Below the pieces are notes generated by a model, which saw nothing but the letters and a program-made list of their open reading frames with translations, did no database searches and was not told the origin of the DNA. This document shows positions 1 to 58,382 of a stretch of DNA of 58,382 bases, in pieces. The position numbers and the translations under genes were made by a program. This DNA is from a virus: positions 1 through 58,382 of the IMG/VR virus record IMGVR_UViG_3300048694_000413. The stretch is one strand, 5' to 3'. Numbering within the stretch: the first letter of the stretch is position 1; each line of letters begins with the position of its first letter.

Positions 1-1460
1 TGCTTCTTTGCAACAGAAAGTAATTCAGTATTGATTCCATGAGCCTTAAGTTGCTGCATCATATCATGAGAATTCCAGCGGTCAAAGGTGACCATCTTTA
101 ACCTAAACCCACGGTTACGAAGTTCGATAATAAAATCTTTAACCTCTGTGAAATCTACAGATTTTGTAGAAGTAGGAGTCCAATATCTAATTGCATCAAC
201 AACAACATTGGGGGCTGCCTGTGTCATAGTCCCGCCAATTTTCATGCTTACCCAGGAATCAATATGTGCTAAAGCAACAGCACAATGGTCATGTTTCTGG
301 GCAAGGTCGACATGCACAAAATATTCAACATCCTCTTGTGGCTGAAACCATTCTGAGAACCTACCATCTTGAGAAATACCAAACTGATTTTGATTGAAAG
401 CCTTTTCAATCTTTTCACGGGATTTGAAGAAAGCATCTGTAGCCTCTGGTGGCATACAGGCAAAGCGTGACAGTGCATCTAATTGGTCTGTATAGAAGTC
501 AACTGTAAAATCTTCGATCTTTCTAGTTGGATTAATCTCCCATGTAGGACGCTTTAAGGCAAATACTTTTGGAACGGTATAAGACTTAATATGGTCTTCT
601 TCCCATTCAATTGTAAATTCATTTCCCTCTGTCCCGTCTGGAAGTTCAGGGTCAACTTTAAAAGTGTGCTCTCTGATAATTACTTCTCTATCTGCAACTA
701 ACTTATCATATGCTTGCTGAATATAGTCATTCTTAAAACGAGGGAATGAAAGTAGAATTAGTTTACCTACATCTGGAAAGCGGGAGTTAACTGATGCTCT
801 ATACATCTTATAGATTGCTCCTGCAGTTTTTGCTTGGTCATTACCTGATGTTGATTCAAGTTCAAAACCTGAAATCTCGTCAAGGATAACCATGATAACA
901 TTGTATCCCTCAAAAGCCTCTCGCTCAGAGTGACCTGAGTGAACTGTAATAGCCTTATCAAACTCAAAACTAGAAACCTTTGGGATATACTTTCCCTGGA
1001 ACCACGGGGACTTTGAAATACGGGTAGCAAATCCCTTAAAGAAAACTCGCTTAGCCTGTTCTGCGTTAATAGCCACATTGATAATGTCAATAGCATCGCC
1101 TGGGGGCTTACCAAAATATTTTGCTGGATCCTTTAGGCATAGAAGTAAGTGTACGATATACGCACAAGCAATTGTTGATGTGTAGTCCTTTCCAGAACCT
1201 TTACCTAATTGAAGCACAACTTCATTACAGGTCTGCTTAAATCTTTTTGTCCCCTCGTCCTCTCCATATAACTGAACAAGGGTTTCTTTTCTGTATACCT
1301 GTGTCATGGCTTTAATCATAGTGTACTGATATTCAGATAAAGGAGGCAACCCAAGATAATGTTCATCAGTTACAAACTGTTCGATTGTCACGGGCTTTTC
1401 TTCGAATAGGTCACCAGCAAGGGCATCCATAAATTCGGAGAAATCAAAATTAGTCGACAT
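1..1460 (-). CDS. terL: Terminase large subunit (3' end outside window)
   Basis: ATPase-nuclease motor that packages DNA into proheads. I read this frame directly: it opens at ATG 1460 and stays open to the window edge, giving about 486 codons, so the C-terminus is missing. A Walker A-like motif GKGSGKD sits at about residues 86-92. A Walker B ends in the catalytic pair DE (VIMVILDE, about 188-195). The nuclease half begins with VHVDLAQKHDH around residue 385, and VTFDRWNS near the visible end gives a further acidic position. The start overlaps the small-subunit stop by 11 bases, the usual terS-terL coupling. It lies after the replication genes, about 43 kb from the portal gene, which is unusual. 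Family assignment is firm. Confidence 0.93.
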   Translation of the reverse strand, partial: MSTNFDFSEFMDALAGDLFEEKPVTIEQFVTDEHYLGLPPLSEYQYTMIKAMTQVYRKETLVQLYGEDEGTKRFKQTCNEVVLQLGKGSGKDYTSTIACAYIVHLLLCLKDPAKYFGKPPGDAIDIINVAINAEQAKRVFFKGFATRISKSPWFQGKYIPKVSSFEFDKAITVHSGHSEREAFEGYNVIMVILDEISGFELESTSGNDQAKTAGAIYKMYRASVNSRFPDVGKLILLSFPRFKNDYIQQAYDKLVADREVIIREHTFKVDPELPDGTEGNEFTIEWEEDHIKSYTVPKVFALKRPTWEINPTRKIEDFTVDFYTDQLDALSRFACMPPEATDAFFKSREKIEKAFNQNQFGISQDGRFSEWFQPQEDVEYFVHVDLAQKHDHCAVALAHIDSWVSMKIGGTMTQAAPNVVVDAIRYWTPTSTKSVDFTEVKDFIIELRNRGFRLKMVTFDRWNSHDMMQQLKAHGINTELLSVAKK

Positions 1461-1971
1461 CAACAGCCTCTAGTCTTCCAGTTACCTGTGAAAGACGCTT
1501 TGCTACTTCAAATTTACAATGGTCACAATCGCTGGTAACTTCTTTAAGAATACCTACAAGCACTTCCTGCTTACGCTCGTTCTCCATAAGTTGATCTGCC
1601 AACTCGTTATCTTCTAGCAATCCAGCCTTCTGAAGCATATCGATTCTTTTGGCTTCAACATCGGTAATTAGTTTGAGTGCCTGTGCCTTTGTTCTAAGTT
1701 CTGATGCTGCATCTGCTTGCTCAACGGTTTCCCAAGCACGATTAATAATCATAGCATAGTGCTGGTCTGCACCCGCTAGTGCTTCCTTAGCCCTCTCACG
1801 AACATGATTATCACTTTTGATAAGTGACTTCCATTCGTCAAGGAGTTCTAGGACTTCTGCTCTCTTCATTCCAAGAGCCTTAGAAATCTGTGATGGGTTA
1901 CCACCCTTAAGGAGTTCTTCGACAACCTTATTCATGTTGTCGAATCGCTCAAATACTTCAATCTGTGACAT
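1450..1971 (-). CDS. terS: Terminase small subunit
   Basis: Probable DNA-recognition subunit of the packaging terminase. The frame is open to 2010, but ATG 1971 (MSQIEVFERF) is preferred because AGGAGA lies about ten bases upstream, giving 173 residues. A helix-turn-helix-like segment is visible near the N-terminus (QISKALGMKRAEVLELLDEW). A long charged helical region follows, with a possible metal-binding CDHC near the C-terminus. The assignment rests on size, the HTH and the 11-base overlap with the terminase large subunit. The start overlaps the end of the upstream gene by 14 bases. Sequence alone does not exclude another DNA-binding protein, but the position makes TerS the best reading. 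Confidence 0.75.
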   Translation of the reverse strand: MSQIEVFERFDNMNKVVEELLKGGNPSQISKALGMKRAEVLELLDEWKSLIKSDNHVRERAKEALAGADQHYAMIINRAWETVEQADAASELRTKAQALKLITDVEAKRIDMLQKAGLLEDNELADQLMENERKQEVLVGILKEVTSDCDHCKFEVAKRLSQVTGRLEAVDVD

Positions 1972-2263
1972 CGTGCTTCTCTCTCCTGCTTCTCTTAGGG
2001 CGCAGGACACCCTTTAAATCATGTAGATAGAACGAACAATAGCGTCCTGTTCCGACTTCCATGCAGTCAATCCACTGAACATTCTTTTCTTTATTGTGAA
2101 CCCACTTATGGAACTTATAAACCCCTCGTTGATTCTTAAACTTAAGACTCTCTCCTGGCTTAATAATATCTTTCTTAAAAACAAGTTCGTAGTAACAAAA
2201 GATATTTGGGTTAATATATTCGTTAGTACCGTCGTAAACAATTTCGGTCTTTTTCTTAGCCAT
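1958..2263 (-). CDS. Conserved hypothetical phage protein, 101 aa
   Basis: I do not recognise the family. The protein opens with a short lysine-rich stretch (MAKKKTE). It then has mixed beta/alpha sequence with several aromatic residues, and ends in a basic tail rich in Arg and Lys (RPKRSRREK), which would suit nucleic-acid contact. It sits between an FmdB-like zinc protein and the terminase small subunit, and its 3' end overlaps the terS start by 14 bases. Its start follows the end of the FmdB-like gene by one overlapping base, so the four genes form one translational unit. A role in packaging or late regulation is possible but not shown by sequence. Confidence 0.7.
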   Translation of the reverse strand: MAKKKTEIVYDGTNEYINPNIFCYYELVFKKDIIKPGESLKFKNQRGVYKFHKWVHNKEKNVQWIDCMEVGTGRYCSFYLHDLKGVLRPKRSRREKHDVTD

Positions 2264-2445
2264 TATTTACTACCTCTGCTATCTGTTCTGTAGAAACCGT
2301 TACCTTTAAATTGAACTCCGATTGGAGAAAAAACTCTGTTTAATTCACCCCCGCAATCGCAAAGTTCTGGATGCGGTTCGGAAATAGGCTTTTCAATCTC
2401 AAAGTGTTGTTCGCATTGCTTACACACAAATTCATACTTTGGCAT
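2263..2445 (-). CDS. FmdB-type zinc-ribbon protein, 60 aa
   Basis: Small zinc-ribbon protein of the FmdB regulatory family. The N-terminus MPKYEFVCKQC is characteristic, with cysteines at residues 8, 11, 29 and 31 that would bind one zinc ion, followed by a GG turn and a short C-terminal tail. FmdB-like proteins are common in phage genomes and are usually annotated as putative regulators; their targets are mostly unknown. A strong SD (AAAGGGA) precedes the ATG, and a TGGTATAAT promoter element lies just upstream at 2467-2475. It is therefore the first gene of the terminase transcript. Confidence 0.8.
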   Translation of the reverse strand: MPKYEFVCKQCEQHFEIEKPISEPHPELCDCGGELNRVFSPIGVQFKGNGFYRTDSRGSK

Positions 2446-2466
2446 TTATTCCCTTTCCAAGTATCT

Positions 2467-2495
2467 ATTATACCATTATTACTTACTATTTTCCA
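2467..2495 (-). promoter_or_regulatory. Extended -10 promoter before the FmdB/terminase genes
   Basis: The minus strand reads TGG-TATAAT (-10 at 2467-2472, TGG at 2473-2475). A partial -35 TGGAAA lies at 2490-2495 with a 17-base spacer. It falls in the 33-base gap between the DUF3310 gene and the FmdB-like gene. The same nonamer recurs at 25403, 36352 and 40282. Confidence 0.6.
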
Positions 2496-2703
2496 GACGG
2501 TTAATCTCGTCTGTGATGTAGAAGATAGCCTTCTTCAAATCTTCGATGTGCTTATCTTCATTCTTGAGTCCCGCTCGCCAAAGGTACTTAATGGCATTGC
2601 CAATATTGTAGTTACGGTGGCGCACAATTTCAATGCACTCCACTCCTGATGGGTCACTTGTATAGTGGGCGGGATGATTTACCATGTCATTAGTTTTTGC
2701 CAT
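2479..2703 (-). CDS. DUF3310 protein (nucleotide-kinase-like), 74 aa
   Basis: This is a DUF3310-domain protein. The signature is clear: VNHPAHYTSDPSGVECIEI near the N-terminus, then GNAIKYLWRAGLKN, then EDLKKAIFYI. The same domain is found in phage T7 gp1.7, a nucleotide kinase, so a role in nucleotide handling is plausible. This copy is only the core domain and catalysis cannot be read from it. It overlaps the upstream GMP reductase-like gene by 14 bases, which places it in a nucleotide-metabolism cassette. Family call is confident; enzymatic function is inferred. Confidence 0.85.
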   Translation of the reverse strand: MAKTNDMVNHPAHYTSDPSGVECIEIVRHRNYNIGNAIKYLWRAGLKNEDKHIEDLKKAIFYITDEINRLENSK

Positions 2704-3733
2704 GTGGCTTGCTCTCTCCTAAACTTGAATGAGTCACCTTAATGTACTCTGCTTCTTCCTGTAGTTCTTTGATGCTTGATGCACCTGAATATGACAGGGC
2801 GGAACGAATTCCACCAGTAAACTCATGTAGCATATCCACTAAATGTCCCTTATAAGGAATATTTGTGGCTACACCTTCAACTACTGATACGGAACCACGA
2901 CCCTCATATTGAGCCTCTCGTGATGCCATACCTCTAAACTCTTTATATTGAGATCCATCTTCATTATACTTAATCTCACCTGGAGCCTCAAATGTTCCAG
3001 CCAATAATGAACCTACCATCACAGCATGAGCACCAGCAGCCAGAGCCTTTGCAGCATCTCCTGAATTTCTAATTCCACCATCTGCAACAATTGATGTGTC
3101 GGGGAACTTCATAGAACTGTTTACAATGTCCATGACTGAGGCTAATGTGGGCATTCCATGTCCTGTGACAATTCTTGTCGTACACATGCTTCCACCACCA
3201 ATTCCGACTCTTACAGAATTTGCACCTGCCACAGCAAGTCTGGCAAATCCTTCAGCAGTTGACACATTTCCTGCCATGATATGAACATTCTTTCCAAATG
3301 CTTGTCGCAAATTTTTGACAGCATCTACAGCATATTTACTATGTCCATTTGCTGTATCGATAAGAAACATTCTTGCCCCACTATCATACAATGCTCCAGC
3401 ACGCAACATATAATCGCCAGTTGCTCCAATAGCATATCCAGCAAATGCATTATATGCCTTGAGCATTCGTGCCTGAAATGTCTGTTCCTCAATTGTATTA
3501 TATCTGTGGATAATTCCAAGACCGCCCTGTGCTCTCAAAGCCAGAGCCATTTCCCACTCACAGACGGTATCCATAGGTGCTGCAATGACTGGAATCTTCA
3601 GTCCAATTGCAGTATCTCCCCGTCCAATTGTTGTGGCTAGGGATACCTGGCTGCGAGACTCAATATTTGAGTGTTGGGGTACGAGCAGAATATCATCAAA
3701 GCACATCTGTACACTATTCTTATATTCCTTCAT
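2690..3733 (-). CDS. GMP reductase / IMP dehydrogenase family enzyme
   Basis: TIM-barrel enzyme of purine interconversion, 347 residues with no CBS domains. The catalytic loop reads GGGSMCTTR with Cys184, matching the cysteine that forms the covalent nucleotide adduct. The phosphate-binding DGGIRNSGD and GSLLAGT motifs follow. The flap lacks the Arg-Tyr pair typical of IMP dehydrogenases. The C-terminal part (GMAS, then IPYKG, GGIRSAL, KELQ, YIKVT) looks more like GMP reductases. I therefore favour GMP to IMP conversion, with IMP dehydrogenase as the alternative. The start is coupled to the neighbouring methyltransferase stop by TAATG. The enzyme could rebalance purine pools during replication. 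Confidence 0.88.
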   Translation of the reverse strand: MKEYKNSVQMCFDDILLVPQHSNIESRSQVSLATTIGRGDTAIGLKIPVIAAPMDTVCEWEMALALRAQGGLGIIHRYNTIEEQTFQARMLKAYNAFAGYAIGATGDYMLRAGALYDSGARMFLIDTANGHSKYAVDAVKNLRQAFGKNVHIMAGNVSTAEGFARLAVAGANSVRVGIGGGSMCTTRIVTGHGMPTLASVMDIVNSSMKFPDTSIVADGGIRNSGDAAKALAAGAHAVMVGSLLAGTFEAPGEIKYNEDGSQYKEFRGMASREAQYEGRGSVSVVEGVATNIPYKGHLVDMLHEFTGGIRSALSYSGASSIKELQEEAEYIKVTHSSLGESKPHGKN

Positions 3734-4248
3734 TAAATATCTCCAAACTTAGCAAGGAAGGTTCCTGTCTGGGGGAACAATTCATATTCTACAATATTTG
3801 AGAATGCTGCCAAGACCTGCTCCTCGTCCCAATCTTCTTTTACATGTACCTCGTAAGGATTACCATTAATAGCATCTTGATGCCAATGTACAATTGGTAC
3901 TGAAATAATTGCATATCGTGCCTGTTGTGCAACCCGTCCCCAAAGTTCTACTGCATCTTCCTGTGACATATGCTCAAGAATATCCCCAAAGATGACTAGA
4001 TCTGCCTCAAGGGATTCGACCTCACGAACATCCATATTAATTACTTCATCATATCTAGATGTTAAATTAAATTGATCTATATATGGCTTCCATGCCTCAA
4101 TAGCGATAAGTTTTGCATCTGGTGCAACACGGCGAACAATATCGCCATAGATTCCAGCACCAGCACCCACATCAATAACTGTTTTGGGTTTTAGCCATGA
4201 AATTAATTCTTCCGCATATGGCTTATTCGTTGGGTCAGATACTCCCAT
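3733..4248 (-). CDS. Class I SAM-dependent methyltransferase, 171 aa
   Basis: Compact Rossmann-fold methyltransferase. Motif I is VIDVGAGAGIYG (about residues 24-35), E51 ends the second strand as the likely ribose-binding acid, D73 lies in NMDV, and GDILEHM (88-94) forms the post-motif strand. The size leaves no room for a target-recognition domain, so the substrate is not readable. It overlaps the preceding transferase gene by 14 bases and abuts the GMP reductase-like gene through TAATG, so the three are probably translated together. Possible targets are a glycan, a nucleotide or a virion protein. No typical DNA adenine or cytosine methylase motif (DPPY, PCQ) is present. Confidence 0.82.
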   Translation of the reverse strand: MGVSDPTNKPYAEELISWLKPKTVIDVGAGAGIYGDIVRRVAPDAKLIAIEAWKPYIDQFNLTSRYDEVINMDVREVESLEADLVIFGDILEHMSQEDAVELWGRVAQQARYAIISVPIVHWHQDAINGNPYEVHVKEDWDEEQVLAAFSNIVEYELFPQTGTFLAKFGDI

Positions 4249-4927
4249 TAATTTTAATCCTCGTTTCTACATCTTGAATTGTTGTATGCAATTCAGCAAG
4301 TCTTGTGTACTTATTGGCTGTTGGCTTTACAGTATAAGTATTAAATCTTTTTACATTTTTATTAAATACAAAGTAGTCTACTGGTTCTTGGAGACCATTA
4401 TTCTTTATCTCTTCTAATGCTTTTTCCGCACCCTGCCGACTAACTGCATAACATGCTAGTGACCAATCCTGATAAGACCTGCAAATATTTTCATCTTGTA
4501 TATCATGGACTACATTAAAGTTTTCAAACATATTATGATTAACATATGGACTAAAAAAATCCCAATCATCTGGAACAGAATCTAAATAGTTTTTTATGCC
4601 AATAGGACCGTTTTGGTCAAGAAAGCAGTCGTCTTCAAATAGGATTACACAATCATAATTTGATTGTAGGAGGTGCTTCCATGCGTTATAATTACTTGCC
4701 CATACCCCCAGCCAACCAATTTTCATTTCACCGTTTGACCTAAAGTATTTATTCTCTTCTAAAAAGTTTTTATAATTATCTTCATTTTCCATAAAGTTTA
4801 TTGTGCCAGAATTTAATCTTTCATAATGTGCAGACATTAAATCATTAACCTGTAAGGCAATTCCCTCACGCTCACCCTTGGCACTATCAAGGTGGAAAAC
4901 TTCATAAGAAATATTCACTTTGTCCAC
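4235..4927 (-). CDS. GT25-like glycosyltransferase, 230 aa
   Basis: Resembles glycosyltransferase family 25 (LPS-type beta-galactosyltransferase). The diagnostic blocks are GWLGVWASNYNAWKHLL (residues 71-87) and the strand ending in FEDD (97-100), the DXD-like metal/nucleotide-sugar site. The later block ACYAVSRQGAEKAL also fits the family. The start is GTG 4927, with a second GTG at 4918 possible. It overlaps the small HTH gene upstream by 13 bases and the methyltransferase downstream by 14. It may glycosylate a virion protein, phage DNA or a host glycan; the acceptor is unknown. Family call is fairly secure. Confidence 0.8.
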   Translation of the reverse strand: MDKVNISYEVFHLDSAKGEREGIALQVNDLMSAHYERLNSGTINFMENEDNYKNFLEENKYFRSNGEMKIGWLGVWASNYNAWKHLLQSNYDCVILFEDDCFLDQNGPIGIKNYLDSVPDDWDFFSPYVNHNMFENFNVVHDIQDENICRSYQDWSLACYAVSRQGAEKALEEIKNNGLQEPVDYFVFNKNVKRFNTYTVKPTANKYTRLAELHTTIQDVETRIKINGSI

Positions 4928-5076
4928 TTTCTTTGATTTTTAATCATACCATATTTTTCAAGTGCTCGCTGAATAGTCATATGACTACACTTAGCCTCTT
5001 CCGCCATTTCAACAATTGTTTTCTTTTCTATGACATAGCGTTTAGTTAGCCATGCCTTACTTTCATACAATTTCAT
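4915..5076 (-). CDS. Small helix-turn-helix protein, 53 aa
   Basis: Putative DNA-binding protein. The frame is open to 5106, but ATG 5076 (MKLYESKAWL) overlaps the RuvC stop as TAATG, so I take that start. The sequence fits a Hin/resolvase-style HTH: a KRYVIEKKTIVEMAEEAKCS helix pair followed by the recognition-like helix MTIQRALEKYG. No catalytic domain is attached. It lies between the RuvC-like resolvase and the GT25-like gene. It could be a regulator or a remnant of an HTH domain. Confidence 0.65.
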   Translation of the reverse strand: MKLYESKAWLTKRYVIEKKTIVEMAEEAKCSHMTIQRALEKYGMIKNQRKWTK

Positions 5077-5636
5077 TATCGCACCAAATTCTTTACAGCA
5101 TACCAAGCAACACCTGCAGCATCAGCAACATTATCGCTACTTGTTTTTACTCCAAGTTCCGCCATAAAATCCATAGTTTTCTGCTTTCGCTGTTCTCTGA
5201 TAGTTGACTTAATCCAATTATCAGACTTTCCTGGATTTTCTTTCTTAATCTGAGCCTTCTGAGCAGTAGTATAATTCTTATTTCCAATAAAAGATTGCCA
5301 AGTAATGGGATGAACCTCTACGACCTTAGCACCATTTTCTAGAAGTTCTCCCATAATTGTACCAAATGCATAAGCCATTTTCAAGCCCGTCTGTGCAGAT
5401 CGAACCATTACTGCCGCTTCAATAGCAATAAAATCACAATTAAATCTTTCTTTCAATGCTCTAACTTTACGCTTGGCATCTAAAATTCTATCATAAATAT
5501 CTCCACCAGTAAAAAATATTTCTCCATATTCAACTGGCTTATCACCGTCAAAAATACAATAAGCCATGCTATTAGTACTGGCATCAATGCCCATTATTTT
5601 TTTAGCATCAGTCTTTAATAGTTTAGCGATTGACAA
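5076..5636 (-). CDS. RuvC-like Holliday junction resolvase
   Basis: RNase H-fold resolvase. MGIDAST carries the first catalytic Asp, FIAIEAAV the Glu, and the C-terminal DNVADAAGVA block the last acidic residues. It probably cuts branched DNA before packaging. The frame is open upstream to 5708 but overlaps the neighbouring gene there. Two starts are plausible. TTG 5636 has AAGGA eight bases upstream and is used here, giving 186 residues; ATG 5594 directly before GIDAST has no good SD. The stop overlaps the next gene through TAATG. Function is confident, the exact start is not. Confidence 0.85.
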   Translation of the reverse strand: MSIAKLLKTDAKKIMGIDASTNSMAYCIFDGDKPVEYGEIFFTGGDIYDRILDAKRKVRALKERFNCDFIAIEAAVMVRSAQTGLKMAYAFGTIMGELLENGAKVVEVHPITWQSFIGNKNYTTAQKAQIKKENPGKSDNWIKSTIREQRKQKTMDFMAELGVKTSSDNVADAAGVAWYAVKNLVR

Positions 5637-5910
5637 TTCCCAAATCCTTAAAGATACTATTCCTAATTTTTGCTTCAGCCTTTGCTTCACATTTAGAACA
5701 CATATCATTTTCGTTATATCTACTTAATGGTGTTTTACATCCAGATGTCTTGCAGATTCTAGATTTACCTGCTAGACGAGCCTTCTTATCATAATACTTT
5801 TGCTTAATTTTAATATTAGTAGCAATTCGGCAGCATTCATCAGAACAATATTTCTGATTATGAGTGCGTGGCTCAAATTTATTATCACATTCATCATATG
5901 CACAAATCAC
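5623..5910 (-). CDS. Small cysteine-rich (zinc-binding) protein, 95 aa
   Basis: Two possible zinc-binding clusters are visible. The first combines CAYDEC near the N-terminus with YCSDEC around residue 21. The second combines CKTSGC near residue 53 with CSKC near residue 71. A lysine-rich helix lies between. It starts with GTG, overlapping the stop of the Cas4-like nuclease gene by four bases, and its end overlaps the RuvC start. I do not recognise a named family. The position between two recombination nucleases suggests a nucleic-acid-binding accessory role. Confidence 0.68.
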   Translation of the reverse strand: MICAYDECDNKFEPRTHNQKYCSDECCRIATNIKIKQKYYDKKARLAGKSRICKTSGCKTPLSRYNENDMCSKCEAKAEAKIRNSIFKDLGIVNR

Positions 5911-6680
5911 TTGGGAGCCACCATCGCTTCGATTGTTACTACACCTTCATCCATTTCTTTCCAGCACTGCTTCTTTACTGGACAGTTTTTACATGCCCAT
6001 TGCGTTTTGGTAAAAGATCTGGTAGGTAATGTATCTTCCTCATAAGCCTTATATACTTCACGCATCCAGTCGAACACATCATCAATAATTTTCTTATGAC
6101 GAGCATTCATATTGACTGGAATAATACAGATTTCCTGGGTATTCTTATTTTCATACATAAGGAAACCTTCATCTACATTTTCTATCTTCATATATGTAAG
6201 AATCTGTAGCAGATGATTACCATTAGCGGTCATAGATGCTTGCTTAAGTAAAAACTTTTCTTCATTGGCAGTTTTAATTTCACCAATAACTTCCTTACCT
6301 TCCCAATCAAGAACAAGGTCGGCAAAGCCCCGAATAGGTGGGTCTTCAGAAAGAATCTCTCTTTCCTTTTCTTTTAAAACTCCAGTCTTTTCGATAATTG
6401 TCTCAAGGCGTGTGTGTGCGTATGTACCATTAAGCATGTTTGCAATTGCCATAGCATCATTATTATCCTCAAAGTCTGCGCCATTAAAAGCAATAAACCA
6501 GTATCTTGGACAATTACCATGACCATATCCAACAGTTGAGGGGCTGAATGTTTTCTTTAGCGTACCTGTTCCATCACGCTTTGTAGATTCATATGCAGTC
6601 TCAACCATTCCCGCAAATTTATTATAATCAAATCCATCAAACTTCTTAAACTTAAGTTGACTTACAATTGTTCTTCCCAC
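5907..6680 (-). CDS. Cas4-like PD-(D/E)XK nuclease with Fe-S cysteine motif
   Basis: Predicted exonuclease of the Cas4/RecB family, 257 residues. The nuclease core is RGFADLVLD (D121) then GEIKT (E134, K136), a D...ExK site. C57 in NCPRYW near the N-terminus and C230, C233, C239 near the C-terminus match the four-cysteine 4Fe-4S pattern of Cas4 and AddB. It probably processes DNA ends for the phage RecA. No CRISPR array or other cas gene is present, so a CRISPR role is not suggested. It starts with GTG, overlapping the upstream stop (TAGTG). Confidence 0.88.
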   Translation of the reverse strand: MGRTIVSQLKFKKFDGFDYNKFAGMVETAYESTKRDGTGTLKKTFSPSTVGYGHGNCPRYWFIAFNGADFEDNNDAMAIANMLNGTYAHTRLETIIEKTGVLKEKEREILSEDPPIRGFADLVLDWEGKEVIGEIKTANEEKFLLKQASMTANGNHLLQILTYMKIENVDEGFLMYENKNTQEICIIPVNMNARHKKIIDDVFDWMREVYKAYEEDTLPTRSFTKTQWACKNCPVKKQCWKEMDEGVVTIEAMVAPK

Positions 6681-7003
6681 TATGCTCCAAACCTCGCTCC
6701 ATATTTAAGTGCATCAACCAACTTGTCTATGGCTGCATTTGCAGAGTAATATACATTCTTTTTCTTAGATGCCTCTGTGCCTTTTTCAAATGTTGTATAG
6801 TATCTTGACATCATGGCAAATTTTGCACTTAACGCCTGTAACTTAATAATCAATTCTGGAGTCTTTGCTGCAGGAACATCTGGCTTCATAATCAACTTTA
6901 CTATAAGGTCAAGTGCTAGGTCAAGGTCTTCATCCTGCATGAATTCTGAGATAGAGTTTATCTCACTAACTTCACTAACACTCTCTAAGATTGTTTCTGC
7001 CAT
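6680..7003 (-). CDS. Hypothetical helical protein, 107 aa
   Basis: No recognised family. The frame runs back to 7033, but ATG 7003 (MAETILESVSE) is preferred: GGTGG lies just upstream and it trims the overlap with the preceding nuclease-like gene to 19 bases. The protein looks almost wholly alpha-helical. An acidic N-terminal third is followed by two amphipathic helices with regular leucine and isoleucine spacing, then a KKK-containing loop and a short C-terminal helix. It could be a small scaffolding or accessory subunit for the neighbouring Cas4-like nuclease. Confidence 0.68.
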   Translation of the reverse strand: MAETILESVSEVSEINSISEFMQDEDLDLALDLIVKLIMKPDVPAAKTPELIIKLQALSAKFAMMSRYYTTFEKGTEASKKKNVYYSANAAIDKLVDALKYGARFGA

Positions 7004-7290
7004 GCTTCCACCAATTCTTCTAGTAATGCCCACTCAATTACGGCTAGGCGGGTCTTGCTATTATCTTTTCCCAATATCAATTTAAGTACTGGATACTTAT
7101 TCCTATCCACCTTAAAAGTGTCCGTACACACTTTTGCCCAAATGTCTGGGGTGATGGAGATAGACTTTTCATATTCTTTGTAATCAACCACAAACCCATT
7201 CCAAGTGGAATCACCTTTTTGATATTGACCACGACCACTGTTTTTCTGTAACTTTGCTCCGTCACGCTTTGCTTCACTTCTTTCTGACAC
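6985..7290 (-). CDS. Putative Hjc-like PD-(D/E)XK nuclease, 101 aa
   Basis: A short basic protein that I read as a minimal PD-(D/E)XK fold. E6 lies in the first helix, NSGRG follows at residues 17-21, D27 is in KGD, and D36-Y-K38 supplies the DxK pair. This spacing and the Ser-Gly-Arg-Gly loop recall archaeal-type Holliday junction resolvases and related phage nucleases. The C-terminal half ends in a helix that could support a dimer. It starts with GTG in a TAGTG overlap. It lies between RecA and the Cas4-like nuclease. If the reading is right, the phage carries two junction-processing enzymes, since RuvC lies 1.5 kb downstream. Confidence 0.6.
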   Translation of the reverse strand: MSERSEAKRDGAKLQKNSGRGQYQKGDSTWNGFVVDYKEYEKSISITPDIWAKVCTDTFKVDRNKYPVLKLILGKDNSKTRLAVIEWALLEELVEAWQKQS

Positions 7291-7478
7291 TATAATGTCA
7301 CCTGAGATCTATGTCCCTCTGTACAATACCAGATAAGAATTCCTTCTTCTTCATTAAAATATGCCTTGTTTACATTCTCAAGACATTCTTGACAAGAGTA
7401 TCCACCGTCCACTTCTTGCAACAACTCCTCTTCCTTACGCTTTCCTTTACCAAGGAAGTCCTCTAGACTACTTGGCAT
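7290..7478 (-). CDS. Small zinc-ribbon-like protein, 62 aa
   Basis: Small acidic protein with a CQEC pair near residue 29 and a later C...H pair (YCTEGH, about residues 51-55), a plausible Cys3-His zinc site. The N-terminal FLGKGKRKEEELLQEV segment is a charged helix. It overlaps the end of recA by 11 bases and its stop overlaps the GTG of the next gene, so it is translated as part of the recombination block. The family is not named to my knowledge. A role as an adaptor for RecA or the nucleases is conceivable. Confidence 0.7.
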   Translation of the reverse strand: MPSSLEDFLGKGKRKEEELLQEVDGGYSCQECLENVNKAYFNEEEGILIWYCTEGHRSQVTL

Positions 7479-8469
7479 AAATTTTTTCCTTTAGTTTTTC
7501 AACTACATCTAGATTCTCTCTAAGATAATCTACAGCCTTTGCACGACCCTGAAAACGCTCTTCTTCGATTGTATACCATGAACCACCACGCTGTACAATA
7601 CCCATCATTTCAGCGACATCTAGTACTTCTGCTACTGTGTCCACCCCTGGCTGCTCGCTCTGATAGTAAAAATCGTATTGTCCAGAGAGATTGGGTGGTC
7701 CGAGTTTGTTATAATCAATAATCCAGTTAACTGGTCGTCCGACTTTCTGTTCAATAAGTTTGTCGCCCACCTTAACATTAGCCTTGATAGCATTAGCCTC
7801 AGCCTCGCTAGACCAGAGTTTGACGATGGTAGAAGAGAAGAACTTAACTGCCATGCCACCTGTTGGGATGTGACTGGCGTGCATTGACCCGAACTGATTA
7901 CGCTGCTGTGAGATGAGTACCAAGAGAGTGTTCTTATTGGCATAATTAAGCATTTTGACTGCATGTGTCATATCCTTTGCTTCTGCACCAATTTGCTTGG
8001 TGTCTTGTAGATGCTTTAATTCCTCGCCGTCTTTCTCAAAATAGATAGCGGGTAATAGTGCTGAGATAGAATCAACAACAATGATATCTACCCCTGCTTC
8101 CATGAGTTGAACAGCAACATCAACCATGTCATTAATTGTTTTTGCTGGAGAATAGATAAGTTCAGAAGAATTTACTCCCAACTTCTCTGCCCATGAAGCA
8201 CTATATGATGCTTCAGAATCAATCCAGGCACAGGTCTTTCCATCCTTCTGTGCTGCAGCAATCATTTGTAAACAGAATGATGACTTACCTGCTGATTTGT
8301 TTCCCCAGATAAGAATCTGGCGACCATAACCTAAACCGCCATTAAGAGCGAGGTTTAGTCCGATGCTGGGGGTTTGCTGTTTTTGAGCGTCCACCTCTTG
8401 TGCTAGTTGTACCCTTGCTCTGGTTTTTGGATCCAGTTTTGCCAGAATCTCTTCTGCTACCATTGTCAT
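7468..8469 (-). CDS. RecA/UvsX-like recombinase
   Basis: Strand-exchange ATPase for recombination-dependent replication and repair. Walker A is GNKSAGKSS (about residues 56-64). Walker B is the hydrophobic strand ending VVDSISAL. The RecA loop regions ISQQRNQFG and GGMAVKFFSS follow. At 333 residues it matches a RecA core with a short C-terminal domain. ATG 8469 has AAGAG five bases upstream; ATG 8463 is the alternative. The first 43 codons overlap the 3' half of the preceding gene in another frame. It sits amid nucleases, the polymerase and SSB, forming a complete recombination set. Confidence 0.93.
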   Translation of the reverse strand: MTMVAEEILAKLDPKTRARVQLAQEVDAQKQQTPSIGLNLALNGGLGYGRQILIWGNKSAGKSSFCLQMIAAAQKDGKTCAWIDSEASYSASWAEKLGVNSSELIYSPAKTINDMVDVAVQLMEAGVDIIVVDSISALLPAIYFEKDGEELKHLQDTKQIGAEAKDMTHAVKMLNYANKNTLLVLISQQRNQFGSMHASHIPTGGMAVKFFSSTIVKLWSSEAEANAIKANVKVGDKLIEQKVGRPVNWIIDYNKLGPPNLSGQYDFYYQSEQPGVDTVAEVLDVAEMMGIVQRGGSWYTIEEERFQGRAKAVDYLRENLDVVEKLKEKIYAK

Positions 8470-8623
8470 ATAAACTCTTTTCTAATTCCCAAGCAAGTTC
8501 TTTAATTTGCTTTCTTCGACTTGCATTTATTCTTCCTATAAGATGAAGTATTTCTTCCTCATCTCTACTTCTTATTACAAGGAGGATTTCTCCATCCGTC
8601 CCGTGTAGAACATATCCATCCAT
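8342..8623 (-). CDS. Hypothetical 93-aa protein overlapping recA
   Basis: The N-terminal 50 residues look like a normal small domain (MDGYVLHGTDGEILLVIRS, then an acidic helix and a basic helix). The C-terminal 43 residues are read from the recA 5' end in a different frame and are low-complexity, rich in Ser, Gly, Arg, Lys and Thr. The start overlaps the MazG stop by one base. The 128-base overlap with recA is far longer than any other in the window. Either the basic tail is a real disordered extension or selection acts only on the first half. Function is unknown. Confidence 0.6.
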   Translation of the reverse strand: MDGYVLHGTDGEILLVIRSRDEEEILHLIGRINASRRKQIKELAWELEKSLYDNGSRRDSGKTGSKNQSKGTTSTRGGRSKTANPQHRTKPRS

Positions 8624-8961
8624 TATCCAGCAACGCCGTGGAGTCGTGGGCGGCTAGTATTAAACTTTGCCTTATCCTTTAGTGTTTGGTCAAGGGAGTC
8701 CTGAACATCACCATTAATACGCATTCCTGCATATAGGTCAAACACACGAATAAGGATATCTGCTAATTCTTCAACAACCTTATCCTGCCCTTTGTCCTTA
8801 CGCAATGCTTCCAAAACCTCAGTTACTTCTGAGTGAATCATTGCTAACTGCTTTGAATAAAATACAAAGCGGTCATCCTTATGCATTCTATGGAATGGAT
8901 CCCAGAAACCCTTCTCTAGGGCTGTCTCATGCAGATTCTTCGATAGTTTGTCCAGATTCAT
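8623..8961 (-). CDS. MazG-like nucleotide pyrophosphohydrolase
   Basis: All-alpha NTP pyrophosphatase of the MazG superfamily, 112 residues. The metal-binding motif is visible as E45-x-x-E48 in SEVTEVLEAL and E65-x-x-D68 in EELADILIRVFD. Phage MazG proteins hydrolyse dNTPs or alarmone-like nucleotides, cleansing pools or damping host stringent signalling. The single-domain size is typical of phage versions. The start overlaps the preceding gene by 35 bases. It complements the GMP reductase-like enzyme, DUF3310 protein and RNR elsewhere in the window. Confidence 0.87.
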   Translation of the reverse strand: MNLDKLSKNLHETALEKGFWDPFHRMHKDDRFVFYSKQLAMIHSEVTEVLEALRKDKGQDKVVEELADILIRVFDLYAGMRINGDVQDSLDQTLKDKAKFNTSRPRLHGVAG

Positions 8962-9163
8962 CTTCGTTCTCCAATTCTACTAATTCTAAAATAAGTGTTC
9001 TTCTATCCTCATCATATGACAAGGAGATATTTTTATCGCTGAAATCTGCTAGAACTACATCCATTGGTAGTTCTAGATGGTTATTATTAACCAATACAGC
9101 GGTAGCCAAAATATTCATAAAACTGACATTTGTCAACTCTTCTTCTGTTGGCTGTTCACTCAT
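8927..9163 (-). CDS. Hypothetical acidic protein, 78 aa
   Basis: Unrecognised small protein, strongly acidic at both ends (EQPTEEE at the start, ENEDESGQTIEES at the end). A hydrophobic beta-like core lies between (ILATAVLVN, then VVLADF). It overlaps the polymerase stop by four bases and the MazG gene by 35, so it is part of the same translational chain. The acidic tail recalls those used by SSB or polymerase-associated proteins to contact partners, but nothing in the core supports a particular fold. Confidence 0.65.
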   Translation of the reverse strand: MSEQPTEEELTNVSFMNILATAVLVNNNHLELPMDVVLADFSDKNISLSYDEDRRTLILELVELENEDESGQTIEESA

Positions 9164-12100
9164 AGTACATTCCTAACTGTAATAGTTCCATCGTCCAGTT
9201 TTCCTAACTGAACATCTGATATTCCACCAGCCTTCATTTTACCAAGAGCCTTGGTATACATGGCTGGGAATACAATGGCTCGTGTCATTTCTTTCTTATC
9301 ATCGCTAAGGATAACATGTGCCATCATTTTGTTTGCCTTTGTCTTGTAGTGTGTAAAGTCAACTACATAATATTCGCCAGAACCGCTGAGAATTTCATCA
9401 GCATATAGATAGTCAATAAAGGGATCTGGCTTTCTATTAACTACATCCTCTATTGTAACATATCTATGAATTCTATTGTCGCCTACGAGGAAGAAATACA
9501 TGTTGCCAGTCTCAATCTGTGTATTCTCATTATGGAAAATACCAATAGAGCCTGTATCATCTACGAGTTCTACTCGTGACCAACCTGTACCCTTTTTAAT
9601 TGACTTAACCATAGCCATAAGGACGAAACATCCCTCTTCAATAAATTCTTCTAGAGGTGATACCTGCGCCTTAATCTTTGGCTCCAGTCCAGCAACATCA
9701 AATCGTGGGATATCTAGATATTCATAATAATTCTCAGATTCTTTTCCACTTCTGGGATTATCATCAAATGCTGCTGCTCCAATAGAATTCAGGGCATCGA
9801 TAGCACGGCTATTAATACCACTACCCTTTACAGCAGATACTTCCCTTAAATGCTCAAATGATTTAAATGGTGCATTCTCAATAATCTTTTGACCGATATT
9901 CTCAGAGATAAATTTGATATTGGCTAAACCAAATCGAATACTGTTTCCCTGAATTGTAAAATCAAGGTCTGATTCATTGACATGGGGAAGAAGAACCTTT
10001 ATTCCAAGTCTCTTTGCTTCCAGTAGATATTCTGTTCTGGTGTCTTTGTTACCCTCGTTCTTGAGGAGAGCAAATACAAATTCAGTCGGATAATAATGCT
10101 TAAGCCAAGCAGTCCAATAGCCGAGCATAGAATAAGCAACAGCGTGACTGCGGTTAAAGGAATACCCAGCATGAGCCTCAAAGTCGTGCCAAAGGTGTTC
10201 GGCAGCCTCTTTAGTAATATGCTTAGTCGCACCCTCAACGAATTTATCTCTGTATGCATCAAACTCTCTCGCATCCTTTTTCTTTCCAATAATCTTACGG
10301 ACTTTATCTGCTTCTGCCCAAGTCATTCCGCCAAGATGTACACAGGCTTGCATAACCTGTTCTTGATAAATGATAACACCATAAGTGTTCTTAGTGAAAT
10401 CCTGCATGATTGGATGAACATATTCAACCATTTCAGAACCATTCTTACGAGCAATATATGCTGCACCTACGGTATTCATAGCACCTGGACGAACAAGGGC
10501 ATTTGATGCTGCTAAGTCCTCAAAGGAGTCTACACCCATTTTAATCAGAAGATTTGTGTATGGGGTTGCTTCAGCCTGAAATACGCCCTTGGTAAAACCG
10601 TTAGAAAGATCTTTATAAATCTTCTTATCGTCTAGTGGAATCTCTTTTAGTTTAATCTTTAGATTATGACGCTCTTCAATCATTGTCATTGTATCCTGAA
10701 TTACTGATAGAGTCTTTAATCCGAGGACATCAAGTTTAATTAGACCGATATCTGCCGCTTGGTCCATATCATATCCAATTGCTGGAATACGACCAGATAC
10801 CTTATCGGATGGGTCAGAGCGTGTTTCAATTGGAGCAAAGTCAGCAATTGGCTTATTTGCAACAACTACACCTGCGGCGTGAATACCAACACCACGAATA
10901 CGACCACGCAACTTATTTGCATAATCTACAACCTCTGGATATTTTTCACGAAACCATGCAGCATTTGGATTAACTTCAAAATCCTCAAATGTTTCAATAC
11001 CCTTGAGAGCCTTGTTTACTTCTCCAAGCGGAATCCCAAATACACGAGCAACATCTCGTACAACTCCCTTATCCTTGAAATACTGATAAGTTGAAATCGA
11101 TGCAACATTCTTAAACTTCTTTCTGAGGTAATCCTTTACCTCTCCACGCCGTCTATCCATGAAGTCGGTATCAATATCAGGGAAGTCATTACGCTCTGGA
11201 TTAATAAATCGGAAAAACAGTAGGTCATACTGAATTGGGTCAACTTCTGTAATGCCAAGTAGGTAACACACAAGTGAACCTGCAGCGGAACCACGACCTG
11301 GACCAACAAAGATATTGTTATCCTTAGCCCAGTTAATCATATCAGATACAACTAGAAAATATGATGAGAAGTCCTTGGACTTAATAACATCAAGTTCTTC
11401 TTTTAGTCTACTGATGTACTGTTCAGTTTCCAGCCCCTTTGATGTTAATGCGTATCCACACATTTCTTCAAGTTGCTTGTGTGCATCTTTCTTAGGCTTA
11501 GGAAGTAGTGATAGACCCTCATAATAATCGTAGTCGCCAATCTTGTCGGCAATCTCTAAAGTATTCTCATAGATATCTGTACGAGTAATTCCAGCCTTTT
11601 CATACCATGCCGCAACATCTGTACGATTCTGAAGATATACATCAATCTCTTCAAAAGAGATCGGACGGTCAGGATATAGGTCATTGAATCTGGCGAAGAT
11701 ATCGCCCTTTTTCTTAGCCTTTTCGTAATCAGTTTCCTTATTTACATTTGGCTTAGTTGAAAGAATAAGTAGTGTTTCCTCAAGAGCCTTCTGGTCTTGG
11801 GTAGCATAATGACAGTCTGATGTTGTGACTGATTTAATTCCAAGCCTATCCGCCAAATCTAGGAGTTTAGTATTAACCTCAACTGGATTATGTGGCTGAA
11901 CTTCCATATAAAAGTCACCATTAAAACGCTTCTGAAACCAGCGTGCAAGTTCTTCTGCCCTATCGTCCTGTCCACGCTCAAACGCCTTACAGATAAGTCC
12001 ATTTAGGCAGCCAGAAAGAATAATAAGGTCATCACCATATTCGTCAAGGACTTCTAGGTCAATTCGTGGCTTGCGGTAATATCCCTCTGTCCATGCAATT

Positions 12101-12435
12101 TCAGATAAACGCTGTAGGTTCTTTAGACCATTCTGATTCTTTGCAAGAATAATGATATGGTTGAATACCTGTGTGTTGTCATCACGGCTCTTAACATCAC
12201 GCTTGTCGAAGCGGTCTGTTTCTGAAATATAAGCCTCTAATCCAAGGATGGGCTTGATACCCATTTCCTTGGATGCCTTTTGCAGGTCTCTATGACCTGA
12301 TAGAGTTCCGTGGTCAGTAATTGCTACCGCTGTTTGACCCAAATCCTTAGCGGCTTGCATCAACTCTTCTGGTGAGCATAGACCGTCCATAAGGCTATAA
12401 TGACTATGTACATGAAGATGTACTAAATCTGACAA
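9160..12435 (-). CDS. dnaE: DNA polymerase III alpha subunit (DnaE-type)
   Basis: Replicative C-family DNA polymerase of 1091 residues, close to bacterial DnaE length. The PHP domain opens with HLHVHSHYSLMDG (residues 6-18) and continues with ITDHG, LGLEAY and SDCHY, so the metal ligands look intact. The palm has GPGRGSAAGS (about 377-386), the catalytic PDIDTDF (about 418-424) and the third Asp in LIKLDVLGLKTL (about 563). A C-terminal OB-like region precedes the end. The start is TTG at 12435, supported by AGGAG six bases upstream. No separate epsilon-type exonuclease is seen. A hairpin lies just upstream at 12454-12485, between this gene and SSB. Confidence 0.96.
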   Translation of the reverse strand: MSDLVHLHVHSHYSLMDGLCSPEELMQAAKDLGQTAVAITDHGTLSGHRDLQKASKEMGIKPILGLEAYISETDRFDKRDVKSRDDNTQVFNHIIILAKNQNGLKNLQRLSEIAWTEGYYRKPRIDLEVLDEYGDDLIILSGCLNGLICKAFERGQDDRAEELARWFQKRFNGDFYMEVQPHNPVEVNTKLLDLADRLGIKSVTTSDCHYATQDQKALEETLLILSTKPNVNKETDYEKAKKKGDIFARFNDLYPDRPISFEEIDVYLQNRTDVAAWYEKAGITRTDIYENTLEIADKIGDYDYYEGLSLLPKPKKDAHKQLEEMCGYALTSKGLETEQYISRLKEELDVIKSKDFSSYFLVVSDMINWAKDNNIFVGPGRGSAAGSLVCYLLGITEVDPIQYDLLFFRFINPERNDFPDIDTDFMDRRRGEVKDYLRKKFKNVASISTYQYFKDKGVVRDVARVFGIPLGEVNKALKGIETFEDFEVNPNAAWFREKYPEVVDYANKLRGRIRGVGIHAAGVVVANKPIADFAPIETRSDPSDKVSGRIPAIGYDMDQAADIGLIKLDVLGLKTLSVIQDTMTMIEERHNLKIKLKEIPLDDKKIYKDLSNGFTKGVFQAEATPYTNLLIKMGVDSFEDLAASNALVRPGAMNTVGAAYIARKNGSEMVEYVHPIMQDFTKNTYGVIIYQEQVMQACVHLGGMTWAEADKVRKIIGKKKDAREFDAYRDKFVEGATKHITKEAAEHLWHDFEAHAGYSFNRSHAVAYSMLGYWTAWLKHYYPTEFVFALLKNEGNKDTRTEYLLEAKRLGIKVLLPHVNESDLDFTIQGNSIRFGLANIKFISENIGQKIIENAPFKSFEHLREVSAVKGSGINSRAIDALNSIGAAAFDDNPRSGKESENYYEYLDIPRFDVAGLEPKIKAQVSPLEEFIEEGCFVLMAMVKSIKKGTGWSRVELVDDTGSIGIFHNENTQIETGNMYFFLVGDNRIHRYVTIEDVVNRKPDPFIDYLYADEILSGSGEYYVVDFTHYKTKANKMMAHVILSDDKKEMTRAIVFPAMYTKALGKMKAGGISDVQLGKLDDGTITVRNVL

Positions 12436-12453
12436 GATTGTCTCCTAAAGTAG

Positions 12454-12485
12454 ACTAGGGGTGGCTGTTTCCAACCACCCCTAGT
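12454..12485 (-). other. Strong stem-loop between SSB and polymerase genes
   Basis: A perfect 11-base inverted repeat (arms ACTAGGGGTGG at 12454-12464 and its complement at 12475-12485, ten-base loop). It fills most of the 61-base gap. It is GC-rich in an AT-rich genome but is not followed by a T-run on the minus strand. It is therefore more likely an attenuator, pausing or mRNA-processing structure than a classical intrinsic terminator. The polymerase SD lies about a dozen bases beyond it. Confidence 0.7.
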
Positions 12486-12496
12486 ATAACAAATAC

Positions 12497-13165
12497 TTAC
12501 CACTCTACGCTAGAGGAAGTTGCTGATTCTTCTGAATCATCTGATGTATGTCCAAAGTAGAACGCTTCCTGCTCTGCGTAAGGAACATCACGAACTGCGA
12601 CCTTCTCAAGGTCAAAGAGTTCAACGCTATCAAAATCGATAGGCTTCATATCCTTAGTTGGGAGTGGAATGATACTATAGTTTGTATCTGTCTTCTCACC
12701 TGTGCGCTTCAAACGCCATGTGACATTACTGATAGCACCTGTCTCACCAGCATACTGAATGATTTCTGGTGTAGCAGACTTTGGTCCACCACCCTGTGAG
12801 AAGATAGCGACATAGGGATCTTCCTTGCCGTCGTCTACTAGCACATTCATGTAGAGTCGTGAACGACCCTTCCAGCCAGCCTTCATATCCTTTCGGTGCA
12901 TCTCGCAGCCGAAGCAGCGACCCTGGTCATCAGCAGAGCAAAGTGCCTTGCGGCGGTAATCCTTTGGGTTTGTATGCTCAACTGCAATGAACCCTAGACC
13001 ACCCTTCTCGTTATACTCTGGTGAGTCTGGGTCTAGTTCCTGCAGGAACCGAATCTTAACGCTTTCGCCGTCAGCCAACTTGAGCCAACGACCCTTGCCA
13101 CCCTCTGATGATTGTGGCTTATCTAGTGCTGCATTTAGTGCAGCCAGACCTGTAATAATTGCCAT
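12497..13165 (-). CDS. Single-stranded DNA-binding protein, gp32-like
   Basis: Helix-destabilising SSB that coats single strands during replication and recombination. At 222 residues it has the T4 gp32-like layout: a basic, aromatic-rich core with a possible zinc site (H64, C76, C84, C87), and a Ser/Glu/Asp-rich C-terminal tail (TSDDSEESATSSS) of the kind that recruits partner proteins. Its own promoter (13212-13240) and good SD (AGGAGA) fit high expression. A stem-loop separates it from the polymerase gene. The family call rests on the zinc cluster, acidic tail and replication context. Confidence 0.8.
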   Translation of the reverse strand: MAIITGLAALNAALDKPQSSEGGKGRWLKLADGESVKIRFLQELDPDSPEYNEKGGLGFIAVEHTNPKDYRRKALCSADDQGRCFGCEMHRKDMKAGWKGRSRLYMNVLVDDGKEDPYVAIFSQGGGPKSATPEIIQYAGETGAISNVTWRLKRTGEKTDTNYSIIPLPTKDMKPIDFDSVELFDLEKVAVRDVPYAEQEAFYFGHTSDDSEESATSSSVEW

Positions 13166-13211
13166 GTATATCTCCTAATGTATTGGGCTATAGAATGCCC
13201 ATCTGTATTCT

Positions 13212-13240
13212 ATTATAGCACTTTTACTTAATGCCGTCAA
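13212..13240 (-). promoter_or_regulatory. Near-consensus sigma70-type promoter for SSB
   Basis: The minus strand reads TTGACG (13235-13240), a 17-base spacer, then TATAAT (13212-13217). The -35 box lies inside the last codons of the primase gene. A small GGGC/GCCC stem follows in the 5' leader before the AGGAGA SD. It is the best match to the housekeeping consensus in the window. Confidence 0.8.
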
Positions 13241-14195
13241 GGGCATTTAAGTATTCAAAATGTGTTACTGCATTATCAATGCATTGACGAATTTCTTCAT
13301 TTGTCATGTCACCAATATCCTTGGCTCCATGAGGATATATTACACCATTATCATATGATGCCCAAAGAATATCCTTATTCTTTAGTTTGTAGGCAATTTC
13401 TCTGCCTAACTTTCTACCAGCCTCATCTGCATCAGTTGCAATAATAATTCTGGATGAAAACTTATTTAGATTGTCAATATTCTCATTAGAAAGATGACCA
13501 CCAAGTGTCGCTACCGCATTTGGAAATCCTGCCTCATAGAATCGAATGGCATCAAATGATGACTCTACTATGATAATGGTTCCACCCTCACGCTTAGCAC
13601 GATGTAGATTAAACATGGTTTTGCTGCGTGGAAGGTGAGTAGAATTCTTAAATGATTTACCCTCAATTGATCTTCCAACTAATCCGACTGGCATTCCATC
13701 TGGAGAGTGAATAGGTACAATGACCATATCCTGAGCCTTGGAATATCCTAATTTAAAATGGTCGATACTCTTTTGAGTAATACCCCTTGACTCAAAGTAT
13801 GCTATGGAGCGTTCGTCGATAGAGTTATATAGTTCATCTAGTTTATCCTGGGAAAACTCTTCAAACTCTGGCTTATCCTCTAAAAGTTCTGCTAATTCGC
13901 TCTCAAAGTTTGCTGCAGATTCCTGTTGCATAGAAATAATAAATCGAAGTGCTTCATAGTCATTACGCTGTGAAAGTTCTTTGACTAATTCTACAATAGT
14001 TCCGCTAACACCACAAGATGGGTTGAAACAAATGTACAGCCCCTTGGTATGACTTACAGAAAAAGATGGAGTATTTCTATTTCCATGAAATGGACATAGA
14101 CATAGGAAGTCATTTGATGTTTCGCTAACTACGCTAATTCCGAGCGAGCGAATCATAGCCCTCATATGGGACTGACTATAGGTTTCCAAAATCAT
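13224..14195 (-). CDS. DnaG-type DNA primase
   Basis: Primase of 323 residues that lays RNA primers for lagging-strand synthesis. The N-terminal CHC2-type zinc finger shows C34, H37, C56 and C61 in LCPFHGNRNTPSF and ICFNPSCG. The TOPRIM catalytic core follows, with the conserved Glu in IIIVESSFDAIR (about 209) and the acidic pair in IIATDADEAGRK (about 255). There is no helicase domain; the separate DnaB-like helicase is encoded 0.3 kb upstream. Its terminal codons contain the -35 box of the SSB promoter. It is followed by SSB and the polymerase. Confidence 0.94.
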   Translation of the reverse strand: MILETYSQSHMRAMIRSLGISVVSETSNDFLCLCPFHGNRNTPSFSVSHTKGLYICFNPSCGVSGTIVELVKELSQRNDYEALRFIISMQQESAANFESELAELLEDKPEFEEFSQDKLDELYNSIDERSIAYFESRGITQKSIDHFKLGYSKAQDMVIVPIHSPDGMPVGLVGRSIEGKSFKNSTHLPRSKTMFNLHRAKREGGTIIIVESSFDAIRFYEAGFPNAVATLGGHLSNENIDNLNKFSSRIIIATDADEAGRKLGREIAYKLKNKDILWASYDNGVIYPHGAKDIGDMTNEEIRQCIDNAVTHFEYLNALDGIK

Positions 14196-14196
14196 T

Positions 14197-14475
14197 TTAT
14201 TCTTTCTCTATAAACTGTTGCCCAGAGAATCCGATTATCTTCTGAGCCTTTTTCTTTCCGACATAAACGCCGTACATATAGATTGAAAAATTGTAACTAT
14301 CTAGTTTAATATTATATGATGTAAAAAATTGAATGTCAAGGTCAAGAACAGGTACATATCCTGCAATTCTCATCTCATCTTCAAGTAGTTTTGAATAATA
14401 CTGCTTTTTGCCATATAGGTGAGCATCATCAAATATTACCCCATCAAAACCGAACTTTTTGATATTCCTTGCCAT
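14197..14475 (-). CDS. Hypothetical protein, 92 aa
   Basis: Unrecognised. The sequence alternates hydrophobic strands and charged turns: FGFDGVIFDDAHLYGKK near the start, a central VLDLDIQFF, and a C-terminal YGVYVGKKKAQK segment. The acidic pair FDDA and the DLD strand might be a metal site, but the pattern is too weak for a family call. It is flanked by helicase upstream and primase two bases downstream, and has its own promoter at 14512-14539, so it is the first gene of a replication sub-operon. AGGT upstream of the ATG serves as a modest SD. Confidence 0.65.
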   Translation of the reverse strand: MARNIKKFGFDGVIFDDAHLYGKKQYYSKLLEDEMRIAGYVPVLDLDIQFFTSYNIKLDSYNFSIYMYGVYVGKKKAQKIIGFSGQQFIEKE

Positions 14476-14511
14476 ATTCAGTTCTACCTACAATTCTTAG
14501 TTGTAGATTCA

Positions 14512-14539
14512 ATTATACCGTTTTATAAGGGATTTTCAT
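14512..14539 (-). promoter_or_regulatory. Probable promoter before the primase sub-operon
   Basis: TATAAT at 14512-14517 on the minus strand, with ATGAAA (14534-14539) sixteen bases upstream at the end of the helicase gene. A short CTACAA/TTGTAG stem lies in the leader. The -35 match is only partial. Confidence 0.5.
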
Positions 14540-15746
14540 AAATCTCTTTGACGATACCACGGTCAATATCCCAATCTAGAAAGAATCCAAACTCTGTACC
14601 ATGACGATTCTTTCGTGATACAATTTCAATAATATTGGTATCTGGAGTACGATGAACTGCGAATGCCATATCAGCATCGTATTCAATCGCCTTAGACCAT
14701 GCAACCTGTGAAAGCATTGGTGGACCATCCTGATTTGAAATATCGTCCATAGTTGCAGCAGTAATATCAATAACAGGAATGTTATTGCGAACTGCAAGAT
14801 TCTTAAACTCACGAGAGATATTCATATTACGCTCTGTTGGAGCCTTGGAATTGTTACTGTCTGTGAACAACTGGTGATAATCAAGAATAACTAGATCGGG
14901 TTTATGCTGGTCAATCTTAGCCTGAATGGTTGTAGGAGTAACATTACCTGACCCCTCGTTAGAAACTAGAATGAAGTTATTTGTATCTGTAAACTTTTTC
15001 TTACCCCATGCATCGAAATCATCCATGTTGATATTTCCACGAGAAAAATCAGAAGCACGGAATAAACCTGAACCCAGCATAGTATAAATACGGTCACGCA
15101 TATTTTCTGGAGTCATTTCCAAGGATACAATCATTGGCTTAAATCCCTGTTCCCACGCCTTACAAGCAAGGTAGGATGTGAACCATGTCTTACCACGACC
15201 TGCCCAACCAATAGCAACAATAAGATGCCCTGGAGCCATTCCTGTAGGGTATGCTAAATCTAGAGCCTTAATGCCAGTAGAAATACCTGGAGAACCGCCC
15301 ATTTCCCTAGAACGCTCACGAAGAGCGATAAGGTGCTTCTCTGCATTTTGATAGTCGGTAACATCAAGGTCACGGACTGCTGTAGTTAGTTTTGCCAAGG
15401 TAGCAATTTCAGACTGCATTTCTGATAGGACTCGTGCAGGTGCATTTCCTTTAAGACTATTGCCAGACTTAAGTAGTAGATTTCTAATCTTTGAGGATAG
15501 ATATTCACTACGAAGTTGGTCAAGGTAATATTCTGTCTCACCCTTAGTTACTTGTGGTTCAAAATCCTTAAACTTTTCCTGAAGAACTGATGCATCTGGA
15601 ACAGCCTTAAACTTGTAATAGTAAGACTTTAGACCTTCCCAAACATCACGATGAGACTGAAAAAGATCGTCTACATTCTCCGCCATAAGCGTTGAAATGT
15701 CCTTGTTTGTACACACTGAATTAATCACTGCTGATTCGATGTTCAT
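14523..15746 (-). CDS. DnaB-like replicative helicase
   Basis: Hexameric 5'-3' helicase, 407 residues. Walker A is GWAGRGKT (180-187) and Walker B is the LVILDYHQLF strand. A conserved Glu lies in VSLEMTPENM, as in DnaB family helicases, and an Arg-rich IVSRKNRHG segment lies near the C-terminus. The N-terminal 150 residues are a helical domain like the DnaB primase-contact domain. It overlaps the upstream 117-aa gene by 26 bases, a typical site for a helicase loader. With the primase, SSB and polymerase it forms a near-complete phage replisome. Confidence 0.93.
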   Translation of the reverse strand: MNIESAVINSVCTNKDISTLMAENVDDLFQSHRDVWEGLKSYYYKFKAVPDASVLQEKFKDFEPQVTKGETEYYLDQLRSEYLSSKIRNLLLKSGNSLKGNAPARVLSEMQSEIATLAKLTTAVRDLDVTDYQNAEKHLIALRERSREMGGSPGISTGIKALDLAYPTGMAPGHLIVAIGWAGRGKTWFTSYLACKAWEQGFKPMIVSLEMTPENMRDRIYTMLGSGLFRASDFSRGNINMDDFDAWGKKKFTDTNNFILVSNEGSGNVTPTTIQAKIDQHKPDLVILDYHQLFTDSNNSKAPTERNMNISREFKNLAVRNNIPVIDITAATMDDISNQDGPPMLSQVAWSKAIEYDADMAFAVHRTPDTNIIEIVSRKNRHGTEFGFFLDWDIDRGIVKEIYENPL

Positions 15747-16074
15747 TCTCTTCCCTCTCTACCATTGCTTTTGTTTGCTGTCTAATTTTTTCTCGTCTGA
15801 TTTTGTCTTCTTCTAGTGACTTCATTACTTCATCTAATTTGTCAAAGTTGTAGTAGAACCACTGTAGCGGATGACCAGCCTTTGTAGTTGAGAAGTAATA
15901 GTCTAGAAGTTCCTTGGCACGCTCATATCCAACAGATTCTGCAACATCAACCATAGCCCACTTTTCACGGTATTGATTTACTGTTGGAGTTCTATTGTAT
16001 TTATCTGCATATAAAGAAATATAATATTTTACTAGAGCGTGACCATACTTATTTGCGTTATTATCGTTTGCCAT
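15721..16074 (-). CDS. Hypothetical protein upstream of helicase (possible loader)
   Basis: A 117-residue, predominantly helical protein. The N-terminal half has many aromatic and small residues (YYISLYADKYNRTPT). The C-terminal half is a highly charged helix (EEDKIRREKIRQQTK). It overlaps the helicase start by 26 bases and the upstream gene by 14. I see no motif that identifies it. Its place directly before DnaB and its helical, basic C-terminus make a helicase loader or helicase-associated factor a reasonable but untested guess. Confidence 0.65.
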   Translation of the reverse strand: MANDNNANKYGHALVKYYISLYADKYNRTPTVNQYREKWAMVDVAESVGYERAKELLDYYFSTTKAGHPLQWFYYNFDKLDEVMKSLEEDKIRREKIRQQTKAMVEREENEHRISSD

Positions 16075-16279
16075 TATTTAGTTCCTCTGTAACCTGCGTA
16101 ACCTTTTCAACTAGTTTGTTTTCTACAAAACCATATACTCTTTCGGTTGCTGCATCTACAGATTCACCCTGTCGAACAAAGTCTTCGACTGAAATTCCAA
16201 TGCGTAGGGACTCATAATTCCCTAGATTTTTTGTATAGTGCAGGTCTATTCGCACATGTGTACTATCACTCATCTTCAT
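16061..16279 (-). CDS. Hypothetical protein, 72 aa
   Basis: Small conserved-looking phage protein of unknown function. The first half reads as beta strands (HVRIDLHYTKNLGNYESLRIGISV). The second half is an amphipathic helix (AATERVYGFVENKLVEKV). ATG 16279 is used; an in-frame ATG at 16273 is nearly as good, as GAGGAAG lies upstream of both. It overlaps both neighbours by 14 bases and belongs to the helicase translational chain. Confidence 0.68.
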   Translation of the reverse strand: MKMSDSTHVRIDLHYTKNLGNYESLRIGISVEDFVRQGESVDAATERVYGFVENKLVEKVTQVTEELNNGKR

Positions 16280-16487
16280 CTTCTTCCTCTGTAGGACTAA
16301 ATCCTAACATAACTGAACCCTTTTTGTCAATATCTTTCATTCGACCTGCTAAAACTGCCCATCGCTCTGCAATTAAAACAAGAGCCTCAACATCCCTATT
16401 TTGTTTTGCGAGACCCTTTGCAATTCTAAGTGAATCAACACATTGTTCAATGGATAAATCCATTACCTCTTTATGAAAATCGTTCAT
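16266..16487 (-). CDS. Hypothetical protein, 73 aa
   Basis: Helical protein with a strongly acidic C-terminal tail (TEEEDEDE). The central part (VDSLRIAKGLAKQNRDVEALVLIAERW) looks like a pair of amphipathic helices. No family is recognised. It overlaps the following gene by 14 bases, and its start lies four bases after the DNA-binding protein gene. The acidic tail could bind basic partners or mimic DNA. Confidence 0.65.
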   Translation of the reverse strand: MNDFHKEVMDLSIEQCVDSLRIAKGLAKQNRDVEALVLIAERWAVLAGRMKDIDKKGSVMLGFSPTEEEDEDE

Positions 16488-16490
16488 ACT

Positions 16491-17003
16491 CTACCATTCT
16501 GGTTGTTTCCAAACAGGGCTAAATTCACCCTGTTCAGTTTTAATATATAACACTGTTTCGTGTCTAAGCATTGCTTCAAGTTCCGCTTTTGTGGGAAGAT
16601 TTGAGATTACTGGCTTACCATCATTTCTTGGTCGCCCACGACTAACTGTTAATAAAAATGCGTGCATCTCACGAACATCATCCTCACTCATATAGTATAC
16701 CCCAGGGGCTTTTCTTTCGTCAATACTATATGTTTTTTGAACAGGTCTGACTGCACCGCTCTTAATATAATTTTTAAGAATAGTCGGATGTCTATTTAAA
16801 ATCTTAGATACATTTGTAATAGAATAAGCGTGTTGCATATCATTCTGAATACTACTCCAGACATATGCTACACGCTTTCCCTGTGGATAATTCCAGGCTA
16901 TGACTAAATCTTCACCTCGTGATAAACGAAGTATTTTATGAAGTTCTGCATTGGCAAAGAAGTACCTTACTCTTTGCTTCTTGCCTTTTCTTCTCTTAGC
17001 CAT
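16491..17003 (-). CDS. Putative DNA-binding protein (MerR-like HTH), 170 aa
   Basis: The basic N-terminus (MAKRRKGKKQR) precedes a domain with a winged-HTH-like pattern: SITNVSKILNRHPTILKNY is the helix-turn-helix, SGAVRPVQ a turn, and VYYMSEDDVREMHAFL a final helix. This resembles the MerR/excisionase style of DNA reader. The last 50 residues, including SRGRPRNDGKP, may be a basic arm. Its 5' end overlaps the small zinc-ribbon gene by 37 bases. It could regulate the replication block immediately downstream, but no target is evident. Confidence 0.65.
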   Translation of the reverse strand: MAKRRKGKKQRVRYFFANAELHKILRLSRGEDLVIAWNYPQGKRVAYVWSSIQNDMQHAYSITNVSKILNRHPTILKNYIKSGAVRPVQKTYSIDERKAPGVYYMSEDDVREMHAFLLTVSRGRPRNDGKPVISNLPTKAELEAMLRHETVLYIKTEQGEFSPVWKQPEW

Positions 17004-17131
17004 TTACCAAATTCACTATCTTTTTCTATGAACCACTCTCTACTACAATTAATACAGACTAATTCTATGAAGGGATCATGGGGGGAAAGGTTTTCAATAA
17101 ACACTCGCCCCCCACAATCACTACAACTCAT
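16967..17131 (-). CDS. Small zinc-ribbon protein, 54 aa
   Basis: A gene of 54 codons read directly from the sequence: ATG at 17131, TAA at 16967. The protein begins MSCSDCGGRVF and has a second pair CINC at residues 26-29, so C3, C6, C26 and C29 form a rubredoxin-like zinc ribbon. A charged helix (KWLREEKARSKE) closes it. It starts two bases after the holin-like gene ends and overlaps the next gene by 37 bases. The two CxxC pairs make a random ORF unlikely. Confidence 0.7.
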   Translation of the reverse strand: MSCSDCGGRVFIENLSPHDPFIELVCINCSREWFIEKDSEFGKWLREEKARSKE

Positions 17132-17132
17132 G

Positions 17133-17534
17133 TTAAGCCTTTGGAGTCTTCTTGACTGCTGGCTTCTTTGTTGCGGTAGCCTTCTTCTTTACTACCTTCT
17201 TTGCAACTTCCTCAGCACCATCTGCCATTTTTGCAACATTCTTTTCATTCTTTGATGAAAAGAAGTTGAATGACTCTAGTGTACCATTTAGGCTGGAATT
17301 CTTAAGAATACCAACATAAACAATCTGTGCTGCTGTAAATGTTGCAACAATGGTGTTAGCGATATTGTCAACGCTTAGGGTCTGACCCTGAACAATAACC
17401 ATACCAAATCCACCTAGTACGCTCATGACAAGTGCGAGAACACTTCTCTGAGTCTTAGTTAGATTTACTGTCTTGAACAGCGATGTTAGTACGCTGACAA
17501 TGATACCAGTAATTGCTACTGTAACCAATTCCAT
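17133..17534 (-). CDS. Holin-like membrane protein
   Basis: A 133-residue protein with three likely transmembrane segments (about residues 3-20, 31-50 and 60-78). They are separated by short polar loops, one containing the basic NLTKTQRS. The C-terminus is very rich in lysine and alanine (KKVVKKKATATKKPAVKK). This architecture fits a phage holin that perforates the inner membrane at lysis. AAGGAG gives a strong SD. The neighbour is a metallophosphoesterase, and no endolysin is recognised nearby, so the call rests on topology alone. Another small membrane protein is possible. Confidence 0.65.
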   Translation of the reverse strand: MELVTVAITGIIVSVLTSLFKTVNLTKTQRSVLALVMSVLGGFGMVIVQGQTLSVDNIANTIVATFTAAQIVYVGILKNSSLNGTLESFNFFSSKNEKNVAKMADGAEEVAKKVVKKKATATKKPAVKKTPKA

Positions 17535-17543
17535 TTTTTCTCC

Positions 17544-18302
17544 TTATACTTGGAATTTCTTACCGTCAACTACACAGGTATAATCCCGTGTAATTTGAAT
17601 CAACTGCATGTGAGGATATCCATCCACAACATGTGCAATTGCAAAACCTGCTTGCCAATTCTTTTGAAGCGAATAGTCCATTAGATTTGGGTCGCACAGA
17701 TGTCCAATTTCATATCCCCGAAGTTCCTGACCAGTTAGGTCGTAGGTCTGGTAATATGCACCCATACGGTGTGAGTGTCCACGCACTAGTGATACGCCGA
17801 AGTTATTAACATCGTTGCGTACAGATTCTCCTGCGTGCTTGGAGATAGATTCGCCGTGGTGAGCATACATGTCACCAAAACGCTTTACTGGTGGCTGACT
17901 ATAATAATGCCACTCAAATCCTGCATTCTTATAGTCATACAATGACTCTGGACTTACATAATCCAAAAATGCTGGAGCCTTCTTAGCAAGGTAGTCTCCG
18001 TGTCGTGTCCAGCCATGATTTCCATCGTGGAAATGCTTATCTGCCTTTGGAACTATCTTATTAATTTCATGAAGGAAATCTCGTGTACCCTTGACACCGC
18101 CGTCCTCTAGAGATACGCTAAACTCTGCTGGATATTCTGCTGCCCATCGGGAAGTAGAATCAGCATCATCAATATCTCCAAGAAGGTCAACTGCATCTGG
18201 CTTCCAAGCCTTCATGACTTTTAGAAATAGTTCTACCTTGCGTGGATCATGACGAGGGAAATGTACATCCGATACCATCATCCATTTTAGGTCGTTCGTC
18301 AA
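17544..18302 (-). CDS. Calcineurin-like metallophosphoesterase
   Basis: Two-metal phosphoesterase, 252 residues. The signature runs SDVHFP (D12, H14), LLGDIDD (D43), DGNHGW (N95, H96), YAHHGES (H148-H149) and RGHSHR (H176, H178), in the order expected for the fold. Substrates in this superfamily include nucleic acids, nucleotides and phosphoproteins, so the precise role is open. The start is TTG 18302 with AAAGG seven bases upstream. A promoter lies at 18332-18359, making it the first gene after the HNH gene. It is not a Mre11/SbcD type, as no capping domain or SbcC partner is seen. Confidence 0.88.
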   Translation of the reverse strand: MTNDLKWMMVSDVHFPRHDPRKVELFLKVMKAWKPDAVDLLGDIDDADSTSRWAAEYPAEFSVSLEDGGVKGTRDFLHEINKIVPKADKHFHDGNHGWTRHGDYLAKKAPAFLDYVSPESLYDYKNAGFEWHYYSQPPVKRFGDMYAHHGESISKHAGESVRNDVNNFGVSLVRGHSHRMGAYYQTYDLTGQELRGYEIGHLCDPNLMDYSLQKNWQAGFAIAHVVDGYPHMQLIQITRDYTCVVDGKKFQV

Positions 18303-18331
18303 TGTTCTACCTTTCTTAGTAGTTACATCTA

Positions 18332-18359
18332 AGTATACAATTTATTTTTTGTATGTCAA
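18332..18359 (-). promoter_or_regulatory. Strong promoter before the metallophosphoesterase
   Basis: TTGACA (18354-18359), a 16-base AT-rich spacer, then TATACT (18332-18337) on the minus strand. The -35 box overlaps the 3' end of the HNH gene. It would start a transcript covering the phosphoesterase, holin-like and small DNA-binding genes and possibly the replication block. Confidence 0.7.
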
Positions 18360-18610
18360 GACCTGTGTGCTTTTTTATGCTGATATTCAGTGCAAGCAAA
18401 CAGGTTCTCTATGCGATTATCTTTTTTATTACCATTAATATGGTGTACGGTTTCCCATTTTTCTAGGAACCGCCCTAGACTATTTTCTAGGATTAGGCGG
18501 TGTTCATAATACCAGCCTTTAAATGATTTAGGATGTTCTGGGACATAAACTAAAACATATCCTTCTGCACCGACTCTTCTCTTGCGATTATGAATCGGCG
18601 TAGATAACAC
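18356..18610 (-). CDS. HNH endonuclease, 84 aa
   Basis: Small HNH-fold nuclease of the homing or free-standing type. The core is ETVHHINGNKKDNRIENL (about residues 53-70): H56/H57 and N59 belong to the beta-beta-alpha-metal motif, and the DNRIENL segment is typical. H37 in YEHRLI is likely a further conserved position. It starts with GTG overlapping the upstream stop (TAGTG). It lies at the border between the structural genes and the lysis/replication block, a common landing site for such elements. No DNA-binding NUMOD domain is attached, so it is either minimal or truncated. Confidence 0.85.
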   Translation of the reverse strand: MLSTPIHNRKRRVGAEGYVLVYVPEHPKSFKGWYYEHRLILENSLGRFLEKWETVHHINGNKKDNRIENLFACTEYQHKKAHRS

Positions 18611-19038
18611 TATGCAGCAGTCTTTCCTATTGCAATAATATTTATTGCTTCTCCAGTTGAACCAGTTGTAGTTCCATTGTAATATGTTACCTTTACGCTA
18701 ACACTATCTTTTGTTACACTATTTACTGAACAAATATATTGATTACTCGCAGTATCTGGAGTTACAGTTACTACTGGAGGCTCTAGGAATGGTGCTTTAA
18801 AGGTATATGAAAATGTTCTATTATATAAATTTACTGGAAACCTTACCGCCTCAATAGCAGTTTGAGTTAAAGATAGTGGTACAGTATTTTGACTACCAGC
18901 AGCATAATACATCAAGTCTGATGAGCCACTTACCTGTGTGTCAATAGCCTTTACAGTTTCTTTTAGTGCTGTAATATCAGCATTCATATTGTCCATATCG
19001 GCAAGGGTGATGTACCCTCTTGAACCAAACATTCCCAT
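18610..19038 (-). CDS. Minor structural protein with lectin-like C-terminus
   Basis: 142 residues. The N-terminal part is a short helix (DMDNMNADITALKETVKAI) that could trimerise. The C-terminal 85 residues are beta-rich: FKAPFLEPPVVTVTPDT, later SVSVKVTYY, ending INIIAIGK. This recalls the H-type lectin sandwich seen in phage adhesins, but the match is by eye. It follows the large minor tail protein and three tiny genes, and precedes the HNH gene. A head or tail decoration or receptor-binding role is likely. Confidence 0.6.
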   Translation of the reverse strand: MGMFGSRGYITLADMDNMNADITALKETVKAIDTQVSGSSDLMYYAAGSQNTVPLSLTQTAIEAVRFPVNLYNRTFSYTFKAPFLEPPVVTVTPDTASNQYICSVNSVTKDSVSVKVTYYNGTTTGSTGEAINIIAIGKTAA

Positions 19039-19050
19039 TTATTTACCTCT

Positions 19051-19056
19051 ATTATA
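19051..19056 (-). promoter_or_regulatory. Possible -10 box before the lectin-like gene
   Basis: TATAAT on the minus strand, twelve bases before the ATG at 19038. No convincing -35 is seen, and the AGAGG SD would fall at the very start of such a transcript, so this is a weak call. Confidence 0.3.
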
Positions 19057-19075
19057 TTTTACCATGAAAGGAGTT

Positions 19076-19097
19076 AGAGAAGAATTACTTCTTCTCT
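19076..19097 (-). repeat. Inverted repeat at the end of the coiled-coil gene
   Basis: Nine-base perfect stem (AGAGAAGAA with its complement) and a four-base loop that contains the stop codon of the small coiled-coil gene. The stem is AT-rich and lacks a following T-run, so any terminator activity would be weak. Confidence 0.45.
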
Positions 19098-19258
19098 TTC
19101 CCGCCCTCAAGTTCTGCAATACGAGCATCACGGGCTTCAATTTCCTGAATTGCCTGTGCCTTTAGTGATGCCATTTGTGTTTCATATTGGCTAGTAATCT
19201 GACCGATACGAGCCTGAAGTTCCTGAACTACCAGTTCAAGTGTCTTATCCTGTGACAT
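19085..19258 (-). CDS. Small coiled-coil protein, 57 aa
   Basis: Read directly: ATG 19258 with AAAGGA upstream, TAA at 19085. The protein (MSQDKTLELVVQELQARIGQ at its start) shows regular hydrophobic spacing through EIEARDARIAELEGG, consistent with one coiled-coil helix, and ends in a lysine-rich GGKEKK. A promoter lies just upstream at 19282-19310. Small coiled-coil proteins next to tail fibre genes can act as chaperones or trimerisation factors, but no function is established. Confidence 0.65.
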   Translation of the reverse strand: MSQDKTLELVVQELQARIGQITSQYETQMASLKAQAIQEIEARDARIAELEGGKEKK

Positions 19259-19281
19259 TTCTGTCCTTTCTCTATTTTACT

Positions 19282-19310
19282 ATTATACAATAACTATTTG
19301 TTATTTTCAA
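19282..19310 (-). promoter_or_regulatory. Promoter before the small coiled-coil gene
   Basis: TTGAAA (19305-19310), 17-base spacer, TATAAT (19282-19287) on the minus strand. The -35 lies in the 3' end of the 55-aa gene. The match to the housekeeping consensus is good. Confidence 0.65.
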
Positions 19311-19461
19311 GGTAATCCCAGAATTCTGATATTCCACGATTATTTAATATTTGAAGATAGTCATACATTTTAGACTCTGTATCCACTTCTACAACTTCCA
19401 TCTTAGTTCCAACATGATATATAGATATCATACCATTTTCTTTTATTATAGCCTCATACAT
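19294..19461 (-). CDS. Small hypothetical protein, 55 aa
   Basis: Read directly: ATG 19461, TAG at 19294, two bases after the large minor tail protein stop. The sequence starts MYEAIIKENGMISIYHVG, looks like a small beta hairpin plus a helix (KMYDYLQILNN), and ends in an aromatic acidic stretch (EFWDYLEN). No family is recognised. Its tight spacing after the fibre gene suggests a fibre-assembly or tail-tip accessory. Confidence 0.6.
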   Translation of the reverse strand: MYEAIIKENGMISIYHVGTKMEVVEVDTESKMYDYLQILNNRGISEFWDYLENNK

Positions 19462-19463
19462 TA

Positions 19464-22400
19464 TTAAATACCTGCCACATCGAATATAACTCCCTCAAGC
19501 GATATGAATGCGCCAGTTCCACCATTTTTATAATTATATACTGATACTACTCCACCAGCACTAATATCAACTCTAGCCTCACCATTACCTCCCGCAATAC
19601 ATTGATAAATTTTGCTGTTTGCTGGTCTATATCCTGAAGGAAGTGTAAATATTGTTCCAGTTTTTGAAGTTGTTGCATTTTTAATAAGACCTTTAAGATG
19701 TACAGTTCCATCTGGATATAATCTATAAGAAGCGTATCCAAATGTACTTACTGCATAATTTGTCCAACTATTTTGAAATGAAACATTATGCCAAGTATCT
19801 CTTACTAAATATCCACCAGCAATTGTTGTTGGAACTGAAGAATTTAAAGGAATTGTTAATATTCCACCAATTGTTAATGCTCCAGTAAATGTTGCTAACT
19901 TAGTAGTAAAATCCATTCTACCATCAACTGCAGAAGTATTTCCTGCAACTAAATCTATTCTTGGGTTATTTGATGTTAAGGAATATTTTCCTCCAGAAAT
20001 AGATGTTACTGATTGTCCAATATAACTTCCTGTGCCAGCCTGAACATATATTGAAGGATTAGTCATTAGATATGTATATGGCTCATAAGAAATATTTTTA
20101 ATAAGAGATAAGCCTGAACTATTACCAATTACCTGTGGAGAGCCTCCAAGTTGTGCTACTACTACTGGAGGGGAATATGACCAAATTCCTGGCTTTGATG
20201 CATCTACCCCCCAAATTGTTCCACCTCCAGTACTTCCGTCAAAGTAGGATATGGATTGATCTGATATTGTTAGTTCATCAAATCCAATTGAAGTACTTGC
20301 AACTTTTGTTGTTGTTGCGGATATTGTTGCTGTTGATATATCTAGTCCTTGTGATAATGCTAGATTTAAATCTGTGTATGTAGTAGATGATGAAACTGAA
20401 GTTACATTTATTCTTTCAATAACATAGAATTGAGAATCAATTGCTATTGCTGTTGCTGTTACTCCAAGTTGTCCCCTCGTTAATCCTAATGTAAGTAAAC
20501 CAGCACTAAATGATGCTGATGTAATTTTAGCATATTGAACTGCCGATGTGACAGAATCAATAATTTTTACATATGAGTTAACAGGAAAATATGAAAGCAT
20601 TGTATTTGTTGTATCTCCATAAAGAACAACTGATGTTGCTGTATTTGTGTATGCAGCATTAGCATATCCATATCCATTTGGAGCAAAACTGTCTAGTGGT
20701 AAATCATATGAGCCAGTAGATGGAATTCCATCTACACTAGAATCAATTACTGCAGTTGTTGCAGATGTTGTAAGATATGCAGATAATGCGGTATATGTAT
20801 ATGCTGTAGGTGCTGCTGGATCTAAATTGATACTTTCTATAGCAAAACCATTATATATTGTATTAGCAACTGTGCCACTTTGCGCTCTACTGAATGTTAT
20901 TGTTTTAGCAGTAGGAATTGATATTGTTGTAGTATAGATATATCCTGGAAGATTTAATGTAAAATCATTAGTATATTTAGCATTAGAGTATGCTGATGCT
21001 AAAATATCAAATTCTATATTATTTTTTGTTCTGGTAACAGTTGAATCTTGAACTAAATATTCATAATTTACTGTAGATATTGTTGTTCCAAGTAAAGAAT
21101 CTTGATAATCATCAATGGTAAATGTTGTTGTCGTAGGTACTGTTTTTACATAAAATTGATATTCCATATTTTGACTGTCTAAAAGAATTATACTATCTCC
21201 AATAGCAAATCCGTGTGCGCTAGATGTGGTAACAACAGTAGATGATGGAGTTGTTCTTGATACACTAGAAACTGTATACTTAGGTGGTGTTCCATATTGT
21301 GATGTAACATATGCATATCCACCAGAAAAAGTTGGAAGAGTAATTGAACTGCTATTATATGAATTATAATAGTTTATAAGATTTGTTATTGATGAATCAT
21401 AAAATGATTTTGATGATATTGCAGTTCCACTGTTTGACATACTTGATGAAGTAATTGTTGAAGTGGTATTTGAAGTATTTGTATAAGAAACAGTTATATC
21501 TTTTGTTGGATATGCAATCATTGTTTCAGTATTAAACTTACCACTAGATGAAACATTATATAGGGCAAAATCTGTATGGAATGATGATTTTCCAATTGTT
21601 AATGCTGTTCCATTATAAGAATAATATGCAGTAGTTCCATCTGGGTCAAGTCTGAATCCTGTTGATAAATATGTTGAGACTACTGTTGTCCATGAAAGAG
21701 AACCCATATATTTTTGACCATATGGGAATGATGGGAAAGAATATCCTGATGTAGTACCATCAAGAGTGGTGATTGATAACCCTGTACCTGCCGTCCATCC
21801 AGATGTACTTGAAGTATATGATGTATCTGATAAATTGACTTTATATTCAAAGGAGCCATTTTTTGCAACATTTAACTTAGAAACAGATTCTGCTCTAATT
21901 CCTACATAAGGATTAATATATACCTGAGATGCAGAGCCAGTTGTATCTCCAATAGTTAATCCAGTACCTTTCATTAAAGAAAGCCAGCCAGCCTCACCTG
22001 TTGGATATGATGTACCATTCCATGTTGAAAAGAATAGTCCAGCATCACCTAATGATTTTTTAGCAGTTACTCCTAATCCATATATTGGATCAATTTTAGT
22101 TTCTGTTGGTGGAGTATATCCACTTCCAACTGTAAATGCTGTATCTGAATTATCTGTAACAAATATTCCAGTATATGGACTTGCTGATGTTGTTGGATAA
22201 AATTTAAATCCACCAATTTTTCCAGAACCATCACTCTTTAATCTTAATGGAGAATTATTAAAAACTTCATTGCCCATCCAAAGTCCTGGCTCTGATTGCA
22301 AAACTGTTGTCATAGTTATTGCTGGGGATGATGTTATTGTTGGAGTATCATCTGATGTTATATTGATGTTGTTTTCTTCACCATAAATAATTATTACTGC

Positions 22401-23585
22401 TTTATTTGTAAGTAATGTTGAAGTTTGATAAGCATTTCCAAATCCATCGAATGCGTAGTCATATCTACCAGCATCTTGAATTGTCCATTTTAATGCTGGG
22501 TTTGCTGTTAAAAGCCCCCACATAGTTCCACTTACTCCACTAGTTGGAAGCAATATTAATTTAGAAATTAAATTACTTAAAAGAAGTGAATCTGAATAAG
22601 ATATTCTTATATAGATACTTGAAAATCCAGAACCCTCACTATCTATAAGTATTTTATCAATTGTATATGTTGTAGGTGTTCCAGTTCCAGATACATTTGA
22701 TAGACCAATAAATGAACTTCCTGTTCCTGAATAAATAGTTCCTGGTCCAATTGACCAACCAGTTGCTCCACCAATTTTTCCAGAATTTGCAGTAATATCT
22801 CCAACAATTTGAAGAGTTCCAGATTGTTCATTATATGAAAAATATTTAGATGTAGAACCAACATTTATTCTTGCATTATTATCTGCAAACCAATAATTTG
22901 TTGAATTAAGTTTTAATCCTACTCCATATACCCCATCAGTAGAATTTGATGAATTATATAAACCTACACCCATAGTATTTGCTGGAATTATTGGTGCTGC
23001 TGTTGTTGAATTTATATATCCTCTAAGTACGCCATTAACATTCAATGTTGCTGGGGCGGTTGGATCCCATGTTAGACCAGAACCAAGACTAAACTTGCCG
23101 CTCTGCTCTACATAAAAATTAGTATCGCTATTTCCCCAGTTTCCAGCACCAATGTATATTTTTGCTGTTCCTGTTCCAGCATAATAAAGAGATGTAGAGT
23201 CAATACTCCATCCGCCAATTTTTCCAGTTGTAGCAGTTACTTTACCAGCAATAGCAAATGTTGAGCCGTCCCATGTTACAGACTGCGTAGTTCCATTTCC
23301 AATTGAAAATAATCCTGATGAATACCAGTAATTTGTTGAATCTATAGATATTCCACTATTTGTTCCATTTACATTAGAACCAAATTTCATTCCGCCAGCA
23401 AGAAGTTGACCATTATCAGTCATAGTTGTTGTATATGAATTTGAAAGTGCATTTGAAAAATTTTGAGGAGATGTAAAAGTTACAGTTTCAGACCAAGCAG
23501 ATGTTTGTCCATTATTACCGACAGTTCTAACTTGGATTGCATATTTTTTACCAGGAATAAGATTTGGAATACTAAGTGAACCCAT
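19464..23585 (-). CDS. Large minor tail / receptor-binding protein, 1373 aa
   Basis: Probable tail-tip adhesin. The first 40 residues look like the last strands of a fibronectin type III domain (LIPGKKYAIQV, then SAWSETVTF). At least three GKIGG repeats follow (about residues 121, 270 and 455), a hallmark of central beta-helical tail proteins in actinobacteriophages. The C-terminal domain starts with DTWHNVSFQNSWTNY and contains RLYPDGTVHLKGLI and LPSGYRPA, a common phage receptor-binding end domain. The composition is rich in Ser, Thr, Gly and Tyr. It starts immediately after the stop of the 458-aa tail gene, and the partial FN3 suggests a lost or split N-terminus. Confidence 0.85.
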   Translation of the reverse strand: MGSLSIPNLIPGKKYAIQVRTVGNNGQTSAWSETVTFTSPQNFSNALSNSYTTTMTDNGQLLAGGMKFGSNVNGTNSGISIDSTNYWYSSGLFSIGNGTTQSVTWDGSTFAIAGKVTATTGKIGGWSIDSTSLYYAGTGTAKIYIGAGNWGNSDTNFYVEQSGKFSLGSGLTWDPTAPATLNVNGVLRGYINSTTAAPIIPANTMGVGLYNSSNSTDGVYGVGLKLNSTNYWFADNNARINVGSTSKYFSYNEQSGTLQIVGDITANSGKIGGATGWSIGPGTIYSGTGSSFIGLSNVSGTGTPTTYTIDKILIDSEGSGFSSIYIRISYSDSLLLSNLISKLILLPTSGVSGTMWGLLTANPALKWTIQDAGRYDYAFDGFGNAYQTSTLLTNKAVIIIYGEENNINITSDDTPTITSSPAITMTTVLQSEPGLWMGNEVFNNSPLRLKSDGSGKIGGFKFYPTTSASPYTGIFVTDNSDTAFTVGSGYTPPTETKIDPIYGLGVTAKKSLGDAGLFFSTWNGTSYPTGEAGWLSLMKGTGLTIGDTTGSASQVYINPYVGIRAESVSKLNVAKNGSFEYKVNLSDTSYTSSTSGWTAGTGLSITTLDGTTSGYSFPSFPYGQKYMGSLSWTTVVSTYLSTGFRLDPDGTTAYYSYNGTALTIGKSSFHTDFALYNVSSSGKFNTETMIAYPTKDITVSYTNTSNTTSTITSSSMSNSGTAISSKSFYDSSITNLINYYNSYNSSSITLPTFSGGYAYVTSQYGTPPKYTVSSVSRTTPSSTVVTTSSAHGFAIGDSIILLDSQNMEYQFYVKTVPTTTTFTIDDYQDSLLGTTISTVNYEYLVQDSTVTRTKNNIEFDILASAYSNAKYTNDFTLNLPGYIYTTTISIPTAKTITFSRAQSGTVANTIYNGFAIESINLDPAAPTAYTYTALSAYLTTSATTAVIDSSVDGIPSTGSYDLPLDSFAPNGYGYANAAYTNTATSVVLYGDTTNTMLSYFPVNSYVKIIDSVTSAVQYAKITSASFSAGLLTLGLTRGQLGVTATAIAIDSQFYVIERINVTSVSSSTTYTDLNLALSQGLDISTATISATTTKVASTSIGFDELTISDQSISYFDGSTGGGTIWGVDASKPGIWSYSPPVVVAQLGGSPQVIGNSSGLSLIKNISYEPYTYLMTNPSIYVQAGTGSYIGQSVTSISGGKYSLTSNNPRIDLVAGNTSAVDGRMDFTTKLATFTGALTIGGILTIPLNSSVPTTIAGGYLVRDTWHNVSFQNSWTNYAVSTFGYASYRLYPDGTVHLKGLIKNATTSKTGTIFTLPSGYRPANSKIYQCIAGGNGEARVDISAGGVVSVYNYKNGGTGAFISLEGVIFDVAGI

Positions 23586-24962
23586 TTATAACCCCAACAC
23601 TAATTCATATTGAATTTCTAAACTGTCTCCTGCAGTTTTAATTACTGGTGATGAAAGAACTGTTCTACTGACTAGACCATCCATAGGATTAACTCCAGTA
23701 AATCTATCTATTTTTATAGCATCAAAAATAAGATTTCCAGTTGTACTTACCAAAATAGCGGATACATTGTAGTTAAAATTATTTGCAATAGTTAGTGTTG
23801 AGAGTTGAGCAGAAACAATTGTAAGTCCTGCTGCATAAGATTGTGATGGAATTGTCCATGTCATAGAGCCAGCACCATAACTTGCATTATTTTGATTATC
23901 ATAAAATGTTACTGTGATAGCCTTACTTGTTTGAGTGGAACCAGTATTATTATATACGGCTAACTTAATTGTATCTGCTGGGTTATAAATTGATAAATCA
24001 ATTCCAGAAAGAACGCCTGGTTTTTGTGGGGATGCTATTGTTCCTCCTAGCATCGTAGAACCAACACTTACTCCAAGAGAGTACGCTGCTACATATGATA
24101 AAGAAAGATTGGTTCCAGATGACCAGTATGAATTATTTACTGTAGTTCCCTCATCAAATTTTGTAATAATATCTGTTGAATATGTACCATTTGAAATAAA
24201 ACTATTATTTGAAAACACTCCAACTTCATTAATTGTAGCAACTAAATCTGTATCTAGTGATGTTTTTAAAATTATTTTTCTTTGAGTAAAGGTAATTGTT
24301 CCAGAAACTGTTGCATGAGCATGTGATAATGTTACAGTTGTAGTAGTATTAGTACTTGATACGGCAGTAACAACTGAATTTATATCAATGTTTGTACCGC
24401 TAACTGCCATTCCAGAAACAATATAGGAAGATCCAATACTGGTTATTGTTCCTGCTGTAAGACCACTTGCTGCTAAAACTTTAATTGAAGTTGGACCAAT
24501 GACTTCAGTAATTAAAGTATTTGTTCCAATATTTCCAGTACCATTAGTAGCATTAATTCTTGATCCAACTACCATTCCAGCAGTTGATGTTAATCCAGTA
24601 ATAGTTGCAGTATTTGATGTTACTGTTCCAATTGTTCCTCCGCCAAATGAACCTGATGTTCCTGATGTTGGCAGTGTAATAACTAAGGAATATGAATCTG
24701 GAGCAGATGAATAAGTTGCAGTTGATGTCATAATATTAGGTGATTTAAGAAGAATAGAATTTCTTGCAACTTCAAAATCAAGTGCGGTATTTGTTATTGC
24801 TGGAGTTGTAGTTCCAATACCTACTCCCAAAGAGTTTGCCCAACTTGAAACAGATGATCCCAGAAACTTTAACATAATATCTTTTCCGATAGATGTTACA
24901 ATGTTTTCTTTTTCAGCAACACATTTACCATTCTTAATAATTTTGTAAGAACCTAAAATCAT
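23586..24962 (-). CDS. Minor tail protein, 458 aa
   Basis: Tail-tip structural protein. The N-terminus (MILGSYKIIKNGKC) is followed by a helical segment (IGKDIMLKFLG) and then long beta-rich, Thr/Ser/Gly/Ile-rich sequence with little charge, as in beta-helical fibre shafts. The C-terminal 100 residues look like a globular beta sandwich. There is no catalytic motif. It starts one base from the end of the 144-aa gene and ends at the start of the GKIGG-repeat protein, so the three are coupled. It is probably part of the same adhesion device. Confidence 0.7.
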   Translation of the reverse strand: MILGSYKIIKNGKCVAEKENIVTSIGKDIMLKFLGSSVSSWANSLGVGIGTTTPAITNTALDFEVARNSILLKSPNIMTSTATYSSAPDSYSLVITLPTSGTSGSFGGGTIGTVTSNTATITGLTSTAGMVVGSRINATNGTGNIGTNTLITEVIGPTSIKVLAASGLTAGTITSIGSSYIVSGMAVSGTNIDINSVVTAVSSTNTTTTVTLSHAHATVSGTITFTQRKIILKTSLDTDLVATINEVGVFSNNSFISNGTYSTDIITKFDEGTTVNNSYWSSGTNLSLSYVAAYSLGVSVGSTMLGGTIASPQKPGVLSGIDLSIYNPADTIKLAVYNNTGSTQTSKAITVTFYDNQNNASYGAGSMTWTIPSQSYAAGLTIVSAQLSTLTIANNFNYNVSAILVSTTGNLIFDAIKIDRFTGVNPMDGLVSRTVLSSPVIKTAGDSLEIQYELVLGL

Positions 24963-25396
24963 TATACTACCTCTTTAACTGCAACTTCATAATTTACAGC
25001 ACCATTAGCATCTGTAAATAAAACCTTAATTGTATTTGTAATTGTTCCATCTGCTCCCTTTACTGCTGTTGCATTTACTGTATCTACTGCAAGGGATGTT
25101 GGTGGAAGTACAGCAGACATCGTTACTGGGTCATATGTAGCAGCAGCGGAGGTTAGTGGTGGGTTATATGGAGAAATTGGAACACTTGCAATATCTTCAA
25201 TTGTAAGCCCCTGTATAGTACCATCTGGAATATCAAGAATTGATGTATCCTGTTTAATTACATTTTGATAATCTGGATGATTTGGTCCAATGTTATATAA
25301 TGGATTATCACGGGTAGCAATAATCTTTTCAGGACTCTGTACCGTAGACCTGTTTGTTACACTTCTATTTTTTTTGGGCTTATTTCTGTCAAACAT
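24962..25396 (-). CDS. Structural protein, 144 aa (possible leaderless start)
   Basis: Small tail-associated protein of no recognised family. A basic N-terminus (MFDRNKPKKNRSVTNR) precedes a proline-rich middle and a C-terminal beta-rich domain ending VNYEVAVKEVV. No SD precedes ATG 25396. Instead TGGTATAAT at 25403-25411 ends six bases before the ATG, so a transcript from it would start at or next to the start codon. It sits between the tail-tip hub gene and the minor tail genes. Confidence 0.68.
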   Translation of the reverse strand: MFDRNKPKKNRSVTNRSTVQSPEKIIATRDNPLYNIGPNHPDYQNVIKQDTSILDIPDGTIQGLTIEDIASVPISPYNPPLTSAAATYDPVTMSAVLPPTSLAVDTVNATAVKGADGTITNTIKVLFTDANGAVNYEVAVKEVV

Positions 25397-25402
25397 ATAA
25401 AT

Positions 25403-25411
25403 ATTATACCA
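25403..25411 (-). promoter_or_regulatory. Extended -10 promoter abutting a start codon
   Basis: TGG-TATAAT on the minus strand; only six bases separate the -10 box from ATG 25396. This is the geometry of a leaderless transcript. No -35 match is seen. Confidence 0.6.
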
Positions 25412-25424
25412 TTCTAGCCGTTTT

Positions 25425-28400
25425 TTAGGTAATTCTTCTTAATGTGAATGAAGAATTAAATCCATTACTATATGATGTATTTGCTTTTGTAACCATATAA
25501 TAGTTATCTGAAACCGTGTTTGTTTTATAATATTTAACTTTAACCACATCTCCAATTGTTAAAAGCGGATTTCCAAAAGCCTCGATATCAAATGTGTTTC
25601 CAGAAACTATTGAACTATTAAGAATAATCGATGCAATATTTTCAGCATTTTCTTTACTCTGAATCCAGTCAGATGAAATTTGAATTTCGCTATCATTTGG
25701 AAGCATTCTATCTGACTCTGCTACATACTGTATCTCACCAGTTTTTTGAATAGCATTTCCATAAATTTTTGTTGAATTGAAATTTCCAGAACTTTGACCT
25801 GATAGCGGAATAAAACTTTCTCCAGCATTAAGATATAAGAATTTAGATTTAAATGATGTTGATACTACTGGAGATACTACAGACTGCTCTTCTGGAACTT
25901 GAACAATTTTTGTAATATCAGATGTTGCTGAATCTTTAAATTCATGAGAACCAGAAGTTACTAAGACTTTTTGATTATATCCTGGACCAGATGTTAAATC
26001 AACATCATAAATTTGCATTCCATATACAGAGGGGTTGATGCCAAAAAAATATGGTTCTGCCTTATTTATATTTGAATCTCCTTCATGAAGAATATTTACA
26101 AGGTCGACTGTTCTTGAAATTTTAGGGGAGACTGCAAAATCCCCATCTTGCCAAGCAGTTATGCTATCTATGTTAATTGGATTATTATTTCCATATACGC
26201 CAATTGCTAAAGACCTACCGCTTCTATTATATGCCGCCAATCCAGTTCTATTTAAATTATACTGTCTTGGATTTGGATCATTTCTTGTTGAGCCAGATGT
26301 ATTGCTTGATGAAACTAAAACATCTTTATAGTACCATGAAATTTTTGAACCATCTATATAAACTTGAAGATTATTTGCACTATCAATATAAATATAAACA
26401 TTTTTAAGTTTATTAGACTTATATGTTTTTACTGTTAAGGTTTTCTTTCTACCTCTAACTTTAGTTACTTTTTTAGTTGTTTGAACTTCACCAGCATCAA
26501 GTTTGAATGTTGATTTAGCAACAATTGTATTGCCGTAGTATAACCTTGTTTCATATGCAGATGTTGTTGCTGCAGTTGGAATATATAAATAATAGGATGA
26601 AGATGGATTTGAAGGATTATATCCAATTGGAATTATTACCACATCATCTGTTAATGCTGTATAGGAGATATTATTTTTATCTCTACTTGGTATATAAAAT
26701 GTATAACTATAATTATTAAATGAATTAGAATCCTTTCCATCTAAATATGCTAATGTTGCTAAAGAAGAGTTTCCAATAAGAGACATATAAGAAACATTAT
26801 CTCTTAATTCATATCCACATGTTGTAGCAACTGTTGCAGTTGTTGCTGCTGATGTAGCGGCAAGACTGACAGATGTGTTTACTTTTAATTCTGGATATGC
26901 ATCTGTAATATTTGTAATATTACCTGGGGCTACATGGCTTCTTGCTTTTGTTCCAAACATTCCTCTTTCTACATTTAAAAGTTTTCCTGTATAAGCCCAT
27001 TTAAAACTTGAGTTTTGTGGGCTGAGTCCACGAACTTTAGAAAGAACATATTGAAGATCTGCTTCATTTCTTACAATAGATGTCTGTGTAACTGGAACTA
27101 TTGCCAAACCGCTGCCAGTTGTAGATGCGGTATTTGCTGTTATTGCAGTTGTAAGTGCTACTGTAAATGTTGATGGTGTAACTGCAGTAATTTGAACATT
27201 TACTTGATTAAGTGATGTTGGGGTAAGACCAATAATTGTTACATATTGTCCAATTGAAAAAGCATTATCACCAGTATAAGTAATTGAAGTTCCTAATGAA
27301 TTTGCTAGAGCCTTTGTAATTCTTGCAGACAAAGGATATGTTATTTCTTGACCATTATATTTGATAATTTCTGTTCCAATGGCTGCATATCCGCTGTATG
27401 AAAGCCAGGACATTTCTGGTTCTGTATTCCATAAATTTTGATTTAAATAAATAAAATTATCTGAAGACTTCATTCCATCTCTAAGATTAGAAAATCCTAC
27501 CCCATCTGATGCTCCTGCCTCCCACAAAATTTGTGTAGATGGAGTTTCTACTGTCTCAAATGTGGATGTATTACTCGCTGGATCAGTTGAATACTTTTTA
27601 TAAATAGAGTTATAGTTTACAGTTACTTTCCCAATTCTATCATTTGCATTTTCTGTTAAAGATACAATATTTGGCTGTAATGAAGTTGTTTCGTCATATT
27701 TATCTGTAAATGTGAATACGGGAGTTGTCAATGATTTAGATTTATAATTTGTAAGATTAAACATTCCATATTCATCAAAATAACCAAGGTATCCGTATGG
27801 AAGTAAAAGTTCCTGAATATTCTCCCACATATTTTTTTGAGCATCTGTATAATATGCAAGCAGGGTCGCTGTTATAAGTGTCGGATTAATATCAAAACTG
27901 TTTGCCATGTAATCACTAAAACCATTTTGCTCAAATATTGTTTTAAGGCAATCTACTATAGTCAATGAAATAGTTGATGTATCTGTTGTAAGAAGAAGAG
28001 TATCTATTGTATTTTTTCTCTGCAAAATCTTGGAATAATCAAATAACTGAAGTTCTGTTTCATCTTCAGATATATTCCAAGACTCTACATATCCAGTAAA
28101 TATTGGAATATTAGAATCTACCGTTGAACCACTAGAATCTAATAAATTATATTTTATCCTTGCTTTTACATTTTTATCAATTAGATTTAATTTACTAAAT
28201 GGAGAAATTCCAGTTTTATCTGAAAAAATAGAAAATGTATTTCCATTAAATGTTCTAGTAATATTTTCTAATTTTAATGATGCAGAGTTTGCTGTGGCAA
28301 GTCCAACTGCGGTAGGAAGATTTCCGCTATCTGTTTCTTTGTCAACAGAATATTCAGTAATATATGAACTTACATCAACAATAAGTCGTGGGGATATTTC

Positions 28401-29708
28401 AAGAAATCTTACTGTTGGATCAAAATCTCTATTATCTGGATATACATTCATTTGTGCATCAGTTCCCAGAACTTTAGTTCCATATCCAATTCTATTGACA
28501 GTAAATGCAATACCGTCAATGGTTGTAGTTCCTGTTAATGAATAATCAGTTTCATTAATTGATGCTGTTCTTGCTGTTCCGTCCCAACCAGTTCCATTCC
28601 AAAAGAGAAGAAGAGATCCATTCTTATTCATAGTTCCAACTTTTCCATGATTTGTCCATGTATCAGTTGACGCTTTATATGTCCAAAGGCAGTAGTCTTG
28701 AATAGTGTTTTGATATTCTGGCATAACTGTTCCAAGACCACTATTAAGCATTTTAATTACAATTTTATTTGTAGTTAATGTTTTATCGTAATATGCAAAT
28801 ACACCAACTGGAACATCTTTAGCAGTCATTGAAGCGGCATAATATGAAAGAGAATTAAGTCCTGCAAGATATACAGGTGCAAGTGGGTTTGTGGCAGCAA
28901 CTTTTTCATCTAAAGAAATTGATGTAAATGTTCCATTGATTTCTTGTTTTGTTGGAACTTTATATATAACACTAGATAGTGTTCTATCTAAATTTCTTTC
29001 TGCAACTTCTTCTCCTGGTCTAAATGGTCCAAATGTGTCTTCAATATCATAAATTTTTGAAATACCATATTCATATCTAGTAACCTCACAGATAGTAATA
29101 TCTGATATTAATGCAGGAGATGTTGCATATGCCTTATTAGATTCATCTGATTGCCTACAAATACTCACATACACTTGAGTGGTTGCTGTACTAATTGGTC
29201 TGTAATTTAACTTTCTTAATTGCCATTGAATTGAATTCATGCTAAATGTTCTAGTCACTCCACCAACTTCAAACCCAGATGAATTAACTTCAATAAATTT
29301 AAGCATAATCCCATCTGAAGTATTGTCTGCTGCTTTTATAAAAAATGAAAGTTTATAAGATTGATTATATACTGCTGGAAAATGAAATAAAGATGTAAAT
29401 GATGATGAAAGTGCAATTCCACTAGTAGTTGAACTCAATGATCTTGTTGAACCATAATTTAAAGAGTCATTTCTAATTGATGCTCTTTGTGACCATGTAC
29501 CGTCTGCCGTAAGAACAACTAAATTTTTATTTGTTCCTAGTAATGTAGTTGAATTTTGTGCTGCACCAGCATTTACAGAATTTACAGTAGAGCCACAAAT
29601 TCTAGGACGATTATAATTATTATGGTTCCATTCAAGTGTGGCTGTAGATGATACTCCTACTGATAATCCTTGTTTAATCAGATCTTGTGCTGCAGTATTT
29701 CCAAGCAT
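25425..29708 (-). CDS. Tail-tip hub / minor tail protein, 1427 aa
   Basis: Large tail-tip protein following the tape measure and the Dit-like gene, the place of a tail-associated hub. The N-terminal 250 residues contain beta-sandwich-like adhesin sequence (ARAPHS-style Ser/Thr-rich strands). The central part reads like a phage hub (VTVNYNSIYKKYS). The last 100 residues (SEIQISSDWIQSKENAENIASIIL, then GNPLLTIGDVVKVKYY, ending FTLRR) match the final domain of gp27/Tal-like proteins. No peptidase or lysozyme motif is seen. It probably anchors the adhesins and opens on host contact. Confidence 0.78.
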   Translation of the reverse strand: MLGNTAAQDLIKQGLSVGVSSTATLEWNHNNYNRPRICGSTVNSVNAGAAQNSTTLLGTNKNLVVLTADGTWSQRASIRNDSLNYGSTRSLSSTTSGIALSSSFTSLFHFPAVYNQSYKLSFFIKAADNTSDGIMLKFIEVNSSGFEVGGVTRTFSMNSIQWQLRKLNYRPISTATTQVYVSICRQSDESNKAYATSPALISDITICEVTRYEYGISKIYDIEDTFGPFRPGEEVAERNLDRTLSSVIYKVPTKQEINGTFTSISLDEKVAATNPLAPVYLAGLNSLSYYAASMTAKDVPVGVFAYYDKTLTTNKIVIKMLNSGLGTVMPEYQNTIQDYCLWTYKASTDTWTNHGKVGTMNKNGSLLLFWNGTGWDGTARTASINETDYSLTGTTTIDGIAFTVNRIGYGTKVLGTDAQMNVYPDNRDFDPTVRFLEISPRLIVDVSSYITEYSVDKETDSGNLPTAVGLATANSASLKLENITRTFNGNTFSIFSDKTGISPFSKLNLIDKNVKARIKYNLLDSSGSTVDSNIPIFTGYVESWNISEDETELQLFDYSKILQRKNTIDTLLLTTDTSTISLTIVDCLKTIFEQNGFSDYMANSFDINPTLITATLLAYYTDAQKNMWENIQELLLPYGYLGYFDEYGMFNLTNYKSKSLTTPVFTFTDKYDETTSLQPNIVSLTENANDRIGKVTVNYNSIYKKYSTDPASNTSTFETVETPSTQILWEAGASDGVGFSNLRDGMKSSDNFIYLNQNLWNTEPEMSWLSYSGYAAIGTEIIKYNGQEITYPLSARITKALANSLGTSITYTGDNAFSIGQYVTIIGLTPTSLNQVNVQITAVTPSTFTVALTTAITANTASTTGSGLAIVPVTQTSIVRNEADLQYVLSKVRGLSPQNSSFKWAYTGKLLNVERGMFGTKARSHVAPGNITNITDAYPELKVNTSVSLAATSAATTATVATTCGYELRDNVSYMSLIGNSSLATLAYLDGKDSNSFNNYSYTFYIPSRDKNNISYTALTDDVVIIPIGYNPSNPSSSYYLYIPTAATTSAYETRLYYGNTIVAKSTFKLDAGEVQTTKKVTKVRGRKKTLTVKTYKSNKLKNVYIYIDSANNLQVYIDGSKISWYYKDVLVSSSNTSGSTRNDPNPRQYNLNRTGLAAYNRSGRSLAIGVYGNNNPINIDSITAWQDGDFAVSPKISRTVDLVNILHEGDSNINKAEPYFFGINPSVYGMQIYDVDLTSGPGYNQKVLVTSGSHEFKDSATSDITKIVQVPEEQSVVSPVVSTSFKSKFLYLNAGESFIPLSGQSSGNFNSTKIYGNAIQKTGEIQYVAESDRMLPNDSEIQISSDWIQSKENAENIASIILNSSIVSGNTFDIEAFGNPLLTIGDVVKVKYYKTNTVSDNYYMVTKANTSYSNGFNSSFTLRRIT

Positions 29709-30163
29709 TATGCTTCCTCAAAATCTATTGATGCATCCCAAAAGTCAACCCCGCCTAAACGCTTGTTAACTGTTGAATTAAAATCCTTAATAAAAACTGT
29801 ATAGGTTGCGGTAGGTGACGGATTTGTTCCTTTAGCCTGAGTAACTACACTTGTTGTTCCTGCATATAAACTTAGTGTCATTGACTTTCCATAATTATTA
29901 TTATAAAAATCTCTCAATGCCATTGCTCCAAGATATCCGTCTACTGTATGCGCTGAAAGACTTGGAAGCATTGTCCAACTTATTGAAAATGATTTTTTAC
30001 TAGCAACAACATATTTTCTCATCAATGCATTTGCCATTCTTTTAGATGTTTCAAATCTTTCATTTGATTCTTGAACGGGACCACGATTATGGTCAGACAA
30101 ATAATAATCTACTCCACCTACTGTTAATTTGATGAGTGCTGGTCTCCACATATTCATTGCCAT
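29708..30163 (-). CDS. Distal tail-like protein, 151 aa
   Basis: 151 residues between the tape measure and the tail hub, the usual place of a distal tail protein. The sequence is a compact beta-rich domain with an early LIKLTVGGVDYYLSD hairpin, a helix (ETSKRMANALMRKY), a WTMLPSLSA segment and a final strand (GVDFWDASIDFEEA). The pattern resembles tail-tube-like domains used by Dit proteins. It overlaps both neighbours by one base, showing translational coupling. The call rests on context more than on motifs. Confidence 0.68.
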   Translation of the reverse strand: MAMNMWRPALIKLTVGGVDYYLSDHNRGPVQESNERFETSKRMANALMRKYVVASKKSFSISWTMLPSLSAHTVDGYLGAMALRDFYNNNYGKSMTLSLYAGTTSVVTQAKGTNPSPTATYTVFIKDFNSTVNKRLGGVDFWDASIDFEEA

Positions 30164-33100
30164 TATATTCTCACCATAGCCCCATTCTTCTTCATCATAA
30201 GTTCAAGTTTCTTGATTGCTTGATCTGCTACTTCTTGTGCGTCTGCTCCAGAAATATTAAACACAGCATTAATGCTACTATTATTTGTAGAAACCATTCC
30301 GCCTTCTGCCATTTTTGCTGCAGAAGGAACAACATATCCACCACCTGCAAACGCCATTTTATTAATAGATTCTATCATAGGAACACCATATTTTGCAACT
30401 GCTGCTGCATTAAGAACATACTCTCCATTTGAAAGCATTGCTGGAATAGAATCTGATGATGTTGTTCCTGGTCCAGATACAAATCCTCCTGTTGCAAAAC
30501 CAAGTTTATCTGCTGCAAGCATTAGTTTAACTTTTCCATCACCAGTCTTTAATAAAACTGTATTATGTTTTGAATCCATTGTTGGACTTATTTTCAAGTT
30601 TGCTGTAAGTTTCCATTGATTAATTTCTGCTGTAAGGGTTGACTTTAATGCTGCAAGCGAGTCCCTATACTGAGATGGATCAATTTTTCCTGCTGCTAAA
30701 GATTTTCTTAGTGCATCTACCTGTGTCTTATAAGCCTCTGTTTTTGTTGCCATTTCTTCTGAAGGCATTGTTTTCATAGTATTCCAGAGGTCTTGAGTGA
30801 TGCCTTTTATATCTTTTGTATTATATCCTTGGTCTTTAAGCCATTGAACATATCCCTTTTTTCCAGAAATTGCTGGATTTTTCATAAAAGCATCATATGA
30901 TTGTACTTGTTCTTTATTTATAGTAATTGAATCTAGAACGGCTTTATTCTTATCCTGAATAGCCTTTGTTAACTTGTCTTCAGTTATTGTTGAACCCTTA
31001 GAGTCTGAACTGCTAGACCCTCCGCCACCGCCTGATGACTTCTTTGCTTGCAAAGCATCAATTTGTTTTTGTAGAGCATCAATTTTTGCCTGGGCAGCAT
31101 CTTCCTTTGCTGTACCAGAAACTTCAGCATTTCTTTGAGCCTCTTGTTGAGATATTTGCTGTCTTAATTCTGCAGCCTTAAGAAGATTTCCAGAAGCAAG
31201 TGCGTCTCTTAAGTCATTTTGAAGGGCAAGTTTTGATTTTTCAAAATCAAGTTCTTTCTTCTGAAGTTCAAGAGCCTTCTTTCTCTCATCTTCCTGCTTC
31301 TTAATAAGATCAATCTGTTTTTGAAGAGCCTTAATCTTTTTATCTTCAATAGAGTTTCCACCTCCACCGCCACCACCAGTAGAAGAACTAGTTGTTTTTT
31401 TCTCTAGTCTTTTTGCTAGTGCAGATGTTGCCGATGATGTCGCTGTACCAATTCCAGAACTTATTGATTTTTGATTAAGAAGTACTTGTACTTCAACAGT
31501 TGTCATTTTAGGAAGATTCTCTAAGGAACCTCCGAGTCCTTCAACTGCTGCTCTTAGATATAATAATTTTTCTGCTGGAGTTTTATCCTTTAATTGATCT
31601 AAAAGACTAGCAAGTTGCGGCTTGTCTTTTACAATATTTTGAAGTGTTCTATTTAATGTTTCTCCGCCAACTGTAGTATTTGAAAAATCTTCATTACTAA
31701 GTTGCTGAACGGTGTCGAGGAATGTTTGTAAATCAGTATTTGTAGATACCAAACTTTGGAATGATGCTGTCATTGCATCTGCTGTATTTTGAACCTGATG
31801 ACTTAAGTCTCCACTGCTTGATACTGCTGGTTTTACATATTTATCTCCAGCATTTAATCCAGTAACTTCTAATGCACCTGTTACTGCTTGTGTTCCAGCA
31901 GATGGATTAACTTTACCATTTGTTCCATATAGGCTTCCAACATCAAAATTGGTTCTTGTAACACCAGCCTTTTCTAGATAGGCTGTTATTGCTGCCTGGA
32001 CATCTTCTTTCTTAACCCCTGCAAGAGCCATAGCAGTTGCCTTTTGCCTAACAAGGTCATCAATTTTCTTTTGGTCTGTTCCTGCTTCTTTAAGTTTATC
32101 AACAAAGGCTTTCATTTCTGATGTATCTGCAGCCTCATCAATAGCCTTTTTAAATCTTTCTACAGCAGTTGTTGCTTCATCTGTCTTTGCATTAAAATCT
32201 GGAATAGAAGCAGTAATGTCTGGAATTGTTACTCCAAGTGCTTCAAGTTCTGACTTAGTTACACCCATTGAAGATCTTAGTCCAGCGGCTGCAATTTGTG
32301 CTTCCTTTTGAATATGCTTAAATCCAGCAACTACAAGAGGTGCTGCGGCTGCAACTGCCACAAGTGGACCAAGTAGTGCGCTACCTGCTCCTAGCATCAT
32401 TGGCAATATCGATGCTGCCATACCACCTGCCATTAAAGATTGTCCCGCTGTTGCCACTCCTCTGTTTTCTGAAGCCATCATAAATCCACCAGCCATAGAA
32501 GCACCCATTCCAATTCCCATAACCCCTGCTTGAGATACTGGTCTTCCAAACATATTAATTTTGCCTTCGGGATATCTGTTTGCGAGTGTCTCTTGTCCTG
32601 GATGATGTGCTCTATATTCTGCTGTTTCAATAGATATTTCTCCAATTAACATATCTTCTGCATTAATTAATTGAACAATTGTATTTCCTTCAGCATTCTT
32701 CATTGTAACAATTTTTTGAGTGGCATTTATTTCTTCTTCTGTTACAGTTGCTAAAGCCTTATATAGATTTTGATATTGCTGAACTGGTAAAACTCCAGAC
32801 AATTGTGAACGAATCATACTATTCATTAATGCTTGCTGTGATGAACTTAATGATGCAAAAGTTCCAGATTTAACTTTTGCTGCGGTTTCTTCAACTGCAG
32901 TAACTAAATCTTCTATTGCAATTGGTAATCCTGAAGCAACATCTGAAGCAATAATCATAATTTGCTGTAATCTTCCAATTGCCTCTGCTCCTGCACCAGT
33001 GGCTTTTTTTAGATTTTGTAATTCTGGAATTTCATCTTCAGCCCACTTTGCAAGTACTTCTCTAGTTGCAGCCTGTTTTTCTTCAAGCGTTACGCTTGTC

Positions 33101-35721
33101 GCAAGTGCTGCGGTTAGTTCTTTTTCTAAATTACTTTTTAGTGACAAATACTCAGCATCACTTGAAAGAATAAGATTTATTTCTTTTTGAAGTCTATCAG
33201 TAATTTCAACTTCTCTGGCAATTCTATCATGTATGTTAGTAATTTTTGATGCAGCCTTTAATTCTATTTCTGCAAGGGTTTGTCTTTCCTTTATTGTTTT
33301 TCCTAGATCGGACTCTGTATTTGCCATTGCAATTCTTGCAGCCTTCTTTTGAGATTCAACTGCAATCATTTGTTGCTCTGTTTTATATTGATTCTCTAGT
33401 GCTGCATGTACTTCTTCAAGGGTAACATGTGTGCCGCTTGCTGCTAGAAGCCTTTGAGTTTCAATTGCCACTATTTGTCTTTGTGTCTGTGCTTCCTTTT
33501 CATATCCAGAAAAAACTACAGTCATTTTATCGCCAACAGCACTGTTAATTTCTGTACGATATCTTTGTAGTCCAGCAACACCTACATTGCTAATATTTGT
33601 CTGCAGAGTAGTTCTAGAACCCTTAGATGTACCAGCATTAGGTCCAAATAATTGTAAATCTGCATTTGATTTAATTTGAGCAGATGGAACATAGTGAGAT
33701 CTAACTATTCCTTTAAATGCTTTTGTACCCTCATGCATTAGTCCAATTTTTGTACTTCCTAAGTTGCTAGCCATATTGCTTGCAAGTACTGGATTTGATG
33801 CTGCTGCTACTGCAAGAGCCTCTAGTGCTGAAATTTGTTCTCTAATAGCCATTGTTACTGCTTCAATTGGTCCAATAGTACGATTCATCTGCTCGCCAAA
33901 AATCTCTTCAGCATTTGCAGCAGCGACTTCTTCTTCTGTTTGCAATCTAAATGATTCTTTTAATACTTTAAGCGGATTAACACCTTTTGTAATAATTCCC
34001 ATGAAAAGAGATGTCATATTAGCACCAATCTTCATAAATGTGCCAAGGAGGTTACCCATCAAACCTGTAATCATAACTACTGGACCAGCAAGTAATGTTA
34101 TCCCGCCAAATACCTTTAAGAATGATTTAACTGGACCTGGAAGATTTGCGAGGGTGTCTGCGAAGTGTGTTATTGTTTGAATAAGATCTGTAAAAATATT
34201 AAGAGCAGACTCACCAATTGGAAGTAAAGTATTTTTAAATGTTTCCATTGCAATTTTAAATCTACCTGATGCTGATTGTTGAATCTTCTTTGTCTGCGCA
34301 TCTGCAATTCCAGCAAGGTCTGCTGCAGATAGCCCCATCATTTCAATAACTTTAGCAGACTGAGTTCCTGTTTTATTAAAGTTATCCATAAGTGCAGCCA
34401 TACGAGCAAACTGGAACTTACCAAAAAGTTCTGCGATTGCTTGTTGACGCTTGAGTGATGGTAATTTATCTAATTCTTGCTGAAGCGTTGTAAGCATTCC
34501 TACTAGATTTCCAGCATTATCAGTAACAATTGATTTAATATCAATTCCAAACTGCTTTAATGTTGCTGATGTTTTTTCTGTAGGATTAATCAATCTACCC
34601 ATAGAAGTTTTAATTGCGTTAGCCGCTTCACCAGCAGGAACTCCACCTTCTTTTAGTGCAGTCATAATTGCAACCATGTCTTTATATGAACCACCAAGCC
34701 CACGAATAACTGGACCAACTCTTGGAACTGCTTCAATAAGGTCAGCCATGCTAGTTGATGTTGCAGCCTGGGCAGCATTGAAGAAGTTTACTGCTTCAGT
34801 AAGACCATCTGTATTAAGTTTATATGCAGTCTGTAATGCAATTGTAGCCTTAATTGCCTCCTGCTTATCAGTTTCTCCAAGCACAACCATTCTTGATGCT
34901 TGTGCAGTTGATTCAAGTAGTTGCTTTCCTTCTAGACCTGCCGCTGCTAACTGTGCTGCCGTATCTGTTACTTCTGATGCAGAAATACCTAACTGCTTAC
35001 CAAGGTCTTTTGCAAGTCCCATGACCTGTCCACGAATTGTGGAAATTTGAGCATCTGATGCTTGTTTTACTCCAACACCATATACTTTAGCCATATTAGT
35101 AAGATTTTTATCAACATCATAATAAAGTTTTGCAATTGCCGCTGAAGCCATTGTAATTGGCATAGTCAAGCCAGCGGTCAACTGACGACCTGACCACTGC
35201 ATATTTTTACCCCAGTTAATAACTTGAGTAGCACCCTGTTTTAATGTTGCATTTTGTGCAACAAGTGCCTCTGTAAAAACTTTAGTTCTTGTTGCAGAAT
35301 CTGATAAATCAACTTTATGCTGAGCGTAAACTCTAGCCATTCCATTGCCAAGATTTTGAATAATTGCCTGTTGCATAGCAACTTGACGCTGACCCAATTG
35401 ATTATAAAGACTTGTTTCCTTGGAAACACTTTTTAATGCATTTCTATAATCTTGCCAGTTTGTTTTCCCCTTGGCTACTCTTTGACCTAAATGCTCTGCA
35501 GCAGTAGAAAGAGATACCATTTTTGAGGTAAATTGACCAGATGCCATCATTGAATTATGGAATGCATTTCCAAGTGCTGTAATTTCTTTAGCACTTAGAG
35601 ATTTATTCATGGCTAATAAGCCAGCATTTGTAGATTTAATTTGTGCATCAAGAGCAGCGAGTTGGGTTTTTAATTGTCCAAAATCGCCTAGTGCTACTAC
35701 ATTTAATTCAATATTTGACAA
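30163..35721 (-). CDS. Tail tape measure protein, 1852 aa
   Basis: Sets tail length and is ejected at infection. Hallmarks: the longest gene in the window, just after the frameshifted chaperones. The N-terminal region (WSGRQLTAGLTMP, then AAQLAAAGLEGKQLLE) matches phage tape measure domains. There are hydrophobic segments at about residues 524-570 and a long Gly/Ala/Met-rich one at about 1067-1130. A coiled coil rich in Lys, Gln and Glu lies at about 1457-1560. At about 0.15 nm per residue the tail would be near 280 nm. The start is TTG 35721 with AAGGTG upstream. No peptidoglycan hydrolase motif is seen. Confidence 0.93.
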   Translation of the reverse strand: MSNIELNVVALGDFGQLKTQLAALDAQIKSTNAGLLAMNKSLSAKEITALGNAFHNSMMASGQFTSKMVSLSTAAEHLGQRVAKGKTNWQDYRNALKSVSKETSLYNQLGQRQVAMQQAIIQNLGNGMARVYAQHKVDLSDSATRTKVFTEALVAQNATLKQGATQVINWGKNMQWSGRQLTAGLTMPITMASAAIAKLYYDVDKNLTNMAKVYGVGVKQASDAQISTIRGQVMGLAKDLGKQLGISASEVTDTAAQLAAAGLEGKQLLESTAQASRMVVLGETDKQEAIKATIALQTAYKLNTDGLTEAVNFFNAAQAATSTSMADLIEAVPRVGPVIRGLGGSYKDMVAIMTALKEGGVPAGEAANAIKTSMGRLINPTEKTSATLKQFGIDIKSIVTDNAGNLVGMLTTLQQELDKLPSLKRQQAIAELFGKFQFARMAALMDNFNKTGTQSAKVIEMMGLSAADLAGIADAQTKKIQQSASGRFKIAMETFKNTLLPIGESALNIFTDLIQTITHFADTLANLPGPVKSFLKVFGGITLLAGPVVMITGLMGNLLGTFMKIGANMTSLFMGIITKGVNPLKVLKESFRLQTEEEVAAANAEEIFGEQMNRTIGPIEAVTMAIREQISALEALAVAAASNPVLASNMASNLGSTKIGLMHEGTKAFKGIVRSHYVPSAQIKSNADLQLFGPNAGTSKGSRTTLQTNISNVGVAGLQRYRTEINSAVGDKMTVVFSGYEKEAQTQRQIVAIETQRLLAASGTHVTLEEVHAALENQYKTEQQMIAVESQKKAARIAMANTESDLGKTIKERQTLAEIELKAASKITNIHDRIAREVEITDRLQKEINLILSSDAEYLSLKSNLEKELTAALATSVTLEEKQAATREVLAKWAEDEIPELQNLKKATGAGAEAIGRLQQIMIIASDVASGLPIAIEDLVTAVEETAAKVKSGTFASLSSSQQALMNSMIRSQLSGVLPVQQYQNLYKALATVTEEEINATQKIVTMKNAEGNTIVQLINAEDMLIGEISIETAEYRAHHPGQETLANRYPEGKINMFGRPVSQAGVMGIGMGASMAGGFMMASENRGVATAGQSLMAGGMAASILPMMLGAGSALLGPLVAVAAAAPLVVAGFKHIQKEAQIAAAGLRSSMGVTKSELEALGVTIPDITASIPDFNAKTDEATTAVERFKKAIDEAADTSEMKAFVDKLKEAGTDQKKIDDLVRQKATAMALAGVKKEDVQAAITAYLEKAGVTRTNFDVGSLYGTNGKVNPSAGTQAVTGALEVTGLNAGDKYVKPAVSSSGDLSHQVQNTADAMTASFQSLVSTNTDLQTFLDTVQQLSNEDFSNTTVGGETLNRTLQNIVKDKPQLASLLDQLKDKTPAEKLLYLRAAVEGLGGSLENLPKMTTVEVQVLLNQKSISSGIGTATSSATSALAKRLEKKTTSSSTGGGGGGGNSIEDKKIKALQKQIDLIKKQEDERKKALELQKKELDFEKSKLALQNDLRDALASGNLLKAAELRQQISQQEAQRNAEVSGTAKEDAAQAKIDALQKQIDALQAKKSSGGGGGSSSSDSKGSTITEDKLTKAIQDKNKAVLDSITINKEQVQSYDAFMKNPAISGKKGYVQWLKDQGYNTKDIKGITQDLWNTMKTMPSEEMATKTEAYKTQVDALRKSLAAGKIDPSQYRDSLAALKSTLTAEINQWKLTANLKISPTMDSKHNTVLLKTGDGKVKLMLAADKLGFATGGFVSGPGTTSSDSIPAMLSNGEYVLNAAAVAKYGVPMIESINKMAFAGGGYVVPSAAKMAEGGMVSTNNSSINAVFNISGADAQEVADQAIKKLELMMKKNGAMVRI

Positions 35722-35724
35722 GTA

Positions 35725-36024
35725 TTATTCACCTTCTTGCTCATACCCTAGACCCATGCCAATTCCAAACTCTGCTTGACGGTCTTTGAGTGTAGCAATA
35801 TCTTCCCTTTCTGAATCATCATCTAGATCAACCCCCTGCAATGCTGCAAAGAACTTTCTATCTTGACTTTTCTGTTCTCTAAAGGATTTTAAGGTAGCAA
35901 GTAATTCATCCATACTTAAACTATCTTCTAATTCTTCAAAGTTCTTCCAGTTACCTAGAAGAAAGATTTCGGCTTCCAGAGCAGCAATGTCTAATTCGTC
36001 CCAACGAGTGCTGCTCCCAGGAGA
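35725..36024 (-). CDS. Tail assembly chaperone, -1 frameshift extension (T part)
   Basis: Second half of the gpG-gpT-like chaperone, made only as a fusion. In the -1 frame the sequence is open from the slippery site and reads SPGSSTRWDELDIAALEAEI, then LGNWKNFEELEDSL, then MDELLATLKSF, ending GYEQEGE at 35725. The RWDELDIAALEAEIF-LLGNWKNFEE pattern is characteristic of this family. A separate start inside it at 35913 has no SD and would lose the conserved part. With the G part the fusion is about 199 residues. The stop is four bases from the tape measure TTG start, whose product it helps to chaperone. Confidence 0.85.
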   Translation of the reverse strand, partial: SPGSSTRWDELDIAALEAEIFLLGNWKNFEELEDSLSMDELLATLKSFREQKSQDRKFFAALQGVDLDDDSEREDIATLKDRQAEFGIGMGLGYEQEGE

Positions 36025-36323
36025 TTTGGGTCAGATGCCTTTAATCCTCCTGCAACTTCTAAAATCTTCATGACTGTAGGAAGAGTTACAAGTTCTTCAA
36101 TGTCTTCCTTTGTCTTATCAGAGAAGACCTTTGGATGTAGAGCCTTGAGGCAAAGAACACAGGCTTCCATGAATACATCCATCATATCTGTTTCGTCTTC
36201 TACATTTTCATTATTAATAACATCCATAAATCTGCGAAGAGCCTTAATTGGGAGCGGCTTAATAAGCACGGACTCCCCGTTTTCCAATTCTAATTCAAAA
36301 GTGTCGTAAACCTTAGTTGCCAC
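35991..36323 (-). CDS. Tail assembly chaperone (G part)
   Basis: Upstream, unshifted product of the tail chaperone pair, lying between the major tail protein and the tape measure as in many siphophages. GTG 36323 (MATKVYDTFELELENG) is chosen because GGAGG (36329-36333) lies five bases upstream; the in-frame ATG 36335 and GTG 36341 have no SD. The product has 110 residues, with an acidic middle and a helical C-terminus ending AALVGTN. Near its 3' end lies CCCAAAT, the probable -1 slippery site. A terminator and new promoter lie just upstream, so these genes may be transcribed separately from the major tail protein. Confidence 0.87.
   Translation of the reverse strand: MATKVYDTFELELENGESVLIKPLPIKALRRFMDVINNENVEDETDMMDVFMEACVLCLKALHPKVFSDKTKEDIEELVTLPTVMKILEVAGGLKASDPNLLGAALVGTN
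36024..36030 (-). other. -1 ribosomal frameshift site CCCAAAT
   Basis: On the minus strand the zero-frame codons CCA AAT are preceded by C, giving a perfect X XXY YYZ heptamer. The -1 frame has a TGA immediately upstream (spanning the TCT and GAC codons) and is open for 99 codons downstream, so the shift must occur in the short interval containing this heptamer. Confidence 0.82.
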
Positions 36324-36351
36324 TTTATCCTCCATTTTCACTAGTACAAAA

Positions 36352-36360
36352 ATTATACCA
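36352..36360 (-). promoter_or_regulatory. Extended -10 promoter before the tail chaperones
   Basis: TGG-TATAAT on the minus strand (-10 at 36352-36357), just after the terminator of the major tail protein gene. The ten-base plus-strand string aattatacca is identical to the one at 40281-40290. No good -35. Confidence 0.6.
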
Positions 36361-36381
36361 AAGTAGTAAGTAAATACATAA

Positions 36382-36414
36382 AATTAGGGCTAGGAATAAA
36401 TCCTAGCCCTAATT
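36382..36414 (-). terminator. Intrinsic terminator after the major tail protein
   Basis: Perfect 14-base stem (arms 36382-36395 and 36401-36414) with a five-base loop, followed on the minus strand by TTTATGTATTT. It lies 21 bases after the gene end and ends highly expressed transcription before the tape measure region. Confidence 0.85.
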
Positions 36415-36435
36415 CAAATATTAAGTTATATTTAA

Positions 36436-37128
36436 TTATGCGCCATAAACACGGTCAATAATCTTGCCGTATTCTGAACCGTCATAAGCATCATTGTCGT
36501 CTGGAAGACAACGGAATGTTACTGGGAATACTGTTGCATCTCCACGCTTTAGACCATGAGAAACTGTATCCATTGCTACGACACGACGAGCAATGTAGAC
36601 ACGCTCCTTCTTCTTGATAGAAGAAGCGTCAACGCTTGACTCTTCCCCACCTAGTTTTGCTGGGGCATTTCCAATTGCAACAATTGAACGCTCAACTGGA
36701 GCAGTACCTAAAGCACCACCTGAGATGTTTAGAGTTGCAGTTGAACTTGCACTTAAAACAGTTAGAGCACTTACAGTTGACTGAACTGATCCTGAGTATG
36801 TAATTACTGAATCTTCCTGTCCAAATGCTACCTGCATGTTCTCAAGTGTTGCCTCAGCAAGTGATGTCTTTAGATTAACCTTTAGACCCTGCTTGAATAG
36901 ACGAGCAGCATCAAGTAGTTGGTCAACCATAACATCGCCGTAATCTGGTTCGTAAGATAGTTCAAGACCTTCTGTTGTGTAGCCCATTCCTCTCCAGTTT
37001 GTTGTGTCAGAAGCAAGTGTTGTTGCTGCTGGAGTTCCTGCTGAGAGTGATAAGTCTGCTGGACGCTTGCCCATCCTTGAAATCCAAAGATCTGCTGCAC
37101 CAACGATGATATTCTTTACATTTGCCAT
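36436..37128 (-). CDS. Major tail (tube) protein
   Basis: Tail tube subunit, 230 residues. It lies between the tail-completion proteins and the tail chaperones, the canonical place. The block GLELSYEPDYGDVMVDQLLD followed by ARLFKQGL is typical of siphophage tube proteins. A Ser/Thr-rich insert in the middle and a final strand region (DATVFPVTFRCLPD) complete it. A strong terminator follows and a separate promoter precedes it, as expected for one of the most abundant proteins. Its leader shares a 19-base identical block with the capsid gene leader at the same distance from the ATG. Confidence 0.88.
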   Translation of the reverse strand: MANVKNIIVGAADLWISRMGKRPADLSLSAGTPAATTLASDTTNWRGMGYTTEGLELSYEPDYGDVMVDQLLDAARLFKQGLKVNLKTSLAEATLENMQVAFGQEDSVITYSGSVQSTVSALTVLSASSTATLNISGGALGTAPVERSIVAIGNAPAKLGGEESSVDASSIKKKERVYIARRVVAMDTVSHGLKRGDATVFPVTFRCLPDDNDAYDGSEYGKIIDRVYGA

Positions 37129-37133
37129 TTTTT

Positions 37134-37152
37134 ATTTTTCACCTACCTTTTT
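37134..37152 (-). promoter_or_regulatory. Translation leader shared with the capsid gene (copy 1)
   Basis: AAAAAGGTAGGTGAAAAAT on the minus strand, identical to 41374-41392. GGTAGGT ends twelve bases before the ATG, a longer gap than a usual SD. Conservation only before the two major virion genes suggests a special ribosome-binding element. Confidence 0.6.
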
Positions 37153-37158
37153 CAATGA

Positions 37159-37197
37159 ATCTGGTATGGTTACTTCCTCAGAATAATAATACCAGAT
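37159..37197 (-). repeat. Inverted repeat overlapping the major tail protein promoter
   Basis: Arms ATCTGGTAT (37159-37167 on the plus strand) and ATACCAGAT (37189-37197), nine of nine matching, 21 bases apart. The outer arm covers the TGG of the extended -10 element, the inner arm lies about 12-20 bases into the transcript. Could be an operator; the hairpin would not be fully transcribed from this promoter. Confidence 0.5.
37186..37194 (-). promoter_or_regulatory. Extended -10 promoter for the major tail protein
   Basis: TGG-TATTAT on the minus strand, about 58 bases before ATG 37128. Same form as the element at 42668. No -35 match. Confidence 0.5.
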
Positions 37198-37218
37198 ATC
37201 AATGTTAATACAAAGATT

Positions 37219-37731
37219 TTACATAAATCTGTTATGTGAATCTAACTCACGGGAGTATTTATAGGTAACTGTTACCTCTCCCATTTGCCTTCCGCCCTCT
37301 TCTTCATAGGGTGTAGGACTTTGAGCACCAGAAAGAGTGAATGTAAAAAACTTAAACTTTGATGTTGACAAATCTTGCCAAGCATTTATATCTGTTGCTG
37401 TCTCATCCATTCTTCTGAATAAATCTATCATAAATTGAGTTATCTCAATAATCTTTTGGAAATCTGAAGCAACAATAGTAAATACTAATCTTTCTTCACA
37501 AATCCACCATTGTTCGTCATATGAAGCAATATCATAATCATAAATGATATATGGCTTATTACCCATAAGATTGTTAAATTCTGGAACCTGTTGTGTTGGG
37601 ATAATTGGTACAAGTGGGGCAGTGAAACCATCTGCAATATATTCATATGCAGAAAGAATATTTGCTTCCTTTAACTTATCCCAAAGAAAACCTCTTACTG
37701 CACCGAATGCTGTATCTGCGTAATTTGTCAT
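37219..37731 (-). CDS. Tail terminator/completion protein, 170 aa
   Basis: 170 residues just before the major tail protein, the usual slot for the tail terminator. It is an alpha/beta protein with an early helix (VRGFLWDKLKEANI), a beta segment (PYIIYDYDIASYDEQWWICEE), a long helix (FQKIIEITQFMIDLFRRM) and a C-terminal strand (GEVTVTYKYSREL). That order fits the phage tail terminator fold. It overlaps the upstream completion gene by one base. Assigned by position and fold pattern; no catalytic residues are expected. Confidence 0.65.
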   Translation of the reverse strand: MTNYADTAFGAVRGFLWDKLKEANILSAYEYIADGFTAPLVPIIPTQQVPEFNNLMGNKPYIIYDYDIASYDEQWWICEERLVFTIVASDFQKIIEITQFMIDLFRRMDETATDINAWQDLSTSKFKFFTFTLSGAQSPTPYEEEGGRQMGEVTVTYKYSRELDSHNRFM

Positions 37732-38471
37732 TATAGCACCTTAATACCCTTTGCATATTGATCTGATACCTTTTTAATTGCAGTTGAAACATTTGGAGTA
37801 CCAGTTTTATTTGCCTTTAAACTTCTTGCAACCTCTACCTCTAATTTTTTCAAATATCCTGATGACATTAATGCGGCAGAAACATTTGATGGATTTCTAA
37901 ACCATTCCTTTGAATATTTTGTAAATGAACCCTTTACAAACTTTCCCCCAGGATTTCTAACTGATACATAGTATCCCCTAGGGATAAATTTTATTTTTCC
38001 ATCTTTTCCTGGAAATGCTAGAGCCTTGGCATTCTTTGCTGAAATATGTACTGTTTTTCCACTTTCCATAATATCTGCTTTATTTTTAAATACATGTCCA
38101 CCCTTAACTGATTTTCCATTTTTACCTGGACGGCGTAATTGTGGAGATACTGGAACTTCACTTCTGGAATTTAAAAACTTTGTACTAATAGTCAATCTTC
38201 CACCAGATACAGATGTTCTGTTTAATGTAAAAAGCCTTGCAGAATTTGAACCTACTTTATTCCATTCATAAATATGATGCATTGATTGTTTATTTGCTGC
38301 AGCATATCTATTAATCTGTCTGATAAATTCTTTTCCAACAATAACAAAGGCAGCCTTAGCAATTTGTTCACGATTATATGGGGTTATTATTGATGTGACC
38401 CCTTCAACCTTTAATTTTACTTCTCTTAATACTTCATCAAGGCTCTTTTTAGTTATTGTTATATTAGGCAT
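37731..38471 (-). CDS. HK97 gp10-like tail completion protein, 246 aa
   Basis: Very basic protein of 246 residues placed between the head closure and tail terminator genes. A long N-terminal helix precedes a lysine/glycine-rich middle (PGKNGKSVKGGHVFKNK) and a FIPRGYYVSVRNPGGK segment, then a C-terminal helix. This pattern (helix, basic beta domain, helix) fits gp10-like connector or tail-completion proteins. It overlaps the upstream gene by eight bases and the downstream one by one. Exact role at the head-tail joint is inferred from order. Confidence 0.65.
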   Translation of the reverse strand: MPNITITKKSLDEVLREVKLKVEGVTSIITPYNREQIAKAAFVIVGKEFIRQINRYAAANKQSMHHIYEWNKVGSNSARLFTLNRTSVSGGRLTISTKFLNSRSEVPVSPQLRRPGKNGKSVKGGHVFKNKADIMESGKTVHISAKNAKALAFPGKDGKIKFIPRGYYVSVRNPGGKFVKGSFTKYSKEWFRNPSNVSAALMSSGYLKKLEVEVARSLKANKTGTPNVSTAIKKVSDQYAKGIKVL

Positions 38472-38913
38472 TCTGAACCTGTACTCTTCTTAGATTTGAC
38501 TCATAATAAAGAATATTTCCAAATGGGTCTAATCTTGGGTGATGTGATTCAATTTCAAAAATTGTTGCTGGTGAATCAATTTTATCCTGCTCTACAAAGA
38601 GAAGTTCTCCAGCACGATTTTTAATATTTGTAATTCTAAAACGCTTTGAAAGAAGATCTTTTGTTTTCATCTTAATCTTTTCCTCTTCCATATAAACAAA
38701 TCCAAATTGTTTATTGTTGTCAGAAATAGATGCACCAGTTGTGGTAATAATATCTATATGGCAAATAATCTTCTTATTAAATACCCATTCACGATTAATT
38801 GTTCCATGAGTAGAATCCTGAGTTTGTTGCTGTGTATAGATATCGGCAGTCATATTAAGTAGTGCTAGTGATGCTCCACCATATCTGCCGCCATAAATAG
38901 AGCCATATACCAA
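38464..38913 (-). CDS. Head closure (stopper) protein, 149 aa
   Basis: 149-residue mainly beta protein in the connector cluster. The N-terminus is Gly/Tyr-rich (YGSIYGGRYGGAS). It is followed by a beta-barrel-like core with DIYTQQ, CHIDIIT and FRITNIKN strands. That order and size resemble head closure proteins of the SPP1 gp16 type. The start is TTG 38913, with GTGGTG as a weak SD. The stop of the upstream adaptor gene lies one base away, so re-initiation is likely. Function is inferred from its place. Confidence 0.62.
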   Translation of the reverse strand: MVYGSIYGGRYGGASLALLNMTADIYTQQQTQDSTHGTINREWVFNKKIICHIDIITTTGASISDNNKQFGFVYMEEEKIKMKTKDLLSKRFRITNIKNRAGELLFVEQDKIDSPATIFEIESHHPRLDPFGNILYYESNLRRVQVQNA

Positions 38914-39849
38914 TTAAATCACCACAATACCAGTAATCTTGAATGGGTCAAGCAGGTCATCTGCTAGAAGGTTACCAGTTCCTGTAAATGCTGTGTCACG
39001 AAGTTCAACACTCATCTGTCCAGTATCAAATTTTCCAATATACTTCTGTCTCCATAGAGAATCATTATGTAGATTATCGCTAATGAGAAGTAGTGCTGCC
39101 TGACGAACTTCAGATGGGACATATTTATATCCGAATACTGCTTCTACTTTTAATCTAGACTTATTTGGAAATCTTAGTTTTTCACCACTCCAATATGCGC
39201 TTGGGGGAAGAACCATAATATCTGATTCAACATTAGTAATTCTAATACCCTGACCAGTTTCAGTTAGTTCAAGGGTGTACCCATACGCATTAAAGTTTGC
39301 ATCAACATCATAAATTAATTCATCATCTTGCCATAACTTTGTAAATGATGTCATACGCTCTGGAAAGATTACAGTATCTGAACCATTTCCATATGAAGTT
39401 TGAGTTCCAGAATATTGACCAAATTTTCTACCAGTATAGTTATTAATTTGAAGTCTTGACATTCTTTCAGCAATTTTTAATTGTCCGATAGGGTAGTAAT
39501 TTAAATCAGTAGGCTCTGCTCCTAATCCCAACTCATCAATTATTTCTGCCATTTCGACATAAATATTTGATACTTGCATTACAGTTGAATCTGTTACAGT
39601 AATACCCTCAAGGGCGTATGACCATTCTACCTTAAGTGCCTTTTCAATTGATGTATCACTTGGATTAAGTTGAACATAGTAGTGTCCAACATCTGAAGTA
39701 TCTATTGTGGCTGTACCACTTCTAATTACGCTATCTGTATCTGCATTCATTACACTAAATATTGGTGCAGCATCTGGAACAGCCAATTCATCATTTTTCT
39801 GTACAAGGATATCAACCTTATGCCAGGTATTGGTTGGAATTTCAATCAT
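38914..39849 (-). CDS. Head-tail adaptor protein with N-terminal Ig-like domain, 311 aa
   Basis: 311 residues, much longer than a standard connector. The N-terminal 95 residues form a beta-sandwich-like unit (HKVDILVQKNDE, then GHYYVQLNPSD and KVEWSYAL). The rest has the helical adaptor pattern: IGQLKIAERMSRLQINNYTGRKFG, a beta region, and a helix (VRQAALLLISDNLHN). This suggests a gp6-like adaptor with an added decoration or Ig-like domain. It lies between the SAP-like gene and the head closure gene. Confidence 0.65.
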   Translation of the reverse strand: MIEIPTNTWHKVDILVQKNDELAVPDAAPIFSVMNADTDSVIRSGTATIDTSDVGHYYVQLNPSDTSIEKALKVEWSYALEGITVTDSTVMQVSNIYVEMAEIIDELGLGAEPTDLNYYPIGQLKIAERMSRLQINNYTGRKFGQYSGTQTSYGNGSDTVIFPERMTSFTKLWQDDELIYDVDANFNAYGYTLELTETGQGIRITNVESDIMVLPPSAYWSGEKLRFPNKSRLKVEAVFGYKYVPSEVRQAALLLISDNLHNDSLWRQKYIGKFDTGQMSVELRDTAFTGTGNLLADDLLDPFKITGIVVI

Positions 39850-39857
39850 CTATTCTC

Positions 39858-40256
39858 CTATGAATAGAATTCCTGCACCTCTCGTGGAGTTGCCATGCGG
39901 AACCCTTCTTCGTTATCAAAAATTTCCTGAGCAACATCTTCGGGGATCGCAACAAAAGGATGGTCCCAAGAAAATACATACCCAAAAGTCTGGTATGATG
40001 GATTTTTTCTATCCATCTTGACAAGGACTGTATCCTTTGCCTTTTTCTTTGGTTCTTTCTTAACCTGTGCCACTGGTTCTTCTTCCTCTACTTCTTCCTT
40101 TTCTGAATTAAGGAATGAGTTATACATATCATATGATACTCCTTCTTCTGCAAGGAGTGCCACTAGTTCATTTTTTGTCTTAGCCTCTTCGTGGTCTACT
40201 CCAAATGTTTCGGCTACGATTCTAAGATCTGCAACTTTCATTGCGTCAAAAGACAT
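39858..40256 (-). CDS. Head-associated protein with SAP/HeH-like domain, 132 aa
   Basis: The first 45 residues (MKVADLRIVAETFGVDHEEA, then KNELVALLAEEGV) resemble the SAP/HeH helix-extended-helix fold found in capsid-linked or nucleic-acid-binding phage proteins. A Glu- then Lys-rich linker follows (KEEVEEEEP; KKEPKKKAK). The C-terminal 60 residues (VLVKMDRKNPSYQ, then PFVAIPEDVAQEIF) form a small globular domain. Encoded just after the capsid gene, beyond a terminator, with its own TGGTATAAT promoter and an AAAGGA SD. It may decorate the capsid or aid packaging. Confidence 0.65.
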   Translation of the reverse strand: MSFDAMKVADLRIVAETFGVDHEEAKTKNELVALLAEEGVSYDMYNSFLNSEKEEVEEEEPVAQVKKEPKKKAKDTVLVKMDRKNPSYQTFGYVFSWDHPFVAIPEDVAQEIFDNEEGFRMATPREVQEFYS

Positions 40257-40281
40257 ACTAGTTTCCTTTCTGTGTATACCA

Positions 40282-40290
40282 ATTATACCA
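40282..40290 (-). promoter_or_regulatory. Extended -10 promoter after the capsid terminator
   Basis: TGG-TATAAT on the minus strand (-10 at 40282-40287), directly after the capsid gene terminator and 25 bases before the next ATG. It would restart transcription for connector genes. Confidence 0.6.
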
Positions 40291-40296
40291 GAAAAT

Positions 40297-40336
40297 AATT
40301 AAGGGAGGGATTCCCGAAGAAACCCCTCCCTTAATT
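40297..40336 (-). terminator. Intrinsic terminator after the major capsid protein
   Basis: Stem of 13 perfect pairs (arms 40297-40309 and 40324-40336) with a 14-base loop and a following ATTTTC on the minus strand. It lies ten bases after the capsid stop codon. Confidence 0.85.
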
Positions 40337-40345
40337 GTGAAAATG

Positions 40346-41368
40346 TTAGGATGCAACCTTAACATTCTTGACAACAACATGTGCGTCAAGGTTTTCAATT
40401 GCACAACCAACACGGATGAATAGAGTGTATTCAATTGTGTCCTTCTTTGGCTTGAACTCACGGTATACTGTGACATCACGCTTGATACCCACAATGAAGT
40501 TCTGTGGGAATGTGAGGTGTACCTCACCGTGGTTGCCTGTAGCACCTGAGTATGTACCGCTGCGGGTCTCATCCATTAGAGGCACATTCACAACTGGAAT
40601 ACCAAATGCGAATGGTGTTACTGTACCTGGACCACCGTCATTAGCAGCAACATTACCACGGATAACGCCAGAAGCGATATCGAATGGAGATGAAGCAACA
40701 TTGGTTAGGTCGTATAGGTAATCCTGTACTAGATTTGAACCTGCGAAGAAGCGTAGTTGGTTTCTACGCTGCTTGTACTTACGAGGCAAAGCCTTGAGAG
40801 CACTATTGAATTCTGCACTTGAAAGTGTAGAACCTGCAGCGTCAACAACATGTCCTCCAGCAAGAGCCTTCTTACGGAAGCCGTTAAATGCCTGTAGAAG
40901 ACCATCTGAAGAGTCGGTATCACCATTGATAAGGACATCCTCTACATCGTTGCCAGCCTGTGTTGCCATTAGGCGTGCAATGTGATCTTCAAGGTCGGAT
41001 CCTTCTAGGTTATCCTCTAGAGATTCGCTGGAAAGTTCCCAGTCTAGACGGAGTTTTGTTGTTGTTAGAGAAACCTTACTGAATGTTGCACCAGTGTTTG
41101 TGTACCCTGAAACATAGTTCTGAGGTGCATTTTCTGTTGCTACACGCATGATTCTCTCGCCAACGGCTACCTTATCGATTTCTGTGGTGTTGGAGCGCAT
41201 ACGGATTGTACGAGCAGCCTTTGCAAGGATTGTTGCATCCCACATGTAGTCGATGAAACGGTTAGCCTGATCTGGGTAAAGAAGACCGTGACCATTAGTA
41301 TTGGTTGTGGTTGCATCTGAACCGAGATTGGTTGTATCAATTACTTTTTGTAATAGATCGTTACTCAT
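40346..41368 (-). CDS. Major capsid protein, HK97 fold
   Basis: Main head subunit, 340 residues, encoded after the protease/scaffold gene and before a strong terminator. Its layout fits the HK97 fold: a short N-terminal arm, an extended E-loop-like region (ATENAPQNYVSGYTNTG), the spine helix (EDHIARLMATQAGNDVEDVLING), a P-domain, and an A-domain with GIPVVNVPLM and FIVGIKRDVTVY. There is no obvious delta-domain scaffold at the N-terminus, consistent with the separate scaffold nested in the protease gene. Its leader shares a 19-base block with the major tail protein leader, fitting co-ordinate high expression. Confidence 0.9.
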   Translation of the reverse strand: MSNDLLQKVIDTTNLGSDATTTNTNGHGLLYPDQANRFIDYMWDATILAKAARTIRMRSNTTEIDKVAVGERIMRVATENAPQNYVSGYTNTGATFSKVSLTTTKLRLDWELSSESLEDNLEGSDLEDHIARLMATQAGNDVEDVLINGDTDSSDGLLQAFNGFRKKALAGGHVVDAAGSTLSSAEFNSALKALPRKYKQRRNQLRFFAGSNLVQDYLYDLTNVASSPFDIASGVIRGNVAANDGGPGTVTPFAFGIPVVNVPLMDETRSGTYSGATGNHGEVHLTFPQNFIVGIKRDVTVYREFKPKKDTIEYTLFIRVGCAIENLDAHVVVKNVKVAS

Positions 41369-41373
41369 ATTTA

Positions 41374-41392
41374 ATTTTTCACCTACCTTTTT
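41374..41392 (-). promoter_or_regulatory. Translation leader shared with the tail protein gene (copy 2)
   Basis: Same 19-base minus-strand block as at 37134-37152, with GGTAGGT again ending twelve bases before the ATG. The flanking sequence differs, so the block itself is conserved. Confidence 0.6.
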
Positions 41393-41400
41393 TTAATTAG

Positions 41401-41406
41401 ATTATA
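41401..41406 (-). promoter_or_regulatory. Possible -10 box before the capsid gene
   Basis: TATAAT on the minus strand overlapping the stop codon of the protease gene, 32 bases before the capsid ATG. No -35 or TGN extension, so confidence is modest. Confidence 0.4.
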
Positions 41407-41902
41407 GATCGTTGATTCCGAGGAAGGAACCTTTCCAGAAACCATCATTATTATCTGATTTCTTTAGTGATCCGAATGACTCAGTGGCTTGGTCATTGGA
41501 CTTCTTTACTGCAGTGGCTGACTCACATGCAGAGATTCTTGCGCTCATAGCACCCATCTCTGACTTCATGGTCTCCATTGCCTTCATCATTTCACCATGC
41601 TTATCAGTCATTTCTGACTTAGCCATGCCTATCTGACGAGTAAGTTCTGCGATAATTTCTTCGACACTTGGTGTATCCATTGCCTTAGAAATTGTTTCTT
41701 CGATATAAGTTTTAATGCCGCTTAGCATTTTTTCAAATTCAGAATCCTCTGCTGCTTCTTCTGCAACTTCTGAATCTTCTGGGTCAGCAGACTTTTCAAG
41801 TTCTGACTCTCCTGCTTCTTCAACTGGAGCCTCTTCTACTGTTGACTCTTCAACAACTTCTTCGACTTCATCTGCGGCTGGTACTTCTAGTTCATCTGAC
41901 AT
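41402..41902 (-). CDS. Probable scaffold protein from internal in-frame start
   Basis: An in-frame ATG at codon 253 of the protease gene (MSDELEVPAADEVEE) is preceded by AAGGAGGT six bases upstream, the best SD in the window. It would give a 166-residue acidic, helical protein. It has a Glu/Ala-rich first half, then EKMLSGIKTYIEETI, a long Met-rich helix (GEMMKAMETMKSEMGAM) and a basic end. This is the composition expected of a capsid scaffold. The arrangement matches phage lambda, where scaffold Nu3 is made from an internal start in protease gene C. Confidence 0.72.
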   Translation of the reverse strand: MSDELEVPAADEVEEVVEESTVEEAPVEEAGESELEKSADPEDSEVAEEAAEDSEFEKMLSGIKTYIEETISKAMDTPSVEEIIAELTRQIGMAKSEMTDKHGEMMKAMETMKSEMGAMSARISACESATAVKKSNDQATESFGSLKKSDNNDGFWKGSFLGINDL

Positions 41903-42658
41903 ATCATTACCTCCTTCTCCAGTAATATCTTTTGCAATGTAGTTATTTACAGTCTTCTCAATATCGGTTGATTTTGTTTCAACTGAATCTTCAATCCATC
42001 CGATACTCTTCATATCATTTGAACATACATCACACTTAAGAGATTCTGAAGCATCTGTTGTTGCAATTTGATCTGAGTCACAGTAGAAAACATTAACTGT
42101 CTTTACAGTTGTAGCCATTCCTGTAACCTTGAAGCCAATATCTGACTTCTGGATTGAGAATACATTTGCAAACTGATTTGCTGGATTATCAACAAGGGAT
42201 AACTCTACTAGGTCGTAGTCCTTGATAATTCTGATTGGTCCGTCATGGTCATCATGAGCCATAACTGTATCGGTCTTATTAATGCTACCACCGATTGAGA
42301 AGCCTGAAAGGGTTCCATCAAGGACTTTCTCCCATGTGTCCTGTGCGCCCTTAGAAACATAGACATCAACAAATACTCCACTATAGTTTTTCTTTGTTTC
42401 GCTATCATAAAAATCTTTTTGCTTGAATGATACTACCTTGCCAACTGCAATTGGCTGGTGCATCTCACGAATATTTCCACGGAAACGGGTAAAGGCATCC
42501 ATACTTGCTGATGTATCTACGATATCACCGTGCTTATCAACATTATCAAGAGTGGCAAAACCAGATACGATTCTGCGCTCTTTGTCTACCTTAACAAATG
42601 GTACTGACAATGACATTTCATTGCCGTCTGTTACCCAATATGACTTTTTCAATTCCAT
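41402..42658 (-). CDS. Prohead protease with C-terminal scaffold region
   Basis: Capsid maturation protease, 418 residues. The N-terminal half is an HK97-type (S78) protease: SGFATLDNVDKHGDIV, then H67 in REMHQPIAVG and the catalytic serine in SGFSIGGSI (about S121), then VELSLVDNPAN. A segment with two Cys pairs follows (FYCDSD region and CDVC). The C-terminal 166 residues are scaffold-like and can also be made alone. Neither SD nor leader precedes ATG 42658, but TGGTATTAT ends nine bases before it. Size is about double that of a bare protease, explained by the fused scaffold. Confidence 0.87.
   Translation of the reverse strand: MELKKSYWVTDGNEMSLSVPFVKVDKERRIVSGFATLDNVDKHGDIVDTSASMDAFTRFRGNIREMHQPIAVGKVVSFKQKDFYDSETKKNYSGVFVDVYVSKGAQDTWEKVLDGTLSGFSIGGSINKTDTVMAHDDHDGPIRIIKDYDLVELSLVDNPANQFANVFSIQKSDIGFKVTGMATTVKTVNVFYCDSDQIATTDASESLKCDVCSNDMKSIGWIEDSVETKSTDIEKTVNNYIAKDITGEGGNDMSDELEVPAADEVEEVVEESTVEEAPVEEAGESELEKSADPEDSEVAEEAAEDSEFEKMLSGIKTYIEETISKAMDTPSVEEIIAELTRQIGMAKSEMTDKHGEMMKAMETMKSEMGAMSARISACESATAVKKSNDQATESFGSLKKSDNNDGFWKGSFLGINDL
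41909..41916 (-). promoter_or_regulatory. Internal ribosome binding site for the scaffold
   Basis: AAGGAGGT on the minus strand, a full anti-16S match, six bases before the in-frame ATG at 41900-41902 inside the protease gene. Confidence 0.75.
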
Positions 42659-42667
42659 AGTAAATTA

Positions 42668-42676
42668 ATAATACCA
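42668..42676 (-). promoter_or_regulatory. Extended -10 promoter next to the protease start
   Basis: TGG-TATTAT on the minus strand, with nine bases to ATG 42658 and no SD between. Transcription from here would give a leader of about three bases or none. Confidence 0.5.
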
Positions 42677-42713
42677 ACATAAACGATAAATACAAAATAT
42701 TTACTATATTTTT

Positions 42714-44387
42714 TTATGCTTGTTGGCGACCTTCTCCTTTAGGATTTCTTGCTTCACCGCTTGTATCTGGTGAATTAGCCTGTCTTTGTTGACTTCTTTG
42801 ACGGTTTCCTGTTGCATTAGCAGTTGCATCTGCAGCCTGTTGACCTGTTAGTTTAACTGGAACATCTCCTCCATCTAAAGGAACCATTCCCTTTCTAATT
42901 CTAACATCATTAGGAACAATTACCTGCATTCTTAGATAACGCTCATCAATCTTAGACTGTGTATCTTCGTCAGTAAGAGTAAGTTCATTGAACTTAATAA
43001 GGAACATATCTGTAAATTCTTTTACAATTCTATTTAACTTATGCTCAAAATTATCCTGCTCTGGACGAGTTACCTGCTCACGGAATGTCTTATCAGCATC
43101 ACGAGCATTGGCAAGTGAGATACCTGCCATTAGAGAAACCTTTGTTAGTGGAACACGATGAGCCATGAGAATTTCAATCTTATTATCCTGGCGGTATGTA
43201 TGGAATGATGAATCCTGTACATCTGCCTCTACTGGCTCCATCTTAAATTCTACTTTTGAAGTTCCCTCATCTGCTGGAAGAGGAATATAGAGTGAACGAT
43301 GATTCTGTCCCTTAAGTCCAGTTTGGAAAAACTCTAGAAGTTTGCGCTCTGAATCAGCATTAAGTTTTGCACCCTTTACAGTAATAATGTAACGAGGAAC
43401 AGCCTTATTTTCAAAGTAATCGATATTAAACTTTGATGCAAACTGGTCACCAGCAATAGCATTTGTTGCTGGAATAATATCTGGAATTCCATAATAAAAG
43501 TTTGTTGGAGTGTACTTCTTTATATGAATGACTTCATTTGGATTTGGGTCATCGCCAATTTGATCTGGAGTATCCTTATCTCCAAAATTGCGGAAAAACA
43601 TTGTACGATAATTTACAATTTGTACAAATCCATCACGCTTACGACGAATACGCATCGTTGTGGCTGGAATATGACCTAAGTATCCAATTTCACCATTAGC
43701 CTTACGACCAACTTCAAGATAGCAGTTACCTGTGACCTCGTAGTCAATATAAGCCTTCTTTAAGGTATCTAGAAGCGTGTCTTCAATATTTAAATCGCCT
43801 ACACGCTGTTTAAGGGCTTCTTTAGCCTTTGCAATTTTACGACGAAATCTCTGAATAGATTCAATCTGCTCATCTGGAATCTCATCAAGTTTTGCAAGGA
43901 CTGCGGCAGTTTCAATAAAATCATACCCAAGACCTACAACATTTGAAGTCTTAGCCTGAACAGCGGCATAATGTGCTGAATTAATTTCATAAATCTTTGC
44001 AAGGTAGTCCATATTGTAAGTTGGAATAACAACATTGAATAATGCATAGGCAGTTACTTCTACTGGCTCAAGTTTTTTAGATTTTACCCCATCTTTACCC
44101 TGTGCCTGATTAACTCCTGGAGTTGTAGGAAGATTCATGCCACCATTTGTTGAGCCACCACCTGCGAAAGTTGGTCCAACATTTATTTGTTTTGCAGCCT
44201 TTTCAATATCACGATTCATCTTACGACGGAAGTTATGACCTAATCCAGTAAGTTTTGACAAGTCCTCACCAGAAATGGCAAAGGGGTCAGATTCAGAATC
44301 TGTATCTATTGACTTTCTAAATGATAATGTTCCAATATTAATGTAATCATCATCACGATCATCGTCTGCTCTAACGACCCCTGGCAT
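42714..44387 (-). CDS. Portal protein, 557 aa
   Basis: Dodecameric DNA gateway of the head. The family pattern is clear: an N-terminal arm, AYALFNVVIPTYNMDYL, then YIDYEVTGNCYLEVGR, GHIPATTMRIRRK, EVIHIKKYTPTNFYYGIPDI, and IEILMAHRVPLTKVSL. These fit HK97/PBSX-type portals. A long Gln/Arg-rich C-terminal tail (NRQRSQQRQANS) follows. It lies upstream of the protease and capsid genes; the terminase is not adjacent but about 43 kb away. The start overlaps the 116-aa gene by 17 bases. Confidence 0.93.
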   Translation of the reverse strand: MPGVVRADDDRDDDYINIGTLSFRKSIDTDSESDPFAISGEDLSKLTGLGHNFRRKMNRDIEKAAKQINVGPTFAGGGSTNGGMNLPTTPGVNQAQGKDGVKSKKLEPVEVTAYALFNVVIPTYNMDYLAKIYEINSAHYAAVQAKTSNVVGLGYDFIETAAVLAKLDEIPDEQIESIQRFRRKIAKAKEALKQRVGDLNIEDTLLDTLKKAYIDYEVTGNCYLEVGRKANGEIGYLGHIPATTMRIRRKRDGFVQIVNYRTMFFRNFGDKDTPDQIGDDPNPNEVIHIKKYTPTNFYYGIPDIIPATNAIAGDQFASKFNIDYFENKAVPRYIITVKGAKLNADSERKLLEFFQTGLKGQNHRSLYIPLPADEGTSKVEFKMEPVEADVQDSSFHTYRQDNKIEILMAHRVPLTKVSLMAGISLANARDADKTFREQVTRPEQDNFEHKLNRIVKEFTDMFLIKFNELTLTDEDTQSKIDERYLRMQVIVPNDVRIRKGMVPLDGGDVPVKLTGQQAADATANATGNRQRSQQRQANSPDTSGEARNPKGEGRQQA

Positions 44388-44721
44388 TCTTTACCTCCAA
44401 CTGCTTTTGTTCCTCTTGGAATGCAGCAATATCTAATTCATCTGGGATAAGTCCCCATTCAAGTCTTTGTCTCTGGTATTCATATTCTTCATCAGTAACC
44501 TGACGATATCCAGACATCCATAATGGCTTTCCGCCATGTACTCCACATTCAATTGCTGCTAATTTAAGCAACATGATACGCTGCTCGTCACCTTTAAATG
44601 ATTGAATAGAAAGGTAATTGCCATTTTCATCGGTAACTACGGCTCCATCTTCTGTCTGCCATAGATAAACACCACGAAGTGACTCCTCTACTACACTAAC
44701 CTTCATTTTTCTATTTTTCAT
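44371..44721 (-). CDS. Hypothetical protein before the portal (possible leaderless start)
   Basis: 116 residues of alpha/beta type, no recognised family. Strands in the first half (VYLWQTEDGAVVTDENGNYL) are followed by a helix (DEQRIMLLKLAAIEC) and a Glu/Gln-rich C-terminal helix (ELDIAAFQEEQKQLE). It overlaps the portal start by 17 bases, so it is likely needed with the portal. ATG 44721 has no SD; an extended -10 element (TGG-TAGAAT) ends six bases before it. A second in-frame ATG at 44706 also lacks an SD. Confidence 0.7.
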   Translation of the reverse strand: MKNRKMKVSVVEESLRGVYLWQTEDGAVVTDENGNYLSIQSFKGDEQRIMLLKLAAIECGVHGGKPLWMSGYRQVTDEEYEYQRQRLEWGLIPDELDIAAFQEEQKQLEVKNARGR

Positions 44722-44727
44722 ACCATC

Positions 44728-44736
44728 ATTCTACCA
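44728..44736 (-). promoter_or_regulatory. Extended -10 promoter abutting the pre-portal start
   Basis: TGG-TAGAAT on the minus strand with six bases to ATG 44721, the same geometry as at 25403. It would begin the head-gene transcript. Confidence 0.5.
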
Positions 44737-44759
44737 TTCTTAGTAAAAAATACAGAATA

Positions 44760-47138
44760 TTAATCAGCAATTGCTGAATATATTCTCCATCTTGATGCCT
44801 CTACTGCTGCTGAATCAGCGTTAAGCATATATTGCGTGTCTGTTATAACCTGATAATTTCTTCCAAGTTTTAGTCTGTATTTCTTTGTTGCAAATGCTTC
44901 ATTCTTGGCATCTGAATAAATGCAAAGGTCGCCTATCGTTGTATGAGCATGAAAAGAATAATTGTGTTTTGCATTTAAATAAATTTTAACAGTTTTTGTA
45001 GTATTAAGTACAACCATTGCATGGTATATTTCTCCAAGTACAAGTGTCTTAGACCCACTTGTATATTCATATCCATTTATATAAACTTTTGAAATATCAC
45101 TACCAGTATATGTTAATACTAAACTTGCATCATGTATGAGAGATGCATTTACTGTATTATCTGTATCAAAGATGTAGTTATTAGTAGCCCCCGCATTTGT
45201 ATCTACTCTAAACCAAAATTCTATTGTTTGATAATCATATCCAACTGTAACTTCAGCCATTCCTGGAACCTGATTTGAATTATTAGTTGGTGGTTCAAAA
45301 TGTATGCCAAAATTTTTATCTCTTGATAATAAATTAAAATTCTTTGGTTTTATATTATATGTATGAGTTACTGTTCCATCAATATATTCTTTAATTGAAA
45401 AAACTTTTCCATGTGAAAAAGAATTAAGGGTCTGATATGTAATTAATTCCATTCGACCAATTTGTGGTCTAACATTATAACTTTCAATTGATTCCATTGT
45501 AATTTTTAAGAAGTATGAAGTTCCAGTTGTATTAATAGCAAGTCCTGGAATTTGTTCTCCAACAGTTCCCTGTTGTATCCATGTTGAAGCATCAGTAGAT
45601 CCATAAATTTTTATATTATTTGAATTTCCATCATGAAATAGTCTTGTTGCATTTATTGTAATATCTGAACTTATTGGAAGAATTGTTTGCCATTCTCCAT
45701 ATTGTGATATATTTAAATTACTTATTAATTTTATACTAAGATTACCTGTATTTGTAAGATCAGATAATCTTGAGTCATCTTTATAAAATACTGAAAAATT
45801 CTTAACTGGTACTGATGAAGCATATGGAGAATTTGATGTATCATCATAATAGTTTCCTAGGAATAGTGATGACTTATACATAATAAGATTTCCATTTGTT
45901 AAAGTATTTGATGACGATGTTGAATTTACTGTTAATGTAATAATTCCAGAAGTAATTGATATAATAACATTATTCCATGTTCCTGTTGTAAGTGAACCTA
46001 CAGAAGCATTTACTGCTGAATCACCACTAGCCTTTAATTTTAATGATAAAGAGTTTGCTGGTTTTACTAATGCTAAAGTTCCAATTGATAATCCATTAAT
46101 AGAAAATATTGGTTTTTCAGATGTCTCACTTGTCACATAAACTTGACATGTAATTACTTCTTCTTGTGGATTAAAATACTGTTCAAAGGATTGTAGTTGT
46201 GCTGAATCGCCACTAGCATTAATTTTAAACCCATTTGAATAATCTGGATTAATTGCAAATGTGGATGGGTTATACATAGAAAGTGGAGCAATTCTTCTTA
46301 CTGTAAGGGAATTACCATTAACTATTAGATTTTTTAATGTACCACCTGTCCATGAACTGTTGCTCTCAAATAAAAACTTTTGAGATACTTTTCCATCTTC
46401 TTTCCCGCCAGAATAATAACCACCATTATTTTGAATAACATATGATTCTGGATTTCTATCCGTTAAGGCTAATTTAATTCTTCCATTAATTTGTTCAGCA
46501 TTTAAAAGATATGTGTAAAAGGCAATACAATCAATAATAAAATAATCTGGTGATGTAGCAGGACCGAATACGAAATTATTTGAACTTCCAGAAAAATATG
46601 AAGCACTATTCATATTTATTCTAGTTGATGGAACACCATTAACTGAAAAATATGCCGATCTATTTGAATAATAAATAGCAACATGCATTTGAGATAAATA
46701 TGTATCTACATCAAGATAGCATGAGTAGGTAAATCCAGATGAATCAGTTATAGATAGGGTAGCAGCATTTTGAGATAAATTAAAAGTTATACCGCTTCCA
46801 ATAGAGAGCACATTTGTATTATTTGGAATATTATCAAATGCTAACCAGAATTCTATGCAGAATTTTGATGATTCTGTATTTGTATTAAATACATTGTAAA
46901 CATTTGATATAGTAAGTTTACTGGTTGCTCCTGTATTTATTCTTACCGCATTTGTCCCTCCAGTGCAAATTGGTAAAACATCATTATAAACTGCACCTGC
47001 GCCTATTGTTAAATTGTTAAAACTTCTAACTCCAGATGTGCTAAAATATCCAGATGAGTAATCATCCACAATGTCGGGGGAATCAAGAATCCAAAAACCT
47101 ACTGGATTATCTCTAATTACTGCATCTTGATATGTCAT
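44760..47138 (-). CDS. Large LamG/concanavalin-like adhesin, 792 aa
   Basis: 792 residues, very beta-rich, with at least two and probably three jelly-roll repeats of the LamG type. Each has a phrase such as FCIEFWLAFDN, VITCQVYVTSE or QTIEFWFRVDT followed by an AIYY, VIISI or MVVLN strand and a short VNG or INGY turn. The N-terminus DAVIRDNPVGFWILDS is the usual start of such phage proteins. It probably binds host surface glycans. It is the last gene of the adhesin island and lies directly before the head genes. No hydrolase motif is seen. Confidence 0.78.
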   Translation of the reverse strand: MTYQDAVIRDNPVGFWILDSPDIVDDYSSGYFSTSGVRSFNNLTIGAGAVYNDVLPICTGGTNAVRINTGATSKLTISNVYNVFNTNTESSKFCIEFWLAFDNIPNNTNVLSIGSGITFNLSQNAATLSITDSSGFTYSCYLDVDTYLSQMHVAIYYSNRSAYFSVNGVPSTRINMNSASYFSGSSNNFVFGPATSPDYFIIDCIAFYTYLLNAEQINGRIKLALTDRNPESYVIQNNGGYYSGGKEDGKVSQKFLFESNSSWTGGTLKNLIVNGNSLTVRRIAPLSMYNPSTFAINPDYSNGFKINASGDSAQLQSFEQYFNPQEEVITCQVYVTSETSEKPIFSINGLSIGTLALVKPANSLSLKLKASGDSAVNASVGSLTTGTWNNVIISITSGIITLTVNSTSSSNTLTNGNLIMYKSSLFLGNYYDDTSNSPYASSVPVKNFSVFYKDDSRLSDLTNTGNLSIKLISNLNISQYGEWQTILPISSDITINATRLFHDGNSNNIKIYGSTDASTWIQQGTVGEQIPGLAINTTGTSYFLKITMESIESYNVRPQIGRMELITYQTLNSFSHGKVFSIKEYIDGTVTHTYNIKPKNFNLLSRDKNFGIHFEPPTNNSNQVPGMAEVTVGYDYQTIEFWFRVDTNAGATNNYIFDTDNTVNASLIHDASLVLTYTGSDISKVYINGYEYTSGSKTLVLGEIYHAMVVLNTTKTVKIYLNAKHNYSFHAHTTIGDLCIYSDAKNEAFATKKYRLKLGRNYQVITDTQYMLNADSAAVEASRWRIYSAIAD

Positions 47139-47175
47139 TATAAGCCTATTTAATAATATTTAACGAAAAATCGTT

Positions 47176-47189
47176 ATTATACTATTATA
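47176..47189 (-). promoter_or_regulatory. Tandem -10 boxes before the LamG-like gene
   Basis: Two TATAAT hexamers on the minus strand (47184-47189 and 47176-47181), the first overlapping the stop of the 65-aa gene. A six-base TAACGA/TCGTTA stem lies right after them at 47161-47176. No clear -35. Confidence 0.4.
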
Positions 47190-47382
47190 CACTACCTATA
47201 TCTTCTGTTATAACAGGAGGACTAAAAAGCCCAGTTTGTTCATCATATATATATCCAATACCCGCTGGATTTTCAAAAGTATACTCAATAAGTTTTAATC
47301 CTAGATCTTCTGATACTGAAATATCATCAGCAACTATACAATTTGTTACTAATATTCCAGACATCACTGCAAATGTTTTCAT
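47185..47382 (-). CDS. Small tail-associated protein, 65 aa
   Basis: 65 residues starting MKTFAVMSGILVTNCIVAD, followed by a short acidic part and YTFENPAGIGYIYDE. This pattern (a short strand pair, then NPAGIGYxYD) appears in small proteins next to phage fibre genes, often interpreted as fibre-assembly or tail proteins. A good SD (AAGGAG) precedes it. It sits between a glycine-rich gene and the LamG-like gene. I can support it as a real gene, but not its function. Confidence 0.65.
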   Translation of the reverse strand: MKTFAVMSGILVTNCIVADDISVSEDLGLKLIEYTFENPAGIGYIYDEQTGLFSPPVITEDIGSV

Positions 47383-47391
47383 AATTTCTCC

Positions 47392-48315
47392 TTAATAAAA
47401 TAAATAGATTACACCTTGCGCACCAGAACCAGATGTTCCAGTTGTATCAGCAGCACCGCCGCCTCCTGCGCCATATAATCCACCATTTCCACCATTCGCT
47501 GCAGATGCATTGGAACCATTTGCATTTCCACCGTCTAATCTAAATCCTGCTCCCCCGCCTCCTCCTGCAAATGTGTTTGCGGAAATAGCAGATACTACGG
47601 CACCCGAACCACCATTTCCATGGTCAGATTTTCCACCAGAACCACCAGTTGCTGTTGTAGTTGTTGTGCTGAAGGCAGCCCCGCCACCTCCAGTTATTAA
47701 TCCTCTTCCAGATGATGCACCAATTGCATTTGCAATATTGTTATGAACTCCACCGCCGCCTGTACTAATACCCTCTCCAGATGGAAGTGGAGGTGTTGCT
47801 GAAGCGGATGATACTGAACCTCCAGTAGAATATGCTGGTTCAGTAAAACTGCTTGATCCTACAGCACCTGCTGTTGATCCATAAAATGATGTTGATCCAG
47901 ATGTTCCACTGGCACCTGAACCTGAACCTGAACCTGCTCCACCATTATTTGATGTAAAGGGATTCTGTAAAGTTCCTGAACCACCCTGACCTCCGCCAGC
48001 ATAAATATTGCCAAATATTGTATCCCCACCATTATTTCCATATGGAGCAAGCGTAACCCCAGATCCTCCAGCACCAACTATACATGTTGCTGGAATAAAA
48101 GACCATCCTGCAGAAAAACCTCCTGCTCCACCACCGCCGCCTGAACCACTTGTCCCATTTGTAGCCCCACCTGAACCTCCTCCCGCAATACAAATTACAT
48201 ATGCACGATTTATTCCAGTTGGAACTGTTACGGCTCCAGAAGATGTTATTGTTTGACGAAGCGATAATCCATATGGACTATCAACAACTATTGCTCTAGT
48301 ATCATTTACTGCCAT
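47392..48315 (-). CDS. Glycine-rich tail/fibre protein, 307 aa
   Basis: N-terminal 50 residues form a beta domain (SPYGLSLRQTITSSG, AYVICIAGGGSGG). The remaining 250 are repeated Gly-rich units (GGGGGAGG, GGAGSGSG, GGNGGLYGAGGGG), ending GVIYLFY. Glycine-rich domains of this kind form polyglycine-like sheaths in some phage receptor-binding tips. It is a paralogue of the next gene: both end with (I/V)IYLFY-type residues and are followed by the same ttaataaaataaata string. The Gly-rich body makes other-frame ORFs appear, which I treat as shadows. Confidence 0.75.
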   Translation of the reverse strand: MAVNDTRAIVVDSPYGLSLRQTITSSGAVTVPTGINRAYVICIAGGGSGGATNGTSGSGGGGGAGGFSAGWSFIPATCIVGAGGSGVTLAPYGNNGGDTIFGNIYAGGGQGGSGTLQNPFTSNNGGAGSGSGSGASGTSGSTSFYGSTAGAVGSSSFTEPAYSTGGSVSSASATPPLPSGEGISTGGGGVHNNIANAIGASSGRGLITGGGGAAFSTTTTTATGGSGGKSDHGNGGSGAVVSAISANTFAGGGGGAGFRLDGGNANGSNASAANGGNGGLYGAGGGGAADTTGTSGSGAQGVIYLFY

Positions 48316-48324
48316 TACTTTTCC

Positions 48325-49398
48325 TTAATAAAATAAATATAGAATTCCTGGTCCACCAATGCCACCGCCGCCGCCACCGCCGCCGCCGCCAAGACCGCCG
48401 TTACCTCCAGTAGTACCTGAAGCATTAGAACCATTTCCAGCGACTCCTGCTCCACCACCGCCGCCGCCGTTGGCATTTGTACCTGTTGTTCCAGTTCCAC
48501 CAGTATAAGTAGTATTTGAAATTAATGATCTACCATTTCCACCATTTCCACCAATACGGGTGCCTGTAGTAGTTACAGAAGCACCACCGCCGCCTCCTGC
48601 GAATCCTGATCCGCCATTACCACCATTTGCTGTAGTTGATCCAGCAACGCTATTAAGACCACCACCGCCGCCAGAAATTCCGTTTCCACCATCACCTCCA
48701 GGAATTGAAATTGTTGTGGTAGAGGAAAGACCCCCACCACCACCTGCGCCCAATTGACCTGATGTTCTACTTGCACTACCAGCAACTCCACCAGATTGAC
48801 CATAATATCCAGTTGCTCCTGCAAAGACGGCACCGCTACCGCCACCTGGCTTACCACCAGCATTACCATCACTACCACCTGGTCCAGCAATTATGTGACC
48901 ATATCTAGTATAGCCAGCAATTAATGCTAATGATGTTGATCCTTGTGCACCCTTGCCAACCTGACAAGATGTTCCAGTATTTGGTGTCCATCCCCATGAT
49001 ATTCCACCTGCGCCGCCGCCGCCACGAGTGTTTCCACCATTTCCGCCGCCGCCGACGGCAATAACAAATACCCATGGAATACTTTGTGGTATTGTAGAAA
49101 TTGTTATTGGATATGCCCAGGCTGAAGTTATAGTGCCAGTTCCAGTTGTTGTTGATGAATATGTAAATTGTGTTGATGATGCTGTTGCAACAGTAAAGGT
49201 TCCATTATATGCAGTTGTTGTTGTAACTCCTACAATAACTATAGATTGACCAACAAAAAAATTATTAGGAACAGTGACAGTAACTGTTGTTCCACTTCCA
49301 GAAATTGCTGTTATTTTTCCTGCATAATGTGTTTGTCTTAATTTTAATCCACTTGGGACTATTCCCGAATTTTGTGCTCCATCGATAGTAGTAATCAT
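48325..49398 (-). CDS. Glycine-rich tail/fibre protein, 357 aa
   Basis: Paralogue of the 307-aa protein, with an additional N-terminal beta domain (GKITAISGSGTTVTVTVPNNFF, about residues 25-85). The Gly-rich region (GGGNGGNTRGGGGAGG through GGGGGGGGIGGPG) ends ILYLFY. The N-terminus MITTIDGAQNSGIVPSG starts in a TAATG overlap with the 108-aa gene. Low-complexity Gly/Ser runs make the DNA very CCN-rich on the plus strand. Probable tail-tip adhesin or sheath; no enzyme motif. Confidence 0.75.
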   Translation of the reverse strand: MITTIDGAQNSGIVPSGLKLRQTHYAGKITAISGSGTTVTVTVPNNFFVGQSIVIVGVTTTTAYNGTFTVATASSTQFTYSSTTTGTGTITSAWAYPITISTIPQSIPWVFVIAVGGGGNGGNTRGGGGAGGISWGWTPNTGTSCQVGKGAQGSTSLALIAGYTRYGHIIAGPGGSDGNAGGKPGGGSGAVFAGATGYYGQSGGVAGSASRTSGQLGAGGGGGLSSTTTISIPGGDGGNGISGGGGGLNSVAGSTTANGGNGGSGFAGGGGGASVTTTGTRIGGNGGNGRSLISNTTYTGGTGTTGTNANGGGGGGAGVAGNGSNASGTTGGNGGLGGGGGGGGGGIGGPGILYLFY

Positions 49399-49724
49399 TA
49401 AGAAATCTCACTTCCAAAAGCAGTAAAGGTTAGAGCAGATCCCGTTCCAGAAATAACTGTAAGAACATCTGTTGCTGCTAAAGTGATTCCAAGGGTAAGT
49501 GTAATAGTTGTATTTCCTAGACATGTTGCATCATAAATAATAGCATTTGATGTCGCTGTTGCTGCTCCCGCAATGCGAGCATGAACTCTATATGTAGAAG
49601 CGGATGATGTTGTATTTGTAACAATTAAAGTAGAAACAACTTGAGATTTTGCTGACCCAACGGTAATTAAGTCAGATGAAGTATTTGGAACTGCTTGTCC
49701 CAAAATTTTATATGTATTTGCCAT
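49398..49724 (-). CDS. Small beta-rich tail protein, 108 aa
   Basis: 108 residues, Thr/Ser/Ala-rich, with alternating beta strands (ASTYRVHARIAG, TITLTLGITLAATDVLTVIS) that fit a single beta-sandwich. The start MANTYKILGQAVPN resembles N-termini seen on small phage decoration or fibre-cap proteins. It overlaps the glycine-rich gene by one base, and one base separates it from the 89-aa gene. Likely an accessory capsid or fibre protein. No recognised domain name. Confidence 0.62.
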   Translation of the reverse strand: MANTYKILGQAVPNTSSDLITVGSAKSQVVSTLIVTNTTSSASTYRVHARIAGAATATSNAIIYDATCLGNTTITLTLGITLAATDVLTVISGTGSALTFTAFGSEIS

Positions 49725-49725
49725 T

Positions 49726-49995
49726 TTATCCTCCCATCAATAAGAAATCAGAAAAGGCTGCATCGCCAGCACCAGCAAGTGCGGATATAGTAATAGTATC
49801 AGTGGCAGCATTTGTTGTAATAACAATATTTGTTCCAGCAACAAGAGTGAGAGTGTCTCCAAGAGTATCTGCTACAACATTTGACTGTCCAGCAACTGTA
49901 ACAGTTCCAAAAGCCAGAGCATTACTAAGATCTGGACTAGAAGATGAAATCTCTATCCATTGAGAACCATCATAAACTCTCATTATTTTTGCCAT
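49726..49995 (-). CDS. Small fibre-anchor protein, 89 aa
   Basis: 89 residues. The N-terminal phrase MRVYDGSQWIEISS is a module also seen at the start of the 360-aa gene (WNGTQWVLQ) and inside the 164-aa one (IYDGSAWIKW). The rest is a Thr/Ala-rich strand region (TLTLVAGTNIVI, TDTITISA). AGAGG gives the SD, and a TATAAT lies upstream at 50012-50017. It may be an adaptor that attaches fibres. Confidence 0.62.
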   Translation of the reverse strand: MAKIMRVYDGSQWIEISSSSPDLSNALAFGTVTVAGQSNVVADTLGDTLTLVAGTNIVITTNAATDTITISALAGAGDAAFSDFLLMGG

Positions 49996-50011
49996 AATTT
50001 ACCTCTTCATC

Positions 50012-50017
50012 ATTATA
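50012..50017 (-). promoter_or_regulatory. Possible -10 box inside the adhesin island
   Basis: TATAAT on the minus strand 16 bases before ATG 49995. The best -35 guess (TTGGAT at 17 bases) matches only half. Confidence 0.4.
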
Positions 50018-51100
50018 CTATAATTCAGCAGAAAATCCAATGTATGCTGTAGAAGTATTATTAGCATTAAGTGAAGAAAAGTTTCCTGCCACAAGACCAG
50101 ATGCAACTGCTGCACCAAGACCAGTAATGTCTGTAGATCTATTATTTAATGCTAAAGTTGGCACACTAGTTAAGGCTTGAATATTACCATTTGCTAATGT
50201 TACTCCATAGTTTGATGCTGTTCCAGTAGTATCAATTGATGAAACAACTGTTCTCATTGTTACTGGATTCTTTATAGAGAACTGTGCTGCAGTTGCCGAT
50301 ATTGCTTGTCCTGCTCCAAAATATGTATAAATATTTGTTGCATCACTACTAATTCTATAATAATATCTTTGACATAAAGCAAGTTCTTGTCCATATGGTC
50401 TATGTTCAAATGGTGTTGCAGATGTTCCAAGTTCAAGTTGGATTTGTGAATAATCTGTAGTAACACCACTTGATATGCCACCAGATAATGCAATTCTTAA
50501 TCCCAGTGCTGTAGATGGAACGGTAAATGTAACTGTTTCTTTTGTCCAAGTATTTGCTACTAGTGCAGTTGCAGTTGATGTGGTAAGAGCAGTTGTCTGA
50601 CTTGCTAATGCATCAGTAGTTGTGCTATATGTTATTGTTGTAACTGGAGAAATTGTTGATGTAGATCTAACCCAATAACTTAAAGTAACTGACTTACCAG
50701 CAAGTTTTATTACATTTGCTGTTTCAAGTGCCTGTTGTAGAATACCTCCAGCAACACCAGCAATAGAGGTAATGCTCCAGTAGTACTGAGAACCTGATAA
50801 TGGACTTGTAGTTCCTCTAGATACCGTGTGATTGGTACCACTTGTAGATGACCATCTATCTGCAAGATATCCTCCTGGTGCAGACTGAGAAGTACCTCTT
50901 TGCCAGAATTCAAAATTTCCGTTGATAATAAAATTTCTATTTCCAGTTTGATATGTTCCGTCATAAATAGGAACATCAATATCTGATTCAATCCAAATAT
51001 CACCTGCTACTGGAGATGTTGGTGCAGAAGCCTGATAATATGGCTTTGAACTTCCAGCCTGTAAAACCCACTGTGTACCATTCCATCTTTTAACTGCCAT
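50018..51100 (-). CDS. Fibre protein with carbohydrate-binding-like domain, 360 aa
   Basis: N-terminus MAVKRWNGTQWV, then ASAPTSPVAGDIWIES (residues 24-39), a module shared with other fibre proteins here. A jelly-roll domain follows, beginning INGNFEFWQRGTSQSAPGGY and running through SVTLSYWVRS to LELGTSATPFEHRPYGQE. The ATPFEHRPYGQELALCQRYYYR sequence is a recurrent signature of phage tail proteins. The C-terminal 100 residues are a small beta knob. It probably binds a cell-surface glycan. It ends one codon before the next gene module and starts at a position adjacent to the 45-aa gene stop. Confidence 0.75.
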   Translation of the reverse strand: MAVKRWNGTQWVLQAGSSKPYYQASAPTSPVAGDIWIESDIDVPIYDGTYQTGNRNFIINGNFEFWQRGTSQSAPGGYLADRWSSTSGTNHTVSRGTTSPLSGSQYYWSITSIAGVAGGILQQALETANVIKLAGKSVTLSYWVRSTSTISPVTTITYSTTTDALASQTTALTTSTATALVANTWTKETVTFTVPSTALGLRIALSGGISSGVTTDYSQIQLELGTSATPFEHRPYGQELALCQRYYYRISSDATNIYTYFGAGQAISATAAQFSIKNPVTMRTVVSSIDTTGTASNYGVTLANGNIQALTSVPTLALNNRSTDITGLGAAVASGLVAGNFSSLNANNTSTAYIGFSAEL

Positions 51101-51238
51101 TTATTCTACAACCTCAACCTTGTCTGTAATTTCTTGTCCACATGGACCACAAATACATGTTGGTGCTGGATTTTCAAATGGAATTGGTGCTCCATTATTC
51201 ATACATCCTTCTGTATGGCATGTTAATATTAATATCAT
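51101..51238 (-). CDS. Small cysteine-rich protein, 45 aa
   Basis: Read directly: ATG 51238, TAA 51101, SD AAGGAAGGA. MILILTCHTEGCMNNGAPIP opens it, and CICGPCG follows, so C7, C12, C28, C30 and C33 could bind zinc. The next gene begins immediately after the stop. Such tiny Cys-rich proteins are found next to fibre genes in several phages; the role is unknown. Too short for statistical support, but SD and Cys spacing favour it. Confidence 0.65.
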   Translation of the reverse strand: MILILTCHTEGCMNNGAPIPFENPAPTCICGPCGQEITDKVEVVE

Positions 51239-51239
51239 T

Positions 51240-51734
51240 TTATCCTTCCTTAGAGCCTGATGTCATCTGAACTGCAAGCCAATTGACTACTTGATTACCA
51301 GTTGACCAAGTAGTAGCATCTCCAGTATAACAGTAAATATCACAACCGCTTGTTGTAATTGCATTTGCTCTTGGTACAAGTCTTTGAGTTCCACCAACGG
51401 CAGAAGATAGGGAAACTTGTACAAGTGGGGCAATAGTAAATCTGCTAGTTGGGAATGTAATACTTACGAGTCCGTATGATGCTGATGGTGGAGTTATGGT
51501 AACATTTCCAGAAGACATTGCAAATGGTCCATTACCAAAGTGTGATGCTACAGTTGCCCCACCAGCAGCGGTAGTAGTAATTGCTCCAGCCCATTTAATC
51601 CATGCAGAACCATCATAAATACTTACAGTTTTAGTATCTGTTTCATAAACAAACTGTCCTTCATATGGTGCAGATGGACGAGTAGTTGATGTACAACTAT
51701 AAACTGGCTCTGAATTTTCTTGTGCTCTAGTCAT
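51240..51734 (-). CDS. Fibre protein with lectin-like C-terminus, 164 aa
   Basis: 164 residues. The N-terminal third carries RPSAPYEGQFVYETDTKTVS and IYDGSAWIKWAG, anchor-type modules shared across the island. The C-terminal 90 residues are a beta-sandwich-like unit (LVSITFPTSRFTIAPLVQVSL, NQVVNWLAVQMTSG) that recalls H-type lectin ends. SD TTTGGAG. It follows the 602-aa fibre and precedes the 45-aa gene. Confidence 0.68.
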   Translation of the reverse strand: MTRAQENSEPVYSCTSTTRPSAPYEGQFVYETDTKTVSIYDGSAWIKWAGAITTTAAGGATVASHFGNGPFAMSSGNVTITPPSASYGLVSITFPTSRFTIAPLVQVSLSSAVGGTQRLVPRANAITTSGCDIYCYTGDATTWSTGNQVVNWLAVQMTSGSKEG

Positions 51735-51750
51735 TTTTTCTCCAAATTAC

Positions 51751-51756
51751 ATTATA
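51751..51756 (-). promoter_or_regulatory. Possible -10 box before the 164-aa fibre gene
   Basis: TATAAT on the minus strand, 16 bases before ATG 51734, in the 24-base gap between fibre genes. No convincing -35. Confidence 0.35.
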
Positions 51757-51758
51757 CA

Positions 51759-53567
51759 TTATCTAATCCTTAGTGCTGTTATTGCGTTTGCCGCTCCAAG
51801 TGCGGAGTAGGTAGTAGCAATTGTAGAAGCACCATTTCTACAAATATATGGAGCATAAATTGTATTACTTGCAACAGTTATAACTGTTTGCATAGAGGTT
51901 AATCCTACACCAGCAGTAGTTGTAGCATATCCAGTTGCACCTCTAGAAGATGCGACTTCAGTACCGCTAGTAGAATTATAAATTCCAACATTAACTCCAT
52001 CAGCATTAACACTCATAATAATAGAAGCAAGTCCCTGTACAAGCCATGTTCCAGGAGTAAGAGTAATGGTAGCATTTCCAATAATATTACCACCAGAAGT
52101 ACCCGTCTGTGTAGTAGTACTTCTTGCTGTTATAACTTCACCAATATTACCAGCAGTAGAAGTCATTGCTGGTATTGATACTGTTCCAGTAAATGTTGGT
52201 GATGCAATTGTAGAATATTTTGCATCAGATTGCGCTTGAGTATAATAATCAAGAAAGGTAACAAATTGTGGAGCAATTACTTCAATAGTATCATTTAATA
52301 TTAAAGCATTGGTAAATGTAATAGATGTGCCATTAGTAGCAGTATAATCACTGCCACGATATAGAAGAACACCATTTATATATACCTGCTCATATCCAGG
52401 ATTATACGAAAGACCCGTTCCATTAGTATCTGTTCCAGAAATTGTTATTTGCCCAGATGTTGCTAATGCTCTCCATCTTATAATTGTTGTTCCAGCATTT
52501 GAACCACTATCATCTACCCAAATATCTCCAACAGTAGGAGATGCTGGTGCTGTTGCTCCTGCATATATTATTCCATACTGTCCAGCAAGATTGTCAGTAT
52601 CATAAACAATATCTGATTTTCCTGTAACAGAAAAGTCTCCACTTATAGTTTTATTACCAGAGAATGTTTGTGTGGTTGCACTTACAATTCCAGATGTTGA
52701 TGTTGCTGCTATAGGAAGATCTGCTGCAACAATTGCTCTGAATGTTGGTAAACCTGCTGAACCATTTGGTGCTGATAAAAAAGTATTGGCAGTTTTTGAT
52801 GCGAATGGATTTACTGTATCTCCATATGCTGTTGCAAGAGATATAGTTCCAGTAGTTGTAATTGTTCCACCAGATAGTCCAGTTCCAGCAGTAATGCTTG
52901 TTACTGCAGAAGTAATAAATGATGAAGCATGAAAACCATCTAGTGTGTCTGCATCTAATCCCGAACCAGCACCGTCATTGTTTGAATGCCAAATTGTATA
53001 TCCACCATAGGTAAGAGCACCAGTTCCACTTCTTCCAAGGGCTGTGGCATCTGAGTCACCAAATACTATATAGCCATTTGCAGAGTTCTGCTGACCTTTA
53101 ACTCTAATTGTATTTGCAACATTTATATCGCCAATCCAGGCATCGTCACCAACTTTAAAATTAGTTCCTAAGCCATTATTACTTGCTGCAAATTGGTCTG
53201 CTGTTAATGTTCCAGAAAGAGTATTAATAGTTCCACCAGAACTAAGAGTTGTTCCAGCAAGGGTAGGGGCGGTATAAGAACTTCCACCAGCAAGGTTGCT
53301 TCCAGCAGAACTTGCACCACTAGTTATATCAATATAAAACCCTCTGTTAGTTCCACCTTGTTCAAAAAATCTAAGTTTATTTTGATAAATATCAATAGTT
53401 ACATTTGTACCAGAAAGAGTAGAGCCAGATGAAGGAACAGATAGTTCAATTTGTCCACCTTCATTTGTCATAGACATAGTAGATTTAAGTACGCCACCTG
53501 AAGCAATGTCACCAGTAGCGGTAACAGTGCCTGATGCAGATATGTTTGACTTAAATGCCTTAGACAT
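51759..53567 (-). CDS. Tail fibre protein, 602 aa
   Basis: Long fibre of the island. It contains signature fibre pieces: LDADTLDGFHASSF, FLSAPNGSAGLPTFRAIVAADLP, NKTISGDFSVTGKSD, ASPTVGDIWVDD (about residue 340) and DYYTQAQSDAKYSTIASPTFTG. The central region around QITISGTDTNGTGLSYNPGY, then YINGVLLYRGSDYTATN, is a common knob. It is almost entirely Thr/Ser/Gly/Ala-rich beta structure. SD AAGGAG precedes ATG 53567. The C-terminus looks like a globular receptor-binding or trimerisation domain. Confidence 0.8.
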   Translation of the reverse strand: MSKAFKSNISASGTVTATGDIASGGVLKSTMSMTNEGGQIELSVPSSGSTLSGTNVTIDIYQNKLRFFEQGGTNRGFYIDITSGASSAGSNLAGGSSYTAPTLAGTTLSSGGTINTLSGTLTADQFAASNNGLGTNFKVGDDAWIGDINVANTIRVKGQQNSANGYIVFGDSDATALGRSGTGALTYGGYTIWHSNNDGAGSGLDADTLDGFHASSFITSAVTSITAGTGLSGGTITTTGTISLATAYGDTVNPFASKTANTFLSAPNGSAGLPTFRAIVAADLPIAATSTSGIVSATTQTFSGNKTISGDFSVTGKSDIVYDTDNLAGQYGIIYAGATAPASPTVGDIWVDDSGSNAGTTIIRWRALATSGQITISGTDTNGTGLSYNPGYEQVYINGVLLYRGSDYTATNGTSITFTNALILNDTIEVIAPQFVTFLDYYTQAQSDAKYSTIASPTFTGTVSIPAMTSTAGNIGEVITARSTTTQTGTSGGNIIGNATITLTPGTWLVQGLASIIMSVNADGVNVGIYNSTSGTEVASSRGATGYATTTAGVGLTSMQTVITVASNTIYAPYICRNGASTIATTYSALGAANAITALRIR

Positions 53568-53597
53568 TGATCTCCTTTTTTATTATTGTACTATTTA

Positions 53598-56081
53598 TTA
53601 GCCAACAATAACAACATTGTATGTAATACCAGTTGCTGGAGCGGTTGCAAAGGACACAGTAATGCTTCCTGTAGTTGCTCTTACAATATCAACTTCAACT
53701 TCAGCATATTGAGTATCTGGAGTAGCAGAAGTCTGGTAAACCTGAACCTGAACATCTCTTGAAGCGAAGTTATGACTTACTGTGAATGTTGATGTTGTAT
53801 TATCACCAGTAATTGTCGCTGTCTGCTTCTGAGTTGCATATGTATATGAACCACCAGAAACTCCAGTATTACCTGACTGAGATGTTGTACCTGTGGCAAA
53901 TCCGAGTGATACCCCTGCTGAACCATTGTAAGATGTTCCAGTTAGACCAGTTCCAATTGTCAATGCATTTAGGTTAGAACCTAGAGATACACCAGAAATT
54001 GTGCTATTGGTAAGATATGAGTTTCCAATAGAACCTGTCGCAAGGTCTACCACACCAGATGTTGCAGTAAATCTTGTTGCATTAAATGCTGCAATACCCT
54101 TTGTTGAACCATCTGCGGCTGCTACAGTATGTGTACCAGTTACAATATTTGTAACACGACCATATGAATCAACTGTTAGTCCTTGTACAACTGAACCGCT
54201 TGCAGAACCAGAACCAGTTGTTCCTGTTGATACTGTAGCAAGATCAATGCTGTCGGCATTAACAACAATTCTTGAAGTTGATGCTGTTACAACATCAAAT
54301 GTTGTTCCAGTCTGTGTAAGACCAGCACCTGCAGTATAAGCACCAGCACCTGAGAACTGACTCCATACCTGACCAGTAAAATCTGTTAGGTAATGGTTTG
54401 TCTGTACCCATCCAGTCTTTCCATATGTAGTACCTTCCATAACGAATACAGAAGAGCCAATAAGTTCTGTGTATACATCGGCATCAGTGGCACGAGAAAG
54501 TGTATATGTTGTTCCGTTATCGGTGTATACATAAATACCATTCTGTGAACCAGTTGTCTGCCCCTTAAGAAGAATTCTATATCCACTATGTGTTGATGTT
54601 AGAGTTGCATGTCCATCAATTGTTACGGTATTTGTATTTCCAGTTAATGGAACATTTGATGCAGCAAGAAGATTTACTTCTGGATGCCAGTCAATTCCTG
54701 ATACAGCATTATCTACATACAACTTATTGGCAGCATCTGTAGAATTAACAGGAGTTGGAACTGTTACCGTTGTGGCACTTCCAAAGTTTACCGTTCCTGT
54801 TGCGGCTAGACCAGAAAGTGTACCAACTGATGTTAGTGAAGATGATGTAACTCCAGAATTTAGAGTTGAACCAGTTAGTGTTCCTGCTGCGGCAGTTACT
54901 GTAATATTTGCAGTACCATCGAATGATGTTCCGTTAATTGTACGGGCTGTCTGAAGTGCTGTTGCAGTTGAAGCATTACCACTAAGAGCAGCAGTAATTG
55001 TTCCTGCAGAGAAGTTTCCAGAAGAATCTCTTGCTACAATTGCTGATGCAGTATTTGCAGAAGCAGCGGTAGTTGCAGAGTTTGGAATATTTGTAAGTGA
55101 AGCACCAGAGCCACTAAATACTGTAGCAGAAAGTGTTCCTGTTGATGGTGTGAATGTAAGTTTTGTACTAGATACATTAATTCCATTATTTCCAGATGTT
55201 GCACCTACCCATGTTAGGTATTGTGCTGTTGAAGTTGTAGTATCATTTGTAGTAGCAACATTTGTTGTATTGCTAGCATTTGTTGCAGTGCCAACTGATA
55301 GTGAAGACTGTGATGTCCAGGTTGGTGTTCCAGAACCTGCAGATGTAAGAACCTGACCAGATGTTCCAGCACTTGTGAATGCATATGCAGAACCGTTTCC
55401 GAATGCAATTGCACCTGCTGTTGGAGTAGCAGTACCATTAGTACCACCAGAACCAATTGCTAGAGTTGAACTAAGACCTGCTGCAGTACCAGTAATATTT
55501 GAATCTGTAAATGCAATTGTCTTTGTAGCAGAACCGTTGTAGAATTTTAGTGCTCCAGTATTGTTCCAGATATCTCCAGATGCTGGTGCTGATGGATCTG
55601 TAGTACCAGTCATATTTAGACCAGCATATCCAGTCGCTGTTGCGGCTAGTGTGGTCTTTCCACCTGAAATTGTAAGTCCAGCAGTTGGGGCAGTTGTGCC
55701 AACACCTAATGCAGCGAACTGTGGCTTTGAGGTAGTGTTGATACTCTGTGGCAAAGATAGGGTAATGGTTCCAGAACCATTTGTAACTACTACCTGGTCT
55801 GTTGTTCCAGATAGAGTTATAGAACCAGTAATAGAGTTAAGTGATGATACTACAGATGAACCTGTAGCAACCTGAACCCAGTTTCCTGTTCCTGAACCAG
55901 TCGCATACCATAGAGTATTTGAAGTTGTGTTGTAGTATAGTGAACCTGCGCCAGCGGCGGAAGGTGCTGATGATTGTGGATCAATCTTTGCTGATGCCTT
56001 AATAATAGACCCTGTTGCTACTAGAGCATTAAGAAGTTGATTACTTCCGAGGTCTATGTTTACTAGAAATTTCTTTGCCAT
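53598..56081 (-). CDS. Tail fibre protein, 827 aa
   Basis: Long fibre protein. It carries an N-terminal part (FLVNIDLGSNQLLNAL, then QSSAPSAAGAGSLYYNTTSN), a Thr/Gly-rich shaft with repeated TSAGTSGQVLTSAGSG-type units, an STDAANKLYVDNAVSGIDWH fibre module, and a C-terminal domain (TFTVSHNFASRDVQVQVYQ ... ITYNVVIVG). That last domain resembles the end of the collagen-like protein encoded just before it. SD AAGGAGA. Likely trimeric and host-contacting. Confidence 0.8.
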   Translation of the reverse strand: MAKKFLVNIDLGSNQLLNALVATGSIIKASAKIDPQSSAPSAAGAGSLYYNTTSNTLWYATGSGTGNWVQVATGSSVVSSLNSITGSITLSGTTDQVVVTNGSGTITLSLPQSINTTSKPQFAALGVGTTAPTAGLTISGGKTTLAATATGYAGLNMTGTTDPSAPASGDIWNNTGALKFYNGSATKTIAFTDSNITGTAAGLSSTLAIGSGGTNGTATPTAGAIAFGNGSAYAFTSAGTSGQVLTSAGSGTPTWTSQSSLSVGTATNASNTTNVATTNDTTTSTAQYLTWVGATSGNNGINVSSTKLTFTPSTGTLSATVFSGSGASLTNIPNSATTAASANTASAIVARDSSGNFSAGTITAALSGNASTATALQTARTINGTSFDGTANITVTAAAGTLTGSTLNSGVTSSSLTSVGTLSGLAATGTVNFGSATTVTVPTPVNSTDAANKLYVDNAVSGIDWHPEVNLLAASNVPLTGNTNTVTIDGHATLTSTHSGYRILLKGQTTGSQNGIYVYTDNGTTYTLSRATDADVYTELIGSSVFVMEGTTYGKTGWVQTNHYLTDFTGQVWSQFSGAGAYTAGAGLTQTGTTFDVVTASTSRIVVNADSIDLATVSTGTTGSGSASGSVVQGLTVDSYGRVTNIVTGTHTVAAADGSTKGIAAFNATRFTATSGVVDLATGSIGNSYLTNSTISGVSLGSNLNALTIGTGLTGTSYNGSAGVSLGFATGTTSQSGNTGVSGGSYTYATQKQTATITGDNTTSTFTVSHNFASRDVQVQVYQTSATPDTQYAEVEVDIVRATTGSITVSFATAPATGITYNVVIVG

Positions 56082-56097
56082 TTATATATCTCCTTTT

Positions 56098-56526
56098 TTA
56101 AGAAAGATAGGCATATCCAGATAACCCATAGTTAAAATTAATAACCATAGAGTTGACATCGATATGATCCACATCTCCCTCAATTCCATTTTTTGCATAG
56201 TCTTGAATACTAACTGCTGGTCTATATCCAAGATTGTGTGTTATACTCCATGTATCTGAATCAAACTGTTGTTCATGTACAAAAGAGTAAAAAGTTGGGT
56301 CTGCAGATGTTCCTGCTGGACCCTGGATTCCTTGATCTCCTTGGTCTCCCTTTTGACCTTGCGGTCCTTGCACTCCCTGTGGTCCCTGTGGTCCTGCTTC
56401 ACCTTGTGGACCTTGGTCTCCCTTTGGTCCTTGAGCACCTGGAGATGCAATTGTTACAGAATTTTTACTTTCAGTAACTTCTACATTATATACCTTTGGC
56501 TCTACAATCACAATTGGATCAGACAC
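56098..56526 (-). CDS. Collagen-like fibre protein, 142 aa
   Basis: Collagen-like trimer. About 15 consecutive Gly-X-Y triplets span residues 30-73 ([19 protein letters not shown] and similar), with frequent KGD and PQG triplets. The C-terminal 60 residues ([13 protein letters not shown] then a short hydrophobic strand run) form a globular cap that resembles the C-terminus of the 827-aa fibre. It starts with GTG, overlapping the upstream stop (TAGTG). Phage collagen-like proteins are usually trimeric head or tail fibres. Confidence 0.85.
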
Positions 56527-56861
56527 TAAGATATACTCCTCTCAACGGCAAACCATCCTGCCAGAATAGTTGTCTTTATTGAACCACTATCAAGTTTTAA
56601 TTGATAGTATGCTTTTGGAACAGTAAACTTTTTTGTTTCAGCAGATACAATAGTTATAGTTAAATGACCTGCATTATCTACAACAATCTCTCCACCATTA
56701 ATGGATGCAAGTGTACATAAAACCTGACCACCTTGTTGGTCTCTTACTTCAAATGTTCCGTCAAATGATGTAAGATCAATTGGTACTCCATTTGGATCTT
56801 TATAGGTTACATTAAGAATAAAAGTGTCACCTTGAACTATCTCAAAGTTTACTGTTTGCAT
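56526..56861 (-). CDS. BppU-like N-terminal baseplate/fibre domain, 111 aa
   Basis: Small beta-sandwich protein ([24 protein letters not shown], then [12 protein letters not shown], ending AGWFAVERS) that resembles the N-terminal domain of BppU-type baseplate proteins. It is the first gene of the adhesin island, preceded by AGGTG as SD and a promoter at 56891-56899. Likely an attachment scaffold for the collagen-like fibre coded directly after it, with one overlapping base. Confidence 0.7.
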
Positions 56862-56890
56862 AATTCACCTACTGATTTCATGTTAGTTAA

Positions 56891-56899
56891 ATTGTACCA
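56891..56899 (-). promoter_or_regulatory. Extended -10 promoter opening the adhesin island
   Basis: TGG-TACAAT on the minus strand, after the RNR terminator and 29 bases before ATG 56861. One mismatch from the recurrent TGGTATAAT element. Confidence 0.5.
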
Positions 56900-56920
56900 T
56901 CTTAAAGCATAAAGACAAAG

Positions 56921-56972
56921 AAAAAAACTTGACACCAGACTACAAAAATGCTTGCAATCTAGTGTCAAGTTT
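56921..56972 (-). terminator. Intrinsic terminator after the ribonucleotide reductase
   Basis: Arms 56925-56935 and 56962-56972 (eleven perfect pairs, extended by three more after one mismatch) are followed on the minus strand by seven T residues. It lies twelve bases after the RNR stop and isolates the nucleotide gene from the virion genes. Confidence 0.9.
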
Positions 56973-56984
56973 ACTAATGTGTTA

Positions 56985-58382
56985 CTATTTTGTGATGTCT
57001 ACAACCTCACAATAACCAGCAGCACATGCAAGGTCTTGTGAACCAGTTGTACCATCTTCAGTTTCATAGAATGCAATGTCAGCCCAACGGATTTCCTTTG
57101 GCATCTTTGCAACTAAAGCATTGTATTCTTCCTCTGTTGCATCCTGATATGGTGCTTGCTTATAAGAGTGGTCTGAATATGGCAAGAATGAAATACCTGA
57201 AATCTCATCAAAGTGGTCATATACCCATGAGCCTACCTGCATCCATTCATCTTCCTTTACAGAAACTGTAATTGAAGGCTTATGCTCACACCATGCACGC
57301 TGATAAACTAGCCATGTCTCAAGATGTTCGATAGCAGTAAGTTCATCTCTTTTAATAGCATACTCTGGAGCCTTAACTGGGAATGAAAATACTGTAGTAG
57401 CATTCGGATTCATAACATCATCTTCTGCAGGTACTCCTGAGTCGATAAGGAATTTGGTTAGTGGATCTTTCTTATCCCCACGAACTGTACGGATGTAGTA
57501 ATCATTATGCCAGGGGTGCATACCTGAAGAAACACCAGTTAATTGAGAAACAGTACCTGAAGGCTTAACGCAGGTAATTGATGCTGACTGAGGAATTCCA
57601 ATTAGTTCTGCTTCTGACTTATTCTTGTCAATTGCTACATTCTTTAACATATCAAGAACTTCTGTTAATTTATCTAGACCTTCACGACCTGACATAAGAC
57701 TATGACCAAACTGACCTGTGATTGAAACTCCTAGAAGTCTTTCATCCTCTGTGTTCTCTCTCCAAATCTTACGAAGATACTTGAAGTTTGTAAGTGTTGA
57801 CTGCCATGTTCCTAAGATAGTGGCAAGTTCTACCTTGCGCTTTAGAGTATCAACTGTATCCCCGTCACGAACAATAACCTCTGAAAGATTGCAGAATTGG
57901 TATGGGCGAAGAATAATTTCTGAACATGGATTGGTTCCAAATCGATACTCTGCGTTTCGACGACCATTCTTTGCTGCCTGATTCTGTGCAGCCTGAACAT
58001 TGTAAATTCCACGCTCTCCAGATTTTGAATCATATAAGTTCTTCCATTCTGAAATAAAGTCATTCATAGAAGGCTTTGATGTGTATGATACAGAGTTATT
58101 TGCTAGAGCACGCTGACCGTTGTATTCCCACCATGCTCCTGATTTTGCCTTTGCCATATCATGGTCATTAAGGTCGGACAGAGAAATCATAGCAGAACGA
58201 CGAACGCCACCAACTACAACAACCTCTCCAATCTTACACATAATGTCATGTGCTTCAATTGGCTTTAACTTACGACCTGCAGCACCTTGAAATGTTTTAA
58301 TTGTAAATTCAAATAGATTTACAAGCGGTTGTGGACCTGATGCACGACCACCGAATGTCTTTAGGCGAGCACCTGCAGGGCG
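56985..58382 (-). CDS. nrdJ: Class II (B12-dependent) ribonucleotide reductase, 5' end outside window
   Basis: Adenosylcobalamin-dependent reductase, resembling the monomeric Lactobacillus leichmannii type. The frame is open to the right edge, so at least 465 codons are in view and the N-terminus is missing. GGVRRSAMISL, then NPCSEI with the thiyl-radical Cys between Asn and Glu, GVSITG, and PSGTVSQLTG are visible. The C-terminal CAAGYC pair (C-x4-C) is the dithiol that re-reduces the active site. It supplies dNTPs independently of oxygen. A strong terminator follows it. The only internal ATG (58241) is not the start. Confidence 0.93.
   Translation of the reverse strand, partial: RPAGARLKTFGGRASGPQPLVNLFEFTIKTFQGAAGRKLKPIEAHDIMCKIGEVVVVGGVRRSAMISLSDLNDHDMAKAKSGAWWEYNGQRALANNSVSYTSKPSMNDFISEWKNLYDSKSGERGIYNVQAAQNQAAKNGRRNAEYRFGTNPCSEIILRPYQFCNLSEVIVRDGDTVDTLKRKVELATILGTWQSTLTNFKYLRKIWRENTEDERLLGVSITGQFGHSLMSGREGLDKLTEVLDMLKNVAIDKNKSEAELIGIPQSASITCVKPSGTVSQLTGVSSGMHPWHNDYYIRTVRGDKKDPLTKFLIDSGVPAEDDVMNPNATTVFSFPVKAPEYAIKRDELTAIEHLETWLVYQRAWCEHKPSITVSVKEDEWMQVGSWVYDHFDEISGISFLPYSDHSYKQAPYQDATEEEYNALVAKMPKEIRWADIAFYETEDGTTGSQDLACAAGYCEVVDITK

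Follow-up and report, generated by a model that had tools for sequence, protein, structure and literature searches.

The window analysed here is the whole of a virus record of 58,382 bases, and the gene of interest runs from 42658 to 41402 on its minus strand, with an ATG start and 418 codons (418 aa). It encodes an S78-type prohead protease fused to a C-terminal scaffold-like domain (PF04586, 28.3 bits; phrog_9427), and its ATG lacks a Shine-Dalgarno (SD) sequence. The portal protein gene (42714..44387, minus strand; PF04860, E 2.7e-29) lies immediately upstream. The gene for a major capsid protein (MCP) of the HK97 fold lies immediately downstream (40346..41368, minus strand; SD of -11.2 kcal/mol). 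This position between the portal and major capsid genes is that of lambda C/Nu3, and the same order is found in the annotated relatives. The MCP was identified by a match to TIGR01554 above its cut-off and by Foldseek matches to the T5, GTA, phiRSA1 and Mycofy1 capsids. It lacks an HK97-type delta domain: the alignment to TIGR01554 begins only at profile position 104, which pairs with MCP residue 19. An MCP without a delta (scaffold) domain would be expected to depend on a scaffold supplied in trans.

The protease domain spans residues 20-167 (42158..42601, minus strand; PF04586/PF14550). PF04586 (HK97 prohead protease, peptidase S78) scores 28.3 bits against a cut-off of 21, and PHROG 9427, a head maturation protease family, matches over the whole length (E 1e-114); the TIGR01543 match falls below its cut-off. 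The profile score, together with the invariant columns H67, S121 and E152/D157, indicates membership of family S78, with a putative catalytic role for the conserved His, Ser and acidic residues. PF04586 is matched by all 33 aligned members (alignment A2), and none matches peptidase S49, the family of lambda C. A small cysteine-containing beta domain (residues 187-223; 41990..42100, minus strand; alignment A1 and model) separates the protease from the scaffold-like region. Its C193, C209 and C212 are nearly invariant; the domain is possibly a zinc ribbon, and it is absent in Rhodococcus phage NiceHouse. One member of alignment A2 matches the Hva1_TUDOR domain.

Within this gene, codon 253 is an in-frame ATG (41900..41902, minus strand) preceded by the SD sequence AAGGAGGT (41909..41916, minus strand), with a spacer of 6 nt between AAGGAGGT (41916-41909) and the ATG at 41902. 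The nested gene that it opens (41402..41902 with the stop codon, minus strand) is a second in-frame reading of the protease gene with a stop codon common to both. The predicted product is an acidic, scaffold-like protein of 166 residues (18.1 kDa, pI 4.12), a description that draws on the alignment and an AlphaFold model. An earlier note on this DNA, which left the minus strand unstated, had placed the nested gene at these coordinates, with the same codon, spacer and product length. Every one of these details holds, and the in-frame nested start is confirmed and stronger than that note claimed.

SD strength was calculated as the duplex energy with the 3' end of 16S rRNA (anti-SD). At -13.6 kcal/mol, the internal SD is stronger than that of any of the 57 gene starts in the window and of any other of the 497 in-frame start codons inside genes, as the earlier note had proposed in calling it the best there. 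The best of the 57 gene starts reach -11.2 (the MCP gene and 36436-37128), and the next-best internal start reaches -9.4. The window contains one copy of AAGGAGGT on the coding (minus) strand and one on the other strand (34045). The 45 nt of RNA around the inner start are also less structured than elsewhere in the gene (-3.4 vs -6.6 kcal/mol). As a positive control, lambda C (NC_001416 4380-5760, L191) was scanned in the same way; its strongest internal SD lies at codon 309 (-10.8, 131-residue product), whereas the nu3 start as annotated, codon 239, ranked second (-7.4).

Conservation of the internal start was assessed in 98 full-length homologues, which form 16 clusters at 60% identity and 36 at 80%; the 36 representatives of the latter were used for the codon, SD-register and second-residue tests. 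The relatives comprise Streptomyces phages (Stanwilliamsviridae), the Rhodococcus phages Trina, Francesca and NiceHouse, and hundreds of IMG/VR contigs. A start codon (ATG, GTG or TTG) that is in frame and has an SD of -8.5 or lower is present in the same or an adjacent alignment column in 98/98 (-12 or lower in 92), and a control region, codons 20-190 of the same 98 genes, contains a comparable site in 0/98; since the relatives are not independent of one another, these strong counts should not be read as literal probabilities. A chance SD can be rejected, with only 1 of the 497 internal starts in the window this strong and none in the 98 control regions. A further search, with only the inner domain as query, found the SD at 79/79 testable loci, and all untruncated loci are in frame with the protease; this set and the 98 homologues have contigs in common. 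Split protease and scaffold genes, which would be a natural experiment, were not found among these inner-domain loci.

The most telling points for the inner start, to judge from the alignments, are the changes of register and the codon bias. The start codon itself varies (GTG 71, ATG 24, TTG 3 among the 98). Every Val at this position is encoded by GTG (20/20), a codon that accounts for 4.3% of Val codons overall (n=1410; 36 representatives), and the first Gly codon of the SD is GGA in 32/32 as against 32% in the same representatives. In L081 (CAG GAG GAG) and L102 (AAG GAG GAT), the SD is kept in another codon register and encodes different residues. The idea that selection acts on a conserved Glu-Gly-Gly peptide is rejected on this ground, as L081 has Gln-Glu-Glu and L102 Lys-Glu-Asp in the other register, and the varied residues of L016-L018 also oppose it. 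The residue following the inner start is A, S or T in 28/36 representatives vs a background of 28%, as at true N-termini. SD-like sequences within genes can act as pausing or frameshift signals for the elongating ribosome, and the internal SD could in principle play such a role. The other two frames, however, close soon after it (medians of 9 and 1 codons, maximum 26), and the start codon is conserved at initiation spacing. A pausing or frameshift signal is therefore rejected and appears scarcely credible as the function of this site. Because the SD and start are kept in 98/98 relatives, the Val codon is GTG in 20/20, and the SD outlasts changes of peptide and register, the comparative evidence, which is far above chance, supports selection for internal in-frame initiation.

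Some observations concern individual homologues. The protease genes of L036 and L069 (525 and 519 aa) exceed those of their closest relatives by ∼75-80 residues, with the extra length located before the inner start. Among the distant S78 proteins from bacterial MAGs and genomes, L103-L107, a clear counterpart of the nested start is lacking, except possibly in L104: this distant S78 protease of a Chloroflexi MAG has GGGAGGA and a GTG just past the protease domain, with 215 residues remaining, possibly a nested start.

The nested product is 160-194 residues long across the relatives, with a pI of 4.05-4.43, so the earlier description of it as acidic extends to the family. The Met-rich composition noted at the same time applies to this phage (11/166, 6.6%) and is not a family feature (mean 1.2%). 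The helical character is borne out in part: the AlphaFold model (whole-model mean pLDDT 61) predicts helices at residues 307-326 and 332-388 that would form a long coiled coil (41495..41740, minus strand; pLDDT mostly 55-75), flanked by low-confidence coil at 253-306 and a low-confidence tail. In the relatives, the N-terminal half is acidic and poorly conserved. Conserved elements are a T-A-x-[KRQ]-K-S motif and an invariant C-terminal W-x-G-x-F-L motif (41420..41437, minus strand; alignment A3).

Lys-Ser dipeptides are enriched threefold in the nested product (3.9 vs 1.3 in shuffles). HK97 cleavage occurs after a lysine, and these pairs are possibly cleavage sites. Such candidate sites, and the in-frame fusion of protease and scaffold-like domain in every relative, would also suit a scheme in which self-cleavage of the full-length protein is the sole source of scaffold, in the style of phage P2 gpO, the internal SD not being a start at all. 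That scheme leaves unexplained why the SD is maintained through register changes, why a start codon is present in 98/98, why GTG is used for Val in 20/20 and why A, S or T follows, and we consider it highly improbable compared with internal initiation.

No fold or sequence match of the nested product to a known scaffold was found in PHROG, PDB profile or structure searches. The inner domain matched only unrelated generic coiled coils among PDB profiles, and a structure search of the PDB with the full-length model gave no significant match. The lack of homology to a proven scaffold leaves room for a nested product that is made and serves another role, for example in regulating the protease or as a minor protein inside the head. 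This is unlikely, given that the portal-MCP interval contains no other scaffold candidate, that the MCP lacks a delta domain, and that composition and layout fit the nested scaffolds of lambda and Mu-like phages (PMC8508860, PMC2628397). The proposal in the earlier note that the product is a scaffold thus finds support in the position and composition of the product, its predicted coiled coil and the architecture of the MCP. Because an acidic, predicted coiled-coil product is combined with an MCP that has no delta domain and no competing candidate, a capsid scaffold is by far the likeliest identity of the nested product.

The outer start presents the opposite arrangement. Its SD energy is -2.9 kcal/mol, in agreement with the earlier statement that the outer gene has no SD, and among the relatives the outer start is ATG in 98/98 with an SD in 0/98. 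An extended -10-like element, TGGTATTAT (42668..42676, minus strand), is located 9 nt before the outer ATG and is a putative promoter. A TANNNT hexamer ends 6-11 nt upstream of the outer ATG in 98/98 relatives, mostly at 7 or 9 nt. The MCP starts, in contrast, have an SD in 81/96 and the hexamer in 12/96. The background chance of the hexamer in this interval is ∼0.22 per sequence, giving 3e-11 for the 16 clusters if these are treated as independent. A TANNNT that begins ∼12 bp ahead of the start codon, combined with the lack of an SD, is a mark of leaderless genes (Zheng and colleagues, PMC3160421), which make up >20% of genes in Actinobacteria (PMC3160421). This combination of TANNNT and no SD is present at the outer start in 98/98, with a predicted 5' leader of 0-5 nt. 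A consensus promoter scan at the outer start found no -35 element and no -35/-10 pair, and because a -35 box was not found, it is the -10-like element by itself that points to a promoter. The sequence pattern suggests that translation from the outer start probably takes place on an mRNA with no leader or almost none.

The earlier reasoning, in which the missing SD of the outer gene would favour scaffold over protease, was correct about the SD and incomplete in overlooking the conserved -10-like element. A gap of 38-60 nt separates the portal stop from the outer ATG in most of the freshwater relatives, which leaves room for a promoter and argues against translational coupling. Coupling was therefore rejected as an account of the SD-less outer start that would hold in general. 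It is possible in some Streptomyces phages, in which the outer ATG and the stop codon of the gene before it overlap. The annotated protease starts of Trina (L016, 2480) and BoomerJR (L004, 2495) appear to be placed too early, by 12 and 6 nt respectively; by the alignment, the Met codons lie 10 and 6 nt after a TANNNT element.

Similar elements occur elsewhere in the window. The SD-less genes 24962-25396, 35991-36341 and 44371-44721 (minus strand) have an extended -10-like TGGTATAAT or TGGTAGAAT 6-10 nt before the start, and such an element precedes 4/19 SD-less genes vs 1/38 genes with an SD (p 0.04). Leaderless late genes may, on this sequence pattern, be common in this phage. The motif TG[GA]TAT[AT]AT occurs seven times on the coding (minus) strand (42676, 40290, 37194, 36360, 25411, 18514 and 2475) and once on the other strand (45957), and these sites are probable extended -10 promoters.

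Nested protease/scaffold genes are already known; the S78 protease and the SD-less outer start next to a -10-like element are new here. For lambda, PMC8508860, citing Shaw and Murialdo 1980, describes the scaffold Nu3 as nested in the protease gene C. The earlier note had called the present locus a lambda C/Nu3 design, which is apt as an analogy: both have an in-frame nested scaffold or scaffold-like gene in a protease gene, a common stop codon and a location between the portal and capsid genes. The analogy does not extend to the protease family. Lambda C is a peptidase S49 (PF01343) with a strong outer SD (-11.9), whereas the present protease is of type S78, with an SD-less outer start preceded by a -10-like element, and profile tests show no homology between lambda C and the family described here. 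In the Mu-like phage KS10 (gp28 protease, gp29 scaffold), the scaffold gene is likewise embedded in frame in the protease gene, an arrangement that, as its authors state, occurs in many phages (PMC2628397). KS10 is likened by arrangement alone, and unlike here an SD is listed for both of its genes and the outer start is TTG. HK97 (gp4 protease, gp5 capsid) shares the PF04586 prohead protease family and the HK97-fold MCP, but there the delta domain at the N-terminus of the MCP serves as scaffold (PMC8508860), while here the scaffold-like region is fused to the protease. The 'capsid maturation protease' of PHROG 9427 and the Stanwilliamsviridae comprises true homologues (41-48% identical, with the same gene order and internal SD), although the Stanwilliamsviridae records annotate it as a single protease gene. 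None of the annotated relatives' records that were compared marks the nested start, and literature searches found no description of this nested gene in the family.

From the two start arrangements, their conservation and the domain layout, which are established by sequence and comparison, we infer translation, assembly function, product ratio, a leaderless transcript and proteolysis as parts of one model. We hold with high confidence that a single gene specifies two in-frame products, an S78 protease-scaffold fusion and a separately started scaffold, with a probably leaderless outer start. The full-length protein would be recruited into the growing procapsid through its scaffold-like C-terminal domain, and the leaderless or weak outer start would yield few such molecules. 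The strong internal SD and the codon-253 start would produce the scaffold domain alone, in excess, driving the assembly of a capsid protein with no built-in scaffold domain. Once the procapsid has formed, the protease would digest the scaffold and itself, allowing DNA to enter. A more tentative extension, which we regard as possible but doubtful, is a ratio switch that depends on the transcript, the protease start being active only at the 5' end of a leaderless mRNA and the scaffold start on every mRNA that crosses it. Read-through transcripts from the portal side would then give scaffold without protease, and one small internal promoter would set the amount of protease across a large group of actinobacterial phages.

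These results indicate that the nested protease/scaffold layout occurs with an S78 protease too, and they suggest a simple route to low protease and high scaffold, through leaderless and strong-SD starts on one gene. The annotated records compared from the Stanwilliamsviridae/Trinavirus group list no scaffold in the portal-MCP region. The nested product is probably the missing scaffold of the Stanwilliamsviridae, of Trinavirus and of several hundred freshwater contigs, and the cultured Streptomyces phages make its nested start directly testable.
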